A stretch of 64,000 bases of DNA, taken from Synechococcales cyanobacterium C42_A2020_086 (GTDB lineage: Bacteria > Cyanobacteriota > Cyanobacteriia > Elainellales > Elainellaceae). The DNA lies in the NCBI GenBank assembly GCA_015272325.1, contig JACYLU010000003.1, forward strand, positions 1 through 64,000. Reading direction: 5' to 3'. A program made the position numbers and the translations under genes. The notes beneath the pieces were generated by a model. It saw only the letters and a program-made list of their open reading frames with translations, did no database searches and was not told the origin of the DNA. The stretch's first letter is position 1. Every line of letters begins with the position of its first letter. Positions 1-64,000 of this stretch are shown one piece after another.

Positions 1-71
1 AGACGACAATGATTTACACCCATGTCCTAAACCGAGGTGGACGAGGGGTGAGAAGTCCGTTGGATGCATAG
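1..71 (+). CDS. Integron-type tyrosine recombinase, C-terminal end only
   Basis: Only the last 22 codons plus TAG are in the window; the frame starts at base 3. The peptide reads TTMIYTHVLNRGG followed by a GVRSPLD tail. In IntI integrases and related tyrosine recombinases, the Tyr of the IYTHV motif is the nucleophile that forms the 3'-phosphotyrosine link with DNA, and the NRGGxGVRSPLD tail is characteristic of the IntI branch. The rest of the protein, including the catalytic Arg/His residues and the IntI-specific insertion, lies outside, so activity cannot be judged. No attI or attC structure was recognised in the following 140 bp. Family assignment is from motif recall; fairly sure for tyrosine recombinase, less so for a functional integron. 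Confidence 0.7.
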   Translation, partial: TTMIYTHVLNRGGRGVRSPLDA

Positions 72-209
72 GTGTGGTGAGCAAGCCGTTCTCGGCAATC
101 TAGCCCAGAGATGCTAGCCAATTGATGAGTTGATGTAATGGGTTATCGGCTCTAGCATAGGGAGGGACAATCAACGCCCCACCCCCTTTGCAATCCTGAG
201 AGCATCCTC

Positions 210-470
210 ATGGTTAGACCGGTCCTCCTCACCGTCGATGACGATCCCGAAGTGCTGCAGGCAATTGCCCACGATTTGCGGCAGCAGTATGGCAATCGGT
301 TTCGCGTCATCCGTGCCGACTCAGGCAAAGCTGCCCTCGATGTCGTGCAGCAGCTGAAGTTACGCAACGAACCCATTGCCCTGTTTTTAGTCGATCAGCG
401 GATGCCCCAAATGAGCGGCATTGAGTTTTTGGAGTAGGCGATGGCGATTTTTCCCGATGCATCAAGGCGA
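210..470 (+). pseudogene. Truncated response regulator receiver domain (dead)
   Basis: The open part (210-437, 75 codons) is the first half of a CheY-like receiver: LLTVDDDPEV carries the acidic pocket and LFLVDQRMPQMSG contains the phospho-acceptor Asp of beta-3. The frame then hits TAG at 435-437 exactly where the domain should continue. The codons after the stop (AMAIFPDA) still resemble the next helix of the family, so a Gln codon CAG turned into TAG is the likely lesion. Homology to a receiver is lost about 10 codons later, indicating a further deletion. Cyanobacteria have full-length relatives in which this receiver is fused to a thioredoxin-reductase-like flavoprotein; that the parent was of this type is inference. 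It cannot fold as a complete receiver. Confidence 0.75.
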
Positions 471-624
471 TTCAACTCGCACCCGGGAGGAACCACCTTC
501 TCGGTCTGTTTGCCAATCAAGCGACCGGAGCCAGAAAGAGACTGTTCTGTGATTTGCGATACACTTAGTAATCCTGCGTGTGATACTTCGAACTAGACAA
601 ACTCTATATCCTAAGGAAACCAGC

Positions 625-1275
625 ATGGAACTTCAAGAAAACCTGCAAGAGAATTCAACCGGAGTACAGTGGTTACTCTGGGCACAGCGGTTGCAGGCGA
701 TTGCTCAAAATGGACTGACCTTCACCGAAAACCCCTATGATGTGGAGCGGTTTAAACAAATTCTGGACGTTGCCATCGAGATGATGACCACCTACACCGA
801 TGTGGAACCCACCTATGTGCGCGAGCTGTTTGCCCAGCAGAACGGCTACGCGACGCCGAAAGTTGACGCCCGGGGAGCCGTATTTCAGGAAGACCGGGTG
901 CTGCTGGTGCGCGAGCGGGCCGACGGCAAATGGACGCTGCCTGGGGGCTGGATTGATGTTGGGGAGTCGCCCAGTGAGGCGGTGGTGCGCGAAGTCTACG
1001 AAGAATCCGGCTACGAAGCCCGGGTGATCAAACTCGCCGCTCTTTGCGATCGCAACAAGCACGGACATCCCCCGGCTCCCTTCCATGCCTACAAGCTGTT
1101 CTTCCTCTGCGAACTCACCGGCGGTGCCCCCACAACCAGCTATGAAACGACGGGCGTAGATTTTTTCCCGGTCTCGAATCTGCCGGAGTTGTCACTCACC
1201 CGTGTCGTGCCTAGCCAGATTCTGCGGCTCTACGATCACGCTCAGCATCTCGATTGGCCCACCGATTTCGACTAA
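625..1275 (+). CDS. Nudix hydrolase with N-terminal helical domain
   Basis: A 216-residue protein. Residues about 15-70 form the helical domain seen at the N-terminus of a Nudix subgroup (WLLWAQRLQAIAQNGLTF...). The catalytic Nudix domain follows: GGWIDVGESPSEAVVREVYEESG matches G-x5-E-x7-R-E-x2-E-E-x-G, the loop-helix that binds Mg2+ and hydrolyses nucleoside-diphosphate-linked substrates. The substrate is not predictable; relatives act on ADP-ribose, NADH or damaged nucleotides. The ATG at 625 is preferred over an upstream in-frame codon at 580 because AAGGAA lies at a proper distance and the family begins near MELQEN. It stands alone after a broken regulator gene; the K+ channel gene starts 62 bp downstream on the same strand. 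Confidence 0.9.
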   Translation: MELQENLQENSTGVQWLLWAQRLQAIAQNGLTFTENPYDVERFKQILDVAIEMMTTYTDVEPTYVRELFAQQNGYATPKVDARGAVFQEDRVLLVRERADGKWTLPGGWIDVGESPSEAVVREVYEESGYEARVIKLAALCDRNKHGHPPAPFHAYKLFFLCELTGGAPTTSYETTGVDFFPVSNLPELSLTRVVPSQILRLYDHAQHLDWPTDFD

Positions 1276-1337
1276 TCTTTCGTTCCTTGCTGTATTTCCT
1301 GAACCATGCATTCAACTCTCCTAGCAGGGATTGTAGA

Positions 1338-2237
1338 ATGAAACAGCCAGTCACGCCTCGGAAACGACGCCACCCCCGAGTGCAGATCAAAATTCAGAAT
1401 GGGCGGTTTCAGGTGCAGGGATTGGGCTCCTGGCATGCCTACTGGCGCGATCCCTATCACCTCTTGTTAACCGTTCCCTGGTTTGTATTCGTTATTATTC
1501 TTGTTATTTTTTATATCGGCATAAATGCGTTATTTGCACTTTTGTATTTGCTACAACCCAATGCCATTGCCAATGCTCGTCCCGGATCATTCCTAGATGC
1601 CTTCTTCTTTAGCGTGCAGACATTGGCAACGGTTGGCTATGGCAGCATGTATCCGCAGACTGTTTATGCCAATGCTGTGGTGACGGCTCAGTCCATGATT
1701 GGGTTGATGAGTGTTGCCGTGACGACGGGCTTGGCGTTTGCGCGCTTCTCCCGCCCAACGGCGCGGGTGCTCTTTAGCAACGTAGCGGTGATTTCTCCCT
1801 ACAACGACATGCCCACTCTGATGCTACGCACCGCCAATCAGCGCCGTAATCAAGTTCTAGAAGCGCAAATTCAGCTCTACCTGATGCGCGACGAAATCAG
1901 CCGCGAAGGCTATGCGCTGCGCCGCTTTTATGAGCTGAAGCTGCTGCGTCACCGCACGGCGAGCTTTACCTTGAGCTGGACGGTAATGCATCCGATTGAC
2001 GAGCAAAGCCCGCTCTATGGCATGACTCCCGAGGCGTTGATTCAGTCGCGAGTGACGCTAATAGCATCCCTGAGTGGCATCGATGAAACCGTAATGCAGC
2101 CAATCTATGCTCGCTACACCTACGGGGCGCAAGACATTCTCTGGAACCATCGCTTTGTTGATATCTTTCACGACACTCCCGACGGGCATCGCTACCTCGA
2201 TTACACCTACTTTCACAAGACCATTCCACTTCATTGA
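1338..2237 (+). CDS. Inward-rectifier potassium channel (KirBac family)
   Basis: A 299-residue integral membrane protein. A basic N-terminal slide region (RKRRHPRVQIK) precedes TM1 (about 45-72). The pore loop has the K+ selectivity filter TVGYG at residues 98-102, then TM2 (about 110-132). The rest, about 160 residues, is the cytoplasmic immunoglobulin-like domain of Kir channels (ending near DTPDGHRYLDYTYFHKT). KirBac channels are tetramers that conduct K+ and are gated by lipids and ligands at the cytoplasmic domain. Start at ATG 1338 rather than an upstream in-frame codon at 1254, because the latter overlaps the Nudix gene and adds residues with no family match. Length fits the family. 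Confidence 0.92.
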   Translation: MKQPVTPRKRRHPRVQIKIQNGRFQVQGLGSWHAYWRDPYHLLLTVPWFVFVIILVIFYIGINALFALLYLLQPNAIANARPGSFLDAFFFSVQTLATVGYGSMYPQTVYANAVVTAQSMIGLMSVAVTTGLAFARFSRPTARVLFSNVAVISPYNDMPTLMLRTANQRRNQVLEAQIQLYLMRDEISREGYALRRFYELKLLRHRTASFTLSWTVMHPIDEQSPLYGMTPEALIQSRVTLIASLSGIDETVMQPIYARYTYGAQDILWNHRFVDIFHDTPDGHRYLDYTYFHKTIPLH

Positions 2238-2563
2238 AGAGTGGCAATTAATACGCAGTTCGAACGGAGTCCTGATGGCTTCAACTCAGATAATGGCGAC
2301 GCTCTCAAGCAGGCAGGGTTAGGGAGCACGCGGCTCCTCCGGTTTCAAGTTCAAGACGAGGTGGAGCAGCAGCAGTTGCAGCTCTTGTTGCAGCTCTTGT
2401 TGCAGCTGTTACTTCCGCAGCAATTGCCGCCCGGATTGCCAGTTCAGGCAGTTTTTGCGCATCAGCGCCATCTCGCGGCACGAATTCGGGTGTTTTTAGA
2501 ATTTCTCACAGCTCATTGCGCTAAAGTTTTGGTGTAATCACCATCCATCTGTGAGGAGTAACC
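2238..2563. other. Intergenic region with 12-bp tandem repeat
   Basis: No convincing gene. An open frame at 2241-2537 (+) would encode a Gln/Leu-rich 98-residue peptide, but its middle is simply the translation of the tandem repeat and it has no recognisable similarity. It is left out as a CDS. Confidence 0.5.
2376..2411 (+). repeat. 12-bp direct repeat, three copies
   Basis: The unit TTGCAGCTCTTG occurs twice perfectly (2376-2387, 2388-2399) and once with two changes (2400-2411). It is a slippage-prone minisatellite between the K+ channel gene and the secreted-protein gene. Confidence 0.85.
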
Positions 2564-3022
2564 ATGGCATTCCATCCGGTGTCGATAACGGCATCTCTTT
2601 CCCTGATCGCGCTGGCTATCCTAGCGCCGCCAATTCCCCTAGCCGCCCGTTCAGTAAACCTGCCCGACATGCAGATTGCGCAGGCGCAGGAACCCGAAGG
2701 ACGCATTAACCCGAGCCGCCCAATTCGGATTGAGGTGGTGAACGCCGGAGACGCGCCGATTACCTGCGTGTTGACCCAACCTGCTTCCGCAGAGCGGACA
2801 CTAGCACCAGGCAGCCGCACCTCCTTTGGCAGCACCCGCACTAGCTACCTGCCGCTACCAGTCAACCTGCTGGTGTACCCGCAGACCACCGACGTGGGTT
2901 TGAGTTCCTATATCTTCGTAGAAGGCAATGTCGTCACAGTTGTGGTTGGAGCCCAACTCAGCGCAACCGCTGGCGATATCTCGATGACGATTGAGCCGAA
3001 CGGCAACATTTATCTGTTCTAG
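2564..3022 (+). CDS. Secreted hypothetical protein
   Basis: A 152-residue protein with an N-terminal signal-like segment (hydrophobic stretch ITASLSLIALAILAPPIPLA, then small residues before a probable cleavage site), hence likely periplasmic or thylakoid-lumenal. The mature part is rich in beta-forming residues and Thr/Ser, with a single Cys (near ITCVLTQP), and shows no catalytic motif I recognise. GAGGAG lies 8 bases before the ATG, which supports this start. It stands alone between two non-coding stretches. Function unknown. Confidence 0.7.
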   Translation: MAFHPVSITASLSLIALAILAPPIPLAARSVNLPDMQIAQAQEPEGRINPSRPIRIEVVNAGDAPITCVLTQPASAERTLAPGSRTSFGSTRTSYLPLPVNLLVYPQTTDVGLSSYIFVEGNVVTVVVGAQLSATAGDISMTIEPNGNIYLF

Positions 3023-3893
3023 TCTTATCTGTTCTAGTCTGTTCTAGGTATATCTGTTTGAGGGCAGCCGCCTGATTCGGAACAGTCATCATCATTCCGT
3101 CGAGTGGGCAAAGCTCGTCAAGCCGTTGTAGGAGGACGCAAAGCAAGATGCAGAAACAATTCCACGCCGCTGTTATAACCAGACTGAGATAGAGGCGTTC
3201 ACTCCCCTACTCAGCCAGGGCTTGCCCGTCTCAAGTCTGATGGGCTGAAACGACATCAAGACGTCGGTTCAACAGCCCGCGTCGAAATCATTGCTGGTGG
3301 GACTAGAGAATCGCCGGTCTGCCGTCAGCTTTAAGCTATGGCTTTATCTGCTCACGTCACCCTGACTTTGATCTGACGTTTTGATCGGGATGACAGCAAC
3401 TCATTTGTGTAGGGTATCAACAGGTCACAGTTTGGTTCACACCGAGTTCTATGGGTGCATCTCTTTTCTAGCCTCTTCCCATCTTCTGGGATTTTTGCAG
3501 TCCGCAGCGGTTGCCCTCAAGGCTAACGATTGACCTCTAGCTCTTGCAGCCTCTCAACTTTGTTGCGATACTGTTACGCTCCTGTTACAGCGCCGTTACA
3601 CCATCTGTAACGTTAGCCAACAGCCACCTGTTCCCTTCTCGGATCGAGCCATTCGGGTGACTCGATGGGTTGGCTTGATCCATTGACTTAGCGAATGAAT
3701 TAAATTTCGTCCGGATCTAGGCACGAACCCTGTGTTAGGAGTTTTCATACTCGGTTATAGCCCCCTCACCGGCAGTTCCTCCGCTGGTGAATGGCGAGTT
3801 GGATCGATGTCCTCAGGATGCTGAACGCAACTTTAGCGTTATTAAAAACGTCACTTAGCTGAGATGCTATTTCGACTATAAGGAAACGATAGT
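3023..3893. other. 871-bp region without a gene
   Basis: No frame of gene-like composition. It begins with short direct repeats of TCTGTTCTAG (about 3012-3047) directly after the preceding stop codon, contains the phased GTTAC array described separately (3560-3611), and then serves as the leader of the RTX gene. AAGGAAACG just before 3894 is a usable ribosome binding site for that gene. Confidence 0.6.
3560..3611 (+). promoter_or_regulatory. Phased array of YYGTTRCR boxes, possible response-regulator operator
   Basis: Four 8-bp boxes are separated by exactly 3 bp: TTGTTGCG (3560-3567), CTGTTACG (3571-3578), CTGTTACA (3582-3589) and CCGTTACA (3593-3600). An inverted GTAAC follows at 3607-3611. 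An 8+3 arrangement places each box on the same face of the helix. Cyanobacterial Pho boxes, bound by the OmpR/PhoB-type regulator SphR, have this architecture, but the box sequence here differs. The array lies about 290 bp upstream of the RTX gene. The layout is seen directly; an operator role is inference. Confidence 0.5.
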
Positions 3894-4574
3894 ATGGCAC
3901 TAGTTGGAACAAATTGGAATGATGTGCTGTACGGCACTCCCTTTGATGATTTGATCTATGGTTTGGGTGGAGCCGATCTCATTTTTGCCTATGAAGGCAA
4001 TGATGATATTTATGGCGGTACTGGAAACGATATCGTCTACGCTGGAGCCGGCGATGATTTAATCTATGGCGAAGACGGCAATGACCAGGTTTTTGCTGGC
4101 TCTGGCAACGATTTGGCCTATGGTGGTTTTGGCGATGACTTGATCGATGGTGAAGCCGGCGATGACCTGCTGTTTGGTGATGCTGGCAACGATCGGATCA
4201 TTGGTGGCTTTGGTTCCGACTTTCAATCGGGCGGCAGTGGCAATGATGTGATTGAATCTCATGCAGTTGCGGTGTCCGATTTTGTAATCGAGAAAGACGA
4301 CATGACGGGCGGGGCGGGTCGAGATACCTTCCGTCTACGCACTGACTATGCTGGAGGCGCGGCGTCCATCGTGCCTTACTACGATGCTTCGTTTGCCATC
4401 ATTCGCGACTTCAATCGCACTGAGGACCGACTTGACCTCAAATATGATCAAAACTACGTGATTCGCTACGGCGATTTCTACGGCGGTAGGGCACTGGATA
4501 CCGTCCTCACTTGGCAAAACAACACCGTTGCCGTAGTGCAGGATGTGCAGCTGAGCTACGCTAATCTGAGCTAG
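3894..4574 (+). CDS. Small RTX calcium-binding repeat protein
   Basis: A 226-residue protein. From residue about 12 to 115 it is a run of nonapeptides of the GGxGxDxUx kind (for example YGGTGNDIV, AGSGNDLAY, DGEAGDDLL), which bind Ca2+ and fold as a parallel beta-roll outside the cell. The C-terminal part (about 120-226) is the peptidase-M10/serralysin-type tail with AGRDTFRLR and FNRTEDRLDL, often part of type-I secretion signals. There is no cleavable signal peptide, as expected for type-I export. No protease or lipase domain is present, so a structural or surface role is more likely than an enzyme. AAGGAAACG precedes the ATG. No secretion genes are nearby. Confidence 0.85.
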   Translation: MALVGTNWNDVLYGTPFDDLIYGLGGADLIFAYEGNDDIYGGTGNDIVYAGAGDDLIYGEDGNDQVFAGSGNDLAYGGFGDDLIDGEAGDDLLFGDAGNDRIIGGFGSDFQSGGSGNDVIESHAVAVSDFVIEKDDMTGGAGRDTFRLRTDYAGGAASIVPYYDASFAIIRDFNRTEDRLDLKYDQNYVIRYGDFYGGRALDTVLTWQNNTVAVVQDVQLSYANLS

Positions 4575-4581
4575 GCGTCTC

Positions 4582-4633
4582 CTGTCCGGACAGTGAGCCG
4601 ATAGAATTAAGCTTGTTCTTGTTTATCGGCTCA
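4582..4633. promoter_or_regulatory. 12-bp palindrome plus 10-bp stem-loop ahead of purL
   Basis: CTGTCCGGACAG (4582-4593) is a perfect palindrome. It abuts TGAGCCGATA (4594-4603), whose exact reverse complement TATCGGCTCA is at 4624-4633, leaving a 20-nt loop. The second arm ends five bases before the purL ATG, and no Shine-Dalgarno is visible there. There is no T-tract, so a simple terminator for the RTX gene is less likely than an operator or a leader hairpin acting on purL. Confidence 0.5.
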
Positions 4634-4638
4634 TTCCC

Positions 4639-6996
4639 ATGTCTGAAACGTTCCTGCCTGATGCGATTGCCACAGCTCCCTTCTCATTGGAGGACATTGC
4701 GGCGGAAGGTATCAAACCGGATGAATACCGCGAAATTGTACGACGACTGGGGCGGCATCCCAACCGAGCCGAGCTGGGGATGTTTGGCGTCATGTGGTCG
4801 GAGCACTGCTGCTACAAAAACTCCCGTCCGCTGCTGAAGCAGTTTCCTACCACCGGCGAGCGGATTTTGGTGGGTCCCGGCGAAAATGCGGGCGTGGTAG
4901 ACATGGGCAACGGCTTGCAGTTGGCCTTCAAGATCGAGTCGCACAACCATCCCTCGGCGGTGGAGCCGTTTCAGGGGGCAGCGACGGGCGTGGGTGGCAT
5001 CCTGCGGGATATTTTCACGATGGGAGCGCGTCCGATTGCGGTGTTGAATTCGCTGCGGTTTGGCGATCTGGATGATGCCCGTACCAAACGATTGTTCAGC
5101 GGCGTTGTGGCGGGAATTGCCCACTACGGCAACTGTGTAGGGGTGCCGACTGTCGGCGGCGAGGTTTATTTTGATCCGGTCTATTCCGGCAACCCGCTGG
5201 TAAATGCCATGGCGATTGGCTTGATGGAAACGCCAGCCATCGTCAAGTCGGGCGCGAGTGGCATCGGCAATCCGGTGCTGTACGTTGGCTCCACCACAGG
5301 ACGCGATGGCATGGGCGGAGCCAGCTTTGCTAGCGCTGAACTTACCGATGAATCGCTGGACGACCGGCCGGCGGTGCAGGTGGGCGATCCGTTTCTGGAA
5401 AAATCGTTGATTGAAGCCTGCCTGGAAGCCTTCAAAACAGGGGCCGTAGTGGCGGCGCAAGACATGGGAGCGGCGGGCATCACCTGCTCTACGTCGGAAA
5501 TGGCAGCCAAGGGCGGCGTCGGCATTGAACTCGACCTCGATAGGATTCCGGTGCGGGAAACCGGCATGGTGCCCTACGAGTATCTGCTTTCGGAATCGCA
5601 GGAGCGGATGCTGTTTGTGGCTGAGCAAGGGCGCGAGCACGAGCTGATTGCGATCTTCGAGCGCTGGGGGCTGCACGCGGTCGTAGCGGGCACAGTGATT
5701 GCCGAACCGATTGTGCGAATTCGCTTCCAGGGAGACATCGCTGCCGAAATTCCCGCCACTGCCTTGGCGGACAACACGCCGATCTATCACCGGGAACTAT
5801 TGTCGGAACCGCCGGACTACGCCCAACAAGCTTGGACTTGGGAGGAAACCCTGCTGCCAATCAGCAGCGAAGCCGGGATTGATATTCAGGGTAGTTTCCA
5901 AAGCTGGACCGAGATTTTGCTGCGCCTGCTCGATAGCCCGACGATTGCCTCAAAGCAGTGGGTTTATCGCCAGTATGACCATCAGGTGCAAAACAACACC
6001 GTGCTGCTGCCAGGGGGAGCCGATGCAGCCGTGGTGCGTTTGCGACCGCAGGAAAGCCAAAACGAAGATCTAAAATTCTGCCGTACCGGCGTCGCCGCGA
6101 CCGTAGACTGCAATGCCCGCTATGTCTATCTTCATCCCTATGAAGGAGCCAAAATGGCTGTAGCCGAGGCTGCCCGCAACCTGAGCTGTGTTGGAGCTGA
6201 GCCGCTCGCCGTCACCGACAATCTTAACTTCGGCAGCCCCGAGAAGCCCGTGGGCTACTGGCAGCTCGCAGAGGCTTGTCGTGGATTGGCAGAAGCCTGT
6301 GCAGAGTTCGCCACGCCTGTAACCGGAGGCAACGTCTCGCTCTACAACGAAACCCTGGATGCAGCCGGAAATCCTCAGGCGATTTACCCAACCCCTGTGG
6401 TCGGCATGGTAGGACTCGTGCCCGATATCACCCGCGTCTGTGGGCAGGGCTGGCAAGCCGACGGAGATGCGATCTATCTGCTGGGAATCAGCAAGACGAC
6501 CTCCCCGACTCTGACGCTGGGCGGCTCAGAATATCTGGCTGTCGTCCACGGTACGGTTGCCGGCAAACCGCCAATTGTGGATTTCGAGCAGGAACGACGG
6601 GTGCAGTCCGCCTGCCGTGAAGGAATTCGACGAGGCTGGGTGCGGTCGGCCCATGACTGTGCCGAAGGAGGATTGGCGGTGGCATTGGCAGAATCCTGCA
6701 TCAGTGGACAGCGAGGAGCGGTGATTCAGCTCAGCCCGGCAGCAAATCAGCGCTGGGATCATCTGCTGTTTGCCGAGGGCGGGGCGCGGATTCTGGTTTC
6801 TGTTGCGCCCGAGCAGACGGCAGACTGGGAAGCCTACCTGAAGCAGCAGCTCGGCAGCGCTTGGCAGCGGTTAGGCCAAGTCGAGGGAACTGCCTTGCAG
6901 ATCGGTGATGAACCCGATTCATGGGCGATCAACGCTAGCATTGAAGAGATCAGTCTGTCTTGGCTGAATGCGTTGGAGCGGCGGCTAGCGTCTTAA
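4639..6996 (+). CDS. purL: Phosphoribosylformylglycinamidine synthase subunit PurL
   Basis: A 785-residue small-type PurL. It catalyses ATP-dependent conversion of FGAR and glutamine-derived ammonia to FGAM in purine synthesis, working with PurQ and PurS, which are not in this window. The N-terminal half has the family signature [15 protein letters not shown], the nucleotide-binding [10 protein letters not shown] and [14 protein letters not shown] with the His/Glu of the active site, then [18 protein letters not shown]. The second AIRS-like half has [10 protein letters not shown] and [14 protein letters not shown]. Length matches the stand-alone bacterial form. Starts at ATG 4639 (MSETFLPD); no clear ribosome binding site, but a hairpin precedes it. 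purF follows 199 bp downstream on the same strand. Confidence 0.97.
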
Positions 6997-7195
6997 TGCC
7001 TACAGCAATCCCAACCCCGTCTGGAGGAAATTACCCACTGACTAGCCTGAGAAACAGGGTTTACGCTACTGTTAAAAGGTAAAATTGTTAAGGAATAGTT
7101 AATAATTTCTGATGATTCTGTTGTCTTTTTTTGATCAATCGCGTTCTGCGGCTTGACCTGTCCAACACTCATCGAACCTAATTCTCAACCTTCTC

Positions 7196-8710
7196 ATGAT
7201 GCCAACTTCTGCCGATCACGCTGCTGCGGACTCTCCTTCGGATTCCCCGAATTCTGCTTACCCACACCCTACAGCTCGCCCGGACAAACCGGAAGAAGCC
7301 TGTGGGGTGTTTGGAATTTATGCTCCCGAAGAGGATGTAGCCAAACTGACTTACTTCGGGCTGTATGCCTTGCAGCATCGCGGTCAAGAGTCTGCGGGTA
7401 TCGCCACGTTCCAGAATGGACAGGTTCATCTGTATAAGGAGATGGGGCTGGTTTCGCAAGTGTTCAACGAGCACATTCTCCGCGATCTGCCAGGCGAGTT
7501 GGCTGTTGGTCATACCCGCTATTCCACGACGGGATCAAGCCGCGTGGTGAATGCTCAGCCGGCTGTTGTAGACACCCGCTTGGGATCACTAGCCCTAGCG
7601 CACAACGGTAATTTAGTGAACACGGCGGAGCTGCGGGACGAGCTGCTGCAGACGAATGTTCAGCTGATGACCACCACCGATTCTGAGATGATCGCCTTTG
7701 CCATTGCCGAAGCGGTAAATTCTGGCAAGGACTGGCTGGAGGGTGCCATTACCGCCTTCAAGCGCTGCCAAGGCGCTTTTAGTCTGGCGATCGCAACGCC
7801 CATCGGCATCATGGGAGCGCGCGATCCTAATGGTATCCGCCCACTGGTGATCGGTACACTACAAAACGAGGATTCCACCACGCTGCGCTATGTCATCGCT
7901 TCCGAGACCTGTGCCCTCGATATTATCGGCGCTGACTATTTGCGGGACGTGGAGCCAGGCGAGCTGGTCTGGATCACAGAAGCAGGACTGGCGTCGTTCC
8001 ATTGGGCGACGAGACCCGAGCGCAAACTTTGCATTTTCGAGATGATCTACTTCGCTCGTCCTGATAGCGTCATGCATGAGGAGAGCCTCTACAGCTATCG
8101 GCTGCGTCTAGGGCGGCAGTTGGCCATCGAATCTCCAGCAGAGGTGGATCTGGTAATGGGGGTGCCAGACTCGGGCGTGCCAGCAGCCATTGGCTTCTCC
8201 CAGGAGTCAGGCATTCCCTACGCCGAGGGCTTAATCAAAAACCGCTACGTTGGGCGCACCTTTATTCAGCCGACGCAGACCATGCGGGAATCGGGCATTC
8301 GCATGAAGCTGAATCCGCTCAGGGATGTGCTGGTCGGCAAACGGGTGCTCATCGTAGACGACTCGATCGTGCGGGGCACGACCAGCCGCAAAATTGTTAA
8401 AGCACTGCGCGATGCTGGAGCTACTGAGGTGCATATGCGCATCTCGTCGCCGCCGGTGACTCACCCCTGCTTCTACGGTATCGATACCGACACTCAAGAT
8501 CAGCTGATTGCTGCCACCAAATCGGTCGAGGAAATTACGCAGCAAATTGGCGTCGATTCTCTCGCTTATCTGAGTTGGGAGGGGATGCTGCTAGCCACCC
8601 GTGAAGATCCCAACAGTTTTTGCTCGGCTTGCTTCACCGGAGATTACCCAATTACTGTCCCGGAACCAGTGAAGCGCTCGAAGCTGATGCTGGAGAAGCT
8701 GTCAGTCTAG
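7196..8710 (+). CDS. purF: Amidophosphoribosyltransferase PurF
   Basis: A 504-residue enzyme making phosphoribosylamine from PRPP and glutamine, the first step of purine synthesis. A propeptide of about 35 residues ends before Cys36 in EEACGVFGIYAPEE; this Cys becomes the N-terminal nucleophile after processing. The glutaminase domain shows LQHRGQESAGIA and VGHTRYSTTGSS. The phosphoribosyltransferase domain has the PRPP loop VLIVDDSIVRGTT. The spaced cysteines of the [4Fe-4S]-type enzyme (CALDI, CFYGID, CSACF) are present. Several ATGs lie close together (7196, 7199); no strong ribosome binding site separates them. Placed just after purL, so the two form a purine cluster; purB is 40 kb away. 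Confidence 0.97.
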   Translation: MMPTSADHAAADSPSDSPNSAYPHPTARPDKPEEACGVFGIYAPEEDVAKLTYFGLYALQHRGQESAGIATFQNGQVHLYKEMGLVSQVFNEHILRDLPGELAVGHTRYSTTGSSRVVNAQPAVVDTRLGSLALAHNGNLVNTAELRDELLQTNVQLMTTTDSEMIAFAIAEAVNSGKDWLEGAITAFKRCQGAFSLAIATPIGIMGARDPNGIRPLVIGTLQNEDSTTLRYVIASETCALDIIGADYLRDVEPGELVWITEAGLASFHWATRPERKLCIFEMIYFARPDSVMHEESLYSYRLRLGRQLAIESPAEVDLVMGVPDSGVPAAIGFSQESGIPYAEGLIKNRYVGRTFIQPTQTMRESGIRMKLNPLRDVLVGKRVLIVDDSIVRGTTSRKIVKALRDAGATEVHMRISSPPVTHPCFYGIDTDTQDQLIAATKSVEEITQQIGVDSLAYLSWEGMLLATREDPNSFCSACFTGDYPITVPEPVKRSKLMLEKLSV

Positions 8711-8763
8711 AATCTTCTGTTCTCGATCTTCTGTTCATCTTGAATACTCAGGACTGTCTGACT

Positions 8764-9516
8764 ATGAAAGCTGTACACCGCGTGTTACGTCACTGTTTGG
8801 CTTGGAGTCTAAGTCTTTTTCTCCTGGTAGCAGGGTGGGGGTTAGCGTCGCCCGTTGCCGCCGCGTCAGGCAGTTCTGATCTCGATGCAGAGGCAATCTT
8901 CCGCAGCGCCTACGAGAATCGCTACACCTGGGACGAGAACTTTCCTGGGTATCAGACGGAGGTGGTGCTGCAATCGGGCAGTGGCACCTATCGAGGTGTG
9001 GCGGAACTGCTGCCTGACTTCGGCGTAATTGTTAAAGAAATTCCCGATGAGGAGATGCAGCAGGTGATCGCGGCGCAGTTGCAAATGAGTGCTACCCATC
9101 TGCAGCGGGTAGATTTCGATCAGGTGCATCCGCAGCGGTCTTTCCTGCTCACGGGTACCGATGCCGCCGGCGCGTCCGAAATTGCTGAACTCGACGGCGC
9201 TACGAATTCTCACTACAAAGTCAAAGATCGCGAGATCATTCAGGTCAACCGCACCTTGGGTAATTTGGCAGTCGAGGTGAATACGACCGATTTCCAGCAA
9301 ACCCCCGACGGCTACTTGGCGACTCATTTTCAGGTTACCTTTCGCGACGCCAAAACCGGAGCGACGCTAGAGCAAGACGATGTGCAGGACACCTACAGCC
9401 GGATTGGTAATTACTACATCATGACACGCCGCCAAATCCAAGCCGGACAAGACGATCCGGCAGAGAACACCGTTGCCAGCACTAACATTCAATTCAACCG
9501 CATTCAGCTTAAGTAA
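8764..9516 (+). CDS. DUF3386 family exported protein
   Basis: A 250-residue protein of a cyanobacteria/plastid family of unknown function. The N-terminus is a signal peptide (positive residues, hydrophobic AWSLSLFLLVAGWGLA, then SPVAAAS), so the mature part is periplasmic or lumenal. The body shows the family features DAEAIFRSAYENRYTW, PGYQTEVVL and FQVTFRDAKTG, and an ending with a polar TRRQIQ segment. The in-frame upstream extension to 8620 overlaps purF and lacks a signal, so ATG 8764 is chosen. It is 53 bp after purF and may be read with it. No link to purine synthesis is known. Confidence 0.85.
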   Translation: MKAVHRVLRHCLAWSLSLFLLVAGWGLASPVAAASGSSDLDAEAIFRSAYENRYTWDENFPGYQTEVVLQSGSGTYRGVAELLPDFGVIVKEIPDEEMQQVIAAQLQMSATHLQRVDFDQVHPQRSFLLTGTDAAGASEIAELDGATNSHYKVKDREIIQVNRTLGNLAVEVNTTDFQQTPDGYLATHFQVTFRDAKTGATLEQDDVQDTYSRIGNYYIMTRRQIQAGQDDPAENTVASTNIQFNRIQLK

Positions 9517-9794
9517 TCCTTTCTATTTGGCTGACAGGTTAACTTCTACTAATTTCTAGTAATTTCCACTCATTTTTCACCAGACATTTCACCGGAACGC
9601 AATAACTCTAAGGCTCCTGGAAAACGCGAAGCCCAACCAAGCCCCTAACGTTATCTCATCATTGCCCTGCTGATTCCATCGCCGTCTCGTATCGAGCGTT
9701 AACAATCTCTTACCTTATTAATTCTTCGAGTAGTACCTAAATTGCCTCAATTCACGATTCACCATTCTCTGCTGCTTTCAGCCTCTCAGTTTTC
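9517..9794. other. Convergent intergenic region
   Basis: An AT-richer 278-bp stretch between convergent genes (DUF3386 on +, EcsC-like on -). It contains short TAATTTCTAGTAATTTCC-like repeats but no strong hairpin with a T-tract that I can see. Confidence 0.4.
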
Positions 9795-10523
9795 TCAGTC
9801 AAGCAGGCTATTGGCGTCATTCACTGATTCCGCTGTGTTCTGCGACTCTTTCATCTGCCCAGCAAACTTTGCGACATAGAACTGGTTGGCAATCTGCCCT
9901 AGCCCGTATAGCAGCCCTGCATTCGTAGCAATGCCAATTCCAGCTCCAATTAAGGGAATGGTTTCCACAAAACTGAGTCCGGTCTTGAGCACACCTGAAC
10001 CTCCGGTTGAGAGTCCCCACAGGGCTAGAACCTCGCCACGGCGAGCAGGTTCCCGCAAGGAAAATCCGTAGAGAGCAGCGATGTGATACACCATTTTGGC
10101 TTGAAGGGCGGTAACCGCAGCAATATCGAGGGCTAATAAGGTTACAGCAGCCGGAGGAACAACGTTGGTTACCAATCCTGCCCCTGCGGCTTTGAGCGTT
10201 GTATCCAGGATAATGCGCTGAGCGAGCTGTTCTGTCGTCTCGTAGGGATACCGTTGGCGCAGCGCCGCATTTTCTCGTTCCACCGTCTCGATATCAACTT
10301 GCCCCAACGCTGCCATAATCCAGTTAATTCCCGGCGCTTTGGTGGCGTATCGTACAACGGGGTTTTCAGCAATGGGAGTTACAATCTCCCCGACGGTTTC
10401 AGTACCGCGTTCCAACAGATCCTGTAGGGTGGGGAGGAGTGACTTCTCGGCAACATTGGCTGCTGCCGTGGCGAATTCATTCAGTTGCTCGATCGGAGTT
10501 TTTTCAGGAGTTGAGAGTGGCAT
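9795..10523 (-). CDS. EcsC-like hydrophobic-helix protein
   Basis: A 242-residue protein. The first 90 residues are soluble and helical (TAAANVAEKSLLPTLQDLL). The rest has several amphipathic to hydrophobic segments (LKAAGAGLVTNVVPPAAVTLLALDIAAVTALQ; GLSFVETIPLIGAGIGIATNAGLLYGLG), the pattern of EcsC/DUF697-type proteins that associate with the membrane. The fold assignment is by resemblance only; the molecular function is unknown. A longer frame beginning with TTG at 10598 adds 25 residues; ATG 10523 is preferred although neither has a strong ribosome binding site. It is transcribed away from its nearest minus-strand neighbour gcvT, with a 116-bp gap. Confidence 0.6.
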   Translation of the reverse strand: MPLSTPEKTPIEQLNEFATAAANVAEKSLLPTLQDLLERGTETVGEIVTPIAENPVVRYATKAPGINWIMAALGQVDIETVERENAALRQRYPYETTEQLAQRIILDTTLKAAGAGLVTNVVPPAAVTLLALDIAAVTALQAKMVYHIAALYGFSLREPARRGEVLALWGLSTGGSGVLKTGLSFVETIPLIGAGIGIATNAGLLYGLGQIANQFYVAKFAGQMKESQNTAESVNDANSLLD

Positions 10524-10639
10524 AGCCGCTTCAAAGAGGAGTGAATCTAAATAAGCTGTATCCAAGCCTGAATTGGCCGTGAATCTAACTATGATCAAAC
10601 CTTACTTTAGGCAAAACGGCTATCGTTCTTCGTCTATCC

Positions 10640-11764
10640 TCAGGTTAGACTTTTGTAGAATGGCCGTTTCACCACCACAGCCGGATAGGTCTTGCCGCGA
10701 ATCTCTACCTCCAAAGGTTGATCAACTTTTGCCAAAGCGGTAGGAACATATGCCAAGGCAATCGGATAGCCTAGGGTAGGAGAGAGCGTGCCGCTGGTGA
10801 CTCGGCCAACGGGTTCACCATTGTCTAGCACTGGATAATCATGACGGGCAATGTTGCGTCCGTCGGTGCGTAGCCCCACAAGCCGCCGCGTCACCCCTAG
10901 CAATTTTTGCTCTGCCAGCACGGCCCGGCCAATGAACTCGGATTTGCGCTCTAAATGAACGAGCCAACCCAGTCCTGCTTCGAGGGGAGTAGTGGTGTCG
11001 TCAATATCTTGACCATAGAGAGCCATCGCAGCTTCTAGCCGCAGCGTATCCCGTGCTCCCAAACCGCAGGGTACCACGCCAGCCGCTTGCAGCAATTGCC
11101 AGAGCCGCTGCCCAATCTCGGGTGGCACCATGACCTCGAAGCCGTCTTCCCCGGTATAGCCCGTGCGAGCCAGAAAGCCGATTTCGCCCAAGACAGGCGC
11201 AGTGATATGCCCAAAGCGAGCAACCTGCGATAGGTCCGCTTGCACAAAGGGCTGTAGCTGGTGGGCAGCCTGCGGCCCCTGGACTGCCAGCAGTACCTGA
11301 GCGGTGGAGATATCCTGAAGCTGAATTGTATCGGGGTCGAGATGGGACAGCAGCCATTGCCGATCCTTCTCGGTGGTTGCCGCATTCACAATGACTACGA
11401 CCTGCTGCTCACCTGCGGCATTCTTGCCCTGGTAGTAAAAAATCAAGTCATCAACGATGCCAGCCTGCGGATTCAGCAACACGGTGTATTGAGCTGCTCC
11501 GGGCTGCAAGCGGCTCAGATCCGTTGGAACTAGCTCCTGCAGTTGAGCGATCAAATGTTCCCCCCGCAAGATAAATTTCCCCATATGGGAGATGTCGAAC
11601 ATGCCCGCCTGTTGGCGTACCGCCTGATGCTCTTTGTTGATACCGCTGTATTGCACGGGCATTTCCCAACCCGAGAACCCAACCATACGGGCGTCAGAAG
11701 CCCGGTGGATGTCGTAAAGCGGGGTTCGAGACAGGGAAAGCGTTGAGAAGTGATCCGCATCCAT
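10640..11764 (-). CDS. gcvT: Glycine cleavage system aminomethyltransferase GcvT
   Basis: A 374-residue T-protein of the glycine cleavage system. It transfers the methylene group from aminomethyl-lipoyl H-protein to tetrahydrofolate, releasing ammonia; in cyanobacteria this serves photorespiratory glycine. Visible family blocks: TPLYDIHRASDARMVGFSGWEMPVQY at the start (folate pocket), MFDISHMGKF, GEDGFEVMVPP and the catalytic-Asp region GARDTLRLEAAMALYG. The C-terminal barrel ends with GKTYPAVVVKRPFYKSL. ATG 11764 (MDADHFSTL) is preferred over an upstream TTG at 11788. gcvH and gcvP are not in the window, and no glycine-riboswitch-like leader was seen in the 96 bp upstream. Confidence 0.95.
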   Translation of the reverse strand: MDADHFSTLSLSRTPLYDIHRASDARMVGFSGWEMPVQYSGINKEHQAVRQQAGMFDISHMGKFILRGEHLIAQLQELVPTDLSRLQPGAAQYTVLLNPQAGIVDDLIFYYQGKNAAGEQQVVVIVNAATTEKDRQWLLSHLDPDTIQLQDISTAQVLLAVQGPQAAHQLQPFVQADLSQVARFGHITAPVLGEIGFLARTGYTGEDGFEVMVPPEIGQRLWQLLQAAGVVPCGLGARDTLRLEAAMALYGQDIDDTTTPLEAGLGWLVHLERKSEFIGRAVLAEQKLLGVTRRLVGLRTDGRNIARHDYPVLDNGEPVGRVTSGTLSPTLGYPIALAYVPTALAKVDQPLEVEIRGKTYPAVVVKRPFYKSLT

Positions 11765-11860
11765 AACAGCAAGCTCTGCATCTACCAAAAGCAGAATTGG
11801 GGTGAACCGGAAATCTTAGTCACCATCCGAGGCGGTGAACGCCAATTGTAGCCAGCGATG

Positions 11861-12853
11861 CTAAGAATGCCATGTTGATTTTACCGCCAAGCCAGTGGGA
11901 ACGGCAGGTTTAACGGCTAGCGCCAGCACACTTCGCCAGACGGTCAAATTGCTTGGCAGCAGCATCAATGAGCGCAGCCCCGTGGAGAGAGCCTGAAGCT
12001 TTTGCCCCGCTTGATGCTCTCGCCAGGCACGTCCCAGCAAGCAGTTCTGGATATGCTGGGTAGCAGTTAGGGGACGCTTGCTATTGATTGGGGTCGGAGA
12101 AGGAGGAACGCCCCGCTGCAGATCGTCTTGCCCGCGGGTTTGTCGCTGGTGTTGAAACTCGCGCGCGATTTGGTCAAAAAATTCTCGCTCTCCAGAACCG
12201 CGGGTGTGGGTAATCGAAGCGTTGTGCAGGCGGTAGTGATAGACGGGAGCGGAGCAGTACCAGACGCGGCAAACCTCGCCTAAGCGGAGTTGGAAGTCAA
12301 TATCTTCCCCGGTCACAAAGTAGGGACGGAAGCCTCCTAGGATGCGCAGAACATCACTGCGGATGGCGTAGGTGCATAAATGGGTGCGAGTGTATCCACG
12401 TCGGAGTTCTCCAGTAATTTCTTGAGCAGTAGAGCCATTGTTGAAGGTGACAACCGGCTGTCCTTTCGCGTCAATAGCGGTGAAACTGCCGCAAACTGCC
12501 CCAAACTCCGGGTGCTGGTTCAACCACTCCACCTGGGACTGCAGACGCCCCTGTGGATAAAAATCATCTGCATCGCACCGCATGATGATCTGACCCCGAG
12601 CGGCTGCCAAACCTGTATTGAGCGCCTCGGCAATGCCGCGTTTCGGGTTGGACAATAGCCGCAGACGAGGATCCGAAAAGCTACGGAGCCGATCGAGGGA
12701 ACCGTCTGTAGAGCCATTGTTGATCACAATCACCTCTAGAGGAATGCTCTGCTCCTGCAAGATTGAGGTGACGGCAGTGTTGATAAACCGCTCGGCATTG
12801 TATAGGGGAATGAGGATGCTGACGAGAACCGATTGATGTTTAGCTTGCACCAC
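11861..12853 (-). CDS. GT2 family glycosyltransferase (sixth of the cluster)
   Basis: A 330-residue cytoplasmic GT-A fold enzyme. The N-terminus VSILIPLYNAERFINTAVTSIL starts the nucleotide-binding fold; VIVINNGSTDGSL and MRCDADDFYPQGRL supply the sugar-nucleotide and metal (DxD) contacts; GEDIDFQLRLGEV is the acceptor-side acidic motif. The C-terminal 90 residues are helical and polar. It is more diverged than the five upstream paralogues, with NNGST instead of xDGST and GEDIDF instead of EDLDL. GTG start at 12853 follows GGAGGAG at good distance. It is separated from the paralogue array by 457 bp, so it may have its own promoter, and gcvT follows closely on the same strand. Confidence 0.88.
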   Translation of the reverse strand: MVQAKHQSVLVSILIPLYNAERFINTAVTSILQEQSIPLEVIVINNGSTDGSLDRLRSFSDPRLRLLSNPKRGIAEALNTGLAAARGQIIMRCDADDFYPQGRLQSQVEWLNQHPEFGAVCGSFTAIDAKGQPVVTFNNGSTAQEITGELRRGYTRTHLCTYAIRSDVLRILGGFRPYFVTGEDIDFQLRLGEVCRVWYCSAPVYHYRLHNASITHTRGSGEREFFDQIAREFQHQRQTRGQDDLQRGVPPSPTPINSKRPLTATQHIQNCLLGRAWREHQAGQKLQALSTGLRSLMLLPSNLTVWRSVLALAVKPAVPTGLAVKSTWHS

Positions 12854-13310
12854 GCAGTAACTCCTCCGGTTTAGCTATCAGAGCCTTAGCAAAAACAGTC
12901 GGAAACACTTAGTAAACCATACCCTGACTCATCAAACTGTGACTCGTCACACCATGAGCATAAGCTTAGCTAATCACACAGATGAGCTATACCTGAATTT
13001 ACCTATAGCTAAAATGAAGCCGGTCCTATGTCCAACTAGGAAAGTCTAGTCGTTTCCGCAAATCGATGCACGGAGATACAGGAGATGCACAGCATTAAAA
13101 CGCAATTGCTATCTCAAATCTAGTAATATTACGGAAACAAATTTTCTTTTTTATACCATCTTGCCGAGACGGAAGCTAGATGGTTGCTCGTAGTTATTGT
13201 CTTGAGTTATGGCCTTGTCGAGCTAGAGTTTTGTCAAGCTACTGTTCTGTCTTTGTCAAATCACTGTTTCGCCGAATGACTGTTTTGGCAGCCAGGATCT
13301 TGTCTATAGC
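12854..13310. other. 457-bp gap inside the glycosyltransferase cluster
   Basis: No gene seen. It contains AT-rich stretches (13080-13160) and short ACTGTT/TTGTC direct repeats (about 13195-13290). Probably the leader and promoter region of the glycosyltransferase at 11861-12853, which is read on the minus strand. Confidence 0.4.
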
Positions 13311-14249
13311 TCAGTGGTCGGCTTCTGGATGAGGGAGTGGCTTCAGCAAAGCACACCGCAATAGGGTCCAGCCAGCGGGCTGAAGCGGTAGGGTTTGGAT
13401 GGCTTTCATGCCATAGTGAATTGCGGTTTGCCGCTCGCCGCTGTTGAACGCCCACCAGCCATATTGCAGCCAGAAGCGGTGCTGGGAGGCCCGGTCTTTA
13501 CCTGGTCGCCAAGGCTCTGTGGCTTCAAACTGCCCCGTGATGCCGCGTCGCTGCCAGGCTTGCCGACAGGCTTCGTAGGCTTGCTGCCGTTGAAAAGCAC
13601 AATCTCGTTCGCTGACTGAATTGGCATGCACCCGGTACTGAACCAGGACTTCAGGCAAGTTGGCTAACTGACCAACCTCGCCGAGTCGCAGCCATAGATC
13701 TAAATCTTCCGCAGGCGGCAGCGCATTGTTGTAGCCGCCAATGTCTAGCACCACCGCTCGCCGCATCATGACACAAGACTGAAAGATCGACGCATGCCCT
13801 GCTAACGCCAGCCGCTGAATTTCAGCATCATCGAGCGGCACCGGTAGCGCTGTCAAAACGCGGCCGGCGCTATCCATAATTTGGTAGGCGCTCCCCAAGC
13901 AGACGACCTCTGGATGCTGCCGTAGGAACTGAAGCTGCCGAGCCAGGCGATCGGGCAGGGCAATATCATCCGAGTCCAACACCGCAATGAATTCTCCAGT
14001 AGCGCGGTGCAGGAGTTCATTACGAGTGCGAGCAATGCCTTGATTCTCGCGGCTAAACAGGCGAATTCGCGGATCTTGGGCTGCATAGCGTTGCAGAATC
14101 GAGAGTGAGCGGTCTGTGGAGCCGTCGTTGATGATCAGCAGCTCAAAATCTGAAAATGTCTGATTCAGGATACTTTCTATGGCCTGAGCCACATAGCGCT
14201 CGCTGTTGTAGACCGGCATCAACACAGAAACGGTAGGTGAGGCAGACAT
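13311..14249 (-). CDS. GT2 family glycosyltransferase (fifth of the cluster)
   Basis: A 312-residue member of the tandem paralogue set. It shares VSVLMPVYNSERYVAQAIESILNQ at the N-terminus, LLIINDGSTDRSL, the metal-binding motif VLDSDDIALPDR (DSDD where its paralogues have DADD), and EDLDLWLRLGEVGQLANLPE. The C-terminal module, YGWWAFNSGERQTAIHYG then a GWTLLRCALLKP ending, is common to the array and helical. Start ATG 14249 (MSASPTVSV); an in-frame TTG six bases upstream is less likely. The donor sugar cannot be read from sequence. It is the promoter-distal member of the uninterrupted operon. Confidence 0.9.
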   Translation of the reverse strand: MSASPTVSVLMPVYNSERYVAQAIESILNQTFSDFELLIINDGSTDRSLSILQRYAAQDPRIRLFSRENQGIARTRNELLHRATGEFIAVLDSDDIALPDRLARQLQFLRQHPEVVCLGSAYQIMDSAGRVLTALPVPLDDAEIQRLALAGHASIFQSCVMMRRAVVLDIGGYNNALPPAEDLDLWLRLGEVGQLANLPEVLVQYRVHANSVSERDCAFQRQQAYEACRQAWQRRGITGQFEATEPWRPGKDRASQHRFWLQYGWWAFNSGERQTAIHYGMKAIQTLPLQPAGWTLLRCALLKPLPHPEADH

Positions 14250-14303
14250 AGGCAAGACAGAGAAGTCAGATGCAGATAACAGCAGACCAGCAGAGGATAA
14301 AAC

Positions 14304-15257
14304 TTATCCTCCTTTGCTCTCCGGCGCGGGCATCGGCTTGAGCAGCGCACAGGCTAGGAGCTTCCAGCCATCTACTGCTGTAGGCAGGGCACGAATTGCT
14401 TTGAGTCCATAGATAATGGCGGCGTTGCGCTTGCCGGCATGGAAGAACCACCAGCCATACATGGTCATAAAGCGGAGTCGGGAGGGTGGATCGATCGGTC
14501 GCCAAGGTTCCGATTCGTGGAAGCTCCCGGTAATGCCGCGTCGTTCCCAGGCGCGTTCGCAGCAACGGCGGCGCTGTTCGGTTTGTAGCGTTTGCAGCCG
14601 TTCACTAACGGAACGATCGTGCTGGCGGTACTGCAGCACGGTTTCTGGGAGATTGGCGAGTTGGCCGATTTCCCCGAGCTTCAACCACAGATCCAGATCT
14701 TCGGAAGGATGGAGGGCTTCGTCGTAACCACCCACTTGCAAAACGGCGGTGCGGCGCATCATGGCCGAGGGATGATTGATCGGCGTTTGGCCACTGAGGG
14801 CGAGCTGCTGGATCTCGGCATCTGTCTCTGCTTCGGGGTGGTGCAGCAGAAACCGGCCGGCATCATCAATCCAGTCTTGAGCACCGCCCACACACAGCAC
14901 TTCCGGGTGCTGACGCAAAAATTTCACCTGCTGCGCGAAGCGGTTGGGCATCGCGACGTCATCGGCATCCATGCGCGCCAGAAATTCTCCTTGAGCCAGG
15001 GCCAACAACTCGTTGAGGGCCTTGACATATCCTGTGTTGGGGCGGCTAATCAGGCGAATGCGGGGGTCTTGGTTGGCGTAGCGCTGCAAGATCTTCAACG
15101 AGCGGTCGGTAGAGCCATCATCAATAATCAGAAACTCGAAGTCGCCAAAGCTTTGGTTCAGAATACTCTCGACAGCCTGCGCCACGTAGCGCTGGGCATT
15201 GTAGACGGGCATCAGCACAGAAATAGTAGGGGGGGATGGCGGCAGAGATTGAGTCAT
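14304..15257 (-). CDS. GT2 family glycosyltransferase (fourth of the cluster)
   Basis: A 317-residue GT-A enzyme with ISVLMPVYNAQRYVAQAVESILNQ, LIIDDGSTDRSL, the DxD-type motif RMDADDVAMPNRF, and EDLDLWLKLGEIGQLANLPE. The C-terminal part YGWWFFHAGKRNAAIIYG...GWKLLACALLKPMP matches the array's shared tail. Likely transfers one sugar during assembly of a lipid-linked glycan on the inner face of the membrane, before export by the ABC transporter encoded upstream; that placement is inferred from gene order. Start ATG 15257. The gap to the preceding paralogue's stop is only 18 bp, consistent with one transcript. Confidence 0.9.
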   Translation of the reverse strand: MTQSLPPSPPTISVLMPVYNAQRYVAQAVESILNQSFGDFEFLIIDDGSTDRSLKILQRYANQDPRIRLISRPNTGYVKALNELLALAQGEFLARMDADDVAMPNRFAQQVKFLRQHPEVLCVGGAQDWIDDAGRFLLHHPEAETDAEIQQLALSGQTPINHPSAMMRRTAVLQVGGYDEALHPSEDLDLWLKLGEIGQLANLPETVLQYRQHDRSVSERLQTLQTEQRRRCCERAWERRGITGSFHESEPWRPIDPPSRLRFMTMYGWWFFHAGKRNAAIIYGLKAIRALPTAVDGWKLLACALLKPMPAPESKGG

Positions 15258-15275
15258 ATTGATTCTTGTATCGAT

Positions 15276-16214
15276 TCACACTGAGCGGGAGTGAGGGATG
15301 GGTTTTACCAGTGAGCAGACCAAGAGTTTCCAGCTTTCTAGGGTGGTCGGTTTCGCCGCAATTGCTCGTAACCCGCAGCCCGCAGCCGTACCCCGAAAGC
15401 CGTTGCCAAAAGCCCACCAGCCATAGCGATGGAAGAACTGCTGTCGCGAGTCGGGGTCGGGGCTGGGACGAAACCACGGCTGGGGAGAATCGTAGACGCC
15501 ATTGATCCCGCGACGTGTCCAGGCGCGCTGGCAGGCTTCCCGGGCCATTTGGGTCTGGAGCACGATATTTTGGGCGCTCACCGAATTCATGTGAAAGCGG
15601 TATTGCAGCACGACCTGGGGCAGATTTGCTAGTTCGCCAATCTCGCCGAGCCGTAACAGCAGATCGAGATCTTCAACAGTCCGCATGGTGGGATCATAAC
15701 CCCCGACTTGCAGCAGGGCCGAGCGGCGAATCAGCATACAGGGATGGTTGATGATCGTTTGGCCGGAGAGCAGCTTTTGTTGGATCTCGTCGTTGTGCTG
15801 CGGCATCGTTGCCGTCATGACAATACGCCCCTGGGGATCAATGAGATCAAAAGCTCCTCCTACGCAGACCAGTTCGGGATGCTGCTGCAGCGATTGCACC
15901 TGCCAAGCTAGACGATCTGGCTTAGCAATATCATCGGCGTCCATGCGGGCAATAAAGGTTCCCCGAGCGCGATCCAGCATTTCGTTCAGCGTATAGATTA
16001 CTCCCTTGTTCTCGCGGTTGAGCAGACGGATGCGCGAATCGCGGGCGGCATAGGCTGCCAAAATCTGGAGCGAGCGATCGCGGGAGCCATCGTTCGTGAT
16101 TAGAAATTCAAAATCTACAAAGGACTGGGTTAAAATGCTTTCCACAGCCTGAGCTAGGAAGCGTTCGGCATTGTAGACCGGCATGAGAACCGACACTAGA
16201 GGAGCAGAACTCAT
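15276..16214 (-). CDS. GT2 family glycosyltransferase (third of the cluster)
   Basis: A 312-residue GT-A enzyme: VSVLMPVYNAERFLAQAVESIL, LITNDGSRDRSLQIL, RMDADDIAKPDRL and EDLDLLLRLGEIGELANLPQ, with the shared tail YGWWAFGNGFRGTAAGCG...SWKLLVCSLVKPIP. ATG 16214 is chosen over an in-frame codon 51 bases upstream because it overlaps the previous gene's stop (ATGA, 16211-16214), a typical coupling arrangement, and because the protein then starts MSSAPLVSV like its paralogues. It differs from its neighbours mainly in the residues after the DxD, which usually shape sugar choice. Confidence 0.9.
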   Translation of the reverse strand: MSSAPLVSVLMPVYNAERFLAQAVESILTQSFVDFEFLITNDGSRDRSLQILAAYAARDSRIRLLNRENKGVIYTLNEMLDRARGTFIARMDADDIAKPDRLAWQVQSLQQHPELVCVGGAFDLIDPQGRIVMTATMPQHNDEIQQKLLSGQTIINHPCMLIRRSALLQVGGYDPTMRTVEDLDLLLRLGEIGELANLPQVVLQYRFHMNSVSAQNIVLQTQMAREACQRAWTRRGINGVYDSPQPWFRPSPDPDSRQQFFHRYGWWAFGNGFRGTAAGCGLRAIAAKPTTLESWKLLVCSLVKPIPHSRSV

Positions 16215-17122
16215 GTTGGCTCTCCTGGAATAGGTTTGATCAACGCGCAAATCAGCAGTCGCCATCCCTCGCGATTAAACGGAATGACGCGAATTGCTCG
16301 TGCCCCGTGAGCCATCGCCTTGCGCCGCTTGCCGCGATTAAAGGTTTGCCAGCCGACCTGCAGCAATAAACGGTGCCGCCAAGAGACGGTGTGGGCCGTA
16401 TACTCACCCTGGATGCCGCGCCGCTGCCAGGCCCGTTGGCAGATAGCCTGAGCGTTAGCTGACTGCTGTTTCAAGTGCTTCTCGCTGATGCTGTTGAAAT
16501 GCAGCCGATATTGAAACAGAACCTCCGGCAGATTGGCTAATTCACCGATTTCACCCAAGCGCAGCCACAGATCTAGATCTTGAGCCGAGCGCAGATTCTC
16601 GTCGTAGCCGCCCACGGCACACAGGGCCGCCCGTCGCATCATGGTGGCTGGATGGCAGAGGTGGTTATGTCCCGCTAGCATCGCCGTTTGCAGGTCCGCG
16701 TTAGCTGTATCTGGAATATAGGAAAACAGTCGCTCTCCGTCTTCATCGATCCAATCTTGTGCTGTCCCCAGGCAAACCACCTGCGGATGCGCCCGCAAAA
16801 ACTCAACCTGCCGGGCAAACCGCTCAGGTAGGGAAATATCGTCGGCATCCATGCGGGCAATAAACTCACCGCGAGCAACTGCTAGCATCCTGTTGAGGCT
16901 GCGCGGAAGCCCCTGATTTTGTGCCTGCCATAACCGAATTCGCGCATCTTGAGCGGCATAGTCCTGCAAAATGGGTAGCGAGCGGTCGCAGGAGCCATCA
17001 TCGGTAATTAGAAACTCAAAATCGGTCAAGGTTTGATTCAGGATGCTTTCCACCGCCTGCGCCAGATACCGCTCAGCGTTGTATACCGACAGCAGCACAG
17101 AAATCAAAGGAGGCTGGGTCAT
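16211..17122 (-). CDS. GT2 family glycosyltransferase (second of the cluster)
   Basis: A 303-residue GT-A enzyme: ISVLLSVYNAERYLAQAVESIL, LITDDGSCDRSLPIL, RMDADDISLPERF and QDLDLWLRLGEIGELANLPE, with a shorter version of the shared tail (VGWQTFNRGKRRKAMAHG...GWRLLICALIKP). Start ATG 17122 has AAAGGAGG immediately upstream, a strong ribosome binding site. Its stop overlaps the next paralogue's start by four bases, suggesting translational coupling. Probable role is one step of glycan assembly; acceptor and donor are unknown. Confidence 0.9.
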   Translation of the reverse strand: MTQPPLISVLLSVYNAERYLAQAVESILNQTLTDFEFLITDDGSCDRSLPILQDYAAQDARIRLWQAQNQGLPRSLNRMLAVARGEFIARMDADDISLPERFARQVEFLRAHPQVVCLGTAQDWIDEDGERLFSYIPDTANADLQTAMLAGHNHLCHPATMMRRAALCAVGGYDENLRSAQDLDLWLRLGEIGELANLPEVLFQYRLHFNSISEKHLKQQSANAQAICQRAWQRRGIQGEYTAHTVSWRHRLLLQVGWQTFNRGKRRKAMAHGARAIRVIPFNREGWRLLICALIKPIPGEPT

Positions 17123-17226
17123 GGGTTGTCAGGGGGGTGTCAGCAAGTATGGTTTGGCTAGGACTGGGTTAGTGTTCGGAAAGCGTGGTTCGCTGTTGAG
17201 TGCAATGAAACTCAATGAAAACCAAT

Positions 17227-18144
17227 CTAAGTTGAGGTCTGGAGAGTCATTGGCTTCAGCCAGGCACAGAGGAACAGGTTCCAGGCAGTCCATGACAGAG
17301 GCTGTGTCCTGATCGCGCCCAAACCACAGCGTTTTGCCACGTCCCGTTGCCCGGTTTGAAATCCCTGCCAGCCGCATCGTAGCCAAAACTCGGTCTGATT
17401 CAGGTGATCTGCTGGTTGTCGGATAAAGGTACCTGACAGACCGCGCCGCTGCCAAGCCCGCTGACAGGCGGTAAGAGCATCCTGGTGCTGTTGGTGCTGC
17501 TGAACATGGGTAATCGATTTGCGATGCAGACGGTATTGCAGGACAGTATCGGGCAAATTAGCGAGTTTGCCAATTTCGCCTAATCTCAGCCAGAGATCAA
17601 GATCCGCCGAGGCGATCAGCGTTTCGTCATACCCTCCCACCTGCAACAGAGCCGATCGTCGCGCCATAGTGCAGGGATGGTGCAGCAGTGAAATGCCGCC
17701 CAACATTAGGCGTTGCAAGTCAGCGTCAGTTTCAGGCATAGAACAATGCCCCAGCCAGTTGCCCTTGGCGTCGATCCAGTCGATTGCTCCCCCCACGCAA
17801 ACAACCTCGGGATGGCTACCCAGGAAGGCAATCTGGCGAGCAAACCGCTCGGGCAGGGAAATATCATCCGCATCCATGCAGGCGATCCACTGTCCTTGGG
17901 CGTGTCGCAGCAGTTCATTGCGGGATTGGGCGATGCCCCGATGGGGCCGCTGGAAGACCGAGATTCGCGCATCTTGAGCTGCATACCCCTGCAAAATCCT
18001 GAACGATGCATCGGTAGAGCCATCATCCAAAATTAGAAACTCAAAGTCTCTCCAGGTTTGGCCAAGAATGCTGTCTACAGCAGGACGCAGGTAGCGTGCT
18101 CCGTTGTAAACCGGCATCAAAACGCTGAGAGGAGGAAGAGACAT
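17227..18144 (-). CDS. GT2 family glycosyltransferase (first of the cluster)
   Basis: A 305-residue GT-A enzyme: LSVLMPVYNGARYLRPAVDSIL, LILDDGSTDASFRIL, CMDADDISLPERF and ADLDLWLRLGEIGKLANLPD, and the common tail CGWQGFQTGQRDVAKRCG...WNLFLCAWLKP. Ala in place of Glu in the xDLDLW motif (ADLDLW versus EDLDLW) sets it slightly apart. ATG 18144 is preceded by TATGTCTC and lacks a strong ribosome binding site. It lies 27 bp after the ABC ATPase gene and opens the five-gene glycosyltransferase run. Confidence 0.9.
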   Translation of the reverse strand: MSLPPLSVLMPVYNGARYLRPAVDSILGQTWRDFEFLILDDGSTDASFRILQGYAAQDARISVFQRPHRGIAQSRNELLRHAQGQWIACMDADDISLPERFARQIAFLGSHPEVVCVGGAIDWIDAKGNWLGHCSMPETDADLQRLMLGGISLLHHPCTMARRSALLQVGGYDETLIASADLDLWLRLGEIGKLANLPDTVLQYRLHRKSITHVQQHQQHQDALTACQRAWQRRGLSGTFIRQPADHLNQTEFWLRCGWQGFQTGQRDVAKRCGLGAIRTQPLSWTAWNLFLCAWLKPMTLQTST

Positions 18145-18171
18145 AGGAGAGACATAAGACGGTTAGCGGAA

Positions 18172-19458
18172 TTATTTGGGTGTAATCTGCCACTCTCGAG
18201 GCTGATAATATTGCCCCCGGTTCAGTTTTTCATGACCCTTGACGCTAAAACGCAACGATTCATAGGCATCTAACACATACAAGGAACCTTCTTTGAGATA
18301 AACATTGAGCGTGTAGGACCCAGGCAGTAGACCTAAATGGGGTAGAAACACCCGCAGTTCGTACTCTCCAGGCGACACCGCAAAGGTTTCCTGGTCGTAG
18401 GCACTACTCATATGCAGGGCCAGGCTGTTATCTTTAGCAGGCTGATAAATCGCTACAAATAAGCTGAGGGCATTCAAAGGACGCAGCGCTTTGCAGCGAA
18501 CGCAGATATAAACCGGCTCACCACTAACTGGAACCTCCATCAGCCGCCCAACGGCATCTTTGAAATAGATAGAGACGAGATCAGCACCGGCGCTATCCTG
18601 CGGTGATTTTGGCGGCAGCAGAAACGGAAACGCCGCCCGCTCTCGCTTGACAGAGAACAGATCTTGTTCGTACTGATCCATGATGTCGCGAGCGCTGCCC
18701 GAGGCCATGAGCCGCCCCTGCGCCAGGTAAATGCCAGTCTGGCAGATATTGAGGATGCCTTGAAAGAAATGACTGACCAGCACAAACGACGTTCCTTGCT
18801 GCAACAGCTCCGAGAGACGACGTTCACATTTCGAGCGAAAGCGAGCATCGCCTACGGCCAGCACTTCGTCGATCAGCAAAATGTCGGGATCGGTATGAAT
18901 CGCGCAGGCAAACCCTAAGCGTGCCGCCATGCCCGAGCTGTAGCTTTGCACTGGCGCATCAATGGCCTCGCCAATCTCAGCAAATTCCACGACTTGGTCA
19001 AATCGAGCATCGATCTCGGCGGTTGAAAGTCCCAAAATCGACATATTGGCGTAAATGTTTTCCCGTCCGGTAAGGATGGGGCTGAAACCGGCTCCTAGAG
19101 CGATGAGGGGTGCTACTCGGCCGCGGACGCGAATGGTGCCGCTGTCGGGCTTGATCAAACCGCTGATCATGCGCAGCAGGGTCGTCTTGCCGCTGCCGTT
19201 TGCCCCCACTAGCCCTACCGCTTCCCCCCGTCGCAGGGTAAGGCTAACGTTCTGTAGGGCCCAAAATTCGTTGGGGCGGAGCGTTCGCTGCTGTTGACGG
19301 CTGCCGATCAGTTCAGCTCCAATATCCTGCAACCCATAAAATAAAGATTGCTTGAGGCTGCGACAAAATTTCTTCGATACGCCTTTCACCGACAGCACAA
19401 TGTCGTCGCCCCGAGTCAGCGGAGCATCCTGCAGATCATCGAACTGGGGTTCCATCAT
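18172..19458 (-). CDS. Polysaccharide ABC exporter ATPase with C-terminal cargo domain (Wzt type)
   Basis: A 428-residue ATPase. Residues about 20-250 form the nucleotide-binding domain with Walker A GANGSGKTT, ABC signature YSSGMAARL and Walker B ILLIDEVLAVGD, plus RVAPLIALGAGFSPILTGREN typical of the teichoic-acid/O-antigen subfamily. Residues about 285-428 form an extra beta-sandwich domain (ISIYFKDAVG equivalent, FLPHLGLLPGSYTLNVYLK), as in Wzt proteins, where it recognises the finished glycan's terminal group. Powers export of a lipid-linked glycan through the permease encoded immediately upstream; the start ATG overlaps the permease stop by four bases (ATGA). Glycosyltransferase genes follow. 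Confidence 0.93.
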   Translation of the reverse strand: MMEPQFDDLQDAPLTRGDDIVLSVKGVSKKFCRSLKQSLFYGLQDIGAELIGSRQQQRTLRPNEFWALQNVSLTLRRGEAVGLVGANGSGKTTLLRMISGLIKPDSGTIRVRGRVAPLIALGAGFSPILTGRENIYANMSILGLSTAEIDARFDQVVEFAEIGEAIDAPVQSYSSGMAARLGFACAIHTDPDILLIDEVLAVGDARFRSKCERRLSELLQQGTSFVLVSHFFQGILNICQTGIYLAQGRLMASGSARDIMDQYEQDLFSVKRERAAFPFLLPPKSPQDSAGADLVSIYFKDAVGRLMEVPVSGEPVYICVRCKALRPLNALSLFVAIYQPAKDNSLALHMSSAYDQETFAVSPGEYELRVFLPHLGLLPGSYTLNVYLKEGSLYVLDAYESLRFSVKGHEKLNRGQYYQPREWQITPK

Positions 19459-20315
19459 GCGCTAATTCGCTCAATCACAAACGGCATTGCAATCCGATAT
19501 AACAACCAGCTCGCGCCAAGTCCAACTATGGCTAATCCACTTGCCAGCCAAAACCCCACTGGGGCGGAGAGCACGCCAGTCGTTGCCAGTTCACGAGTGG
19601 TAACCAGCAGTGGCGATACCGGGTTCAACCGCACGAGGTAAGAGAACAGCCCTGTCTGCGGCGGCGGATAGATCACTGGGGTAATGAACAGCCAAGCACT
19701 GACCACTAAGGTCAAGCCTCGGGGAACATCTTCGTACAAGGCCCCCAACGGTGCGAGCAGCAAGCCCACTGCCGTTCCTAGCGCTACTAAATGCAGTAAA
19801 GCAACCGGAGCCAGAATCACCGTAGCCGCCACCGGAATTTTGAACCAGAGAAACACACTGACGATCAAGAGCAGCTTGATAGCAAAATTGAACCCGACCT
19901 GCCCCAACTGCGAGAGGATAATAGCCTCTCGGGGAAAGTTAATTCGCGCCAGCATGGGCTTAGCTGCAATCACCGCCTGCACAGGACCATTGAGCGATTC
20001 GACAAACGTCTGCCACAGGGACATGCTAAACAGCACATAGACTGGGTAGGGTAGATCCGTCTCGCCAATATTGAGAATATCCGCATTGCTGGCTAGGGTT
20101 AGCCCGGCTGCTGCCACAATAGGAGGGACAAACGCCCAAAAAATTCCCAGAAATGACTGACGATACTGGCTGCTGATATCCCGAACCATTAAGCGCCAGG
20201 CCAACTCCCGGGCTGCTAGCAGATCTCGTCCCATGGCTCTGATCAACTGCCAAGGGTGCCGCAGCCGACTCTCTGGCGTGTAGATCACCTCCGATTCAGG
20301 ATAGCGATTCGACAT
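19455..20315 (-). CDS. Polysaccharide ABC exporter permease (Wzm type)
   Basis: A 286-residue ABC-2 membrane protein. The cytoplasmic N-terminus includes the amphipathic LAWRLMVRDISSQYRQSFLGIFWAF motif common to Wzm/TagG permeases. About six hydrophobic segments follow (for example PPIVAAAGLTLAS, FAIKLLLIVSVFLWF, VALLHLVALGTAVGLLL, LVVSAWLFITPVIYPP). It forms the transmembrane channel that, with the Wzt-type ATPase, flips a polyprenyl-linked glycan to the periplasm. First gene of the minus-strand glycan operon; promoter expected in 20316-20480. Start ATG 20315. The product could be O-antigen, a capsule or an S-layer-associated glycan. Confidence 0.93.
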   Translation of the reverse strand: MSNRYPESEVIYTPESRLRHPWQLIRAMGRDLLAARELAWRLMVRDISSQYRQSFLGIFWAFVPPIVAAAGLTLASNADILNIGETDLPYPVYVLFSMSLWQTFVESLNGPVQAVIAAKPMLARINFPREAIILSQLGQVGFNFAIKLLLIVSVFLWFKIPVAATVILAPVALLHLVALGTAVGLLLAPLGALYEDVPRGLTLVVSAWLFITPVIYPPPQTGLFSYLVRLNPVSPLLVTTRELATTGVLSAPVGFWLASGLAIVGLGASWLLYRIAMPFVIERISA

Positions 20316-20761
20316 AACAGGTTCTCCAAATCTTCTCCAAAGGAGCGGAGCAGTAAATTCACTGGGAAATCCACTGTGAAATCCACTATGAGGGTAGGGC
20401 GATCAGACGTTCCGTAGAAGTTCGCAGGTCACTATTCCTTGTATGCGATTGTAAACTGCTGATTTTCAGCCTGCTCGGGTGGTTGTATGAAGACTGGATG
20501 AACTTCTGTGGCGGACAACTTCCCGGGTGAACTGATGATTAAGATTCGTGACTTCTTCTGGAAAATTTCGATCGAGTCGGGAATTCTCTTACTAACGGTA
20601 TCTGACGCTACAGAAAAAATCTATTAGACTTTCTAGTGGAGACGTCGAATTAAGCAGTTAATCAAGCAGTCATTGTGGTGCAGGCGCTTGGCATCTAGTT
20701 TAGCCGCCAACCCGTATCGGTCTTGAAAGGAACTGACTGGACCCCACAGCGAGGAGGAGGA
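20316..20761. other. Divergent intergenic region
   Basis: A 446-bp stretch between the minus-strand glycan operon and a plus-strand small gene; both promoters should lie here. Contains direct repeats of GTGAAATCCACT (about 20372-20390). No gene recognised. Confidence 0.4.
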
Positions 20762-21169
20762 ATGAACAGCCATCGGTACGCTAAACAATTTGCTCATGAG
20801 GATGGGGGCGGTGCTTGGTCAGGTGCAGTCGGTTTTGGATCTGTAGAAGCTGTAGCAGCGGGTCCAGCATCGTCGTTTAACGAGACTGCCCCAGACAGGG
20901 CTACTGAAGACTATGCCGCCGATCTCTATCGAATTGCCCCTCCGGTGATGACCGCCAAACCCCACAACACTACCTCCCGTCGGCTGCACGTGAAGCAGTT
21001 TGCCGAAGCTCGCCTAGAGCATCTCTCGGCAGAACTCTCCAAGCTTGCCGATCAAATTCGCTACCATCATCCGCTGATTGCCGAAGCGCTGGACGACGCT
21101 TGGGATGCCACCGAAGAAGCCATTGAGATGCTCTCCGACGATGAAGCTTGGGTTGCAGGGCGGCAGTAG
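20762..21169 (+). CDS. Conserved-looking small acidic hypothetical protein
   Basis: A 135-residue soluble protein without signal peptide or membrane segment. The first 60 residues are Gly/Ala-rich and probably unstructured. The last 70 are strongly helical and charged (RLHVKQFAEARLEHLSAEL, then ALDDAWDATEEAIEML), suggesting a small helical bundle or coiled coil. ATG 20762 is preceded by GAGGAGGAGGA, a very purine-rich ribosome binding site; an in-frame upstream codon at 20723 is less likely. No family recognised. It sits alone between the glycan operon and the insertion-sequence region. Confidence 0.6.
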   Translation: MNSHRYAKQFAHEDGGGAWSGAVGFGSVEAVAAGPASSFNETAPDRATEDYAADLYRIAPPVMTAKPHNTTSRRLHVKQFAEARLEHLSAELSKLADQIRYHHPLIAEALDDAWDATEEAIEMLSDDEAWVAGRQ

Positions 21170-21597
21170 GTTGCAGCGGAGATACCTGCCTGAGCATAGA
21201 CATTATGCTTAGCATTCAGATTCTTTACTAGACTCGTGTTGGCGTATTCGATCAGCCCCAAAGGATTGGTTGGACTCGGATGACGACGGCAATAGACGTC
21301 CCGGATCGGCTGCACGATTGCCATAGTGAGCTGAGGTTCTGGACCTTCCAGGGGCATCTCCGCAACAATTTCTCCGTTCAGCAACTCAACTTGGCGACGC
21401 CGCACAACACCTGCCGCCACCATCTAGTGATATTTATCCTGAAGGGTGGTATCCCGCAAAGGACTTAAGCTGTAAATTTTCTGTTTAATTGCTTAAGAAT
21501 TAGGAATTATCCTGCAGCCCTGATGGATAGTCCTAGTGATAGAGGGTCTTATCCCGCAATTTTAACGATGAATAGATAGTCAACACTCCGGACAGTT
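21170..21597. other. 428-bp non-coding stretch before the IS cluster
   Basis: No gene seen. GGTATCCCGCAA (21451) and TCTTATCCCGCAA (21549) are a loosely repeated motif about 100 bp apart; one of these could be the outer end of the IS4-type element whose transposase tail begins at 21598, but no matching end was found. Confidence 0.35.
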
Positions 21598-21719
21598 CTA
21601 GGAGGCTATAGACCCGTAATCAAGCAGCTTTCGGTAGTTTGGGTGGGATTTTATTAAAGTTGGCTCCAGCTCAAACCAGTCAATAAACAAGTCTAGGCGT
21701 TGCTGAATAGGACTATGAT

Positions 21720-22440
21720 TCACTGAGGGACAGGGACCTCAGCAAACTTGAGGTAGTGTAGTCGCAATCGAATCGAGTGCTTCAGCATCTCTACGGACTT
21801 GGAATAGCACAACGTCTTGCAATGCAAGCAAGCCAGGTAGTGTCGCATAGAGCTTCGCTCCGCCAAAGGCGTACGCGTGTTTTCTCCCTCCCCTCGCGTC
21901 ATCTAGGTCTTGCTCACCATTTGGTCTCCGTCTTCAATGAACCCTGGCTAAACCGACCAACCGTCAGTGACAGAGAAGTCGCACTGCCAAGTTGCAACGA
22001 CCGCCCACAACGGTCGGAACGTCTCTGCACGATGGTCGCCCAGAACCCACCCTAAGATGGCTGGTCGGCAGGGGTCAACGGCAGTCCAGAGCCCGATTTT
22101 GTTTTTTGGGAGCTAACAAAGGTCTCCAACTCAGCCAATTCCCCGACGGTAGGGGGACCGTCTGGATCACACGCATCGGGTCACAATTCACCGATTTGGT
22201 TGACCCCAGTCATGACGGTCGTCTGGTGAACGCCTTTGACTCGTTCAATGCCACGAAATCCCATGCCGTTGACCTACAGGTTGAGACATTCACGCTTGAA
22301 CTCATCGTCATAGCCAGAAGGCGGGTCCTAGGGTTCAATGAACTGCCGCCGACAATCTTTACACAGATAATTTTGTTTACCTCTTTGCTTGCCGTTCTTA
22401 CTGTTACTGGTTGAACCACATTCGGGACACTGCCTTGGTC
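21720..22440 (-). pseudogene. IS1-family transposase remnants
   Basis: Decayed InsA/InsB-type coding region on the minus strand of the IS1-type element. The zinc-finger block stops at a TAG after QFIEP (near 22330). The helix-turn-helix-like block GYDDEFKRECLNL is followed by another TAG, then by VNGMGFRGIERVKGVHQTTV. The catalytic part is frameshifted several times; the final 60 codons (21902-21720, with KSVEMLKHSIRLRLHYLKF) are open and carry an in-frame palindromic insertion of about 24 nt relative to the family. Confidence 0.8.
21849..21876. repeat. Short double-palindrome insertion in the IS1 transposase
   Basis: GAGCTTCGCTC (21850-21860) and CGCCAAAGGCG (21861-21871) are two adjacent perfect small inverted repeats with 3-nt loops. 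They interrupt the conserved ENTRLRHYLA block by adding TPLAERSS-like residues. Size, palindromy and GC-richness recall the small dispersed repeats of filamentous cyanobacteria. Confidence 0.6.
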
Positions 22441-22984
22441 TCACCCTGATTTCATACTCTGATTATGCAACGCCAACGTCTAAAAGATGCACATTGAGAG
22501 CTAACCGTTTGAGCGAGGCGATTGAAAAGCTCAGAGGGTCGGTTGTTGGCTGAGATTGTTGCAAAGCTGCTTTGGCTAGATTCAGTGCCATCAAACTGGC
22601 ATTAACATGGATGTCAATGGACTCAGGCAAACGGAACTGACAATCAGCTAGTCCCGTAAATTGGCGAGCATGACGAAAGACAAACTCAATCTGAAAGCGA
22701 GCCGCATAGCAGCGATAAAGAAACACCGGGTCAATCTCCAGGTCAGTGGAAAACAGGACAACATACGTGGGACGACTTGTGTCCGCTTGCAAGAGATATG
22801 CTAAGGGCACCTTCCGTTTGAGACTCACCGACCAAACGACAGCAGTGTAAAGGCTCACCCCTTCTTCCAGTTGACTCACCAACTGAAAGCGTTGAGGGTC
22901 GTGCAAATTGACCTTGCCGTCATATTTTCGCCGTGCCCCTCGCCCCTGGTAGGGGTCGTCATAGAGAAACTTCAGGTCGGCAGA

Positions 22985-23568
22985 GAGTGTCAAGAATTTT
23001 GTGTAAGGCAATGATTAGAACTGAGGGAAGCGGTCAGGGAATTCAATAGCAAAGGGCATTAAGGCTGCTTTCCAATCGCGGATGGGCATGGTCCATTTCT
23101 TGGCAATATGGTTGAGTGCCAGGTAGAGCAGTTTGTCAACGGAGTCTTCATTGGGGAAACACCCTTTCGTCTTCAGGACTTTGCGTAAAGAGCGGTTGAG
23201 CGATTCAATCGCATTGGTGGTGTAGATCACTTTGCGGATGTCAGGCGGGTAATCAAAGAAGGGGATGATGTTTTCCATTGGGGCTGTTCTGTCGCTTGCC
23301 AGGGCGGTCTGGTTCGGACGGCACAGGTTCAGTTTTGCTTTGCAGATGATGGCTCAACTCTGCTTGCAGCGCCCGCTCCACGACTTGTTGGGTTAGTTGT
23401 TTCAGCAAGCCTTGCTTGCCCAGAATTTGTTCCGGGCTGGAGTAGTCGGCAAGCAGTTCATCGAGAAGTTGGTTTACTTGATCTTCAGGGCGACGACGAC
23501 GAGGCATAGGCGGTCTCCTGGGGATTTGAATTAATTTTGACCGCTTACACAAAATAATTTACAGTCTC
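22985..23568 (-). mobile_element. IS256-family element with large internal deletion
   Basis: Minus-strand transposase pieces. 23552-23253 gives the N-terminal part (PRRRRPEDQVNQLLDELLA, QILGKQGLLKQLTQQVVERAL). 23278-23015 gives the C-terminal part ([20 protein letters not shown], then [15 protein letters not shown] and [15 protein letters not shown]). The catalytic middle of roughly 220 residues is missing, so about 580 bp remain of an expected 1.3 kb. Ends match as inverted repeats: TTTTGTGTAAGG at 22999-23010 and, reversed, TTTTGTGTAAGC at 23556-23545, each preceded by a GAGA/TGT motif. It lies at the junction of two other dead transposases and has no visible target duplication. Confidence 0.8.
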
Positions 23569-23569
23569 T

Positions 23570-24686
23570 TGATGTGTTTTACTCTTCTCTACGTGTCGCT
23601 CTTTACCCTGTCCTTGTTCTCCCATCGTATCGTCAAACTGTCTCTCCAACATCTTCTGTTGCACCATCGCTTTGCTGTCGAGGAATGTCTGCATCGGGGT
23701 CTTACCATAGCAGTAACGTCCTCAATGAGGGCGGGTACAGTTGTAGGAGTCTACCCAATCATCCACATCCTCCTGCAACTGCTCCACACTGCTGTAGATC
23801 TGCTTACGGAAGGCAACCTGATAAAACTCCTCAAGGAGGGTGCGATGAAAGCGTATGCCTTCGGCAGGCTTCGCCAACACAAATGCCATTAGTCTGAGGA
23901 GACTGGGTTGTGGTGCGCGTGTGGTCAATGTCCTCACTTGCCAGGTCCAACGGGTACTCATGATGTTCCACGTTGGCGCAATACTCTGAGCCTCGGTCAG
24001 TCAACATCCGCAGCAGCAGTACCTCCTGTGACTCAAAAAACGGTAACACTCGGTCATGGAGCAAGTCTGCTGCGGTGAGGGCACTCTTCGACTCATAGAG
24101 TTTGACCACCGCGACTCGGGAGGAGGGGTCGATGAAGGTCTGCTGATAGATGCGTCCCACTCCTTTGAGGGTTCCAACAGAGAAGGTGTCTTGGGAACCG
24201 AGATAACCAGGATGTTCAGTTTCAATCTCACCCTGTGCCTCCTGCTCTTGTTTTGCCTGCTCCAGGGCTTTGAGTTGCGCTGAGAATCAAGTTGTTCTGG
24301 GCTGACTTTCCTCTAGGGCTTTGAGCCGCTTGGCAAAGGTTTCCAGATCATGGCGCAACCAGATGGAACGAACTCCACCGGGAGAAACCAGAATGCCCTG
24401 TTGCTTGAGTTCATTGGAGACTCTTACTTGCCCCTAGGCAGGTTGCTCAATGGCAAACTCCACTACCGCTGGTTCAACGTGGGCTTCCACTCGATTCTTT
24501 AGACACGGTTGCTTACGGCTGATCTGCTGGAGGGCTGCCTCTCCGCCTGTGTCATACCATTCTTTGAAACGGTAGCAGCTGTTACGGGAGACTTCATGAT
24601 TTTGCAGGCTTGGGAGACGTTGCCCAGCATCTTTGCCAGGTTGAGTACGCCCAGTTTGTTTTGAATGACTGGTCTTGTGTATTCAT
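23570..24686 (-). pseudogene. IS481-type transposase, multiply frameshifted
   Basis: Minus-strand remnants of a helix-turn-helix plus rve-type integrase. The start ATG is near 24686 (MNTQDQSF-like). Then [18 protein letters not shown] ends in a TAG. The catalytic domain FIDPSSRVAVVKLYESKSAL and LTDRGSEYC (second Asp) is open at 24160-23831. The C-terminal part is in a different phase: RFHRTLLEEFYQVAFRKQIY, VDDWVDSYNCTRPH, a stop, then QGRYCYGKTPMQTF-like codons near 23700. A short palindromic insertion at 23851-23877 falls exactly at the frame change. Not functional. Confidence 0.8.
23851..23877. repeat. Short palindromic insertion in the IS481 transposase
   Basis: GCGTATGCCTTCGGCAGGCTTCGCC holds a GCCT-TCGGC-AGGC hairpin. 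On the minus strand it separates TNGIC from RFHRT, which are nearly adjacent in the family (TNGICERFHRT), giving a net gain of about 22 nt and a frameshift. Resembles short mobile repeats reported in filamentous cyanobacteria; second case in this IS cluster. Confidence 0.55.
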
Positions 24687-24778
24687 TGTGACACTCCTGA
24701 TTGAGTCTCAGTTTACAGGTAGTGTCAGATTAAGTCTTGTCTATTACAATTTACCGATGAGCTGTAACCTTAGGCAGG

Positions 24779-26236
24779 TCATCCTTTAATGACCGCAATA
24801 GGACGCAGACGAGCCACTTTATGAGCGATGTCAGCCTGACTAACCACCTCAACAACACGGCTGACATTCTTGTACGCTCGGGGAGCTTCTTCTGCCAAAC
24901 CAGGCATTGAGCCAGCCCGAACACAAATACCTTCCTGCTCCAGTTCACCCCGCAATCGGTCGCCTCGGACTTCTCGTTTTGCTTGGGCACGGCTCATCAC
25001 TCGCCCAGCTCCATGACAACTAGAACCAAACGAGAGGCGCTCGCTCTCTGCTGTGCCAACCAAAATCCAGCTCTCAGTCCCCATGGAGCCAGGAACCAGC
25101 ACGGGCTGACCGATTGCCCGATACTCGACAGGCAAACCCACAAAACCTGGACCAAAAGCTCGCGTCGCTCCCTTCCGATGCACACAGACTTGCAGGGTTT
25201 CGCCATTGATAGAGTGGGTTTCAATTTTACCCATGTTGTGAGCGATATCGTAGACTTGGCGCAGGGGTGTGTTCTGAGTGCCAAATACCTGCTCAAAACT
25301 GCGGCGCGTATGCCAGGCTAATACCTGACGGTTGGCAAAGGCATAGTTTGCGGCAGCTTTCATTGCTTTCAGATAGGATTGCCCTTCCTCTGACCCTAGG
25401 GGCGCGCAGACTAGCTCGCGATCGGGCAGATGAATGCCATAATGCGCCACTACCGCCTGAAAGTCATGAACATAGTCCGTACAAATCTGATGCCCAAATC
25501 CGCGTGAACCACAGTGAATCTGCACCGCCAAACATCCTAGATGTAATCCCATTACCTGAGCAGCATTGGCATCAAATATCGCGTCCACCACATCCACTTC
25601 CAGAAAATGATTCCCCGCGCCCAGCGTGCCGAGTTGCCCTTTACCCCGTTCCTTAGCTCGGTGGCTAGCGTACTGGGGATCAGCCCCTTCTAAACAGCCA
25701 AATTCCTCCGTGCGTTCCAGGTCTTCCGCTTGCGCGTAGCCGCGGGCTAAAGCCCATCGAGCACCCTGGCGACATACCTGATCCAGCTCGGCTTCTGACA
25801 ATGGCACACTTCCCTTTTCACCCACACCACTGGGGCAGTTATGGTAGAGGGTACTTGCCAGATCGCTCAAATAGGGTTTAGCTGTCTCATACTCAATCGC
25901 CGACGCCAGAACCCGCACTCCACAGTTAATGTCATATCCCACGGCACCGGGAGAAATGATGCCATCCGGGACGCGAGTTGCCATCACTCCACCAATTGGC
26001 ATGCCATACCCCTGATGAACATCTGGCATAACAACTACATGCCCCACCAAACCTGGTAATTGCGCGACATTCACGGCCTGAACGATTGATAAATCATCCA
26101 GGGCATCTTCTAAGAGATCCTCATCTGCAAAGATCCACACCGGCACATTCATCTTTGGATGAAAGGAAATAGGAATCTCCCATAGATAATCCTGAATACG
26201 ATGAAAATCTTGTTTGCGAACCTGTTGAGTAACCAT
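24779..26236 (-). CDS. rtcB: RNA-splicing ligase RtcB
   Basis: A 485-residue GTP- and Mn2+-dependent RNA ligase joining 2',3'-cyclic phosphate (or 3'-phosphate) and 5'-OH ends, used for RNA repair and tRNA splicing-type reactions. Visible motifs: [36 protein letters not shown] (metal-binding Cys), [28 protein letters not shown], and [16 protein letters not shown], whose His receives GMP. Length is standard. Start ATG 26236. The archease gene ends eight bases upstream on the same strand, the usual partner arrangement. The 3' end is about 50 bp from the insertion-sequence cluster, yet the gene is intact. Confidence 0.96.
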
Positions 26237-26244
26237 ATCGTCTG

Positions 26245-26670
26245 CTAAACGTCTAAAACCAATGTAGTTTCAAATCCTCGGTCTGTTTTATTAATAGATA
26301 AGTTGTGGTATGTAACGGCTTTAATAAACTTTGTCCAATGGTGGATAGGTGCTCCACTCATCAAAACCTTGAGATTTTCTGCATCTAGAGCAAGAATTTC
26401 AAAGCGATTGAATCCCAGATTTTCGCTTTCGCGTAAATACAGCAACTCATTTAACCAAGCAACAAGCAGACTTTCATAATCGACACCGTGGAGTTGAATC
26501 TCTCGCCTCACCTGAATTTCTCTGACGAGTTGAATTCCTGCTAGAGTAAACAGAGCGAGCGCAGCTTGAATAAACAGTTCCTCTAAACTGGTTGCCCAAA
26601 CTCGGTATGACCAATCTGCCGTGTGATCGATTTCTTCAAACCCAGATTCTGAATAGTCTGAGGGCTGCAT
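26245..26670 (-). CDS. Archease, RtcB-activating protein
   Basis: A 141-residue protein. [32 protein letters not shown] is the archease N-terminal signature with the Asp/His metal ligands; [23 protein letters not shown] and the ending [13 protein letters not shown] (with the conserved C-terminal Asp) complete it. Archease promotes guanylylation and multiple turnover of RtcB. The in-frame upstream extension to 26883 adds 71 residues with no family match; ATG 26670 (MQPSDYSE) gives the normal length. Eight bases separate its stop from rtcB, so the two are surely one operon. Confidence 0.93.
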
Positions 26671-27395
26671 AGGACACCACTCAATCGACTGTAGGAAAAT
26701 CCGATTAATTGAATTGTGACTGGACGGAGTTTCAAGTGAGACGTTTGTTTGCCCTTGAACCGGAAAACAAGCGTGGGCAAGCATCCACCAAAACAGGGGT
26801 CTTGCTATCCAGCTGCTTGACCTGTGGCAGGAACTCTGAACGCTGTCGAACGGTACTGATCTGATGCTAGCTCGTCTGGGCAACCTGCTGGCGATCGCAA
26901 GCCCCTAGAAAAATAATATGGCCTCGATGCCGTGATCGGCTAACCGAGGTAGCTGTTGCTTCCTAATGCTGTCAAAAAAGTTACAAGTCGCCCATGCTGA
27001 TCTCAGGACTATCGCTTGCGTCTAGCTCTGGAGTTGGCTCTTTCATTCTACGGGTATTTATTTTATAGATGTTTATTGGATATGGGTATTTATTGGGAAC
27101 TTGGTGGGCAGTTCCAGTGGAGTTACTCTCCGCATGCGTAGGGCAAGTTTTATATTTTTATATATTTTTGTCATTGACATCAGAAACAAAGCAATTCCAA
27201 ATGGCAGTGTATCAGTATTTCCTTAAATTCGACCAACATGCAAAATTTCTGTTTGCTATCATTTTAGTTTTTCATTCCTCTTAGTATTCATTAGACTGCT
27301 TGAGGAATAATTAAGCTGTTTGCAGGATAGGGTAGAACCTCAGATCCAACTTTAGCCTCCACCCCACCCTGCAACTGCCTACAGGACTATCCGCA
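26671..27395. other. 725-bp region without a convincing gene
   Basis: Holds the presumed promoter of the archease-rtcB operon and an AT-rich part (27040-27310) with repeated GGGTATTTATT (27052, 27082). A plus-strand frame at 27069-27284 would encode a hydrophobic 71-residue peptide, but its composition follows the AT-rich DNA; not called. Confidence 0.45.
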
Positions 27396-28547
27396 CTAAG
27401 CAACCCACACTAGCTGACTACTGCTGAGCTGAGCTTGATTCGCCAATTGCGCAATTTGCACCTGTGCCGAGCCACCGGCTCCATCCGCATCAAATAATAA
27501 AGCGCCGGTGTTGCGATTGTAGATAAAGCGATCGGTTGCCGTTGCTGCTCTCGTTCCTAGCCGAAATAAACTGGGATCCAACGGTTTACCGGCTTGCCCG
27601 TCTAGCTCAAAGGCGAGTAGGGAAATTCCGATTGTGTCGTCTTTGGCGTCAAAATCTACAATTGTGTCTGCATCCTGGCGGCGGCGACTCGTCAGAAGAA
27701 AGCGGTCTTGCCCAGCCCCGCCGATGAGTTGGTCCTGTCCAGTTCCTCCGGTCAAGGTATCGTTGCCATCGCCACCGTTCAGCGTATCGTCGCCGGCTTC
27801 ACCTAGGAGCTGGTCGGCTCCATCCTCCCCAGTGAGGATATCATCGCCATCGCCACCCCAGAGGAGGTTTGCTGCTGCATTGCCGGTGATGCTGTTGTCT
27901 AGGGCATTGCCAGTACCATCGATGGCTGCCGAACCGACAAGGGTGAGATCTTCGATTTCCTCAGAGAGCGTCCAGCTTATCGAGGATTGAACCCAGTCTC
28001 TGCCGCCAGCGGCCGCTTCGCTCGTGATGTCTCCTATGCTATCGACAATGTATACATCATTGCCGCTGCCTCCAGTGAGGAAATCATTACCGGGTCCGCC
28101 GTTCAGCACGTCATCCCCATCACCGCCAAACAATAAATCATCGCCCGCTCCGCCCAGAATGACATCATCGCCAGCCTCACCCCGCAGTACATTGTTGGCT
28201 CGGTTGCCTCTCAGGGTGTTGTCGAGGGCATTGCCGGTGCCATCAATAGCGGTAGCTCCAGCGAGCGTCAGGTTTTCGATTGCCTCTCCTAGCGTCCAGC
28301 TCACTGAGGCGATCACCGTATCATTGCCCGCATCGGGGTCCTCAATCACGGTGTCGCTACCGTCTACAATATACAAATCGTCGCCCGGCCCGCCGATTAA
28401 GACATCATTACCACCTCCGCCTCGCAGCGTATCATTACCGCCCAGTCCCAGAATGGTTTCATCGCGTCGGCTGCCGTTTAGCCGATCATTGCCAGAAGTG
28501 CCCTGAATCACATTCGTCGGATATCCGGTGAGTTGTCCGGTTGCCAT
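27396..28547 (-). CDS. RTX calcium-binding repeat protein
   Basis: A 383-residue protein built from RTX nonapeptide blocks (GLGGNDTLRGGGGNDVLIGG, GGAGDDLLFGGDGDDVLNGG, GGDGNDTLTGGTGQDQLIGG). They alternate with two copies of a longer unit, VSWTLGEAIENLTLAG/ISWTLSEEIEDLTLVG followed by AIDGTGNALDN, as found in cyanobacterial surface and oscillin-like proteins. The C-terminal 75 residues (ADTIVDFDAKDDTIGISLL, RFIYNRNTGALLFDADG) are the M10-type tail. Predicted to be exported by type-I secretion and to fold with Ca2+. ATG 28547 is preceded by AAGGGG and chosen over an upstream in-frame codon at 28646. No catalytic domain. Confidence 0.87.
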   Translation of the reverse strand: MATGQLTGYPTNVIQGTSGNDRLNGSRRDETILGLGGNDTLRGGGGNDVLIGGPGDDLYIVDGSDTVIEDPDAGNDTVIASVSWTLGEAIENLTLAGATAIDGTGNALDNTLRGNRANNVLRGEAGDDVILGGAGDDLLFGGDGDDVLNGGPGNDFLTGGSGNDVYIVDSIGDITSEAAAGGRDWVQSSISWTLSEEIEDLTLVGSAAIDGTGNALDNSITGNAAANLLWGGDGDDILTGEDGADQLLGEAGDDTLNGGDGNDTLTGGTGQDQLIGGAGQDRFLLTSRRRQDADTIVDFDAKDDTIGISLLAFELDGQAGKPLDPSLFRLGTRAATATDRFIYNRNTGALLFDADGAGGSAQVQIAQLANQAQLSSSQLVWVA

Positions 28548-29562
28548 GTTGCCGCCCCTTATCGCTTGATGGTGATAGTGTATGTGAATGCCAAGGGTAT
28601 GAATACGGATCGTTACCGCTGTAATAGTCACTAAGACATACAGCATCGATCAAACAGGCTGAAGCGCTAGCTCGCGCGACGGCCATACCATTTAACAGGT
28701 TCCTGACATCCGGATCCGGATCAGTCGCGGCGGCAGATTTGTGATTCAGATCACAGCAAAGATCGGGAAATCTTGGGTACCCTAAGGAATTTTTATTGCT
28801 GCCGCAGAAATAAGCGGTTTAGAAAACCCAAGGCATTGATGACTACGCTTTTATGACGACACTGAGGAGGGCAATTGCTCTAGCGTCTTTGGAATTGGGT
28901 CGGTTAGGCTGCTGGGGTGGTTCTAGGCAGACTAAGGCAAGCATTATTTCGCTGGTTGCTTTTAATTCGCCACAACCCCAAACGCTGATCGATAATATCG
29001 ATAGTAACGGCAGTAACGACAGACTGGCTTCAGCGAATCATCGTCTGGAACAGAACTGGTTCATTCACCTCTTCAATACCGCGATCTGGTTCGGTTTCCA
29101 TAGGTTCGGTTTCTACAGTATCAACATCTTTGTTGCCATTCATCGCTCTGAGGCATCGCCCCAAGGAAGGAACTCTTCTTTTTTCAATCCGTCGCCTCTG
29201 GGCAGATGCAAACTGGAGAAAACTCGCTGTAGTCAACCCGTACTCGACGGCAAGCCTCTTTTTTGCCTGGTCTTTCCAGTCTTTATCAGAAGCAACTGGC
29301 AGTTGTGCGGCGGCCCCTGCGCTCTTAGCCGAGTTCAGGAGACTGAAACCTTGATCTTGGCTAGCTTGGCAGATTACACTACTCCACTGATTCAAGAGTT
29401 CTTTATGGCTATACTGCGGAATGATAATAATGGCTCAACGGCTAGATTAGGTGGGTTGATTTCGAGATCCCAGTGCCTATCCAGAGGCTCTAAAGGAGCT
29501 AGCAGCGTCAAGAACGGGGCAGGGGTTTAATTTCTTAATATCAGTTGTGGAGGATAAAGCAC
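28548..29562. other. 1-kb region with no confident gene
   Basis: Two overlapping open frames conflict. 28853-29530 (+) reads as a composition typical of antisense translation. 29030-29395 (-) encodes a 121-residue polar peptide (VASDKDWKDQAKKRLAVEYGL, then RRRIEKRRVPSLGR) that looks more protein-like, but it starts at TTG without a ribosome binding site. Neither is called. The leader of the downstream glycosyltransferase, with GGAGG at 29549-29553, lies at the right end. Confidence 0.4.
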
Positions 29563-31050
29563 GTGAGGCAGTGGTCGGTCGAAATTAGAAAGGCATTTTT
29601 CACCCACGTTTTGTTGATTGGTGTACCCACCGTCTTTTTCTATGGTTTGCGTTCGGGTGGATGGAGCCTGACCGGTTTACATCTCGCTATTGCCACTTTT
29701 TATTTGTTTAGTGCCTTCATGCTGCTGATGGAATCTTCTACAGCCATGTTTCGGCGCTACGCCCGACCGGTCCGCCCCCCCCGAGGTAAACTGCTCCGCT
29801 GGTACCACTTCTTTAAGGACCGAATCGGTATTGGCGGAGCAAAGCACCCAATGCCGACTCAGCCTGTGCCGCGCTGTTCTTTTCTGGTGGCAGCCTATCT
29901 CCCCAACGAACAAGACATCATTCTGGAAACGCTGGAGTATATTCTCCTTAATGTTCAGCGACCTCCAGGCGGACTCGAGGTGATTCTGGCATACAATACC
30001 CCTACTGACCTGCCGATAGAAGATGACCTCCGCCAATTGGCGCAGCTTTACCCGGAGTTGCGCCTTCTGCGTGTGGAAGGAAGCCACTCTAAGGCAGAAA
30101 ATCTCAACGCAGCCTTTGAAGTGGTGACTGGCGAAATCACCTGTATCCTCGATGCTGATCACCATCCCGCCCCCGATTGTTTCTTCCGGGCCTGGCACTG
30201 GATTGCCCAAGGGTACGACGTAGTGCAAGGGCGAAGTATTATCCGCAACCACAACCATAACCTGCTGACTCAAACCATCGCCATCGAATTCGAGATGATG
30301 TATGGCATCATCCACCCCGCCAAATCTTTTCTAACAGACTCCAGCATTTTTGGCGGCTCCAACGGCTACTGGCGCACCTCGGTGCTCAAGCGTATTCGCT
30401 TCAACCCGCGCATGTTAACCGAAGACATTGATGCCTCGATGCGTACCTTGCTCAAGGGTTACCGTATCCTGCATGACCGCAGCATCATCAGCACCGAACT
30501 GGCCCCAGTTGACCTACACTCCTTCTGGTTTCAGCGCAAACGCTGGGCGCAAGGCTGGTTCGAGGTGGGGCTAAAGTATCAGAACCGCGTCTGGGTGTCC
30601 GATAAGCTGAACCTGCGGCAGAAAGTATTTTGGACTTACCTGCTCTACTACTGTGAGTTTTATTCGCTAGTCGCCATTCAAATCATCCCATTGGTCGTGA
30701 GCCTGTCGCTGTATCAGGACTCAGTCCCCCATTCCATCCGGCAATACCTCTGGTTTAGCACACTGCTATCCTTCTGGAGCGGCGTTGCCCAAACTGCTGT
30801 TACGGCTAAGATAGCCGCTATCCGCTATCCTTTCTCCTACTACATCAAGCACATGCTGATGCTGATCCCCTACATCACGTTCAAAAATGTGATTGCGATT
30901 GTAGGGGTTTATGACCACATCCGCGGCAACGATAGCTGGCTCGTCACTCCACGCGGCAAACAGCCTAGCTATCATTCCATTATTTCGCCGTCTAGTCTAC
31001 CATCATCTTCCAATTCACCAGCAGTCCTGAATTCCACTAAGCGTCTGTAG
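29563..31050 (+). CDS. Membrane GT2 glycosyltransferase, BcsA/hyaluronan-synthase-like
   Basis: A 495-residue processive-type glycosyltransferase. Two N-terminal TM helices (FFTHVLLIGVPTVFFYGL; LHLAIATFYLFSAFMLLM) precede the GT-A domain: SFLVAAYLPNEQDIILETL, the UDP-binding CILDADHHP (DxD), MLTEDIDASMRTL (catalytic-base TED) and QRKRWAQGW, the Q-x2-R-W motif that grips the growing chain. Four or five C-terminal TM helices (from VFWTYLLYYCEFYSL onward) would form the translocation channel. Such enzymes polymerise and extrude a polysaccharide; the sugar is unknown and no PilZ or co-polymerase gene is adjacent. GTG 29563 has GGAGG nine bases upstream; a TTG at 29545 is the alternative. Confidence 0.9.
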   Translation: MRQWSVEIRKAFFTHVLLIGVPTVFFYGLRSGGWSLTGLHLAIATFYLFSAFMLLMESSTAMFRRYARPVRPPRGKLLRWYHFFKDRIGIGGAKHPMPTQPVPRCSFLVAAYLPNEQDIILETLEYILLNVQRPPGGLEVILAYNTPTDLPIEDDLRQLAQLYPELRLLRVEGSHSKAENLNAAFEVVTGEITCILDADHHPAPDCFFRAWHWIAQGYDVVQGRSIIRNHNHNLLTQTIAIEFEMMYGIIHPAKSFLTDSSIFGGSNGYWRTSVLKRIRFNPRMLTEDIDASMRTLLKGYRILHDRSIISTELAPVDLHSFWFQRKRWAQGWFEVGLKYQNRVWVSDKLNLRQKVFWTYLLYYCEFYSLVAIQIIPLVVSLSLYQDSVPHSIRQYLWFSTLLSFWSGVAQTAVTAKIAAIRYPFSYYIKHMLMLIPYITFKNVIAIVGVYDHIRGNDSWLVTPRGKQPSYHSIISPSSLPSSSNSPAVLNSTKRL

Positions 31051-31110
31051 CTGCCTAGCACCTGCGATAGAGTGCGAACTTCGTCTGGGTGGATGTAGCC
31101 TAGTTGCCCC

Positions 31111-31566
31111 TTAATGATGAATTGTTGCTTCTAATTCTGCTGCCACTTGCGAGGCACCGAGCTGATCTTCGGGTCGGCGAGTATACCACCATGCCCAGGC
31201 AATTAGCACCGCTTGGAAAGGCAGCCTAGCCCAGTAAAGCCAAGGATGATGGGGAATGCCAGTAATGGGAATACTGTGAATCGCCTGGTAGATATTGGCT
31301 GGAAACACCGCAATAAATAGCGCAACCAAGCCCCAAGCCGCCGCTACACTCACCAACGGAATCACCAGCCCAATGCCTCCTAAAATCTCGAACACGCCGC
31401 TAATGTAGACCATGGCATAGGGATACTGAAACAGAGGCGGGACAATCTTGGCATATTCCTGGGGATGGGTGAAATGCGTGATGCCAACAATAATAATGGC
31501 AACCGCCAGTACCCCCCGCAGGATTTCTTTACGGCGTTTAGCGTCCGACTGGTTCGTAAACTGCAT
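31111..31566 (-). CDS. DoxX-family membrane protein
   Basis: A 151-residue protein with four hydrophobic helices: RGVLAVAIIIVGITHF, YPYAMVYISGVFEILGGIGLVIPL, AAWGLVALFIAVFPANIYQA and ARLPFQAVLIAWAWWY. The short loop THFTHPQEYAKIVPP matches the DoxX-like family. Members are inner-membrane proteins of unclear biochemistry, some linked to redox or oxidative-stress complexes. Start ATG 31566 with AGGAGG a few bases upstream. It converges with the glycosyltransferase gene and stands alone. Confidence 0.85.
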   Translation of the reverse strand: MQFTNQSDAKRRKEILRGVLAVAIIIVGITHFTHPQEYAKIVPPLFQYPYAMVYISGVFEILGGIGLVIPLVSVAAAWGLVALFIAVFPANIYQAIHSIPITGIPHHPWLYWARLPFQAVLIAWAWWYTRRPEDQLGASQVAAELEATIHH

Positions 31567-31896
31567 AGGTACCTCCTGTAGGCTGCATCAGAATCTCGGT
31601 AGGTGTCCAGGTCGATAAAATTGTCAGTAGACTTCCGTTGGTCTTACGCCCGACTCGCTACAAAACGGATGGTGGCATAGACTCATGAAATAGACAAAGG
31701 ACAAAGTGCGGGTGCTCCAGCAAAACACTCCAGCAAGACATGAGTGCAAATTCTTGGTTTTACCTTACCAGCCCCGGTGAACTGATCACTTCTGTCTAAA
31801 GCTAGTTCTTGTCTGCAGCATTGGCAGGATACACAAAAGTAGGGCGATATTCAGCCGCACCCTTGTGATCAACCTGCACTGAGCTAGAAACCCTAG
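31567..31896. other. Divergent promoter region between doxX-like and uvsE
   Basis: A 330-bp stretch; no gene or strong hairpin seen. AGGAGG at about 31570-31575 (minus sense) serves the DoxX gene. uvsE has no obvious Shine-Dalgarno sequence. Confidence 0.4.
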
Positions 31897-32835
31897 ATGC
31901 CTATGCTGCTTTCTCCGCCTTCTCCCGAATTAGGACTGGTCTGCATTACTGCTTCCAACCAAGTCCGGTTTCGAGCACTAACGCGCAAGCGTCTGTTGCA
32001 GTTCTCGGTGTCCGAACAAGAGACCGCATTGCGCCAGCTTTACCGCGAGAATGTGCAGCGCTTGGCTGCTGCCGTTGACTTCTGCCATCAGCACGGAATT
32101 CGTCTTTACCGGCTGAGTTCGGCTCTGTTTCCGTTTGCAGATGAACCGGTTGGAGCAGCGATTCTCAAGGAATTCGCCGCTGAGATGCAGCAGTTAGGGC
32201 AGCGAGCTGCCACCTTGGGAATTCGCCTCGTGCTGCATCCCGATCAGTTTGTAGTATTGAGTTCCGATCGCCCGGAAGTGATTGCCAACAGTATTAAGAT
32301 TCTGACCCTACACGCCTTGACGTTTGATCTGCTTGGACTACCCCGCTCTCCTTGGGCGCTAATGAACATTCATGGTGGTAAAGGGGATCGCGCCGAGCGG
32401 CTGGTGCAAGTGATTCGGGACCTGCCCGATGGAATCCGCCAGCGCCTAACGCTAGAAAATGATGAGTACACCTATAGCTCTAGCGAGATTCTGGCTGTGT
32501 GTCGGGCAGCAGGGGTGCCCATGGTGTTCGATGCTCACCACCATCTGATCCACGAACAGCTTGATAGTTACGACGATCCCAGCATTGGCAGCATGGTGCA
32601 GGCGGCTCGTACCACCTGGCCCATACCAGACTGGCAAGTGGTGCATATCTCTAATGGCAAAGACGCGCTGCGAGATCCCCATCACAGCGACTATATTACC
32701 CGAATGCCCAGCTCCTACCGAACAGTTCCCTGGATCGAGGTGGAAGCTCGGATGAAAGAGGATGCCATCGCCCAACTGCGGCAAGAGTGGTTAGCGCCGC
32801 ATCTGCCCTGTCTGGAGAGCTATGCCCAAAAGTAG
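31897..32835 (+). CDS. uvsE: UV DNA-damage endonuclease UvsE
   Basis: A 312-residue TIM-barrel enzyme that nicks DNA immediately 5' of UV photoproducts, starting an alternative excision-repair path. Metal and catalytic motifs in order: YRLSSALFPFADEP, RLVLHPDQFVVLSS, MNIHGGKGDRAERL, RLTLENDEYTYS, VFDAHHHLIHEQL, VVHISNGKDALRDPHHSDYI. The N-terminal LGLVCITAS fits the family start. Length is standard. It is followed closely by a Dps gene on the same strand, a plausible stress pairing. Confidence 0.93.
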   Translation: MPMLLSPPSPELGLVCITASNQVRFRALTRKRLLQFSVSEQETALRQLYRENVQRLAAAVDFCHQHGIRLYRLSSALFPFADEPVGAAILKEFAAEMQQLGQRAATLGIRLVLHPDQFVVLSSDRPEVIANSIKILTLHALTFDLLGLPRSPWALMNIHGGKGDRAERLVQVIRDLPDGIRQRLTLENDEYTYSSSEILAVCRAAGVPMVFDAHHHLIHEQLDSYDDPSIGSMVQAARTTWPIPDWQVVHISNGKDALRDPHHSDYITRMPSSYRTVPWIEVEARMKEDAIAQLRQEWLAPHLPCLESYAQK

Positions 32836-32948
32836 AGGCTTCTTAGACTCGCTCAGCGCGCTAGATCTCCCTTGCGATCGATGTCTGTGCGTTCTATAGA
32901 CGGTTGAATGAAGCAGTAAGGAACGAATGCAATGGAGAGTACAGAGTA

Positions 32949-33488
32949 ATGCGTAAGCTGAATATTGGCTTGACTGAAGAGCAGCGCCAAGGCGTTATTG
33001 AACTGCTAAACCGTGACCTGGCTGATGCCTATCTTCTGCTGATCAAGACGAAGAAGTACCACTGGGATGTGGTCGGTCCGCAATTCCGCTCTCTCCATGA
33101 GCTGTGGGAAGAGCAGTATGAAACCTTAACCGAGTCCATTGACAGCATTGCTGAACGAGTGCGCACCCTAGGTGGCTATCCCGTTGGTTCGGCCGAAGGC
33201 TTCTTGAAGCTGGCTTCAATCAAAGAAGATGCAGGTTCGGTTCCCCGGGCAACCGATATGGTGGCTAACTTGGTGAACGACCACGAGCAGGTCATTCGTA
33301 ACCTGCGTGAGCATGTGGATCAGTGCAGCGAGGAATTCCATGACGAGGGTACGGCCGATTTCCTTACCGGGCTGATGGAAGGGCACGAAGAAATGGCCTG
33401 GATGCTGCGCTCCTTCATTGAAGGGGAATCGTTGGAGCCAGACGGTAGCGTGCAAAACAAGCAGATGAAGTCGCCTGTAGGGGTGTAG
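32949..33488 (+). CDS. Dps-family ferritin-like protein
   Basis: A 179-residue protein of the Dps/bacterioferritin superfamily, forming hollow dodecamers that oxidise and store iron and shield DNA. The ferroxidase site, shared between subunits, is visible in KTKKYHWDVVGPQFRSLHELWEEQYE (His, then Asp/Glu) and ESIDSIAERVRTLGGYP. ATG 32949 (MRKLNIGL) follows ATGGAGAG at a usable distance; an upstream in-frame codon at 32904 is less likely. The C-terminal 25 residues (EPDGSVQNKQMKSPVGV) are a flexible tail. A strong terminator follows 110 bp downstream. Confidence 0.92.
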   Translation: MRKLNIGLTEEQRQGVIELLNRDLADAYLLLIKTKKYHWDVVGPQFRSLHELWEEQYETLTESIDSIAERVRTLGGYPVGSAEGFLKLASIKEDAGSVPRATDMVANLVNDHEQVIRNLREHVDQCSEEFHDEGTADFLTGLMEGHEEMAWMLRSFIEGESLEPDGSVQNKQMKSPVGV

Positions 33489-33598
33489 AACTGGCAACCC
33501 ATGGGTGGTCTATTGCCTGTCTATTGTCTGTTTATCCCTGTCCTTCGACGAAAAACCTCCTCTTACGTTTAGCCCTGTTGACTGACTAGTAGACCTCT
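33489..33598. other. 3' untranslated stretch after dps
   Basis: Short linker between the Dps stop codon and its terminator; contains repeated CTATTGYCTGT motifs (33510-33530). Confidence 0.4.
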
Positions 33599-33632
33599 AA
33601 GCTCCCGGTTGTAGAACTTGGGAGCTTTTTTA
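33599..33632 (+). terminator. Rho-independent terminator after dps
   Basis: AAGCTCCC pairs with GGGAGCTT around a 13-nt loop, followed by a run of T (TTTTTTAT). Textbook layout on the plus strand; closes the uvsE-dps transcript. Confidence 0.9.
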
Positions 33633-34149
33633 TCTAAGTCAGTTCTTAACTGTCAAAGCGCGGCATCTTCAGATAGTGAAAAGCTGATGAAAAGTGGTGT
33701 AATAAAGCCCTGGCCTTGGAGTGCAAAATCGGGCTTTTCACACTATTTCCTCCTGTTCTTCTCCTGCGTGAGTTCTCTGTTTTATTTCATTTGGAATTGA
33801 CTCAGCGTTTCATATCCTGACAACCTACGTATTTACTTCTCTACGTACGCGTCCTCTAAAGGATATTTAAAAACTATCTGATTGGCTCCTGTGCTGCTCG
33901 AAACCAGCACTCTGTTCCAGTACTTGAAAAACTCACCTCGTTGATTGTCTGCGTTTCGCGTTCTGCACAACCGTTCCCGCTGTTCCAACCTCCGCTACGC
34001 TAAGTTCCACCCCACGCTGCATCAGGTCTCACCATAGGCGCTTGCTGCCTACCGCACCCCCTGATTAAAATAGCGAGCCTCCAGACCCACCTGAGAGGCT
34101 ATCTCTAGGGAACACTGGAGCACCTAGCCGCTGTTAATGATTTGTAGAA
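33633..34149. other. 517-bp region without a gene
   Basis: Nothing convincing. A 60-codon frame at 33618-33800 overlaps the terminator and is rejected. CTACGTATTT/CTACGTACG (33825-33850) is a short near-repeat. Confidence 0.4.
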
Positions 34150-34223
34150 TCGGGATGAGAGGATTTGAACCTCCGGCCCCTTCGTCCCGAACGAAGTGCG
34201 CTACCAAGCTGCGCTACATCCCG
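34150..34223 (-). tRNA. trnP: tRNA-Pro (anticodon CGG)
   Basis: Minus-strand cloverleaf. The acceptor arm CGGGATG pairs with CATCCCG with A as discriminator. The D arm is GCGC-AGCTTGGTA-GCGC. The anticodon stem CTTCG/CGAAG encloses loop TTCGGGA with anticodon CGG. The T arm contains GGTTCAAATCC. CCA is not encoded. Reads proline CCG codons. Confidence 0.95.
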
Positions 34224-34595
34224 CTATCTAACGTTTGGTTGAACGTTTGGTTGCGTTTTGGTTGCTCCTGCACCGGCTATCTGCCAATCGAGACACCGTA
34301 GTCCATACTAGCATTGTTGGCTCAACATGGCATAGCCAGTTTAAATTTGGTGATTAAATTGGCAATTAAATCGAATGGTGCTCTACCGCTTCTCGGTCTG
34401 AGACAGGCTGATACAGAAGGACACCGAGTCAAGGGCGAAATTAAACAGGAAATCCAACGTTGCCTCTACAGCGAAGGCGAGAGAGATTGCTAATCTGTAA
34501 TAAACGAACACAAGTCCTGCTGTTTGGGTCTGGGTTCGGCACCGTTGTTGGTTGACGGGTTGGTTGACGCTCAATTAAGCTGCTTTGTTAAATCT
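34224..34595. other. Leader region between tRNA-Pro and metH
   Basis: 372 bp with direct repeats GTTTGGTTG (34233-34255) and GGTTGACG (34551-34569). I see no cobalamin or SAM riboswitch core here. A 63-codon minus-strand frame is not gene-like. Confidence 0.4.
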
Positions 34596-37500
34596 ATGAC
34601 ACATCCCTTTCTGACTCGCCTCCATAGCCCCGATCGTCCTGTGATTGTTTTCGATGGTGCCATGGGTACCAATTTGCAGGTGCAAAATTTAACCGCTGCC
34701 GATTTCGGAGGAGCCGAGTACGAGGGCTGTAACGAATATCTGGTGATTACGAAGCCGGACGCCGTAGCTAAGGTTCACCGCGATTTTCTGGCGGCAGGGG
34801 CAGACGTCATCGAAACCGACACCTTTGGCAGCAGCCCGATTGTCTTAGCGGAATACAACTTAGCCGACCAAGCTTATAATTTGAGCCGCAAAGCCGCCGA
34901 GCTAGCTAAGCAGTGTGCCCAGGAGTTTTCGACACCCGACAAGCCGCGATTCGTAGCTGGCTCGATGGGGCCAGGCACCAAACTGCCAACCCTAGGTCAT
35001 GTTCGCTACGACGAGCTGAAGGCTGCCTTTGAGGTGCAGGCAGAGGGGTTGTTTGATGGCGGTGTCGATCTGTTTATCATCGAAACCTGTCAGGATGTGC
35101 TGCAAATCAAGGCGGCCCTGAATGCCGTGGAAACCGTCTTTGCCCAGAAAGGCGAGCGTCGCCCCTTGATGGTGTCGGTAACGATGGAAGTGCAGGGCAC
35201 GATGCTGGTGGGTACCGATATCAGCGGCGTATTGGCGATTCTGGAGCCGTACCCCATTGATATCCTGGGGCTAAACTGCGCTACGGGACCAGACCGGATG
35301 GCGGATCACATTAAGTACCTCACCGAGAATGCCCCCTTTGTGATCTCCTGCATTCCCAATGCCGGCTTGCCCGAGAACGTTGGCGGCCATGCCCATTACA
35401 AACTGACGCCGATGGAGCTGCGGCTGGCCCTGCATCGCTTTGTGGAAGACTGGGGCGTACAGGTGATTGGCGGCTGCTGTGGTACTCGTCCTGAGCACAT
35501 TCAGGCATTGGCAGAAATTGCCCAAACCTTGCATCCCAAACCGCGAGCGGTGCGGCTGAACGAGCGGCAGTGGATGAATGGTCGCGTCTGCGTCTCTGAA
35601 ACCCCGCGTCCGCCCCTCAGCTACGTCCCGGCAGCTGCTTCGATCTACACCGCCCAACCCTACCAGCAAGACAATTCCTTCCTGATCGTCGGGGAACGCC
35701 TTAACGCTAGCGGCTCCAAGAAAGTGCGGGAACTGCTGAACGCCGAAGATTGGGACGGGCTGATTGCCGTTGCCAAATCCCAGGTGAAGGAGGGCGCTCA
35801 TGTCCTAGATGTGAACGTGGACTATGTGGGGCGCGATGGCGTCCGCGATATGCACGAGCTGGTGTCTCGTCTCGTCACCAATATCACTCTGCCGCTGATG
35901 CTAGACTCAACCGAATGGCAAAAGATGGAAGCCGGGCTGAAGGTGGCGGGCGGCAAATGCATCCTCAACTCCACCAACTACGAAGACGGCGATGAGCGCT
36001 TCTTCAAGGTATTGGAGCTGGCTAAGCAGTACGGAGCGGGCGTGGTCGTCGGCACAATCGATGAAGAGGGCATGGCCCGCACCGCAGAGCGCAAGGTTCA
36101 GATCGCCCAGCGCGCCTATCGAGATGCGATTGAGTTCGGCATTCCGCCCCACGAGCTGTTTTTTGACACGCTGGCCCTGCCAATTTCCACCGGCATCGAA
36201 GAAGACCGCGAGAACGGCAAGGCGACAATCGAAGCCATCCGCCAGATCCGGGAACAGTTGCCCGGCGTTCACTTCATGCTCGGAGTGTCAAACATTTCCT
36301 TTGGCTTGAGTCCGGCGGCGCGGATTACGCTCAACTCGATGTTTCTGCATGAGGCGATGCAGGTCGGCATGGATGGGGCAATCGTCTCGGCGGCGAAAAT
36401 TCTGCCGCTAGCCAAGATTGATCCTGAGCATCAAGAGGTCTGCCGCGATCTAATCTACGACCGCCGCCGCTTCGACAACGACGGCATCTGCATCTACGAC
36501 CCCCTAACTCGCCTCACCGAGCTGTTTGCTGGCGTTAGCGCTAAGGATGCCCGGACAGGGAACTCGCTAGCAGACCTGCCCATCGAAGAGCGCTTGAAGC
36601 AGCACATCATCGACGGCGAGCGCATTGGGCTAGAGGATGCTCTGAGGCTGGCCCTAGAGCAGTATCCGCCGCTAGAGATCATCAACACTTTCTTGCTAGA
36701 TGGCATGAAGGTCGTAGGCGAACTATTCGGCTCCGGACAAATGCAGCTCCCCTTTGTGCTGCAATCTGCTGAAACGATGAAGGCGGCGGTGGCCTTCCTA
36801 GAGCCGTTTATGGAGAAAACCGAAAGTAGCGACTCCGGCAAAGGCAAGTTTTTGATCGCCACGGTCAAGGGCGATGTTCACGATATCGGCAAAAACCTCG
36901 TAGACATCATCCTGACAAACAACGGCTACAAGGTGATTAACCTGGGCATCAAGCAGCCGGTGGATGCCATTATCGATGCTTACCACGAGCACCAGCCCGA
37001 CTGCATTGCCATGAGTGGACTACTCGTGAAATCCACTGCCTTCATGAAGGAAAACCTGGAGGTGTTCAATGAGCGCGGCATTACGGTGCCGGTCATTCTG
37101 GGTGGCGCAGCTCTGACGCCCAAATTCGTCTACGAAGACTGCCAGAATACCTACCACGGGCAGGTGATCTACGGCAAAGATGCCTTCGCCGATCTGACCT
37201 TTATGGATCGGCTGATGCCCGCCAAGCAGGACGGCAAATGGAGCGACCAAGAGGGCTTCCTGGAAGACTACGCCCAATACAACCAGAGAGGGCGGCAGGC
37301 CATTGAGGCGGCCGAACGCGAGCTGAGCGGTGCCCCTGCTGCCTCGGAAAAACCAGCCGAGCCGAGTGAAGTCGATACTCGCCGCTCGGAAGCCGTCGAA
37401 GTCAATATTCCCCGCCCCACACCGCCGTTCTGGGGCACGCGGATTCTGACCCCTGCCGATCTGTCGCTGACAGAGCTGTTTTGGTACCTCGATTTGCAGG

Positions 37501-38240
37501 CGCTGATCGCTGGGCAGTGGCAGTTCCGCAAACCCAAGGAGCAATCCCGCGAGGAGTACGATGCTTTTCTTGCCGAGAAGGTTCACCCAATCCTGGAGCA
37601 GTGGCAGCAGCGGATTGTGCAGGAAAATCTACTGCACCCGCAGCTCGTCTATGGCTATTTCCCTTGCGTCGCTGTGGGCAACTCGGTGCAGATCTACGAT
37701 CCCAGCGTCATGGAGCAGGGTTTAACGCCCCAATCGGCCCAGCCAATCGTCACCTGGACCTTTCCGCGCCAAAAGTCGCTGCGGCGGCTCTGCATTGCCG
37801 ACTTCTTCCGCCCGATTGCAGAAAATCAGTTCGACGTCTTCCCGATGCAGGCGGTGACGGTGGGGCACATCGCCACCGAGTTTGCGCAGCAGCTCTTTGC
37901 CGCCAACCAATACACCGACTACCTCTATTTCCACGGTTTGGCGGTGCAGATGGCAGAGGCGCTGGCGGAATGGTGCCATGCCCAGATTCGTCGCGAACTC
38001 GGCTACGGCGATCAAGAACCCGACACAATCCGCGATATGCTGGCTCAGCGCTACCAAGGTTCGCGCTATAGCTTTGGCTACCCCGCTTGCCCAAATGTCA
38101 CCGACCAGTACCAACTGCTGGAATTGCTGGGTGCTGACCGCATTGGCATGTCAATGGATGAGAGCGAACAGCTCTACCCGGAGCAGTCTACCACCGCCAT
38201 CATCGTCTACCACCCGGTCGCCAAGTACTTTAGTGCTTAG
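34596..38240 (+). CDS. metH: Cobalamin-dependent methionine synthase MetH
   Basis: A 1214-residue modular enzyme that methylates homocysteine from methyltetrahydrofolate through methylcobalamin. The homocysteine domain (1 to about 330) starts [16 protein letters not shown] and ends with the zinc ligands in [12 protein letters not shown]. The folate domain (about 365-640) shows [18 protein letters not shown] and [13 protein letters not shown]. The cobalamin domain has the cap, then DVHDIGKN near residue 760, whose His is the lower axial ligand of B12. A reactivation domain (about 900-1214) includes the SAM-binding [15 protein letters not shown] Pro/Glu-rich linker (about 910-935) lies before it. 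ATG 34596 (MTHPFLTRL) is chosen over an upstream in-frame extension. The full four-module length indicates an active enzyme. Confidence 0.97.
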
Positions 38241-38459
38241 TCACCAGTACCTAGCCACCGTGCTTTGTCACCGTGAGGAGCGGCACCGCCGGCAGCAACC
38301 GAACCATCGCATCGACGGTTCCCTGGCTTGACGGGAAACCCCACCCTGTCCATTATGGGTAGCAAGATACAATGAAGGCAGTGACTTTGGCCTATCTATG
38401 GGCCGATTCGTTCAGCATAATCTAGCTCATTCAGCATCACACGAGGAGAGCCGCAGCGC

Positions 38460-40916
38460 ATGGGAAAGGTAGTTGGCATTGACCTAGGAACAACCAATTC
38501 CGTGGTTGCCGTCATGGAAGGCGGCAAGCCCGTCGTCATTGCCAATGCAGAAGGGATGCGGACGACACCTTCAGTTGTGGCGTTTACGAAAGACGGTGAG
38601 CGGCTCGTCGGGCAGATGGCGCGTCGCCAGGCCGTTCTCAATCCGCAAAATACCTTTTATGGCGTTAAGCGTTTCCTGGGGCGCAAATATAATGAGCTGA
38701 GTGCCGAGTCGAAGCGCGTTCCCTACACAATTCGCCGCGATGAAGCGACCGGCAATATCAAAATTAAATGCCCCCGGCTGCAGAAAGACTTTGCGCCCGA
38801 GGAGATTTCGGCGATGGTGCTGCGCAAGCTGGCGGAAGAGGCATCCCGCTATCTCGGTGAAGCGGTGACGGGAGCGGTGATTACGGTGCCCGCCTATTTC
38901 AACGATGCTCAGCGACAGGCGACGCGGGATGCTGGCCGCATTGCCGGGCTAGAGGTGCTGCGGATTCTCAATGAGCCAACCGCCGCTTCTCTCGCTTATG
39001 GACTTGACCGCCGCGACAATCAGACGATTCTTGTGTTTGATTTGGGAGGCGGCACGTTTGACGTCTCAGTGCTCGATGTAGGCGATGGCGTCTTTGAAGT
39101 CAAAGCGACGAGTGGCGATACCCAGTTGGGGGGTGCCGACTTCGATAAGCGCATCGTGGATTGGCTGGCTGATCAGTTCCAGGAAAAAGAAGGCATCGAT
39201 TTGCGGCGCGATCGCCAGGCATTGCAGCGGCTCATGGAAGCTGCCGAGAAAGCGAAGATCGAGCTATCGGGCGTTAGCTCCACCGAGATTAACCTGCCCT
39301 TCATTGCCGCGAGCGCAGATGGCCCCCTGCACCTGGAAACCCGCCTCACCCGCTCCCAGTTTGAAGATCTCTGTGTGGATCTGGTAAACCGGTTGCGGCA
39401 ACCCTTTAAGCAAGCGCTCAACGATGCCAGACTGTCTCCAGCCCAGATTGACGAAGTCGTGCTGGTGGGCGGTGCTAGCCGGATGCCGATGGTGCGGCAG
39501 CTGGTCCGCTCGCTGATTGACCGTGAACCGAACGAAAATGTGAATCCAGATGAGGTCGTCGCGGTAGGAGCGGCAATCCAGGCAGGCATTCTGACCCAGG
39601 AGGTGCAGGATATTCTGCTGCTGGATGTGACGCCGCTGTCACTAGGGGTAGAAACCATTGGTGGCGTCATGAAGAAGCTGATTCCGCGCAACACGACGAT
39701 TCCGGTGCGGCGCTCGGACGTCTTTTCTACCTCGGAAAACAATCAAACCATGGTGGAGATTCATGTTGTCCAGGGCGAGCGAGAAATGGCCGCCGACAAC
39801 AAATCGCTGGGGCGCTTCAAGCTGATGGGGATTCCACCTGCACCGCGCGGCATTCCTCAAATCACGGTGTCGCTTGACATTGACGCCAACGGCATTTTGC
39901 AGGTGACCGCACTGGACCGCACCACCGGCCGCGAGCAAGGGATCACGATCCAGGGAGCTTCCAACCTCAGCGATGCCGAGATCGACCGCATGATCGAGGA
40001 AGCTGAGCTGTATGCCGACGAAGACCGCCAGAAGCGCGACCGCATCGAGAAACGCACCAAGGCTGAAGCCCTTACCTTCGAGGCCGAGCGGCAATTGCGG
40101 GAAGTGGCGCTGGATTTCGGTATGCAGTTTGCCAGCTCCTACCGTCGCCGCATCGAGAATTTGGTGCAGGAACTGCGGGATTACCTGAAGCGCGACGATG
40201 ACCGCGGCATTGACACCGCTCAAGCGGACCTGCGCGACGCTATCTATGAACTGCAGCGGGAAGTCTACCAGCTAACGAAGGAAGATGAAGGCGACACCGA
40301 CTTCTTCGGCTCGATTCGCCGTACTCTCTCTAACCTAGGTGAAGAATTTTTCGGCGACGATGATGACTTTTATACCGATCGCCGCGACCCCTATGGGCGA
40401 GAGACTTATGGGCGAGACACCTATGGGCGGGATAATTACCGGGACAGCTACGAGCGGGATGCCTACGACCGCGACCCCTACCCACGGGATAGCTACAGCC
40501 GCGATGCTTATAGCCGCGACCCCTATAATCGAGATTATGAGCGGGATAGCTACAGCCAAAACTCCTACCCACAGCCTCCCTCACCCCGCGACGACTGGGA
40601 CTATGGCAGACGTGACGCCGACCGCCGCCGCGACGACTGGGATGACTATTCCCAGGATTATTCCCGAGATAGTGCCTCTCGCGACCGCCAAAACGGAGGT
40701 CCTTCCCGAGGGTCTGCCCGCGACAACCGCGACCCCTATGCCGACTCCTACAACCGCAGCAACCGAGGAGATCGCTATCCGGATGACCGCAGCGACCGTG
40801 ATTCCTATCCTCGCCGTGACGAGCGCCGTGCCTCCCCTCCCAATCGCCGTTTTCCCTCAAACGCCCCGTATAATGCGCCCGATGATGAGTGGGGTGATGA
40901 TGACGAATGGCTATAG
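38460..40916 (+). CDS. dnaK: Hsp70 chaperone DnaK paralogue with long disordered tail
   Basis: An 818-residue Hsp70. The ATPase domain shows [57 protein letters not shown] and [12 protein letters not shown]. The substrate domain follows ([16 protein letters not shown]...). After about residue 630 comes a tail of some 180 residues made of degenerate RDxYxRD units ([17 protein letters not shown]) rich in Arg, Asp and Tyr, ending [11 protein letters not shown]. Cyanobacteria hold several DnaK paralogues, and some carry extended C-termini; this one is unusually long. GAGGAG precedes ATG 38460. No CIRCE element is visible upstream. A J-domain gene follows 98 bp downstream. Confidence 0.95.
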
Positions 40917-41014
40917 ATGGCTATAAACCAGTCTCAAAGACGGTCTCAGCCTTCTGGACCTTCTCGCCCGCTCGCACCACCAATCTTCCATCCTGATTCC
41001 TGTGTAACCTCTCC

Positions 41015-41965
41015 ATGCAAAACTTTCGAAATTACTACGCGATTTTGGGAGTTTCCAGAGACGCAACGATTGAAGAGATCAAAAAGTCCTATCGCAAATT
41101 GGCACGCAAGTATCACCCGGATATGAATCCGGGAGACAAAGCTGCTGAGGAAAAATTTAAGGACCTAGGGGAAGCCTATGAAGTCCTGTCGGATGCTAGC
41201 AAGCGGGCCCAGTACGACCAATACAGCCGCTTCTGGAAGCAGAGTGGCTTTCAAGGCAGCGCACCGCGAGCCAAAACTTGGGGCAATCGCTCGGGGAATC
41301 GCGACGATGACATGGATTTCAGCCAGTTTCGCGATTTCAACTCGTTTGTAGATGAGCTGCTGAACCGTCACCCCGAGAAAACCAGTACCACTACTGAGCG
41401 CGACCCCTACCGACCCGGCAAAACCAAAACCGCCTACACGGTGTCTCGCCCTAGCCCCCGCAACGCGGAAGCGCGGCTGACCGTGCCTCTAGAACGCGCT
41501 TATACGGGCGGTCGGGAACGAATTCGCCTTGAAGACGGCCGCTCGCTAGAAGTGAACATGCCAGGGGGAATGATGACCGGGCAAAAAATTCGTCTGCGTG
41601 GGCAGGGCGTGGCTGGAGGCGATTTATTTTTGAATATCGAAGTGCCGCCCCATCCTTTTTTTAAGCTGGATGGTATCGATATTTATTGCCAGTTGCCGAT
41701 TACCCCCAGCGAGGCGGTCTTGGGTGGACCGATCGAAGTGCCGACCCTAGATGGGTTAGTCAAAATGATGATTCCGGCCGGGGTTCGCTCGGGGCAAAAG
41801 CTGCGGCTCGGCGGCAAAGGCTACCCCATTGAGGGCGAGCGCGGCGATCAGATTGTAGAAGTCCAGATTGTGACGCCTCGCGACCTCTCTCCTACCGAAC
41901 GCGAACTCTACGAGAAGCTGCGCCAGCTCGAAACCTTCAATCCCCGCGCTAATCTGCCGGTGTAG
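41015..41965 (+). CDS. dnaJ: DnaJ-family co-chaperone (CbpA-like)
   Basis: A 316-residue class-B Hsp40. The J domain (1-70) has [31 protein letters not shown] with the HPD motif that stimulates Hsp70 ATPase. A Gly-poor, Ser/Arg-rich linker (75-140) contains [16 protein letters not shown]. Two beta-sandwich substrate domains follow (about 150-300: [39 protein letters not shown]). There is no cysteine-rich zinc domain, so it is the DnaJ-type II/CbpA layout. Same strand and close to the dnaK paralogue, so the two probably act as a pair. Confidence 0.93.
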
Positions 41966-42154
41966 CCCTAGTGAACAGCCTTTGCTCAGTCTACCCAACG
42001 GCAAACTCTACGAAAAATCTACCGATGGGTAGAGCGGTGTTTACCTAACCTTAACCAATTCGCTAGCTATCCTTTAAAGCAGACGTCGGCTCCGGTACGC
42101 TATGCATGGAAGAGAGCCACGACTCCAGGGTAAACCAGCCGAGGAATTTTGCCG

Positions 42155-43699
42155 ATGTCCGTTCAGCCGCCCGATATTATCTTTTTGGTGCTCGACACCC
42201 AGCGCGCCGATCGCCTTTCTTGCTATGGCTATCCGCTGGAAACCTCGCCCCACCTCGACCGCTTGGCAGCAGAGGCAACCCTATTTCAGCAGGCGATTGC
42301 TCCTGCGCAGTGGACGGTACCCTCCCATGCCTCGATGTTTACGGGTGTTTATCCTTCTGAGCATCAAACCTTGCAGTCCTATTCAGTTCTGCCAGATCAT
42401 CTGCCGACCTTGGCAGAGCGGTTGCAGGCGGGAGGCTACTTTACAGCAGGCTTTTGCAACAATCCGCTAGTGGGGGTGATCAACAATGGCTTGCGGCGCG
42501 GCTTCTATAGTTTTCTCAACTATAGCGGGCTGCTCACCTCGCATCCGAACCAGGCTGGTATTTCTCCAAATCTGCTGGATCGCTATCGCCAGTCGTTTAA
42601 GGGGATGGTAGCAGGTCTGCTGAATCAGGTGCAGGATGCCTTTGCTCGCTCGGATCTGCTGTTTGCCCTGTCACTATCGCCACTCATGGTGCCGATCTGG
42701 CAGACGGCGCTCAGCTTTAAGGGCAACACCGCCAAATCCCTCGACGATGCGGCCCGGCTGCTGATCGATCGCCCCGCTCTCGATGCCGACCAGCCGATCT
42801 TCGCGTTCATTAACTTGATGGGCACCCACATGCCCTACCATCCGCCGCGCCGCTATGTAGAGCGATTTGCCCCCCATCTGCTGCGCGACAAAGCTGCCCA
42901 ACGCTACCTGCGCCAGTTCAACAGCGATGTCTATGGCTGGCTTGCCCCCCTTGCCACCGAACTGAACGAGCATCAAGCCAAGACGCTGCACGGCATGTAT
43001 GATGCCGAAGTAGCCTACCAGGACGAATTGGTGGGCACCTTCCTGGAGCGGCTACACCACGCTGGCGTTCTCGATCGCACGCTGATAGTCGTTTGCTCGG
43101 ATCACGGCGAGCATTTGGGCGAAAAAGAGTACATCGGACATTCCCTGACGCTGTATAACGAGCTGGTTCATGTGCCGTTAATAATCCGCGACCCGAGTGG
43201 CAATTTGCCTCGCGGCACCCGCCTCAGCCATCGCGTGTCCACCCGGCGTCTGTTTCACACTGTACTGCAGGCAGCGGGTCTGGCAACCCCCGAGGAAGCA
43301 GCCCTTAGTCTGGTTCATAGTACAACCTGCGACCCCGAGCACCACTGGGTGTTTGCTGAAGCGATTCCGCCGCAAAACGTGCTGAACCTGCTGCAAAAGC
43401 GCAATCCAGAACTGATTGCGGCCCGCTCCTGCGATCAGCCGCGGCGAGCCGTCTGGAGGGGCGATCACAAGTTGATCGCTACTGGCGATCGATTCATCGA
43501 ACTCTACGATGTGGGTACTGATCCCAGTGAAGCGCTTAACCTCAGCGCCATCTTGCCGGAAAACGTGGAAGTCTTGCAGGACTGTCTAGAAACCTTTGCC
43601 GTGCAACGACAGACGACGCAACTGCCCCGATACGCTGTGGGCTTTGACGATCCGGAAGTGCAGCGCCGCCTGCGAGATCTCGGCTATTTAGAAGATTAG
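42155..43699 (+). CDS. Sulfatase-fold hydrolase of the alkaline phosphatase superfamily
   Basis: A 514-residue protein. DIIFLVLDTQRADRLSCYGY provides the first metal Asp; the nucleophile region is QWTVPSHASMFTGVYPSEHQ, and the second metal site is VVCSDHGEHLGEK. True sulfatases have Cys or Ser in C/S-x-P-x-R, converted to formylglycine; here the aligned residue is Thr (T-V-P-S-H), so phosphodiester or phosphonate-ester hydrolysis is as likely as sulfate removal. No signal peptide, so the protein is predicted cytoplasmic. ATG 42155 has GAGGAA eight bases upstream. Three bases separate it from lgt, and a second alkaline-phosphatase-superfamily gene follows lgt at equal spacing. Confidence 0.88.
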   Translation: MSVQPPDIIFLVLDTQRADRLSCYGYPLETSPHLDRLAAEATLFQQAIAPAQWTVPSHASMFTGVYPSEHQTLQSYSVLPDHLPTLAERLQAGGYFTAGFCNNPLVGVINNGLRRGFYSFLNYSGLLTSHPNQAGISPNLLDRYRQSFKGMVAGLLNQVQDAFARSDLLFALSLSPLMVPIWQTALSFKGNTAKSLDDAARLLIDRPALDADQPIFAFINLMGTHMPYHPPRRYVERFAPHLLRDKAAQRYLRQFNSDVYGWLAPLATELNEHQAKTLHGMYDAEVAYQDELVGTFLERLHHAGVLDRTLIVVCSDHGEHLGEKEYIGHSLTLYNELVHVPLIIRDPSGNLPRGTRLSHRVSTRRLFHTVLQAAGLATPEEAALSLVHSTTCDPEHHWVFAEAIPPQNVLNLLQKRNPELIAARSCDQPRRAVWRGDHKLIATGDRFIELYDVGTDPSEALNLSAILPENVEVLQDCLETFAVQRQTTQLPRYAVGFDDPEVQRRLRDLGYLED

Positions 43700-43702
43700 C
43701 TT

Positions 43703-44584
43703 GTGCCGTTGCTGTTCTGGACCCTTGCCCCCTCGTTGCTGCTGATTATGTATCCTCCCGTTGATCCGGTTATTGTGCGATTTGGTCCGATTGTCCTCCG
43801 CTGGTACGGGCTGCTGATGGCCGTCGCCATTATTGTCGGTGCTCAGATTGCTAGCCGCGAACTGACCCGCAAAGGGCAAAAGGCGGATGATTTTTGGGAC
43901 ATGCTGCTCTGGGTTCTAATTCCTGCGTTTATTGGAGCACGGCTCTATTACGTCTTTATTCAGTCGCCTCGCACTGCTGAAGGAGTGAGGTATTATCTGT
44001 CCAATCCATTGGCAATTTTGCAAATCTGGGACGGCGGCATCCACATTTTTGGAGCGTTCATTGCCGGTGGTTTGGCGCTTTGGCTTTACGCTCGTATCCG
44101 TCAATTGCCACTGCTGAAGTATCTGGACGCCATTGCTCTCGGGCTGCCCCTAGCGCAAGCCATCGGACGCTGGGGCAACTTCATCAACCAGGAACTATAT
44201 GGACCGCCCACAACCCTGCCCTGGGGGCTGCAGATCGACTCTGATCACCGCATCCCGCCCTACCAGGATCTCATTGCTTATCCCGAAACGGTGCGGTTTC
44301 ATCCTCTATTCCTCTATGAATCCTTGTGGAATGTGATCGGGTTTGGGCTGCTGTTTTGGATCTCGCGGCGATGGGAGCGTCAGCTTAAGGATGGGGATTT
44401 GGCGCTGCTCTATTTCATTTGGTATCCTACAGGGCGATTTTTTATTGAATTTCTCCGCACCGACTCTTGGTTTTTTCCAGGCACCCCCTTCAATGTTGTG
44501 CATATTCTCAGTTTGATTGCTGTTCTGGGATCGATCATCACGCTTTATCGTCGTCATCGATCGTCCCAACCTCATTCGGTTTGA
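43703..44584 (+). CDS. lgt: Prolipoprotein diacylglyceryl transferase Lgt
   Basis: A 293-residue, seven-TM enzyme that moves diacylglycerol from phosphatidylglycerol to the lipobox cysteine of prolipoproteins, releasing glycerol phosphate. Conserved blocks: RWYGLLMAVAIIVG, the signature GRWGNFINQELYGPPT with the catalytic Arg/Asn region, HPLFLYESLWNVIGF and GRFFIEFLRTDSW. GTG 43703 follows the previous stop after three bases, implying translational coupling; later starts are possible. Substrates in this window include the CmpA-type and carbonic anhydrase lipoproteins. Confidence 0.95.
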   Translation: MPLLFWTLAPSLLLIMYPPVDPVIVRFGPIVLRWYGLLMAVAIIVGAQIASRELTRKGQKADDFWDMLLWVLIPAFIGARLYYVFIQSPRTAEGVRYYLSNPLAILQIWDGGIHIFGAFIAGGLALWLYARIRQLPLLKYLDAIALGLPLAQAIGRWGNFINQELYGPPTTLPWGLQIDSDHRIPPYQDLIAYPETVRFHPLFLYESLWNVIGFGLLFWISRRWERQLKDGDLALLYFIWYPTGRFFIEFLRTDSWFFPGTPFNVVHILSLIAVLGSIITLYRRHRSSQPHSV

Positions 44585-44587
44585 TCA

Positions 44588-46003
44588 ATGACTTCATCAC
44601 CCTTGTCGTCTCGGATCCATTCCCCCCGACTGCTGATTATTGGGTTGGATTGCATGGAGCCGTCGCTGGTATTTGAGCAGTGGCGAGCCGATTTGCCCCA
44701 CCTGTCGCGATTGATGAGCTTAGGCAGCTATGGACGGTTGGAAAGCTGCATTCCGGCAATTACCGTTCCCGCCTGGAGCTGCATGATGAGCGGGCGCGAC
44801 CCTGGAGAACTAGGCATCTACGGCTTTCGCAACCGGCGGGATCGCGGCTACCAGAGCATGGCGATCAGCGATGGGCGAGCGGTTCGGGTGCCCCGTTTGT
44901 GGGATATATTAGGAGACGCCGGCTGGACCGTGGGCGTGCTCAGCGTCCCTGGCACCTCACCTCCTCCTGCGGTCAATGGCTGTCTCGTCTCTTGCTTCCT
45001 AACGCCCAATCCGGAGGTACCCTACACCCATCCTCCCGAGCTAGCAGCCCAGATCCAGAACTGGTTCCCGAAGTTTCTTTTGGATGTGCCGGAGTTTCGC
45101 TCCGAGGAAAAAGACCGAATTCTTAACAGCATTTATGCCCTCTGCGATCAGCGGTTTACCCTTGCCGAAAAGTGGTTGGCCCAATCCTGCTTTGACTTTC
45201 TGATGCTGGTGGATATGGGCGTAGACCGCATCCATCATGCCTTCTGGAAAGCGATGGACCCACGCCATCCCCACTATCAGCCGGATTCTCCCTATGCCAA
45301 CGCCATTCACGATTACTATTGCTACATCGATCGCCGGATCGGGGCGCTGTTGCAGCAGTGTAGCGATCAAACTGCCGTCTTGGTGGTCTCGGATCATGGC
45401 GCTCAGCCGCTGATGGGCGGTATTTGCTTGAACGAATGGTTGATCCAGCAGGGCTATCTTACCTTGGCAGAGCCGGTCACAGAACCCCTGCCCCTCGATC
45501 GGGCTGCCGTAGACTGGAGCCGTACTCAGGCCTGGGCTGCGGGCGGCTACTATGGGCGGATTTTTCTGAATGTGCAGGGTCGGGAACCCGAGGGGGTGGT
45601 GCCGCTCGCCCAGTATGAGCAGGTACGGAACCAGCTCGCCGAGCAGTTGCAGCAGCTTCCTCACCCGTCCGGGTCCTCGCTGAACATCCGAGTGTTCCAG
45701 CCGCAGCAGATCTATCAAAAAGTACGGGGAGTCGCGCCCGACCTGATCGTGTATTTCGACGATTTAGCCTGGCGCTCGATTGGCACCGTTGGCGGCGGAA
45801 CGCTATACACCACCGAGAACGACACCGGTCCCGATGATGCCAATCATGCCCCCTTTGGGCTGATGATTTTCTATGACCCACAGCGGCCGCAGCAGGGGCA
45901 GATCATTGAAGGGGCGCAGCTCTACGACATCCTGCCAACGCTGCTAGCTCGCTACGGCATCGCCGCTCCTCCCGGACTGCGCGGCAAGGTATTGCCCGTT
46001 TAG
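44588..46003 (+). CDS. Type I phosphodiesterase/alkaline phosphatase superfamily protein
   Basis: A 471-residue protein. LLIIGLDCMEPSLVFEQW gives the first metal Asp, ESCIPAITVPAWSCMMSGRDPGELGIYGF holds the Thr nucleophile, FLMLVDMGVDRIHHAFW and LVVSDHGAQPLMGGI supply the second metal site, and DTGPDDANHAPFGLMIF the final His. These features fit nucleotide pyrophosphatase/phosphodiesterase-type enzymes; the substrate is unknown. No signal peptide. It starts three bases after lgt. Co-transcription with lgt and another member of the superfamily hints at envelope-lipid phosphate chemistry, but that is inference. Confidence 0.88.
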   Translation: MTSSPLSSRIHSPRLLIIGLDCMEPSLVFEQWRADLPHLSRLMSLGSYGRLESCIPAITVPAWSCMMSGRDPGELGIYGFRNRRDRGYQSMAISDGRAVRVPRLWDILGDAGWTVGVLSVPGTSPPPAVNGCLVSCFLTPNPEVPYTHPPELAAQIQNWFPKFLLDVPEFRSEEKDRILNSIYALCDQRFTLAEKWLAQSCFDFLMLVDMGVDRIHHAFWKAMDPRHPHYQPDSPYANAIHDYYCYIDRRIGALLQQCSDQTAVLVVSDHGAQPLMGGICLNEWLIQQGYLTLAEPVTEPLPLDRAAVDWSRTQAWAAGGYYGRIFLNVQGREPEGVVPLAQYEQVRNQLAEQLQQLPHPSGSSLNIRVFQPQQIYQKVRGVAPDLIVYFDDLAWRSIGTVGGGTLYTTENDTGPDDANHAPFGLMIFYDPQRPQQGQIIEGAQLYDILPTLLARYGIAAPPGLRGKVLPV

Positions 46004-46021
46004 GGGGTTCTGTAGGTCCCT

Positions 46022-47227
46022 CTAGAGCTGCACCAGCGATGGATAGGAGGCAATTAGCTCATCACGGCTGAGGCTGTCATTCTCGTCTTGCGGCGTCCAG
46101 AGCAGTTCGTAGATCAGCAAATACTCGGGCGGAATTGCCCCCAAGCGTTTAAGTGCATCAGAGAGCGACTGCACCGAACGCACCTCGCCAATCAACGGAC
46201 GATCATGTGCCGTGCCGACCAGCAGCGTCACCACAATATAGCTAGCGGGCTGGCTATCCGGAGCAGAGGGCATGGCTTGCCGCCGCACCTGTCCACCGAT
46301 GTTCACCAGCGTCTCGGTGCTGAACTTGCTGCGCTCTTCGATCGAGAGCTGCTCGAACCGCTGGGCTGCCACTTCGCGATTGGGCACCGTCAGCGACTGC
46401 GCGCGGGCGTGCGTCCAGTATTGCGGCGAACGCAGCAGCGCCAACACCGTTTCTCGCAGCAGTTCCGAGACGCCTTCTCGGGTTTCCAGATGGGCACGAA
46501 CGGCCAACTCGTTGAGGTGGCGCTGTAGATCTCTCGCCTCAGCCAGCAGAGCAATTTGCAGTTCCGTCACCGTAACAATCGAATTGGTCAACTCGTTTAC
46601 AGATCCGGGAGCCGCCGAGCGCGACTGCGACCCCAGACGGATATAGTTCAGCACAATTGGCAGCACCGTAAACCCCAGCACAAACAGCAGGAAAATAAAC
46701 CCAATATCTAGTCCACCGTCCGTATCGGTCGCATCGTCTGGAGCGTAATTGGGACTGGGAACGTAGCTAGGTGCAGGTAAGGGAATGATCACCGGACCGG
46801 GAACTGGCTGCGGGTAATCGCTGCGGGGATAGGGACGACGAGGTGCCGCGTCGTAGTCGTAGCCATAGCCCGAACCGTAACCCGAACCATAGTCGGAATA
46901 ACTGCGAGAATAAGGGCGACTCGGCAACGCCGGAGCCGAAGGAGCAGGCTGGCTAAAGGTGCCGCCCCGTGCTCGACCGCCGCTAACCGCCGACTCGGTG
47001 AACGCTCCAGATTGCAGGTGAATCGGGTCATCGACCGTCGCGGAATGCTCTTCTCCAGTCACTTGAGCCACTTTCTGAGACGCTATCTGCGCTTGAGCCA
47101 ACCGACTCTGACCGTTGAGATCCGGATTGACCAGTACATATAGACAAATCCAGCTAACCAAACTCAAAACCAAAGTGGCGAGCCATATGAATCTCCATTG
47201 ACGATGATTTTTCAGATAATTTTCCAT
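46022..47227 (-). CDS. DUF1517 family membrane protein (FLAP1-like)
   Basis: A 401-residue protein. An N-terminal TM segment (WRFIWLATLVLSLVSWICLYVL) is followed by a low-complexity Ser/Tyr/Gly/Pro stretch (YSDYGSGYGSGYGYDYD) and a second TM (DIGFIFLLFVLGFTVLPIVL). The conserved DUF1517 domain follows: TVTELQIALLAEARDLQRHLNEL, LRETVLALLRSPQYW and a C-terminal YIVVTLLVGTAHDRPLIGEV. Chloroplast FLAP1, a thylakoid/envelope protein affecting photosynthesis in changing light, belongs to this family; a similar thylakoid role here is inferred. ATG 47227. Convergent with the phosphodiesterase gene. Confidence 0.88.
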   Translation of the reverse strand: MENYLKNHRQWRFIWLATLVLSLVSWICLYVLVNPDLNGQSRLAQAQIASQKVAQVTGEEHSATVDDPIHLQSGAFTESAVSGGRARGGTFSQPAPSAPALPSRPYSRSYSDYGSGYGSGYGYDYDAAPRRPYPRSDYPQPVPGPVIIPLPAPSYVPSPNYAPDDATDTDGGLDIGFIFLLFVLGFTVLPIVLNYIRLGSQSRSAAPGSVNELTNSIVTVTELQIALLAEARDLQRHLNELAVRAHLETREGVSELLRETVLALLRSPQYWTHARAQSLTVPNREVAAQRFEQLSIEERSKFSTETLVNIGGQVRRQAMPSAPDSQPASYIVVTLLVGTAHDRPLIGEVRSVQSLSDALKRLGAIPPEYLLIYELLWTPQDENDSLSRDELIASYPSLVQL

Positions 47228-47340
47228 AGGATTTATCCTGTGTCATTTTCGTTTGAATTCTAAAACCCATTCTGGATCAGCCGCACTGGTCAGCCAGGCA
47301 ATTGTCACGATATCGATCGCAAGGCCATACCGCTAGATTA

Positions 47341-48057
47341 CTATGCTTGCTCGGGCCATGAAAGCACCTGCAATTCTGGCCAGCGTGCTCGTACTATCTT
47401 CGCTAAGGCATTTAGCCCCCACTGCTCGCTGCGGCGATGTCCAACCGCGATGACATCCATTCCCGTGGCTGCAACGGCGGCTGTGGCGGACACACGAAAC
47501 TGTCCGGTGATGTAGAGATCCACCTGACGCTCATAGGCATCCTGAATCAAGGTGGCAGTCATTGCCCCAACCACCGCCACGCGAGTGACTATGCGGCTGC
47601 TCGAATTGCTGCATCGTATCTCCTCGACGCCGTTGAAGACTGCCATAACCTGACGACAATAGGCTGCCATGTCCTGCGGTGCGATGGTGCCAATCATACC
47701 AATGCAGCGACCGGCTTTCTCGCCCAATGCCTCTAGATCAGCCATGCCGAGGGCAGTCGCTAGATGCGGATTAAAGCCGAGGGTGAGGTGTTCGTCGAAC
47801 GCCAGATGATAAGCCAGAACTCCAATATCAGACGGAAGCAGCAGAGCATCCAATTTCCAGGGACGATGCAGCCACAGAGCATCAAGCTGATGGATAGTAA
47901 CCCAGTCGGGTAAGGATGGCTCTGGGTCTAGCAGCAGCCCCAAGCGGCGAATCGGACGACAGGACGGGCGGTAAATTCCGTTGATGTCGTCTGGATACGC
48001 TGCGGCACCCATGAAGCGATCCAGAAAATTGGCAAGTTCAGGTAAGGTTGTGACCAA
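47341..48057 (-). CDS. Nif3-like dinuclear metal centre protein
   Basis: A 238-residue protein of the Nif3/YbgI/DUF34 family, which forms hexameric toroids with a two-metal site. Visible family parts: the N-terminal PELANFLDRFM, DVIAVGHRRSEQWGLNALA with the late His/Glu ligands, and AYHLAFDEHLTLGFNPHLA. The early HHP motif is not intact (LHRPWKLDALL), so metal binding may be altered; a divergent subgroup. Biochemical role is not settled for the family. The first codon is TTG 48057 as read; no ATG gives a better start. It lies between two unrelated minus-strand genes. Confidence 0.78.
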   Translation of the reverse strand: MVTTLPELANFLDRFMGAAAYPDDINGIYRPSCRPIRRLGLLLDPEPSLPDWVTIHQLDALWLHRPWKLDALLLPSDIGVLAYHLAFDEHLTLGFNPHLATALGMADLEALGEKAGRCIGMIGTIAPQDMAAYCRQVMAVFNGVEEIRCSNSSSRIVTRVAVVGAMTATLIQDAYERQVDLYITGQFRVSATAAVAATGMDVIAVGHRRSEQWGLNALAKIVRARWPELQVLSWPEQA

Positions 48058-48172
48058 AGGTTGTAACTACCAGGGCATCTCAGCGACAGCCCAACTCCTC
48101 CCCATCTTCTAGCCTCTGTGGCGGCGAAGCTTATATCGGAGGGAATAGGTTGGCGAGGGACGTTGACCAGAA

Positions 48173-48367
48173 TCACTCTATGCGCCAGAAGAACAGCACG
48201 ATTGCCGCTCCCCCGCAGTTGAGCACGAGCAACCCTAGCAGGATCCACAGTCCATACACAGCAATCGTTTTGGGAAACAGCCAGGACAGCAACAGCGTTT
48301 GCCCCAGGGCAACACTGCTACCCGTGATCAGGGCAACGAGCAACGTGGTGAGTCGCTGAGAGTTCAT
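48173..48367 (-). CDS. Small two-helix membrane protein
   Basis: A 64-residue protein with two hydrophobic helices (TTLLVALITGSSVALGQTLLLSWLF; AVYGLWILLGLLVLNCGGAAIVLFF) joined by a short loop. ATG 48367 (MNSQRLTT) is preferred over an upstream in-frame codon at 48394. It is 115 bp from the Nif3-like gene and 50 bp from purB on the same strand. No known family; a plausible but unconfirmed small gene. Confidence 0.6.
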   Translation of the reverse strand: MNSQRLTTLLVALITGSSVALGQTLLLSWLFPKTIAVYGLWILLGLLVLNCGGAAIVLFFWRIE

Positions 48368-48417
48368 GGCCGCAGGTGGGTGTAGACTATGCAAACCCTA
48401 ACAAACCCCAACAAATC

Positions 48418-49713
48418 CTAAATATTCAGCCGTTGATAAATTACGTTGAGATGCTTCAGATGCTGCTGCGGATCAAAACACTCAGCAATCTCCTGCGGCG
48501 ACAAATGAGCTGTCACCTGCGGATTTTCCGAGATCAGCGCTTGAAAGTTCCCATCGGGCTGGTTCCAGGCTGTGTGAGCGCAGAACTGCACAACCGCATA
48601 GGCGTCTTCCCGCGACATGCCCTTCTCGACAAGCTTCAGCAGCACCCGCTGGCTAAACACCACCCCGCCATAACGATTCATATTGCGCTTCATGTTTTCC
48701 GGGTAGACCAGCAAATTCTTCACCAGGTCGGTCGCTTCCACCAGCATGAAGTGAATCAGGGTACAGCAGTCTGGGAACATCATCCGCTCTACCGAGCTAT
48801 GGGAAATATCTCGCTCATGCCAAAGCGCCACATTTTCTAAAGCAGACACGGCATAGCCGCGAATTATTCGCGCGATCCCGGTCAGGCGTTCCGAGCGAAT
48901 TGGGTTACGCTTGTGCGGCATGGCTGAAGAGCCTTTTTGCCCCTTCGAGAAAAACTCTTCAACTTCTAGCACGTCGGTGCGCTGCAAATTGCGAATCTCC
49001 ACAGCAAACCGTTCGATTGAAGCGGCGAGCAGGGCTAAGGCTTGCACAAATTCGGCGTGCCGGTCCCGAGATATCACCTGCGTTGAGGCAGCATCTGGCT
49101 TCAGCCCCAGCTTCTGGCAGGTCAAGGCTTCGATTTGCGGGTCAATGTTGGCATAGGTGCCCACCGCCCCCGAGATCTTGCCGACCGCAATTCGCTGGTG
49201 CAGCGCACATAACCGATCGCGATGCCGCAGCACCTCTGCCAGCCACCCCGCTAGCTTGAAGCCAAAGGTAATCGGCTCCGCATGAATGCCGTGCGACCGC
49301 CCAATCATCACCGTATCGCGGTGCTGCTGTGCCTGATAGCGGATGGCCTGAACCAGATGCTCGAGCTGCCCCAGAATCACATCTAGACTTGCCACCAACT
49401 GCAGCGCCAGAGCGGTGTCTAATACATCGGAGCTAGTCATCCCCAAGTGAATGTAGCGCCCCGCGTCGCCGACGTACTCATTGACGTTAGTGAGAAAAGC
49501 AATCACATCATGCTTGACTTCTTGCTCGATCTCCAGCACCCGCGCCGGGTCAAACGTTGCCTTCGCCTTGATCGTGTCCACCGCCTCCTGCGGAATGTAG
49601 CCCAACTCTGCTTGCGCTTCACAAACGGCAATTTCGACCTGAAGCCATGTCTTCAGCTTATAGGCTTCCGTCCAGAGTTCGCCCATCTCGGGCAGGGTAT
49701 AACGTTCTATCAA
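48418..49713 (-). CDS. purB: Adenylosuccinate lyase PurB
   Basis: A 431-residue fumarase-superfamily enzyme acting twice in purine synthesis: SAICAR to AICAR, and adenylosuccinate to AMP, each time releasing fumarate. Signature GQKGSSAMPHKRNPIRSERL with the catalytic Ser loop; GRSHGIHAEPITFG and YIHLGMTSSDVLDTALALQL give the other two conserved regions. The start is TTG 49713, which encodes the family's usual MIERYTLPEMGELW beginning; no ATG fits better. Length is normal. It is far from purL and purF, as is common in cyanobacteria. Confidence 0.96.
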   Translation of the reverse strand: MIERYTLPEMGELWTEAYKLKTWLQVEIAVCEAQAELGYIPQEAVDTIKAKATFDPARVLEIEQEVKHDVIAFLTNVNEYVGDAGRYIHLGMTSSDVLDTALALQLVASLDVILGQLEHLVQAIRYQAQQHRDTVMIGRSHGIHAEPITFGFKLAGWLAEVLRHRDRLCALHQRIAVGKISGAVGTYANIDPQIEALTCQKLGLKPDAASTQVISRDRHAEFVQALALLAASIERFAVEIRNLQRTDVLEVEEFFSKGQKGSSAMPHKRNPIRSERLTGIARIIRGYAVSALENVALWHERDISHSSVERMMFPDCCTLIHFMLVEATDLVKNLLVYPENMKRNMNRYGGVVFSQRVLLKLVEKGMSREDAYAVVQFCAHTAWNQPDGNFQALISENPQVTAHLSPQEIAECFDPQQHLKHLNVIYQRLNI

Positions 49714-49783
49714 GGCTCGTCTCGAAAATACAACCGACCATTGTACAACTTCACATTTACAAGTTCACAATACCTATGGTTCA

Positions 49784-50509
49784 TTAGCTCCTGCACCGTC
49801 CCCTTGCCCATCCCCATTCTTCAACTCCTACAGACACGGCAGATCCAGGCTGCACATTGCCGCCAGACAGATCCACCAGAGTCACCGCCGTTGCGGCTTG
49901 AAACGCTCCTCGATAGATAGGTTGTCCTTGGACATTGGTGCCACTGCGGGTGAGCGTCGTCGTTTGCGGCGGCTGACCAGAGCGCTCCCAGCGGATTTGG
50001 GTGAATCGTCCATCGGTGTGTTCTGCCGTATAGGCCCAACCGTTGGTCATGCGTCCGTCACAGAAGAGGGGTTGGGTAACGGGGGGCGGGACTGGCGGGG
50101 TGCTGCCACCTGCCGAGAGTCCGCAGGATGCCGTGGAGGTTCCCCACTCTTCAACACTGACTGAAATTTCAGATCCAGGCTGCACATTGCCGCCAGACAG
50201 ATCCACCAGAGTCACCGCCGTTGCGGCTTGAAACGCTCCAGTGTAAATGGGTTGTCCTTGGGCGTTGGTATTGCTGAAGGTAAGATTCGTCGTTTGCGGT
50301 GGTTGCCCAGAGCGCTCCCAGCGAATTCGAGTAAAGCGCCCATCCACAAACTCAGCCGTGTAGACCCAACCGTTATTCATGCTGCCATTGCAAGAGAAGC
50401 TCTGGGCTGCACTAGCGGATTGTTGATCCACTGCCAGTAATCCGATAGCCATCAACCCGGTTACTAAAGCAGTCTTGCATCCTTGCAGGTTCTTCACACC
50501 TATACTCAT
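49784..50509 (-). CDS. Secreted protein with two tandem 110-residue repeats
   Basis: A 241-residue protein with a signal peptide (TALVTGLMAIGLLAVDQQ then SASAAQ). The mature part is two copies of one domain. Each starts FxCxGxMxNGWxYTAE, continues RFTxIRWERSGQPPQTTxLT and QGQPIYxGAFQAATAVTLVD, and ends LSGGNVQPGS and VEEWG. A Pro-rich linker (STPPVPPPVTQP) separates them. Paired cysteines in each unit suggest a disulfide in the periplasm. The second copy ends soon after EEWGWARGRC. At DNA level a 70-bp stretch is identical in the two copies. Function unknown. Confidence 0.75.
   Translation of the reverse strand: MSIGVKNLQGCKTALVTGLMAIGLLAVDQQSASAAQSFSCNGSMNNGWVYTAEFVDGRFTRIRWERSGQPPQTTNLTFSNTNAQGQPIYTGAFQAATAVTLVDLSGGNVQPGSEISVSVEEWGTSTASCGLSAGGSTPPVPPPVTQPLFCDGRMTNGWAYTAEHTDGRFTQIRWERSGQPPQTTTLTRSGTNVQGQPIYRGAFQAATAVTLVDLSGGNVQPGSAVSVGVEEWGWARGRCRS
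49840..49909. repeat. 70-bp direct repeat, copy 1
   Basis: Identical to 50170-50239 with a period of 330 bp (110 codons); lies in the same codon phase within the secreted repeat protein. Confidence 0.95.
50170..50239. repeat. 70-bp direct repeat, copy 2
   Basis: Identical to 49840-49909. The surrounding units are clearly related but have several differences, so this identical core points to recent duplication or gene conversion. Confidence 0.95.
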
Positions 50510-51393
50510 TGGTCACACCTTATACTTATTTGGCTCATACTGAGAGTGAACACCTCAGCATACAGAATAAATCTAGGAAAGTAATAGGTTTTAAGGGTTC
50601 TAAAAGGAAATGCCATCACCTAACTGCCCCACGAGTCATGAGACTCTGCAGTCCGCGAGTGGGGATGAGCTTTGATTGCCTTAGTTGACTAGCAGCAGGA
50701 ATTGAGGGATGAGGGGGAAACGATGGGTCAATCAGGCAAAGCACCTCTTGTCTGTTCAAGCATTCTGTTCAAGTATTGTTGATCAATGCTATACCTCATT
50801 ACCTTCTCTCTATGTTTGCTTCTTGTAGATTGCGATTGCTAAGAGCTAAATGTAGCTCTCATAGACTAAAAACAAGGAGACCCATAGCATTATTTCATTG
50901 CTGATTGATTACTTGATCAGCCGTACTTCACCCATAAGCATTTTTGCCTAATAAGAAGTAGAGCACTTCGACTGAAGGGCAGTACACAGGTCAGTAGGCA
51001 GCGCTGATTGCAGTGAACATAAATTTTAGAAAATCCAAAGTCTCTTCTAGCCAAGGGTTTTAGAGTTTTTCTTTGATGTTCAAGACCGGCCATTGAGCTG
51101 AAAGTGGTTTTTAGAAATTAAGAAATATTAAGCTAGGGAGCAGCTCATAGTAGGCATAAACCTAACAGTTTGGATAAACAATTCTTGATAGAAAATAAAT
51201 TCTTATCAGTGCGATTTGAGCTTTGTTTTGAATATGACTTATTGCCGTCTCTAAAAATTTATGGAAACCAGCTAATCTTAGATCTATCAAAACAAAAGCT
51301 TTCAACAACTTAACCGTTAGTTGGAGGGGAAAGGGCATTTTCCCACCTGCTTTGTCATGCCAGAATTCCATACAAGTTAGGAGAAAAGGATCG
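50510..51393. other. 884-bp AT-rich regulatory region
   Basis: No gene seen. Divergent between the secreted repeat protein (-) and the solute-binding lipoprotein (+). AGGAGAAAAGGA at about 51380-51391 is the ribosome binding site for the latter. The length suggests a regulated promoter or a long leader. An open minus-strand frame at 51162-51491 overlaps the downstream gene and is rejected. Confidence 0.5.
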
Positions 51394-52749
51394 ATGTCCA
51401 AAGTTTCTAGACGGCGTTTCCTGTATACTGCGAGTGCTACTGCTGCGGGGGCAATTGCGTTGAAGGGCTGTACAGCAGGTCCCAACGCCAATCAATCTCC
51501 GGCAGCCAGCCCACAAGCAGGGGGAGCACCCGCAGTAAATGTTGGCGGCGGCGAGGGGCCTGAAACCACCACTGTTCGTATTGGCTACATTCCCATCTTT
51601 GAGTCAACGCCGCTGATCATTGCTCAAGAAAAAGGCTTCTTCGCTAAGTACGGCATGACGGATGTAAGTGTCGTCAAGCAGGCAGCGTGGGGTGCTTTGC
51701 GAGATAACCTAGTGATTGGCTCTCAGGGAGGCGGCATTGATGGCGCTCAGTTTCAGATGCCGATGCCTTATCTGATTCACGAAGGTAAGATCACGACGGC
51801 GAATCAGAAAATCCCCATGTATGTGCTGCTGCAAACCTCGACCCAGGGCAACGGGATTGCCATTGCAGGCAAGCATGCCGGCAAAAATATTCACCTTGAC
51901 TTGACTCGCGCCAAGCCCTACTTTGACCAGCTCAAAGCGGCCGGAACGCCCTTCACAGCTGCCTACACCTTCCCAGCTGTTAACCAAGAACTGTGGATTC
52001 GCTACTGGCTAGCGGCAGGTGGCATTGATCCCGATGAGGATGTGAAGCTGATTGCCGTCCCCCCGCCCCAAACTGTCGCGAACATGAAAACCGGCACAAT
52101 GGATGGTTTCAGCACCGGGGACCCCTGGCCATACCGCATTGTTCAGGAAAACATCGGCTTTATGGCAGCCCTTACTGCTCAAATGTGGCCGGATCATCCA
52201 GAAGAGTACTTTGGCATGCGAGCCGATTGGGCCGATCAACATCCCAAAGCTACCAAAGCCCTCTTGAAGGGAATTATGGAAGCCCAACAGTGGTGTGACC
52301 AGCCTGAAAACCGCACCGAAGTTATCCAGATTCTCTCCGGTCGCCAGTACTTCAACCTATCCGAAGAAATTTTGACGCCACCGATGAAGGGCGAATATAA
52401 CCTAGGAGACGGACAGCCAGCCATTAACGATATCAAAATGGGTCCGCTGTTCTGGAAGGACGCCAAGGGCAGCGTCTCCTATCCCTACAAGAGCCACGAC
52501 ACTTGGTTCTTAACGGAAAATATCCGCTGGGGCATGCTGCCGCCCGAAACTGACGTTAAGGCTCTGGTGGATACCGTCAACCGGGAAGACATCTGGAAAG
52601 AAGCCGCCAAGGAAGCAGGCATTCCCGATGCCGATATTCCCACAGAAACCACGCGAGGCGTTGAGCGATTCTTTGACGGCATCACCTTCGATGCGAACGA
52701 TCCCATGGCTTACCTGAGGAGTCTCAAGATCAAGAAGGTCAACGTCTAG
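51394..52749 (+). CDS. CmpA/NrtA-type ABC transporter substrate-binding lipoprotein
   Basis: A 451-residue protein. The N-terminus [22 protein letters not shown] combines a twin-arginine motif with a lipobox, so it is exported folded and lipid-anchored. The body matches CmpA (bicarbonate) and NrtA (nitrate) binding proteins: [71 protein letters not shown], and the ending [20 protein letters not shown]. Sequence alone does not separate bicarbonate from nitrate. The adjacent periplasmic carbonic anhydrase gene favours bicarbonate. Permease and ATPase genes do not follow, so it is an orphan here. Start ATG 51394 after a strong purine-rich ribosome binding site. Confidence 0.9.
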
Positions 52750-53005
52750 AATTCACAGCGCTCTGAAACTGCTCTGACAGCATCCGAGCATCAATTCGCT
52801 GAGTGCTGAATGTTGATCTTAGACAACAATCTTAAATAAAGAGTCACACAGCTTTATAGATACTTTGATGATTATCAGAGGATGATTGTCAGAGCATTTT
52901 TAGACGAATGATTCGCATCACATTCTTTGAGAGACTGAGTAATTCACTGACTCACCGTCTCGATTCATGTTCTCACAATGCCATTGGTAGATAGAGGTAT
53001 CTAGT

Positions 53006-53821
53006 ATGGTCCGTCGCTTCTATGGAGATTTAGGGTTAGGTCGTCGTGATTTAATTAAAGCCATTGGAGCCGCAGGCGTCGGGTTTGCGGCGGCTGCCTG
53101 TACCGCTCCCCAAAGCAACCAAACCACAAGTCAGTCTGCCCCGGCCGTGCCCGTTGCTGCTAGTCCTGATCCTGCGATCGAGAATCGTCCTGATGCGGCC
53201 GAGATGACGCCCGATCAGGCATTGCAACTCTTGATGGAGGGCAACAAGCGTTTCGTCGAGGGTAACCTCCAGCATCCCCGCGGCAGCAAAGCCCGAGTCA
53301 GCGATACAGCAGCGGATCAGTTTCCTTTCGCCGCCTTTTTGAGCTGTGCCGACTCGCGGGTGCCCGTTGAGGAGGTGTTTGACCAAGGCATTGGCGATTG
53401 CTTTGTTTGCCGCGTTGCCGGTAATGTTGCTACCAAGCAGGACATCGGCAGCCTTGAATTTGGCACCTTGGTGCTGGGTTCGCGGGTGCTGATGGTGATT
53501 GGGCATGAGCGCTGCGGTGCAGTTGTTGCTTCGATGGGACGGCTACCTCTACCTGCCAATCCCGGCAGCATTCCTTCCTTGGTGCCATTAATTCAGCCGG
53601 CTGTAAAAGCCATCCAAGAAAAAGTCGCCAAAGAGGGGGTTGCCGCCGTAGGGGATGATGTCGATGCCACCATTCGACTCAACGTGCACAACCAGGTGAA
53701 AACCCTGAAGCAATCACCGATTTTGTCGCGGCTAGAGCAGGAAGGCAAACTGAAAATTGTGCCGGCTTACTACGATCTAGATACGGGAGCTGTGACTATT
53801 CTCGAAGCCCCCACAGCCTAA
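53006..53821 (+). CDS. Periplasmic beta-carbonic anhydrase lipoprotein (EcaB-like)
   Basis: A 271-residue protein. GRRDLIKAIGAAGVGFAAAAC is a Tat-type leader ending in a lipobox cysteine, closely resembling the leader of the upstream solute-binding protein. A Pro/Ala-rich linker follows, then the beta-type carbonic anhydrase: LMEGNKRFVEGN, the zinc ligand and Asp-Arg dyad in LSCADSRVPVEEVFDQ, GNVATKQDIGSLEFG, and the other two ligands in VIGHERCGAV. It interconverts CO2 and bicarbonate outside the plasma membrane, and would supply or recapture inorganic carbon for uptake. 256 bp separate the two genes. A strong terminator lies 100 bp after the stop. Confidence 0.93.
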   Translation: MVRRFYGDLGLGRRDLIKAIGAAGVGFAAAACTAPQSNQTTSQSAPAVPVAASPDPAIENRPDAAEMTPDQALQLLMEGNKRFVEGNLQHPRGSKARVSDTAADQFPFAAFLSCADSRVPVEEVFDQGIGDCFVCRVAGNVATKQDIGSLEFGTLVLGSRVLMVIGHERCGAVVASMGRLPLPANPGSIPSLVPLIQPAVKAIQEKVAKEGVAAVGDDVDATIRLNVHNQVKTLKQSPILSRLEQEGKLKIVPAYYDLDTGAVTILEAPTA

Positions 53822-53874
53822 GGCGTACATTCTTACCGAGGAACGCGCTGCATCTGTTCCTGGTGAAAGCTTGA

Positions 53875-54063
53875 GTGGCTCAATCGGGCGCTCAAACCGG
53901 TGGCTTTCCTAACAGCCAGAGGAGGCAGCTCGCAAGGGTTGCCTCTTTTTTAGCAGTTTTCAAGGCTTACGCAAGCACCATAATCATTGGGCTGATTGTA
54001 GTAGCAGTTGTGCTGCGGGGCGGCATGACGATTTTGCGCAATCAAACTTCTCCGACTGCCTGA
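53875..54063 (+). CDS. Doubtful small single-TM protein
   Basis: An open frame of 62 codons starting with GTG, with one hydrophobic helix (STIIIGLIVVAVVLRGGMTIL). The carbonic anhydrase gene's terminator lies inside it (53922-53951), so a transcript would have to read through or start later. No ribosome binding site is obvious. If real, translation probably begins downstream of the terminator; no ATG is present before the helix. Confidence 0.25.
   Translation: MAQSGAQTGGFPNSQRRQLARVASFLAVFKAYASTIIIGLIVVAVVLRGGMTILRNQTSPTA
53922..53951 (+). terminator. Rho-independent terminator after the carbonic anhydrase gene
   Basis: GAGGCA (53922-53927) pairs with TGCCTC (53940-53945) around a 12-nt loop and is followed by six T. 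Confidence 0.85.
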
Positions 54064-54231
54064 TAGGTTTGAGTGCCGGACATCAGGCGACCCGCAGCCT
54101 ATCCTCGGCGGCGCATCTCAGAGCAGAATCACCCGTTTAGACGACATTTGCCCAATCCAGTTTTTTAGAGAGCGATATCTTTTTTGGTAGCGGCCTAAAG
54201 CCGGACGCCCTACCTACCCCTTCGCTTTAGA

Positions 54232-55683
54232 TTAGGGTTTGATGTAGTGCGATCGCTCCTCCTCCACTTCTGCCTGCATTTGTTGGCGCAATTGTAGCGG
54301 GGCAATCACTTCCCCCTGCGGTCGCCAGTCCCGCAGCCGCATGATCACATTAATATCCCCCACTCGCACCCAGGCCTGATAGTAAGCATCATCGGGCGAA
54401 CGCCGCTGTAAAATCTCCAGCACGGTCTGACGTTCCTGCCCATTCGTGATTTGTTGGGTTACCACAGGAAACAGGTCTGCATAGGCAATTTTGCGAAAGG
54501 TAGCATGGCGCACGGTATCCTCCACATAATCCTTGGCAAACATGGGAGGAAACCGCAGAATCAGCAACGCCTTAGGTAGATAGAAATTGAAACCCCAGGC
54601 TTCCTCCAGTTGTTGCTCAATCCATTCAGGGGTGGGCAATGTTCCTGTATTCCGTTGTTGCTTGAGAATAGCAGGCACCTCTGGATCGCCCCAGGGCAAA
54701 ACCCGTAAGCGATTGGAACGAATGCGATCGAGCCGGTAATTATGCCAGGCAACCTGACCAAAGGGATCAATCCCATAGGCACTGAGATACTTGGCCCGGC
54801 GGGCATAGTGCAAACACACCGGATAGACGGTGACACGTGCAAGGCGCTGTTCTTTCGCCACCCACGTCTCAAACTGAATCACCCCTCCATCCGGGGTTTG
54901 CCAGAGGGATTCCATTTGTTGCTGAAAATCATCCACGGTTTCCTGGACTTCCGGCGGCAAAATATAGTCAAGGTGCAGAAAAATGCGGCGACTGGGTGAT
55001 TGGCTGCGCTTGACGGTCGAAGGATGCAACTGCCCCAACCGTTCCCAAAGGGTATTGATCACCACATCCAAATTCGGCTGCACAAAGGCAACGGATTCCA
55101 GAATATGCAGCAGTTGCCAGGTCTGGGCTGGAGATAGATCCGACCAGTCGAGGGTTGGGACTGCTTCCACCGGGGGCTGGGGCCATTGGGATGCGGGCAA
55201 ACAGGAATAGCCACGGTGAGAAACCTGCGTTAACCAACCTTGGCTTGCGAGTAACGCCAAGTCCTGACGCAGAGAACGGTGGGTGACCGCAAAGGGCGCT
55301 TGATCGAGATAGGCTTCGATATCTGTGGGAGTTAAGCCTGTCCGTTGAGCAGTGTCGTGAATCCACTCTGCAATCGGTTGCGACAGGGAGGGATAGGTTA
55401 GCAGAGAACGTAGCGATCGCTGACACACACAATCCGTTCCGCGACAGGCCGCAACCAACGTGGCAACCGAGTCTGTCTCAGAGGGGGAATGACTGGGGGC
55501 AAACAGGCGATCGCGCAATGCCCCATAGCGGAAGGGCTGTGGCAATTCCGTCGCCCAATGGCACTCTGCCCCATAGAGCCGATTCAGCAGCCACCAGAGG
55601 CGCAGCGATCGCAGCAACCGACTAGCGAACTGTCCTCCACTGAGCCATTGCAAAATCCCTGGACTAGGTGGATAGGTAAACAT
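54232..55683 (-). CDS. CRISPR-associated WYL-domain regulator (TIGR03985 type)
   Basis: A 483-residue cytoplasmic protein. The N-terminal third has helix-turn-helix-like segments (TGLTPTDIEAYLDQAPFAV, then RSLRQDLALLASQGWLTQV). The second half carries a WYL-like fold with RVTVYPVCLHYARRAKYLSAYG and HNYRLDRIRSNRLRVL. It matches the cyanobacterial CRISPR-locus protein family that I know as TIGR03985; WYL domains bind nucleic acids or nucleotides and act as transcription switches, several at CRISPR loci. It is divergent from the effector operon with only 71 bp between start codons, the classic place for a local regulator. ATG 55683. The gene carries HIP1 octamers, unlike the DNA to its left. Confidence 0.8.
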   Translation of the reverse strand: MFTYPPSPGILQWLSGGQFASRLLRSLRLWWLLNRLYGAECHWATELPQPFRYGALRDRLFAPSHSPSETDSVATLVAACRGTDCVCQRSLRSLLTYPSLSQPIAEWIHDTAQRTGLTPTDIEAYLDQAPFAVTHRSLRQDLALLASQGWLTQVSHRGYSCLPASQWPQPPVEAVPTLDWSDLSPAQTWQLLHILESVAFVQPNLDVVINTLWERLGQLHPSTVKRSQSPSRRIFLHLDYILPPEVQETVDDFQQQMESLWQTPDGGVIQFETWVAKEQRLARVTVYPVCLHYARRAKYLSAYGIDPFGQVAWHNYRLDRIRSNRLRVLPWGDPEVPAILKQQRNTGTLPTPEWIEQQLEEAWGFNFYLPKALLILRFPPMFAKDYVEDTVRHATFRKIAYADLFPVVTQQITNGQERQTVLEILQRRSPDDAYYQAWVRVGDINVIMRLRDWRPQGEVIAPLQLRQQMQAEVEEERSHYIKP

Positions 55684-55716
55684 CGATTGAATTTTGAAGA
55701 CCCCCTTTCAACTCAA

Positions 55717-55731
55717 ATGCTATAACAGCAT
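55717..55731. promoter_or_regulatory. Inverted repeat in the divergent CRISPR promoter
   Basis: ATGCT-ATAAC-AGCAT: perfect 5-bp arms around TATAAC, which also reads as a -10 box for the plus-strand operon. Position between the WYL regulator and the csx3 gene makes it a candidate operator. Confidence 0.45.
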
Positions 55732-55754
55732 AGAGAATTTACCGCCCGGAAAAA

Positions 55755-56681
55755 ATGCAGCCACCTCACCCGATTCGTCTTACTCTCAGTCAGCCGCAAT
55801 CGTGGCAGACCCTGAGCTATCAAGTGCTCGATATTGAACTAGCGACTAAAGACCGCATGGTGTCGCCGCATGATTTAGGCAATTTGGAATTACCCCCTGG
55901 CATTGATACCCGGGGTGGGGTCATAATTTCTGGACGTGCTCCCATCTGGCTCTATGCTTACCTCGTCCATGAGCTGCACCCAACCGCCTGGGTCGCTTGT
56001 TATGACCCCCGTCTGGGAGCGGTGGTCGTCGCTACCCACTCTCGCCAAGCCCAGGTTGGACAGGTATTCCCGATTGATCCAAGCGGCAAGCCCCGTCCCC
56101 GCCTTTGCTCTGCGGTGATGGTCGTCGGCCCCCCGGACAGCGGCAAGTCGGTGTTCGCCCATGCGCTGTTTACCACCCTGCTCCCTACCCATCCCGATAT
56201 CTACCTGCAACGCGCCCACTGGGATGGCGAAGGCAACTGGATTCTCGAACTAGACGAAACGGCTACCGATGCCGATCGGGAAGCTTACAAACTGGCCAAC
56301 AAAGGCGGCCTCACCGATCGGTTTTTTCCCCACCATGCCCAGGCCATCCTCAACCTGCGTCGCCAAAAGCAACTGGTGATCGTCGATGTGGGCGGCAAGG
56401 TGCAAACGGAGAAAGTGCCCTTGCTGGAAGCCTGTTCCCACTACATCGTGATTAGCGCTAAACCAGAGGAAATTGCCCCCTGGCACGAGTTTTGTGGCGA
56501 TCGGGGTAACCTCAAATGCTTGGCGGTGATTCACAGTTCTCTGGAACCGTGCGAAACCGTCCACAGACGAGAACCTTGGTTAGAGATTACCTGCGGCCCC
56601 TGGGTGCAGGGAAACTCGTGCGGGGTTCCTGCTGTGTTGCTGGAGCATCTGACAAGCGCGTTGCTAGGAACAACTCGATGA
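55755..56681 (+). CDS. csx3: Csx3/Crn3 ring nuclease fused to a P-loop ATPase domain
   Basis: A 308-residue two-domain protein. Residues 1 to about 105 are Csx3: GIDTRGGVIISGRAPIWLYAYLVHELHP, then YDPRLGAVVVATHS, with the conserved His and Asp. Csx3 (Crn3) degrades cyclic tetra-adenylate, switching off type III signalling. From about 118 comes a P-loop domain with Walker A GPPDSGKS (125-132) and Walker B-like QLVIVDVGG (206-214), plus LANKGGLTDRFFPHH. Fusions of Csx3 to such an AAA-like domain are found in cyanobacterial type III loci; the ATPase's job is unknown. First gene of the operon; its stop overlaps the CARF gene's start by four bases. Confidence 0.87.
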   Translation: MQPPHPIRLTLSQPQSWQTLSYQVLDIELATKDRMVSPHDLGNLELPPGIDTRGGVIISGRAPIWLYAYLVHELHPTAWVACYDPRLGAVVVATHSRQAQVGQVFPIDPSGKPRPRLCSAVMVVGPPDSGKSVFAHALFTTLLPTHPDIYLQRAHWDGEGNWILELDETATDADREAYKLANKGGLTDRFFPHHAQAILNLRRQKQLVIVDVGGKVQTEKVPLLEACSHYIVISAKPEEIAPWHEFCGDRGNLKCLAVIHSSLEPCETVHRREPWLEITCGPWVQGNSCGVPAVLLEHLTSALLGTTR

Positions 56682-57910
56682 ACCTGAGCAATTACCAAAC
56701 CGATCATCTATTCCTGCTTATGGGTGAGAATCCCCTCCCCAATGCTGTGGCAGCCCTCACCCTTCTGAAACCAGGCGGCGCTCCGATTTTGATTCACACC
56801 GAACGCACCGTTGCCCAGGCCCAGTATCTAACGCAGGTACTCAAAGATTTTCCCAGCCTTCAACCTGCTCGCTGCGTTGATTTGGGCAAGGGACAGGCGG
56901 ATGCTTCAGCCATTCAGCAAACCATTGGAAAGATAGCTCAATCTCTCACTGGACGCATTGGCATGAACTACACAGGTGGCACCAAAGTGATGTCAGTCCA
57001 TGCCTACCGAGCCGTTGAAGCCGTTCAACTCCAAGCAGTTTTTAGCTATCTGGATTCCAACACCCTGGAGATGACGCTTGAGCAAGCTGGGCAAGCTAGC
57101 CTGCGCGTGAAGGTATCTCCCAATCTTTCCTTAAATCAACTCTTCCGACTGCATGGTCTGTCCTGGCAAGATGACCGCCCACCGCTCAATGCTCCAATCT
57201 TGCCCGAAGCAGCAGGGGCGATCGCCCACTTCCATCAATCTCCAGACTTGGCGCAAGCTTGGCGGAACTGGTGCAATCGTCAGTTGCGTAGCGTGGCCAA
57301 AAATGAATACTCTCGCTGGCGCTCAGAAGCAGAACTGGTAAGACTTAACTCCATCGCCCTGACTGGCTTACCCAAAGTTATGATCACGAAAGTTATGAAA
57401 CCCTATTTGGGAGCCAGGGACGGTTCTCTATCGCTGCCAACAGCACAGCAGCAGGGATTTCGAGATCTGACTCAAGTGTGCGAATGGCTAGATGGCACTT
57501 GGCTAGAGCACCACGTCCTGTTTCAAATTCAACAAGTTGCATCTGATATCGGCATTCACGATAGCCGTGTTTCTTTCAACATCAGTGACCCCAAAAAGTC
57601 CCATCAATCCTGGGCCAAGTTTGAGTTTGATGTGGCGTTTATGCATCATTACCAACTCTTCGCCCTCTCCTGTACCACCACTGATAAGCGATCGCTCTGC
57701 AAACAAAAGCTGATAGAGGCTAGCGTGCGGGCACGGCAACTGGGTGGGGCAGAAGCACGGGTAGGGCTGGTCTGTTGTCACCACAATCCGGATTCGTTGC
57801 GATCGGAACTGGAGGTGGCAACGCGAAATCAGAAAATAGCGGTCTTTGGGCGATTGGATTTGTTGAGGTTGGGTAGTTGTATTGCAGAGTGGGTGAAACA
57901 GAATGGATAG
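56678..57910 (+). CDS. CARF-domain effector with PD-(D/E)xK-like nuclease fold (Card1/Can2 relative)
   Basis: A 410-residue protein. Residues 1-135 form the CARF sensor: FLLMGENPLPNAVAAL, then GMNYTGGTKVMSVHAYRAV, the ligand-loop motif of the DUF1887 (Card1/Can2) group, which binds cyclic oligoadenylate. The C-terminal region (about 275-395) follows the nuclease layout: DGTWLEHHVLFQ (first Glu) and KFEFDVAF (Asp), but the expected E-x-K is SCT in LFALSCTTTDKRSLCKQK. Relatives cut DNA or RNA when activated. Whether this version cuts is open. ATG 56678 overlaps the csx3 stop; a longer in-frame version from 56516 would lie within csx3. The last eight bases overlap cas10. Confidence 0.85.
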   Translation: MNLSNYQTDHLFLLMGENPLPNAVAALTLLKPGGAPILIHTERTVAQAQYLTQVLKDFPSLQPARCVDLGKGQADASAIQQTIGKIAQSLTGRIGMNYTGGTKVMSVHAYRAVEAVQLQAVFSYLDSNTLEMTLEQAGQASLRVKVSPNLSLNQLFRLHGLSWQDDRPPLNAPILPEAAGAIAHFHQSPDLAQAWRNWCNRQLRSVAKNEYSRWRSEAELVRLNSIALTGLPKVMITKVMKPYLGARDGSLSLPTAQQQGFRDLTQVCEWLDGTWLEHHVLFQIQQVASDIGIHDSRVSFNISDPKKSHQSWAKFEFDVAFMHHYQLFALSCTTTDKRSLCKQKLIEASVRARQLGGAEARVGLVCCHHNPDSLRSELEVATRNQKIAVFGRLDLLRLGSCIAEWVKQNG

Positions 57911-59594
57911 CGTTTATCTGGTCTTAATTGAAACTTCAGGTAATCAAAGGTATATCTTTGAAACCAACCGCTTGCGGGAAAATATCGGTGCATCGGAGTT
58001 GACTTACCAGGCTTGCACTTATTGGGTCGGGAAGGCTGTCGATCGTCAGAATCCACAAAAGCGATTCGAGAACTGTCACACTCCTGAGGCGTTTCGGAAT
58101 GCGCTGAGGGATCAGCCCTGTTTAGAAGAGGCAAACCAAGAAGCAGAAATCATTGTGGCGGCTTCGGGGAAGGCATTAATTTTAACGAAAGCTAAGGACA
58201 CGGCGGAAGCCATTATTTCTGAAGTAACCCGCAAAGCATTGCAGGAAGCTCCGGGGCTGGATATTGCAGGCGTGTATGAAGCAATTTCGGTAGTGAAAGA
58301 CTTTGCCAGTGAGGAAACATTGGCAAATGCAATCAAACAGGTTCACAAGACGTTTGAGAAGGCGCGATCGCGTCGTCCATCACCAGAAAACCGATTTTTG
58401 CGCTTGCCGATCGTTGCTGCTTGTGCCGTCAGTGGGTTGCCTGCCGCTGAAATCGATACCCTTGGCAGAAAACCTAAGCCTATTTCTAAGGTCAGTGCAA
58501 CCAAGCGCGACAAAGCTGAAGATGCTAAAACGCGCCTGACCAATTTAGATCAAAAGCTACAGGCGCAGATTGATCAGTTGCTTGAGCCTGAAACAGAGGA
58601 TCAGGAAGAGAAGCGATCGTGGCTGGCGGTGGTCCATGCGGATGGCAATGGGTTAGGTCAAATCTTTCTCAACTTTGAAGACTATCTTGGCGAAAACAAA
58701 AGTAACCGTAACTACATCACCCAATACCGTGAATTTTCTCTGGCACTGGATGAGTGTACCGAAGCAGCATTTAAGGCTGCCCTTAGTGTATTTCCAGAGG
58801 AGCCAGATTCCAAGACTGGCAAAGTAATTCCTGTTGTTCCACTGATTCTAGGTGGTGATGATCTTACTGCTGTCTGTGATGGTCACTATGCCCTTGAGTT
58901 CACGCGAGTTTTTTTGCAGGAATTTGAGCGGCAAACAAAAAACAAACCAGTAATTGCTGCGATCGCTCAAAAAGCCTTTGGTGTAGATCGCCTCTCTGCC
59001 TGTGCGGGGGTTGCGATTGTGAAGCGTCACTTTCCCTTTTCGGTTGCCTACGATCTGGCGGAAGACTTGATCAAATCGGCTAAAGAGGTGAAACGGAAAG
59101 TCACGAAACAGGGTAATCCGAAAACGCCCTTTCCCTGTTCAGCGATCGATTTTCATATCCTTTACGATACCAGCGGTATTGATCTGGGGGATATTCGCAG
59201 CAAACTTCAACCAGATCCGCAGACACAACTCTATAACCGTCCCTATGTGGTGAGCGATGATCTCAGCCAGGCAGAGGGTCAGGGCTGGGTGGAGTTACAT
59301 CAATGGCAACGATTGAGCGATCGTGTTCAAGCCCTGAGTGATGGTAAGCTTCCCAGCAGCCAGAGCCATGCCCTGCGAACAGCATTGTTTCTGGGCAAAG
59401 AGGCTGCCGATGCTCAGTATCGCCTGATTCAACAGCGTTATGATTTAACCCCCTTTACTGAATCGGTACAATCTGTTTTCCACCAAAGCCAGGATATCTA
59501 CAGCACCTCATTCCTGGATGCGCTGGATGCCAAAGACTTTTTGAAAAATGCCCAACTCGATCCATCTCAAAAGCAAGCAGGGGAGGCCGCATGA
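57903..59594 (+). CDS. cas10: Cas10, small form without HD domain
   Basis: A 563-residue large subunit of a type III effector. The N-terminus YLVLIETSGNQRYIFETNRLRENIGASEL is the opening of a cyclase-like palm; no HD nuclease domain precedes it. A CAVSGLPA segment (174-181) stands where many Cas10 proteins have a zinc ribbon, with Ser replacing a Cys. The second palm has VHADGNGLGQIF (244-255) and the intact cyclase motif ILGGDDLTAV (GGDD at 317-320), so synthesis of cyclic oligoadenylate from ATP should be possible. A helical C-terminal region follows. Overlaps the CARF gene by eight bases and the next gene by four (ATGA). Confidence 0.92.
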   Translation: MDSVYLVLIETSGNQRYIFETNRLRENIGASELTYQACTYWVGKAVDRQNPQKRFENCHTPEAFRNALRDQPCLEEANQEAEIIVAASGKALILTKAKDTAEAIISEVTRKALQEAPGLDIAGVYEAISVVKDFASEETLANAIKQVHKTFEKARSRRPSPENRFLRLPIVAACAVSGLPAAEIDTLGRKPKPISKVSATKRDKAEDAKTRLTNLDQKLQAQIDQLLEPETEDQEEKRSWLAVVHADGNGLGQIFLNFEDYLGENKSNRNYITQYREFSLALDECTEAAFKAALSVFPEEPDSKTGKVIPVVPLILGGDDLTAVCDGHYALEFTRVFLQEFERQTKNKPVIAAIAQKAFGVDRLSACAGVAIVKRHFPFSVAYDLAEDLIKSAKEVKRKVTKQGNPKTPFPCSAIDFHILYDTSGIDLGDIRSKLQPDPQTQLYNRPYVVSDDLSQAEGQGWVELHQWQRLSDRVQALSDGKLPSSQSHALRTALFLGKEAADAQYRLIQQRYDLTPFTESVQSVFHQSQDIYSTSFLDALDAKDFLKNAQLDPSQKQAGEAA

Positions 59595-61999
59595 CATTAG
59601 TCGTTCCTGAGGAGTTTACTATCCGAATTGAAATGACCAGCGATTGGCATGTCGGTTCTGGTGCCGGTCGGGGTGAAATTGATAGCGAAGTTCAGCGCGA
59701 TGGAGATGGTTTGCCCTATATTCCTGCTAAAACTTTGACGGGTATTTTGCGTGATGGTTGTGAACAGGTGGCTCTGGCTTTGGATGGTGGTAACGAACGA
59801 GGTCAGTGGCATCGGTGGGTTGATTTTTTGTTTGGTGATCAGCCTGCCATTGCTCAAGGGGCTGTTGAACCAGAACCACGACCGGCGATCGTTTCGATTC
59901 GATCGGCTCATCTGGATCCAAAATTACGGGATGCCCTGAAAGCCAGACCAAAATTAAAAGGGGCGATTGCCTTTATCAAACCTGGAGTTGCTATTGATGA
60001 GGAAACAGGCTCAGCCAAGCCAGACTTTCTCCGATTTGACGAGGTTGTGCGAATGGGGGCAGTCCTCACAGCACAAAACTGTATCCTTAATTTTTCTGAT
60101 ACTCCGAACATTAGGGATGATCAGAAAAAGGCTGCCTATGCCTTGCTGGTTGCAGGGGCAAAAATGGCTGAGCGTTTAGGGGGCAAACGCCGTCGAGGTA
60201 ACGGCACCTGCATCATCACCATTAATGCTGATGATCCTAAAACTGATGAATGGATTCAGTGGCTTAAGGACAATGGTGACAGTGTTGAAAATCCGCCTGA
60301 ATGGAAGCAGGAAGAACTAACGTCTAAATCAGACTCAAACCCTGCTACTGATACAGTCTGGTATACGATTCCGCTCACAATCACCACTGAAACTCCGGTT
60401 GTTATCCCCAAACGCACGGTGGGTAATGTGGTCGAATCTCTGGACTCCATTCCAGGGCGTTATTTTCTGCGCCACCTGCACAGAAACCTTGGCAAGCATC
60501 TCAATGTCAGTGCCGCGATCGCCTGTGGAGATTTAGTCATTACCAATGCCACGATCGCAATCGACAGTGAAGCAGGTCGTCCCACGCCGTTCTGTTTATT
60601 TGGTGAAAAGCTGGATGGCGGTTTGAGTAAGGGCAAGAAGGTTTATAACCGTTTTCAGGAACCAGAACCAGACGGAATTCAACTCAAGGGTGAGCGCAGT
60701 GGCTATGTTGGAAAATTTGATAATGCTCACTTGCCAATCTACACAACAGTCTCCCTAGAGCTTTTCACCCACAACACGATTCAAGACGAGGTGCAACGCC
60801 CGACAACCGATGTGGGTGGAGTCTACAGTTACCAAGCTATTCCAGCCGGAACTAATTTAATCGCCGAGTTGCGGCTACCTGAGAGCCTCAAAACACAACT
60901 GGATCAGCAGTCGAGCAATTGGTGGAATGATTTAGCTGGAACTCTTCGGATTGGTCAATCTAAAAAAGATCAGTATGGTTCAGTCAAGATCGCTACCCAT
61001 AAGCCAGACAAGTTCTCTCTTAAACAAATCGATGAATGCCAGCTTCTATATGTTTGGTTCCTATCGGATGTATTACTGCGAGACAAACGGCTGAATCCAA
61101 CGACCAATCCAGATGACTTTGCACGAGAACTGGAGAGGCAATTGGGTTTAGATGAAGGAGCGTTAGTAGAACGGACAAGTGATGATTTGCTGTCTTGCAT
61201 GATGCGATCGCGCCGCACGGAATCCTGGCAGGTGCGTTGGGGCTTACCGCGTCCGTCGATGCTGGGATGGCAAGCTGGGAGTTGTGTGGTTTATGAGGTG
61301 AAAGGGGAAATCAATCCTGAGAGACTATCAGCATTGGAGGCAAAGGGCATCGGCGATCGCCGTGCGGAAGGTTACGGACAAATTTGCTTCAACGATCCGC
61401 TGTTGATGTCAACGCTATCTCATCTTAAACGAGAAGCCACAGGCTCACAGCCCAATGTTCCTCAACTACAACCGATTGCTCAAAGTGACCCATCCTTTGA
61501 GTATGCTCGTGTGATTGAGAAGGCCGCATGGCGAGCGGCGATCGAGAATAAAGCCTTGGCGATCGCGGCAAATGAACAACAACGTGAAGCAGTACTAGGC
61601 ATCAAGATATCGCGAGAGCAAGGTCAGGAATCCAAAAGTCAACCACCCATGAGTCAGTTGGGGGGACTGCGATCGGCAATGCAACGGTTAACCCAACGGG
61701 AGAACCCCAATTCTGTGACACGATGGGTTGATGCAATCAATCAAGTCCAGAACCGTAAGGAGAAGTGGCCAGCAGAGAGTTTACAAACAATCAAAACTCT
61801 GGCTAGTGACTTCAACGTAGTCTGGCAAGTCATGGGTGATTTTGACGACTTAACGATTACTCAAAATGCGGAGACTAGGCTACAAGCTGATCTCTGGGCT
61901 GAGGCAGTGCGAACATTAGTAGATGCCATTATTCGTGCCCATAAACGGGATTTAGAAAAGGCACAGGACAACCAATCTGAGAATGGGGAGGCGGCATAA
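59591..61999 (+). CDS. csx10: Csx10: fused Cas7-Cas5-Cas11 subunit of a type III-D complex
   Basis: An 802-residue RAMP fusion. Residues about 10-215 are a Cas7 unit: SDWHVGSGAGRGEIDSEVQRDGDGLPYIP, then KTLTGILRDGCE and the Gly-rich loop RLGGKRRRGNGTC. An Asp in the 31-39 loop is a candidate RNA-cleaving residue. Residues about 255-605 are Cas5-like, with IPGRYFLRHLHRNLG and the loop KGIGDRRAEGYGQICF. The last 160 residues (MSQLGGLRSAMQRL onward) are helical and fit a Cas11 small subunit. In Synechocystis 6803 III-Dv the same three units are fused in one polypeptide. Starts at ATG 59591, overlapping the cas10 stop. Confidence 0.88.
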   Translation: MTLVVPEEFTIRIEMTSDWHVGSGAGRGEIDSEVQRDGDGLPYIPAKTLTGILRDGCEQVALALDGGNERGQWHRWVDFLFGDQPAIAQGAVEPEPRPAIVSIRSAHLDPKLRDALKARPKLKGAIAFIKPGVAIDEETGSAKPDFLRFDEVVRMGAVLTAQNCILNFSDTPNIRDDQKKAAYALLVAGAKMAERLGGKRRRGNGTCIITINADDPKTDEWIQWLKDNGDSVENPPEWKQEELTSKSDSNPATDTVWYTIPLTITTETPVVIPKRTVGNVVESLDSIPGRYFLRHLHRNLGKHLNVSAAIACGDLVITNATIAIDSEAGRPTPFCLFGEKLDGGLSKGKKVYNRFQEPEPDGIQLKGERSGYVGKFDNAHLPIYTTVSLELFTHNTIQDEVQRPTTDVGGVYSYQAIPAGTNLIAELRLPESLKTQLDQQSSNWWNDLAGTLRIGQSKKDQYGSVKIATHKPDKFSLKQIDECQLLYVWFLSDVLLRDKRLNPTTNPDDFARELERQLGLDEGALVERTSDDLLSCMMRSRRTESWQVRWGLPRPSMLGWQAGSCVVYEVKGEINPERLSALEAKGIGDRRAEGYGQICFNDPLLMSTLSHLKREATGSQPNVPQLQPIAQSDPSFEYARVIEKAAWRAAIENKALAIAANEQQREAVLGIKISREQGQESKSQPPMSQLGGLRSAMQRLTQRENPNSVTRWVDAINQVQNRKEKWPAESLQTIKTLASDFNVVWQVMGDFDDLTITQNAETRLQADLWAEAVRTLVDAIIRAHKRDLEKAQDNQSENGEAA

Positions 62000-62002
62000 A
62001 TT

Positions 62003-63514
62003 ATGGCACGTAAAATTCAATCACGCTGGAAAATTAGCGGTACATTGACGGCTGAAACCCCCATTCATATTGGCGGGATGGGAGGGGATGCCGATACGGA
62101 TCTGGCCTTAGCCATTAATGGTCGGGGCAACTACTACATTCCTGGAACTAGCCTTGCAGGAACTTTGCGTGGTTGGATGGGGCGATCGCTGGCAGAGCCA
62201 GATGTTAATAAGCTATGGGGATTTCAAGACAAAAATAACGGCCATGCCAGTTTCATTACCATTGAGGATGCTCCGGTCACGCTGCCACACGGCATGACAA
62301 TCGAAATCCGGGAAGGGGTAGGCATCGATCGTCATACTGGAGCCGCTGCCGACAAAATTAAATACAGTCGCGCTATCCTTCCTAAAGGGGTCACCTTTCC
62401 GCTGAACATTACCCTCGATCGTCAAACAGACCAAAGTCCTGAAGAACTCTGGCGACTTCTGCTGGCATTAGAGCAAGGAGATATCCGCATTGGAGCCGCT
62501 AAGACGCGAGGGCTGGGACAGGTTAAGCTGGAAATTTCAAGCATTTATGAACAGAAATTTAACGCTGAGAATGTCTTTGACGTTTTACTGAATGGGGGAA
62601 ACCGTCACCAGTGGAAGGCTCTCAAGCCTCAACAGTATATTCCACCTCAAAAACTAGCTCTAAACATTACCTGGAAACCCAAAGATCCCGTGATGGTCAA
62701 AGCCGAAGGGGATGGGATTGCTGTGGATATTTTGCCTCTGGTCAGTCAGGTAACAGGGAAAATACATTTTGTGATTCCCGGTAGCTCAATCAAAGGGGTA
62801 CTGCGTGCCCATGCCGAGCGAATTGTGCGCACAGTCTGCAATATTTCACCTACGCCAGATAAGTTTCTTGAGCAGGTTAAACTAGCTTTAGTCAATGAGT
62901 TATTTGGTTCGGCTGAGAAAAGCAACACCCGGCAATCAGAAGGGAAAATCGGTGCGCTGTCTGTGGATGATTGCTATGCCACGCTGGAAATGGCTCCTGA
63001 CCACTGGGCTAAAGTCGAAAATGCGCCTAAAGATCAGAATGAAACCTTTGCCCACTTCAAGCAAACCCTGGCTACAACTTTGAAAGGCACCAGGCAGCCC
63101 TTTCAAACCTTGCAACCTGCAATGCATGTGGCCGTCGATCGCTGGACAGGTGGAGCCGCTGATGGAATGCTCTACAGTGTTTTGGAACCGATCGGAGTGG
63201 AGTGGCATCCGATCAATATTCATGTGGATTTGGAACGCCTTAAGAAATATGGAGAAGATAAAGTTCAACCTGCGATCGCCCTTCTTCTGCTGGTGCTTAG
63301 AGACTTTGCCGATCGCAAAATTCCCATCGGCTACGGCACCAATCGGGGCATGGGTACAGTTGAAGTAACCGCAATGCAGATGAACTGTAGCTTGCTAAAT
63401 GGACTGGAGGGTATCGAGGATATAGAAACAATTGCAACAGACCTATCCAATCTTGGCGAAGCATTGCTGAATACATTAACTCAAGCCTGGATTAACTGGA
63501 TTGAATGTCATTAA
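62003..63514 (+). CDS. Cas7-2x: two fused Cas7 (Csm3-like) backbone units
   Basis: A 503-residue protein made of two RAMP domains. The first (1 to about 185): ISGTLTAETPIHIGGMGGDADTD with Asp29/31/33 in the loop that cuts RNA in Csm3/Cmr4 proteins, YYIPGTSLAGTLRGWMGR, and the Gly-rich IGAAKTRGLGQV. The second (about 215-495): ALNITWKPKDPVMVKAEGDGIAVD with Asp237 and Asp242 as candidates, FVIPGSSIKGVLRAHAERI, and IPIGYGTNRGMGTVEV. Both halves keep the PGxSxxGxLR helix. In III-Dv complexes such a double subunit forms two backbone positions and provides two cleavage sites. It starts three bases after the preceding stop. Confidence 0.9.
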   Translation: MARKIQSRWKISGTLTAETPIHIGGMGGDADTDLALAINGRGNYYIPGTSLAGTLRGWMGRSLAEPDVNKLWGFQDKNNGHASFITIEDAPVTLPHGMTIEIREGVGIDRHTGAAADKIKYSRAILPKGVTFPLNITLDRQTDQSPEELWRLLLALEQGDIRIGAAKTRGLGQVKLEISSIYEQKFNAENVFDVLLNGGNRHQWKALKPQQYIPPQKLALNITWKPKDPVMVKAEGDGIAVDILPLVSQVTGKIHFVIPGSSIKGVLRAHAERIVRTVCNISPTPDKFLEQVKLALVNELFGSAEKSNTRQSEGKIGALSVDDCYATLEMAPDHWAKVENAPKDQNETFAHFKQTLATTLKGTRQPFQTLQPAMHVAVDRWTGGAADGMLYSVLEPIGVEWHPINIHVDLERLKKYGEDKVQPAIALLLLVLRDFADRKIPIGYGTNRGMGTVEVTAMQMNCSLLNGLEGIEDIETIATDLSNLGEALLNTLTQAWINWIECH

Positions 63515-63534
63515 GAGCAGGAGGCCGAGTAAAG

Positions 63535-64000
63535 ATGGTACAGACAGAGGTAAAAACAACCATGCAAACCCTTTGGTATTATCGGGCTGAGGCCCTCACT
63601 CTAAAAACTGCGATCGCAGCGTGTCAACGCCAGCTAGAGGGAGCGATCGCCCTTCTTTACTCGCCTAGTGCCTGCCAGTTTCTACGTTTGCTCAATGGTG
63701 CATTCCAGGATTCCTATGGTAGAACTGTCAACCATTTAACCGATGTATTTGAAGCTCGAATATTTACTGAACAGTGGGAATTACGCTGGTTGAATCGCGA
63801 TAACGGCACAGGAGATACCGTCCTTCTGACAGAAACTTCACAATCTATCAATGGCTTTCAAGAAGCTAAACAGCCAATCAAAGATACACTAAATCAGAAA
63901 TACTTGCTCTGGGGCGAACCGGTACTCAACCCCCAAGGCATTCAGGATGGTTGGCAAAGGTTAGCAGAGGCCCGAATTGGCAAACTTGATGTTCCGATTT
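63535..64000 (+). CDS. csx19: Csx19, partial (runs off the right edge)
   Basis: 155 codons are visible from ATG 63535, with GGAGG ten bases upstream; no stop before the window ends. The peptide begins TLWYYRAEALTLKTAIAAC, includes LLYSPSACQFLRLLNG and FEARIFTEQWELRWLN, and reaches KYLLWGEPVLNP followed by WQRLAEARIGKLDVPI, the most recognisable Csx19 block. Csx19 is a type III-D specific protein that sits in the III-Dv complex; it has no known catalytic residues. The expected next genes (a Cas7 with an insertion, possibly cas6 and the array) lie beyond the window. Two HIP1 octamers fall within its first 120 bases. Confidence 0.85.
   Translation, partial: MVQTEVKTTMQTLWYYRAEALTLKTAIAACQRQLEGAIALLYSPSACQFLRLLNGAFQDSYGRTVNHLTDVFEARIFTEQWELRWLNRDNGTGDTVLLTETSQSINGFQEAKQPIKDTLNQKYLLWGEPVLNPQGIQDGWQRLAEARIGKLDVPI

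Follow-up and report, generated by a model that had tools for sequence, protein, structure and literature searches.

Contig ends of an Elainellaceae cyanobacterium point to two probable chromosomal integrons that share a missing attI-intI region

Which recombinase gene ends within the first bases of a cyanobacterial contig, and where is the rest of it? The window, a stretch of 64,000 nucleotides from Synechococcales cyanobacterium C42_A2020_086, starts at base 1 of contig C2 (JACYLU010000003.1), so the gene is truncated by the end of the assembled sequence, and the genome itself need not be broken there. Positions 3-71 translate to TTMIYTHVLNRGGRGVRSPLDA followed by a stop (in the translation of 3-74). 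This peptide holds the catalytic-tyrosine motif TTMIYTHV and the IntI tail NRGGRGVRSPLD.

The 22 residues match positions 293-314 of the 315 of NCBIfam model TIGR02249 (integron integrase) with an E-value of 1.8e-07, and the integron integrase model PRK15417 with an E-value of 1.5e-4. At E<=0.1, this very short piece drew no other match from NCBIfam and none from Pfam. The TIGR02249 score of 29.5-30.9 bits comes from 22 residues only, the curated cut-off of 265 bits being set for the whole protein. A profile search of the whole genome matched the same stretch (E 9e-6), and the tail is identical in 22 of 22 residues to that of L005, a near-full-length integrase of a relative with one in-frame stop. 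By translation and NCBIfam alike, the catalytic-tyrosine region at the C-terminus is of the IntI type. All seven aligned full-length relatives contain the IntI-specific insert around GYGSVYLPxALERKYPNADRxWIWQYVFP, which we take to be the IntI patch (patch III). As judged from sequence, these matches confirm the initial annotation in that positions 3-71 encode the predicted tail of an integron integrase, not of XerC/XerD. A profile search of the contigs did not find the integrase body; only the tail was assembled.

We compared all 76 contig ends of the genome. A second copy of the tail lies at the right end of C29, with 97% identity over 66 bases, of which the first 59 are identical. The tail thus occurs exactly twice in the genome, both times at a contig end, and C2 and C29 part ways at the end of intI. 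The left ends of C3 and C18 have 55 bases in common, which on the opposite strand read CTAACTATATATTCACCGTC...; the two ends part directly after GTTAG. This attI-type sequence is found about 200 bp upstream of intI in the relatives L035 (exact) and L041 (one mismatch). Allowing up to three mismatches, the attI pattern matches the genome in two places, the left ends of C3 and C18; read backwards, it has no match there at the same tolerance.

Many contig ends of this assembly have their first 53-55 bases in common with some other end, which is normal for repeats assembled from k-mers, and some groups of them resemble the ends of insertion sequences. The overlap of C2 and C29 spans 59 bases, against the usual 53-55. 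The smallest contigs measure 4,400 and 4,425 bases, from which we infer that an attI-intI unit of one to two kb was possibly filtered out. A two-copy attI-intI unit that is absent from the released contigs would account for finding attI twice on one side and the integrase tail twice on the other. Most likely, the genome contains two chromosomal integrons, and the assembly collapsed and dropped the attI-intI part common to both. The attI ends are linked to the intI ends by copy number and by the layout in relatives, and the connection is accordingly a presumed one. Synteny gave no pairing of the ends in the relatives searched, where one C3-side gene and one C29-side gene were looked for together: such genes lie on separate contigs or no closer to each other than about 166 kb. 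Separately, 18 contig ends, including the right end of C2 (L048), start with one of two sequences, both ending in CATGCAACAACGCC; these probably mark both termini of an insertion sequence whose many copies break up the assembly.

We propose, with a probability of about 0.9, that the intI whose 3' end opens the window belongs to a sedentary chromosomal integron, and that the genome has two such platforms. Each would consist of cassettes, attI and intI, in that order, with an attI-intI part so alike at both ends that it was merged by the assembler and left out of the release. The left ends of C3 and C18 would form the cassette side, and the left end of C2 (the window) and the right end of C29 the far side. 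The integrase would recombine the attC of circular cassettes with attI, whose G^TTAG core beside the intI start would serve as the insertion point, and would so build the arrays on C18 and C3. We infer that the missing stretch is a complete, working attI-intI. The sequence itself shows an IntI tail in two copies, attI likewise in two copies that part at the crossover core, and the attC-bounded cassettes described below.

Table 1 Coordinates of the features of the window (contig C2) and of the two cassette-side contigs.
Feature	Contig	Position	Strand	Basis or remark
Repeat terminus, base-for-base as in the right end of C29 (read inward)	C2	1..59	+	Contig-end comparison
3' end of intI: last 22 codons and stop TAG (69-71)	C2	3..71	+	Translation; TIGR02249 and PRK15417 matches
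Truncated response-regulator receiver domain, 75 aa	C2	210..437	+	PF00072 positions 2-62 of 111; downstream of intI
Convincing attC	C18 (L188)	1733-1820		Full attC look; the five convincing sites lie within 9.5 kb
Convincing attC	C18 (L188)	3043-3141		Full attC look
Convincing attC	C18 (L188)	6654-6742		Full attC look
Convincing attC	C18 (L188)	8246-8332		Full attC look
Convincing attC	C18 (L188)	9359-9445		Full attC look
Doubtful attC	C18 (L188)	3956-4058		Inside an ORF
attC	C3 (L189)	950-1040		4 rows on C3 against a shuffle mean of 0.4
attC	C3 (L189)	9073-9156		As above

Sites of the attC type were sought as paired RYYYAAC and GTTRRRY cores with a duplex energy of at most -15, and a stricter filter was applied as well. 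The scan covered C18:1-20000 (L188), C3:1-20000 (L189) and C18:20001-40000 (L190). Without further filtering, these gave 17, 8 and 2 rows, with shuffle means of 1.4, 3.2 and 3.0, respectively. Under the stricter filter, L188 retained six sites in 12 rows (both strands), against 0-2 rows (mean 0.7) in ten shuffles, and L190 had no attC, its shuffle mean being 0.5. Cassette arrays bounded by attC therefore lie beside both attI copies, with five convincing sites on C18 and two on C3.

The cassettes of C18 encode a LysR regulator and a class-I glutamine amidotransferase, a Cys/Met PLP enzyme, an AraC-type regulator with DUF6597, an ORF (L188:5893-6600) with two tandem Arr-ms (rifampin ADP-ribosyltransferase) stretches, a trypsin-like protease, and DUF433 with DUF5615. 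Those of C3 include a TPR protein, a 1434-residue protein without a Pfam match, a PIN-domain protein, a kinase-like protein and a Gp49/HTH_37 pair. These are genes of ordinary integron kinds, toxin-antitoxin-like pairs among them. By eye, the gene of the Cys/Met PLP enzyme (L188:1869-3038) looks far richer in G+C than its neighbours, which suggests that this cassette was captured from a distant donor. After the last attC of C3 comes a gene that we take to be tsaD; nearly every relative has a single copy of it, and it seems to belong to the native chromosome.

The second half of the receiver gene downstream of intI was not found in the genome, and the best other match of the fragment there is 48% identical; a Nudix hydrolase and then an inward-rectifier-type channel follow it. 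The fragment had been tied to cassette turnover. It is real, but it lies downstream of intI while the cassettes lie upstream, and there is no attC near it. One candidate attC in the window, at 62401-62528, was rejected, as its two rows compare with 0-8 (mean 3.0) in ten shuffles. The search for attC sites thus came out negative for the window, with one site below the shuffle average, and positive for C18 and C3. Since no attC rises above chance in the whole window, the cassettes should lie across the missing gene from the window, an arrangement shared with known integrons. The integron context itself, suspected from the tail, is borne out by the attI and attC sites of the genome.

Integrons had also been taken to be uncommon in cyanobacteria, a view that does not suit Elainellaceae: an IntI match at E<=1e-20 occurs in 25 of 36 genomes of the family, and one above the family cut-off in 18. 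The present genome is scored as a miss in that count, because only its tail is assembled. In a set of 40 genomes that includes it, 17 are above the cut-off. Passages of two earlier papers already name Cyanobacteria in connection with integrons, as hosts in 2008 (PMC2426708) and again in 2021 (PMC8618304). According to the relevant sections of PMC9024848, 22% of IntI-bearing genomes encode more than one IntI, attI is poorly described outside class 1, and draft assemblies split integrons. Among the titles and abstract openings returned by our literature searches, nothing was devoted to cyanobacterial integrons or to dispersed attI units.

Three other readings compete with the two-platform one. 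The tail could come from XerC/XerD or a phage-type tyrosine recombinase, given that these, like IntI, are tyrosine recombinases whose catalytic tyrosine sits in a motif of this kind; yet at E<=0.1 NCBIfam and Pfam return no Xer-type model, only the two integron integrase models of NCBIfam, and the full agreement with the near-full-length IntI of L005 and the presence of attI and attC in the same genome make this origin highly improbable. Alternatively, the four contig ends might belong to more than two platforms and not to two simple loci. The 59-base overlap, odd for this assembly, would then find a place, but attI and the tail have exactly two matches each, and we regard a third platform as improbable.

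Somewhat harder to dismiss, although still unlikely, is that the integron is dead: both tails would be what remains of it, as pseudogenes or deletion derivatives like those of several relatives, and the arrays would be relics. Internally deleted intI genes are common in these: five copies in one genome, G002 (L028-L032), carry one internal deletion with the same junction. In-frame stops occur in some long integrases of relatives, and the integrase body is missing from our assembly. The collapse of a two-copy repeat accounts for that absence without any loss, however, in an assembly whose smallest contigs are of about 4.4 kb, and the attC sites appear intact. We return to a chromosomal integron of a known kind, probably present twice. 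Like sedentary chromosomal integrons, it has an IntI tail, attI with G^TTAG, attC hairpins bounding the cassettes, and cassettes 5' of intI. It differs from them in its two probable platforms with near-identical ends and in its short arrays, of five and two convincing attC. Contrary to other genomes with more than one intI, the copies share attI and their likeness stops at the end of intI; in relatives, the copies share one internal deletion instead. The window is a clean case of a draft assembly hiding duplicated integrons at contig ends.

Relatives of this genome contain, in addition, dispersed units with attI and little or no intI; none was seen in the genome itself. G002 has one integrase match above the cut-off (with an in-frame stop) and one further long partial. 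Of its five deleted copies, four (L028-L031) have a readable left edge, CTAACTACTG, and unrelated flanks. On the attI side of L030, at least 350 bases are repeated at 99% at C1:454289-454649 of G002, on the cassette side of the main integrase and about 8 kb away from it; by eye, that segment abuts an attC-like hairpin, not listed by the finder, at the same GTTAGGC edge. A cassette inserted at an attI whose intI is deleted would produce such a flank. In G009, four attI copies (L145, L146, L149, L150) are followed by at most the first codons of intI and then by a downstream module.

Upstream of 15 attI/intI loci, we counted 23 attC-like sites against 4.0 in shuffles (262,972 bases), four of the 23 being one recurring sequence and four hairpins within attI. 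Around 19 intI-less or intI-deleted units with a left edge, raw attC-like matches number five in the left and three in the right flanks, with 0.6 in shuffled left flanks. This difference between left and right is unconvincing; only three strong left sites (L031, L132, L138), at -28 to -35 kcal/mol and 0.7-1.3 kb from attI, are convincing. Rfam gave nothing at the gathering score for 11 loci with attI or intI, except one group II intron; a group II intron match lies at L037:5535-5617, in an integron integrase locus of G030.

In both G002 and G009, the unit extends through a leader rich in hairpins to an ORF of 66 aa. The ORF has matches in 9 of 24 genomes, with up to 22 copies per genome and none in the present one. 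Upstream of 68 copies examined, 66 of them with upstream sequence, attI-like sequence was found in 16 cases (four of these matches being to the attI of the same genome), against none downstream and none in shuffled upstream regions. Fourteen copies have intI or its remnants upstream, including three complete or near-complete integrases. Twelve copies in G011 have no attI, so the module is not tied to it. For 10 of the 28 predicted pairs in the leader, one or more of 17 sequences differ in both paired bases, consistent with a structured, covarying RNA; Rfam returned one weak, chance-like match only. The small ORFs have no match in Pfam or NCBIfam at E<=0.1, and none was confirmed in viral contigs. 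Likeness among the dispersed units mostly goes no further than the small ORF's stop codon; this boundary could also stem from selection on the protein, and so settles no fixed right-hand end. The module ORFs end in VLxR, at loci that include L135, L041, L031 and L287. Another small ORF, MSDEFINIPTGTDRP..., lies in reverse orientation downstream of intI in L034 and L036 (G011); it has no Pfam or NCBIfam match and resembles the 66-aa family by eye.

In most descriptions, integron platforms are immobile and depend on a transposon to move. We tentatively put forward, as a possibility with the odds against it, that the platform of this family disperses. A unit from the attI core through intI would be copied to new places, in several genomes together with the structured RNA leader and the conserved 66-aa ORF. 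Copies with intI largely or wholly gone would persist and take up cassettes, as attI docking sites served by an integrase in trans. One genome would thereby become an attI network, of which our two platforms would represent the simplest stage. Classed by existing schemes, the dispersed units would count as CALIN, the clusters of attC without an integrase, or be missed, since the program that detects these does not search attI outside class 1, according to the portion of PMC9024848 that describes it. They differ from CALIN in keeping a recognisable attI and often a common RNA-ORF module. These intI-less attI units may be a novel lead, and the part most worth following. If they do spread and receive cassettes, they would explain concretely how cassette clusters without an integrase arise, and provide a system for testing the use of attI in trans.
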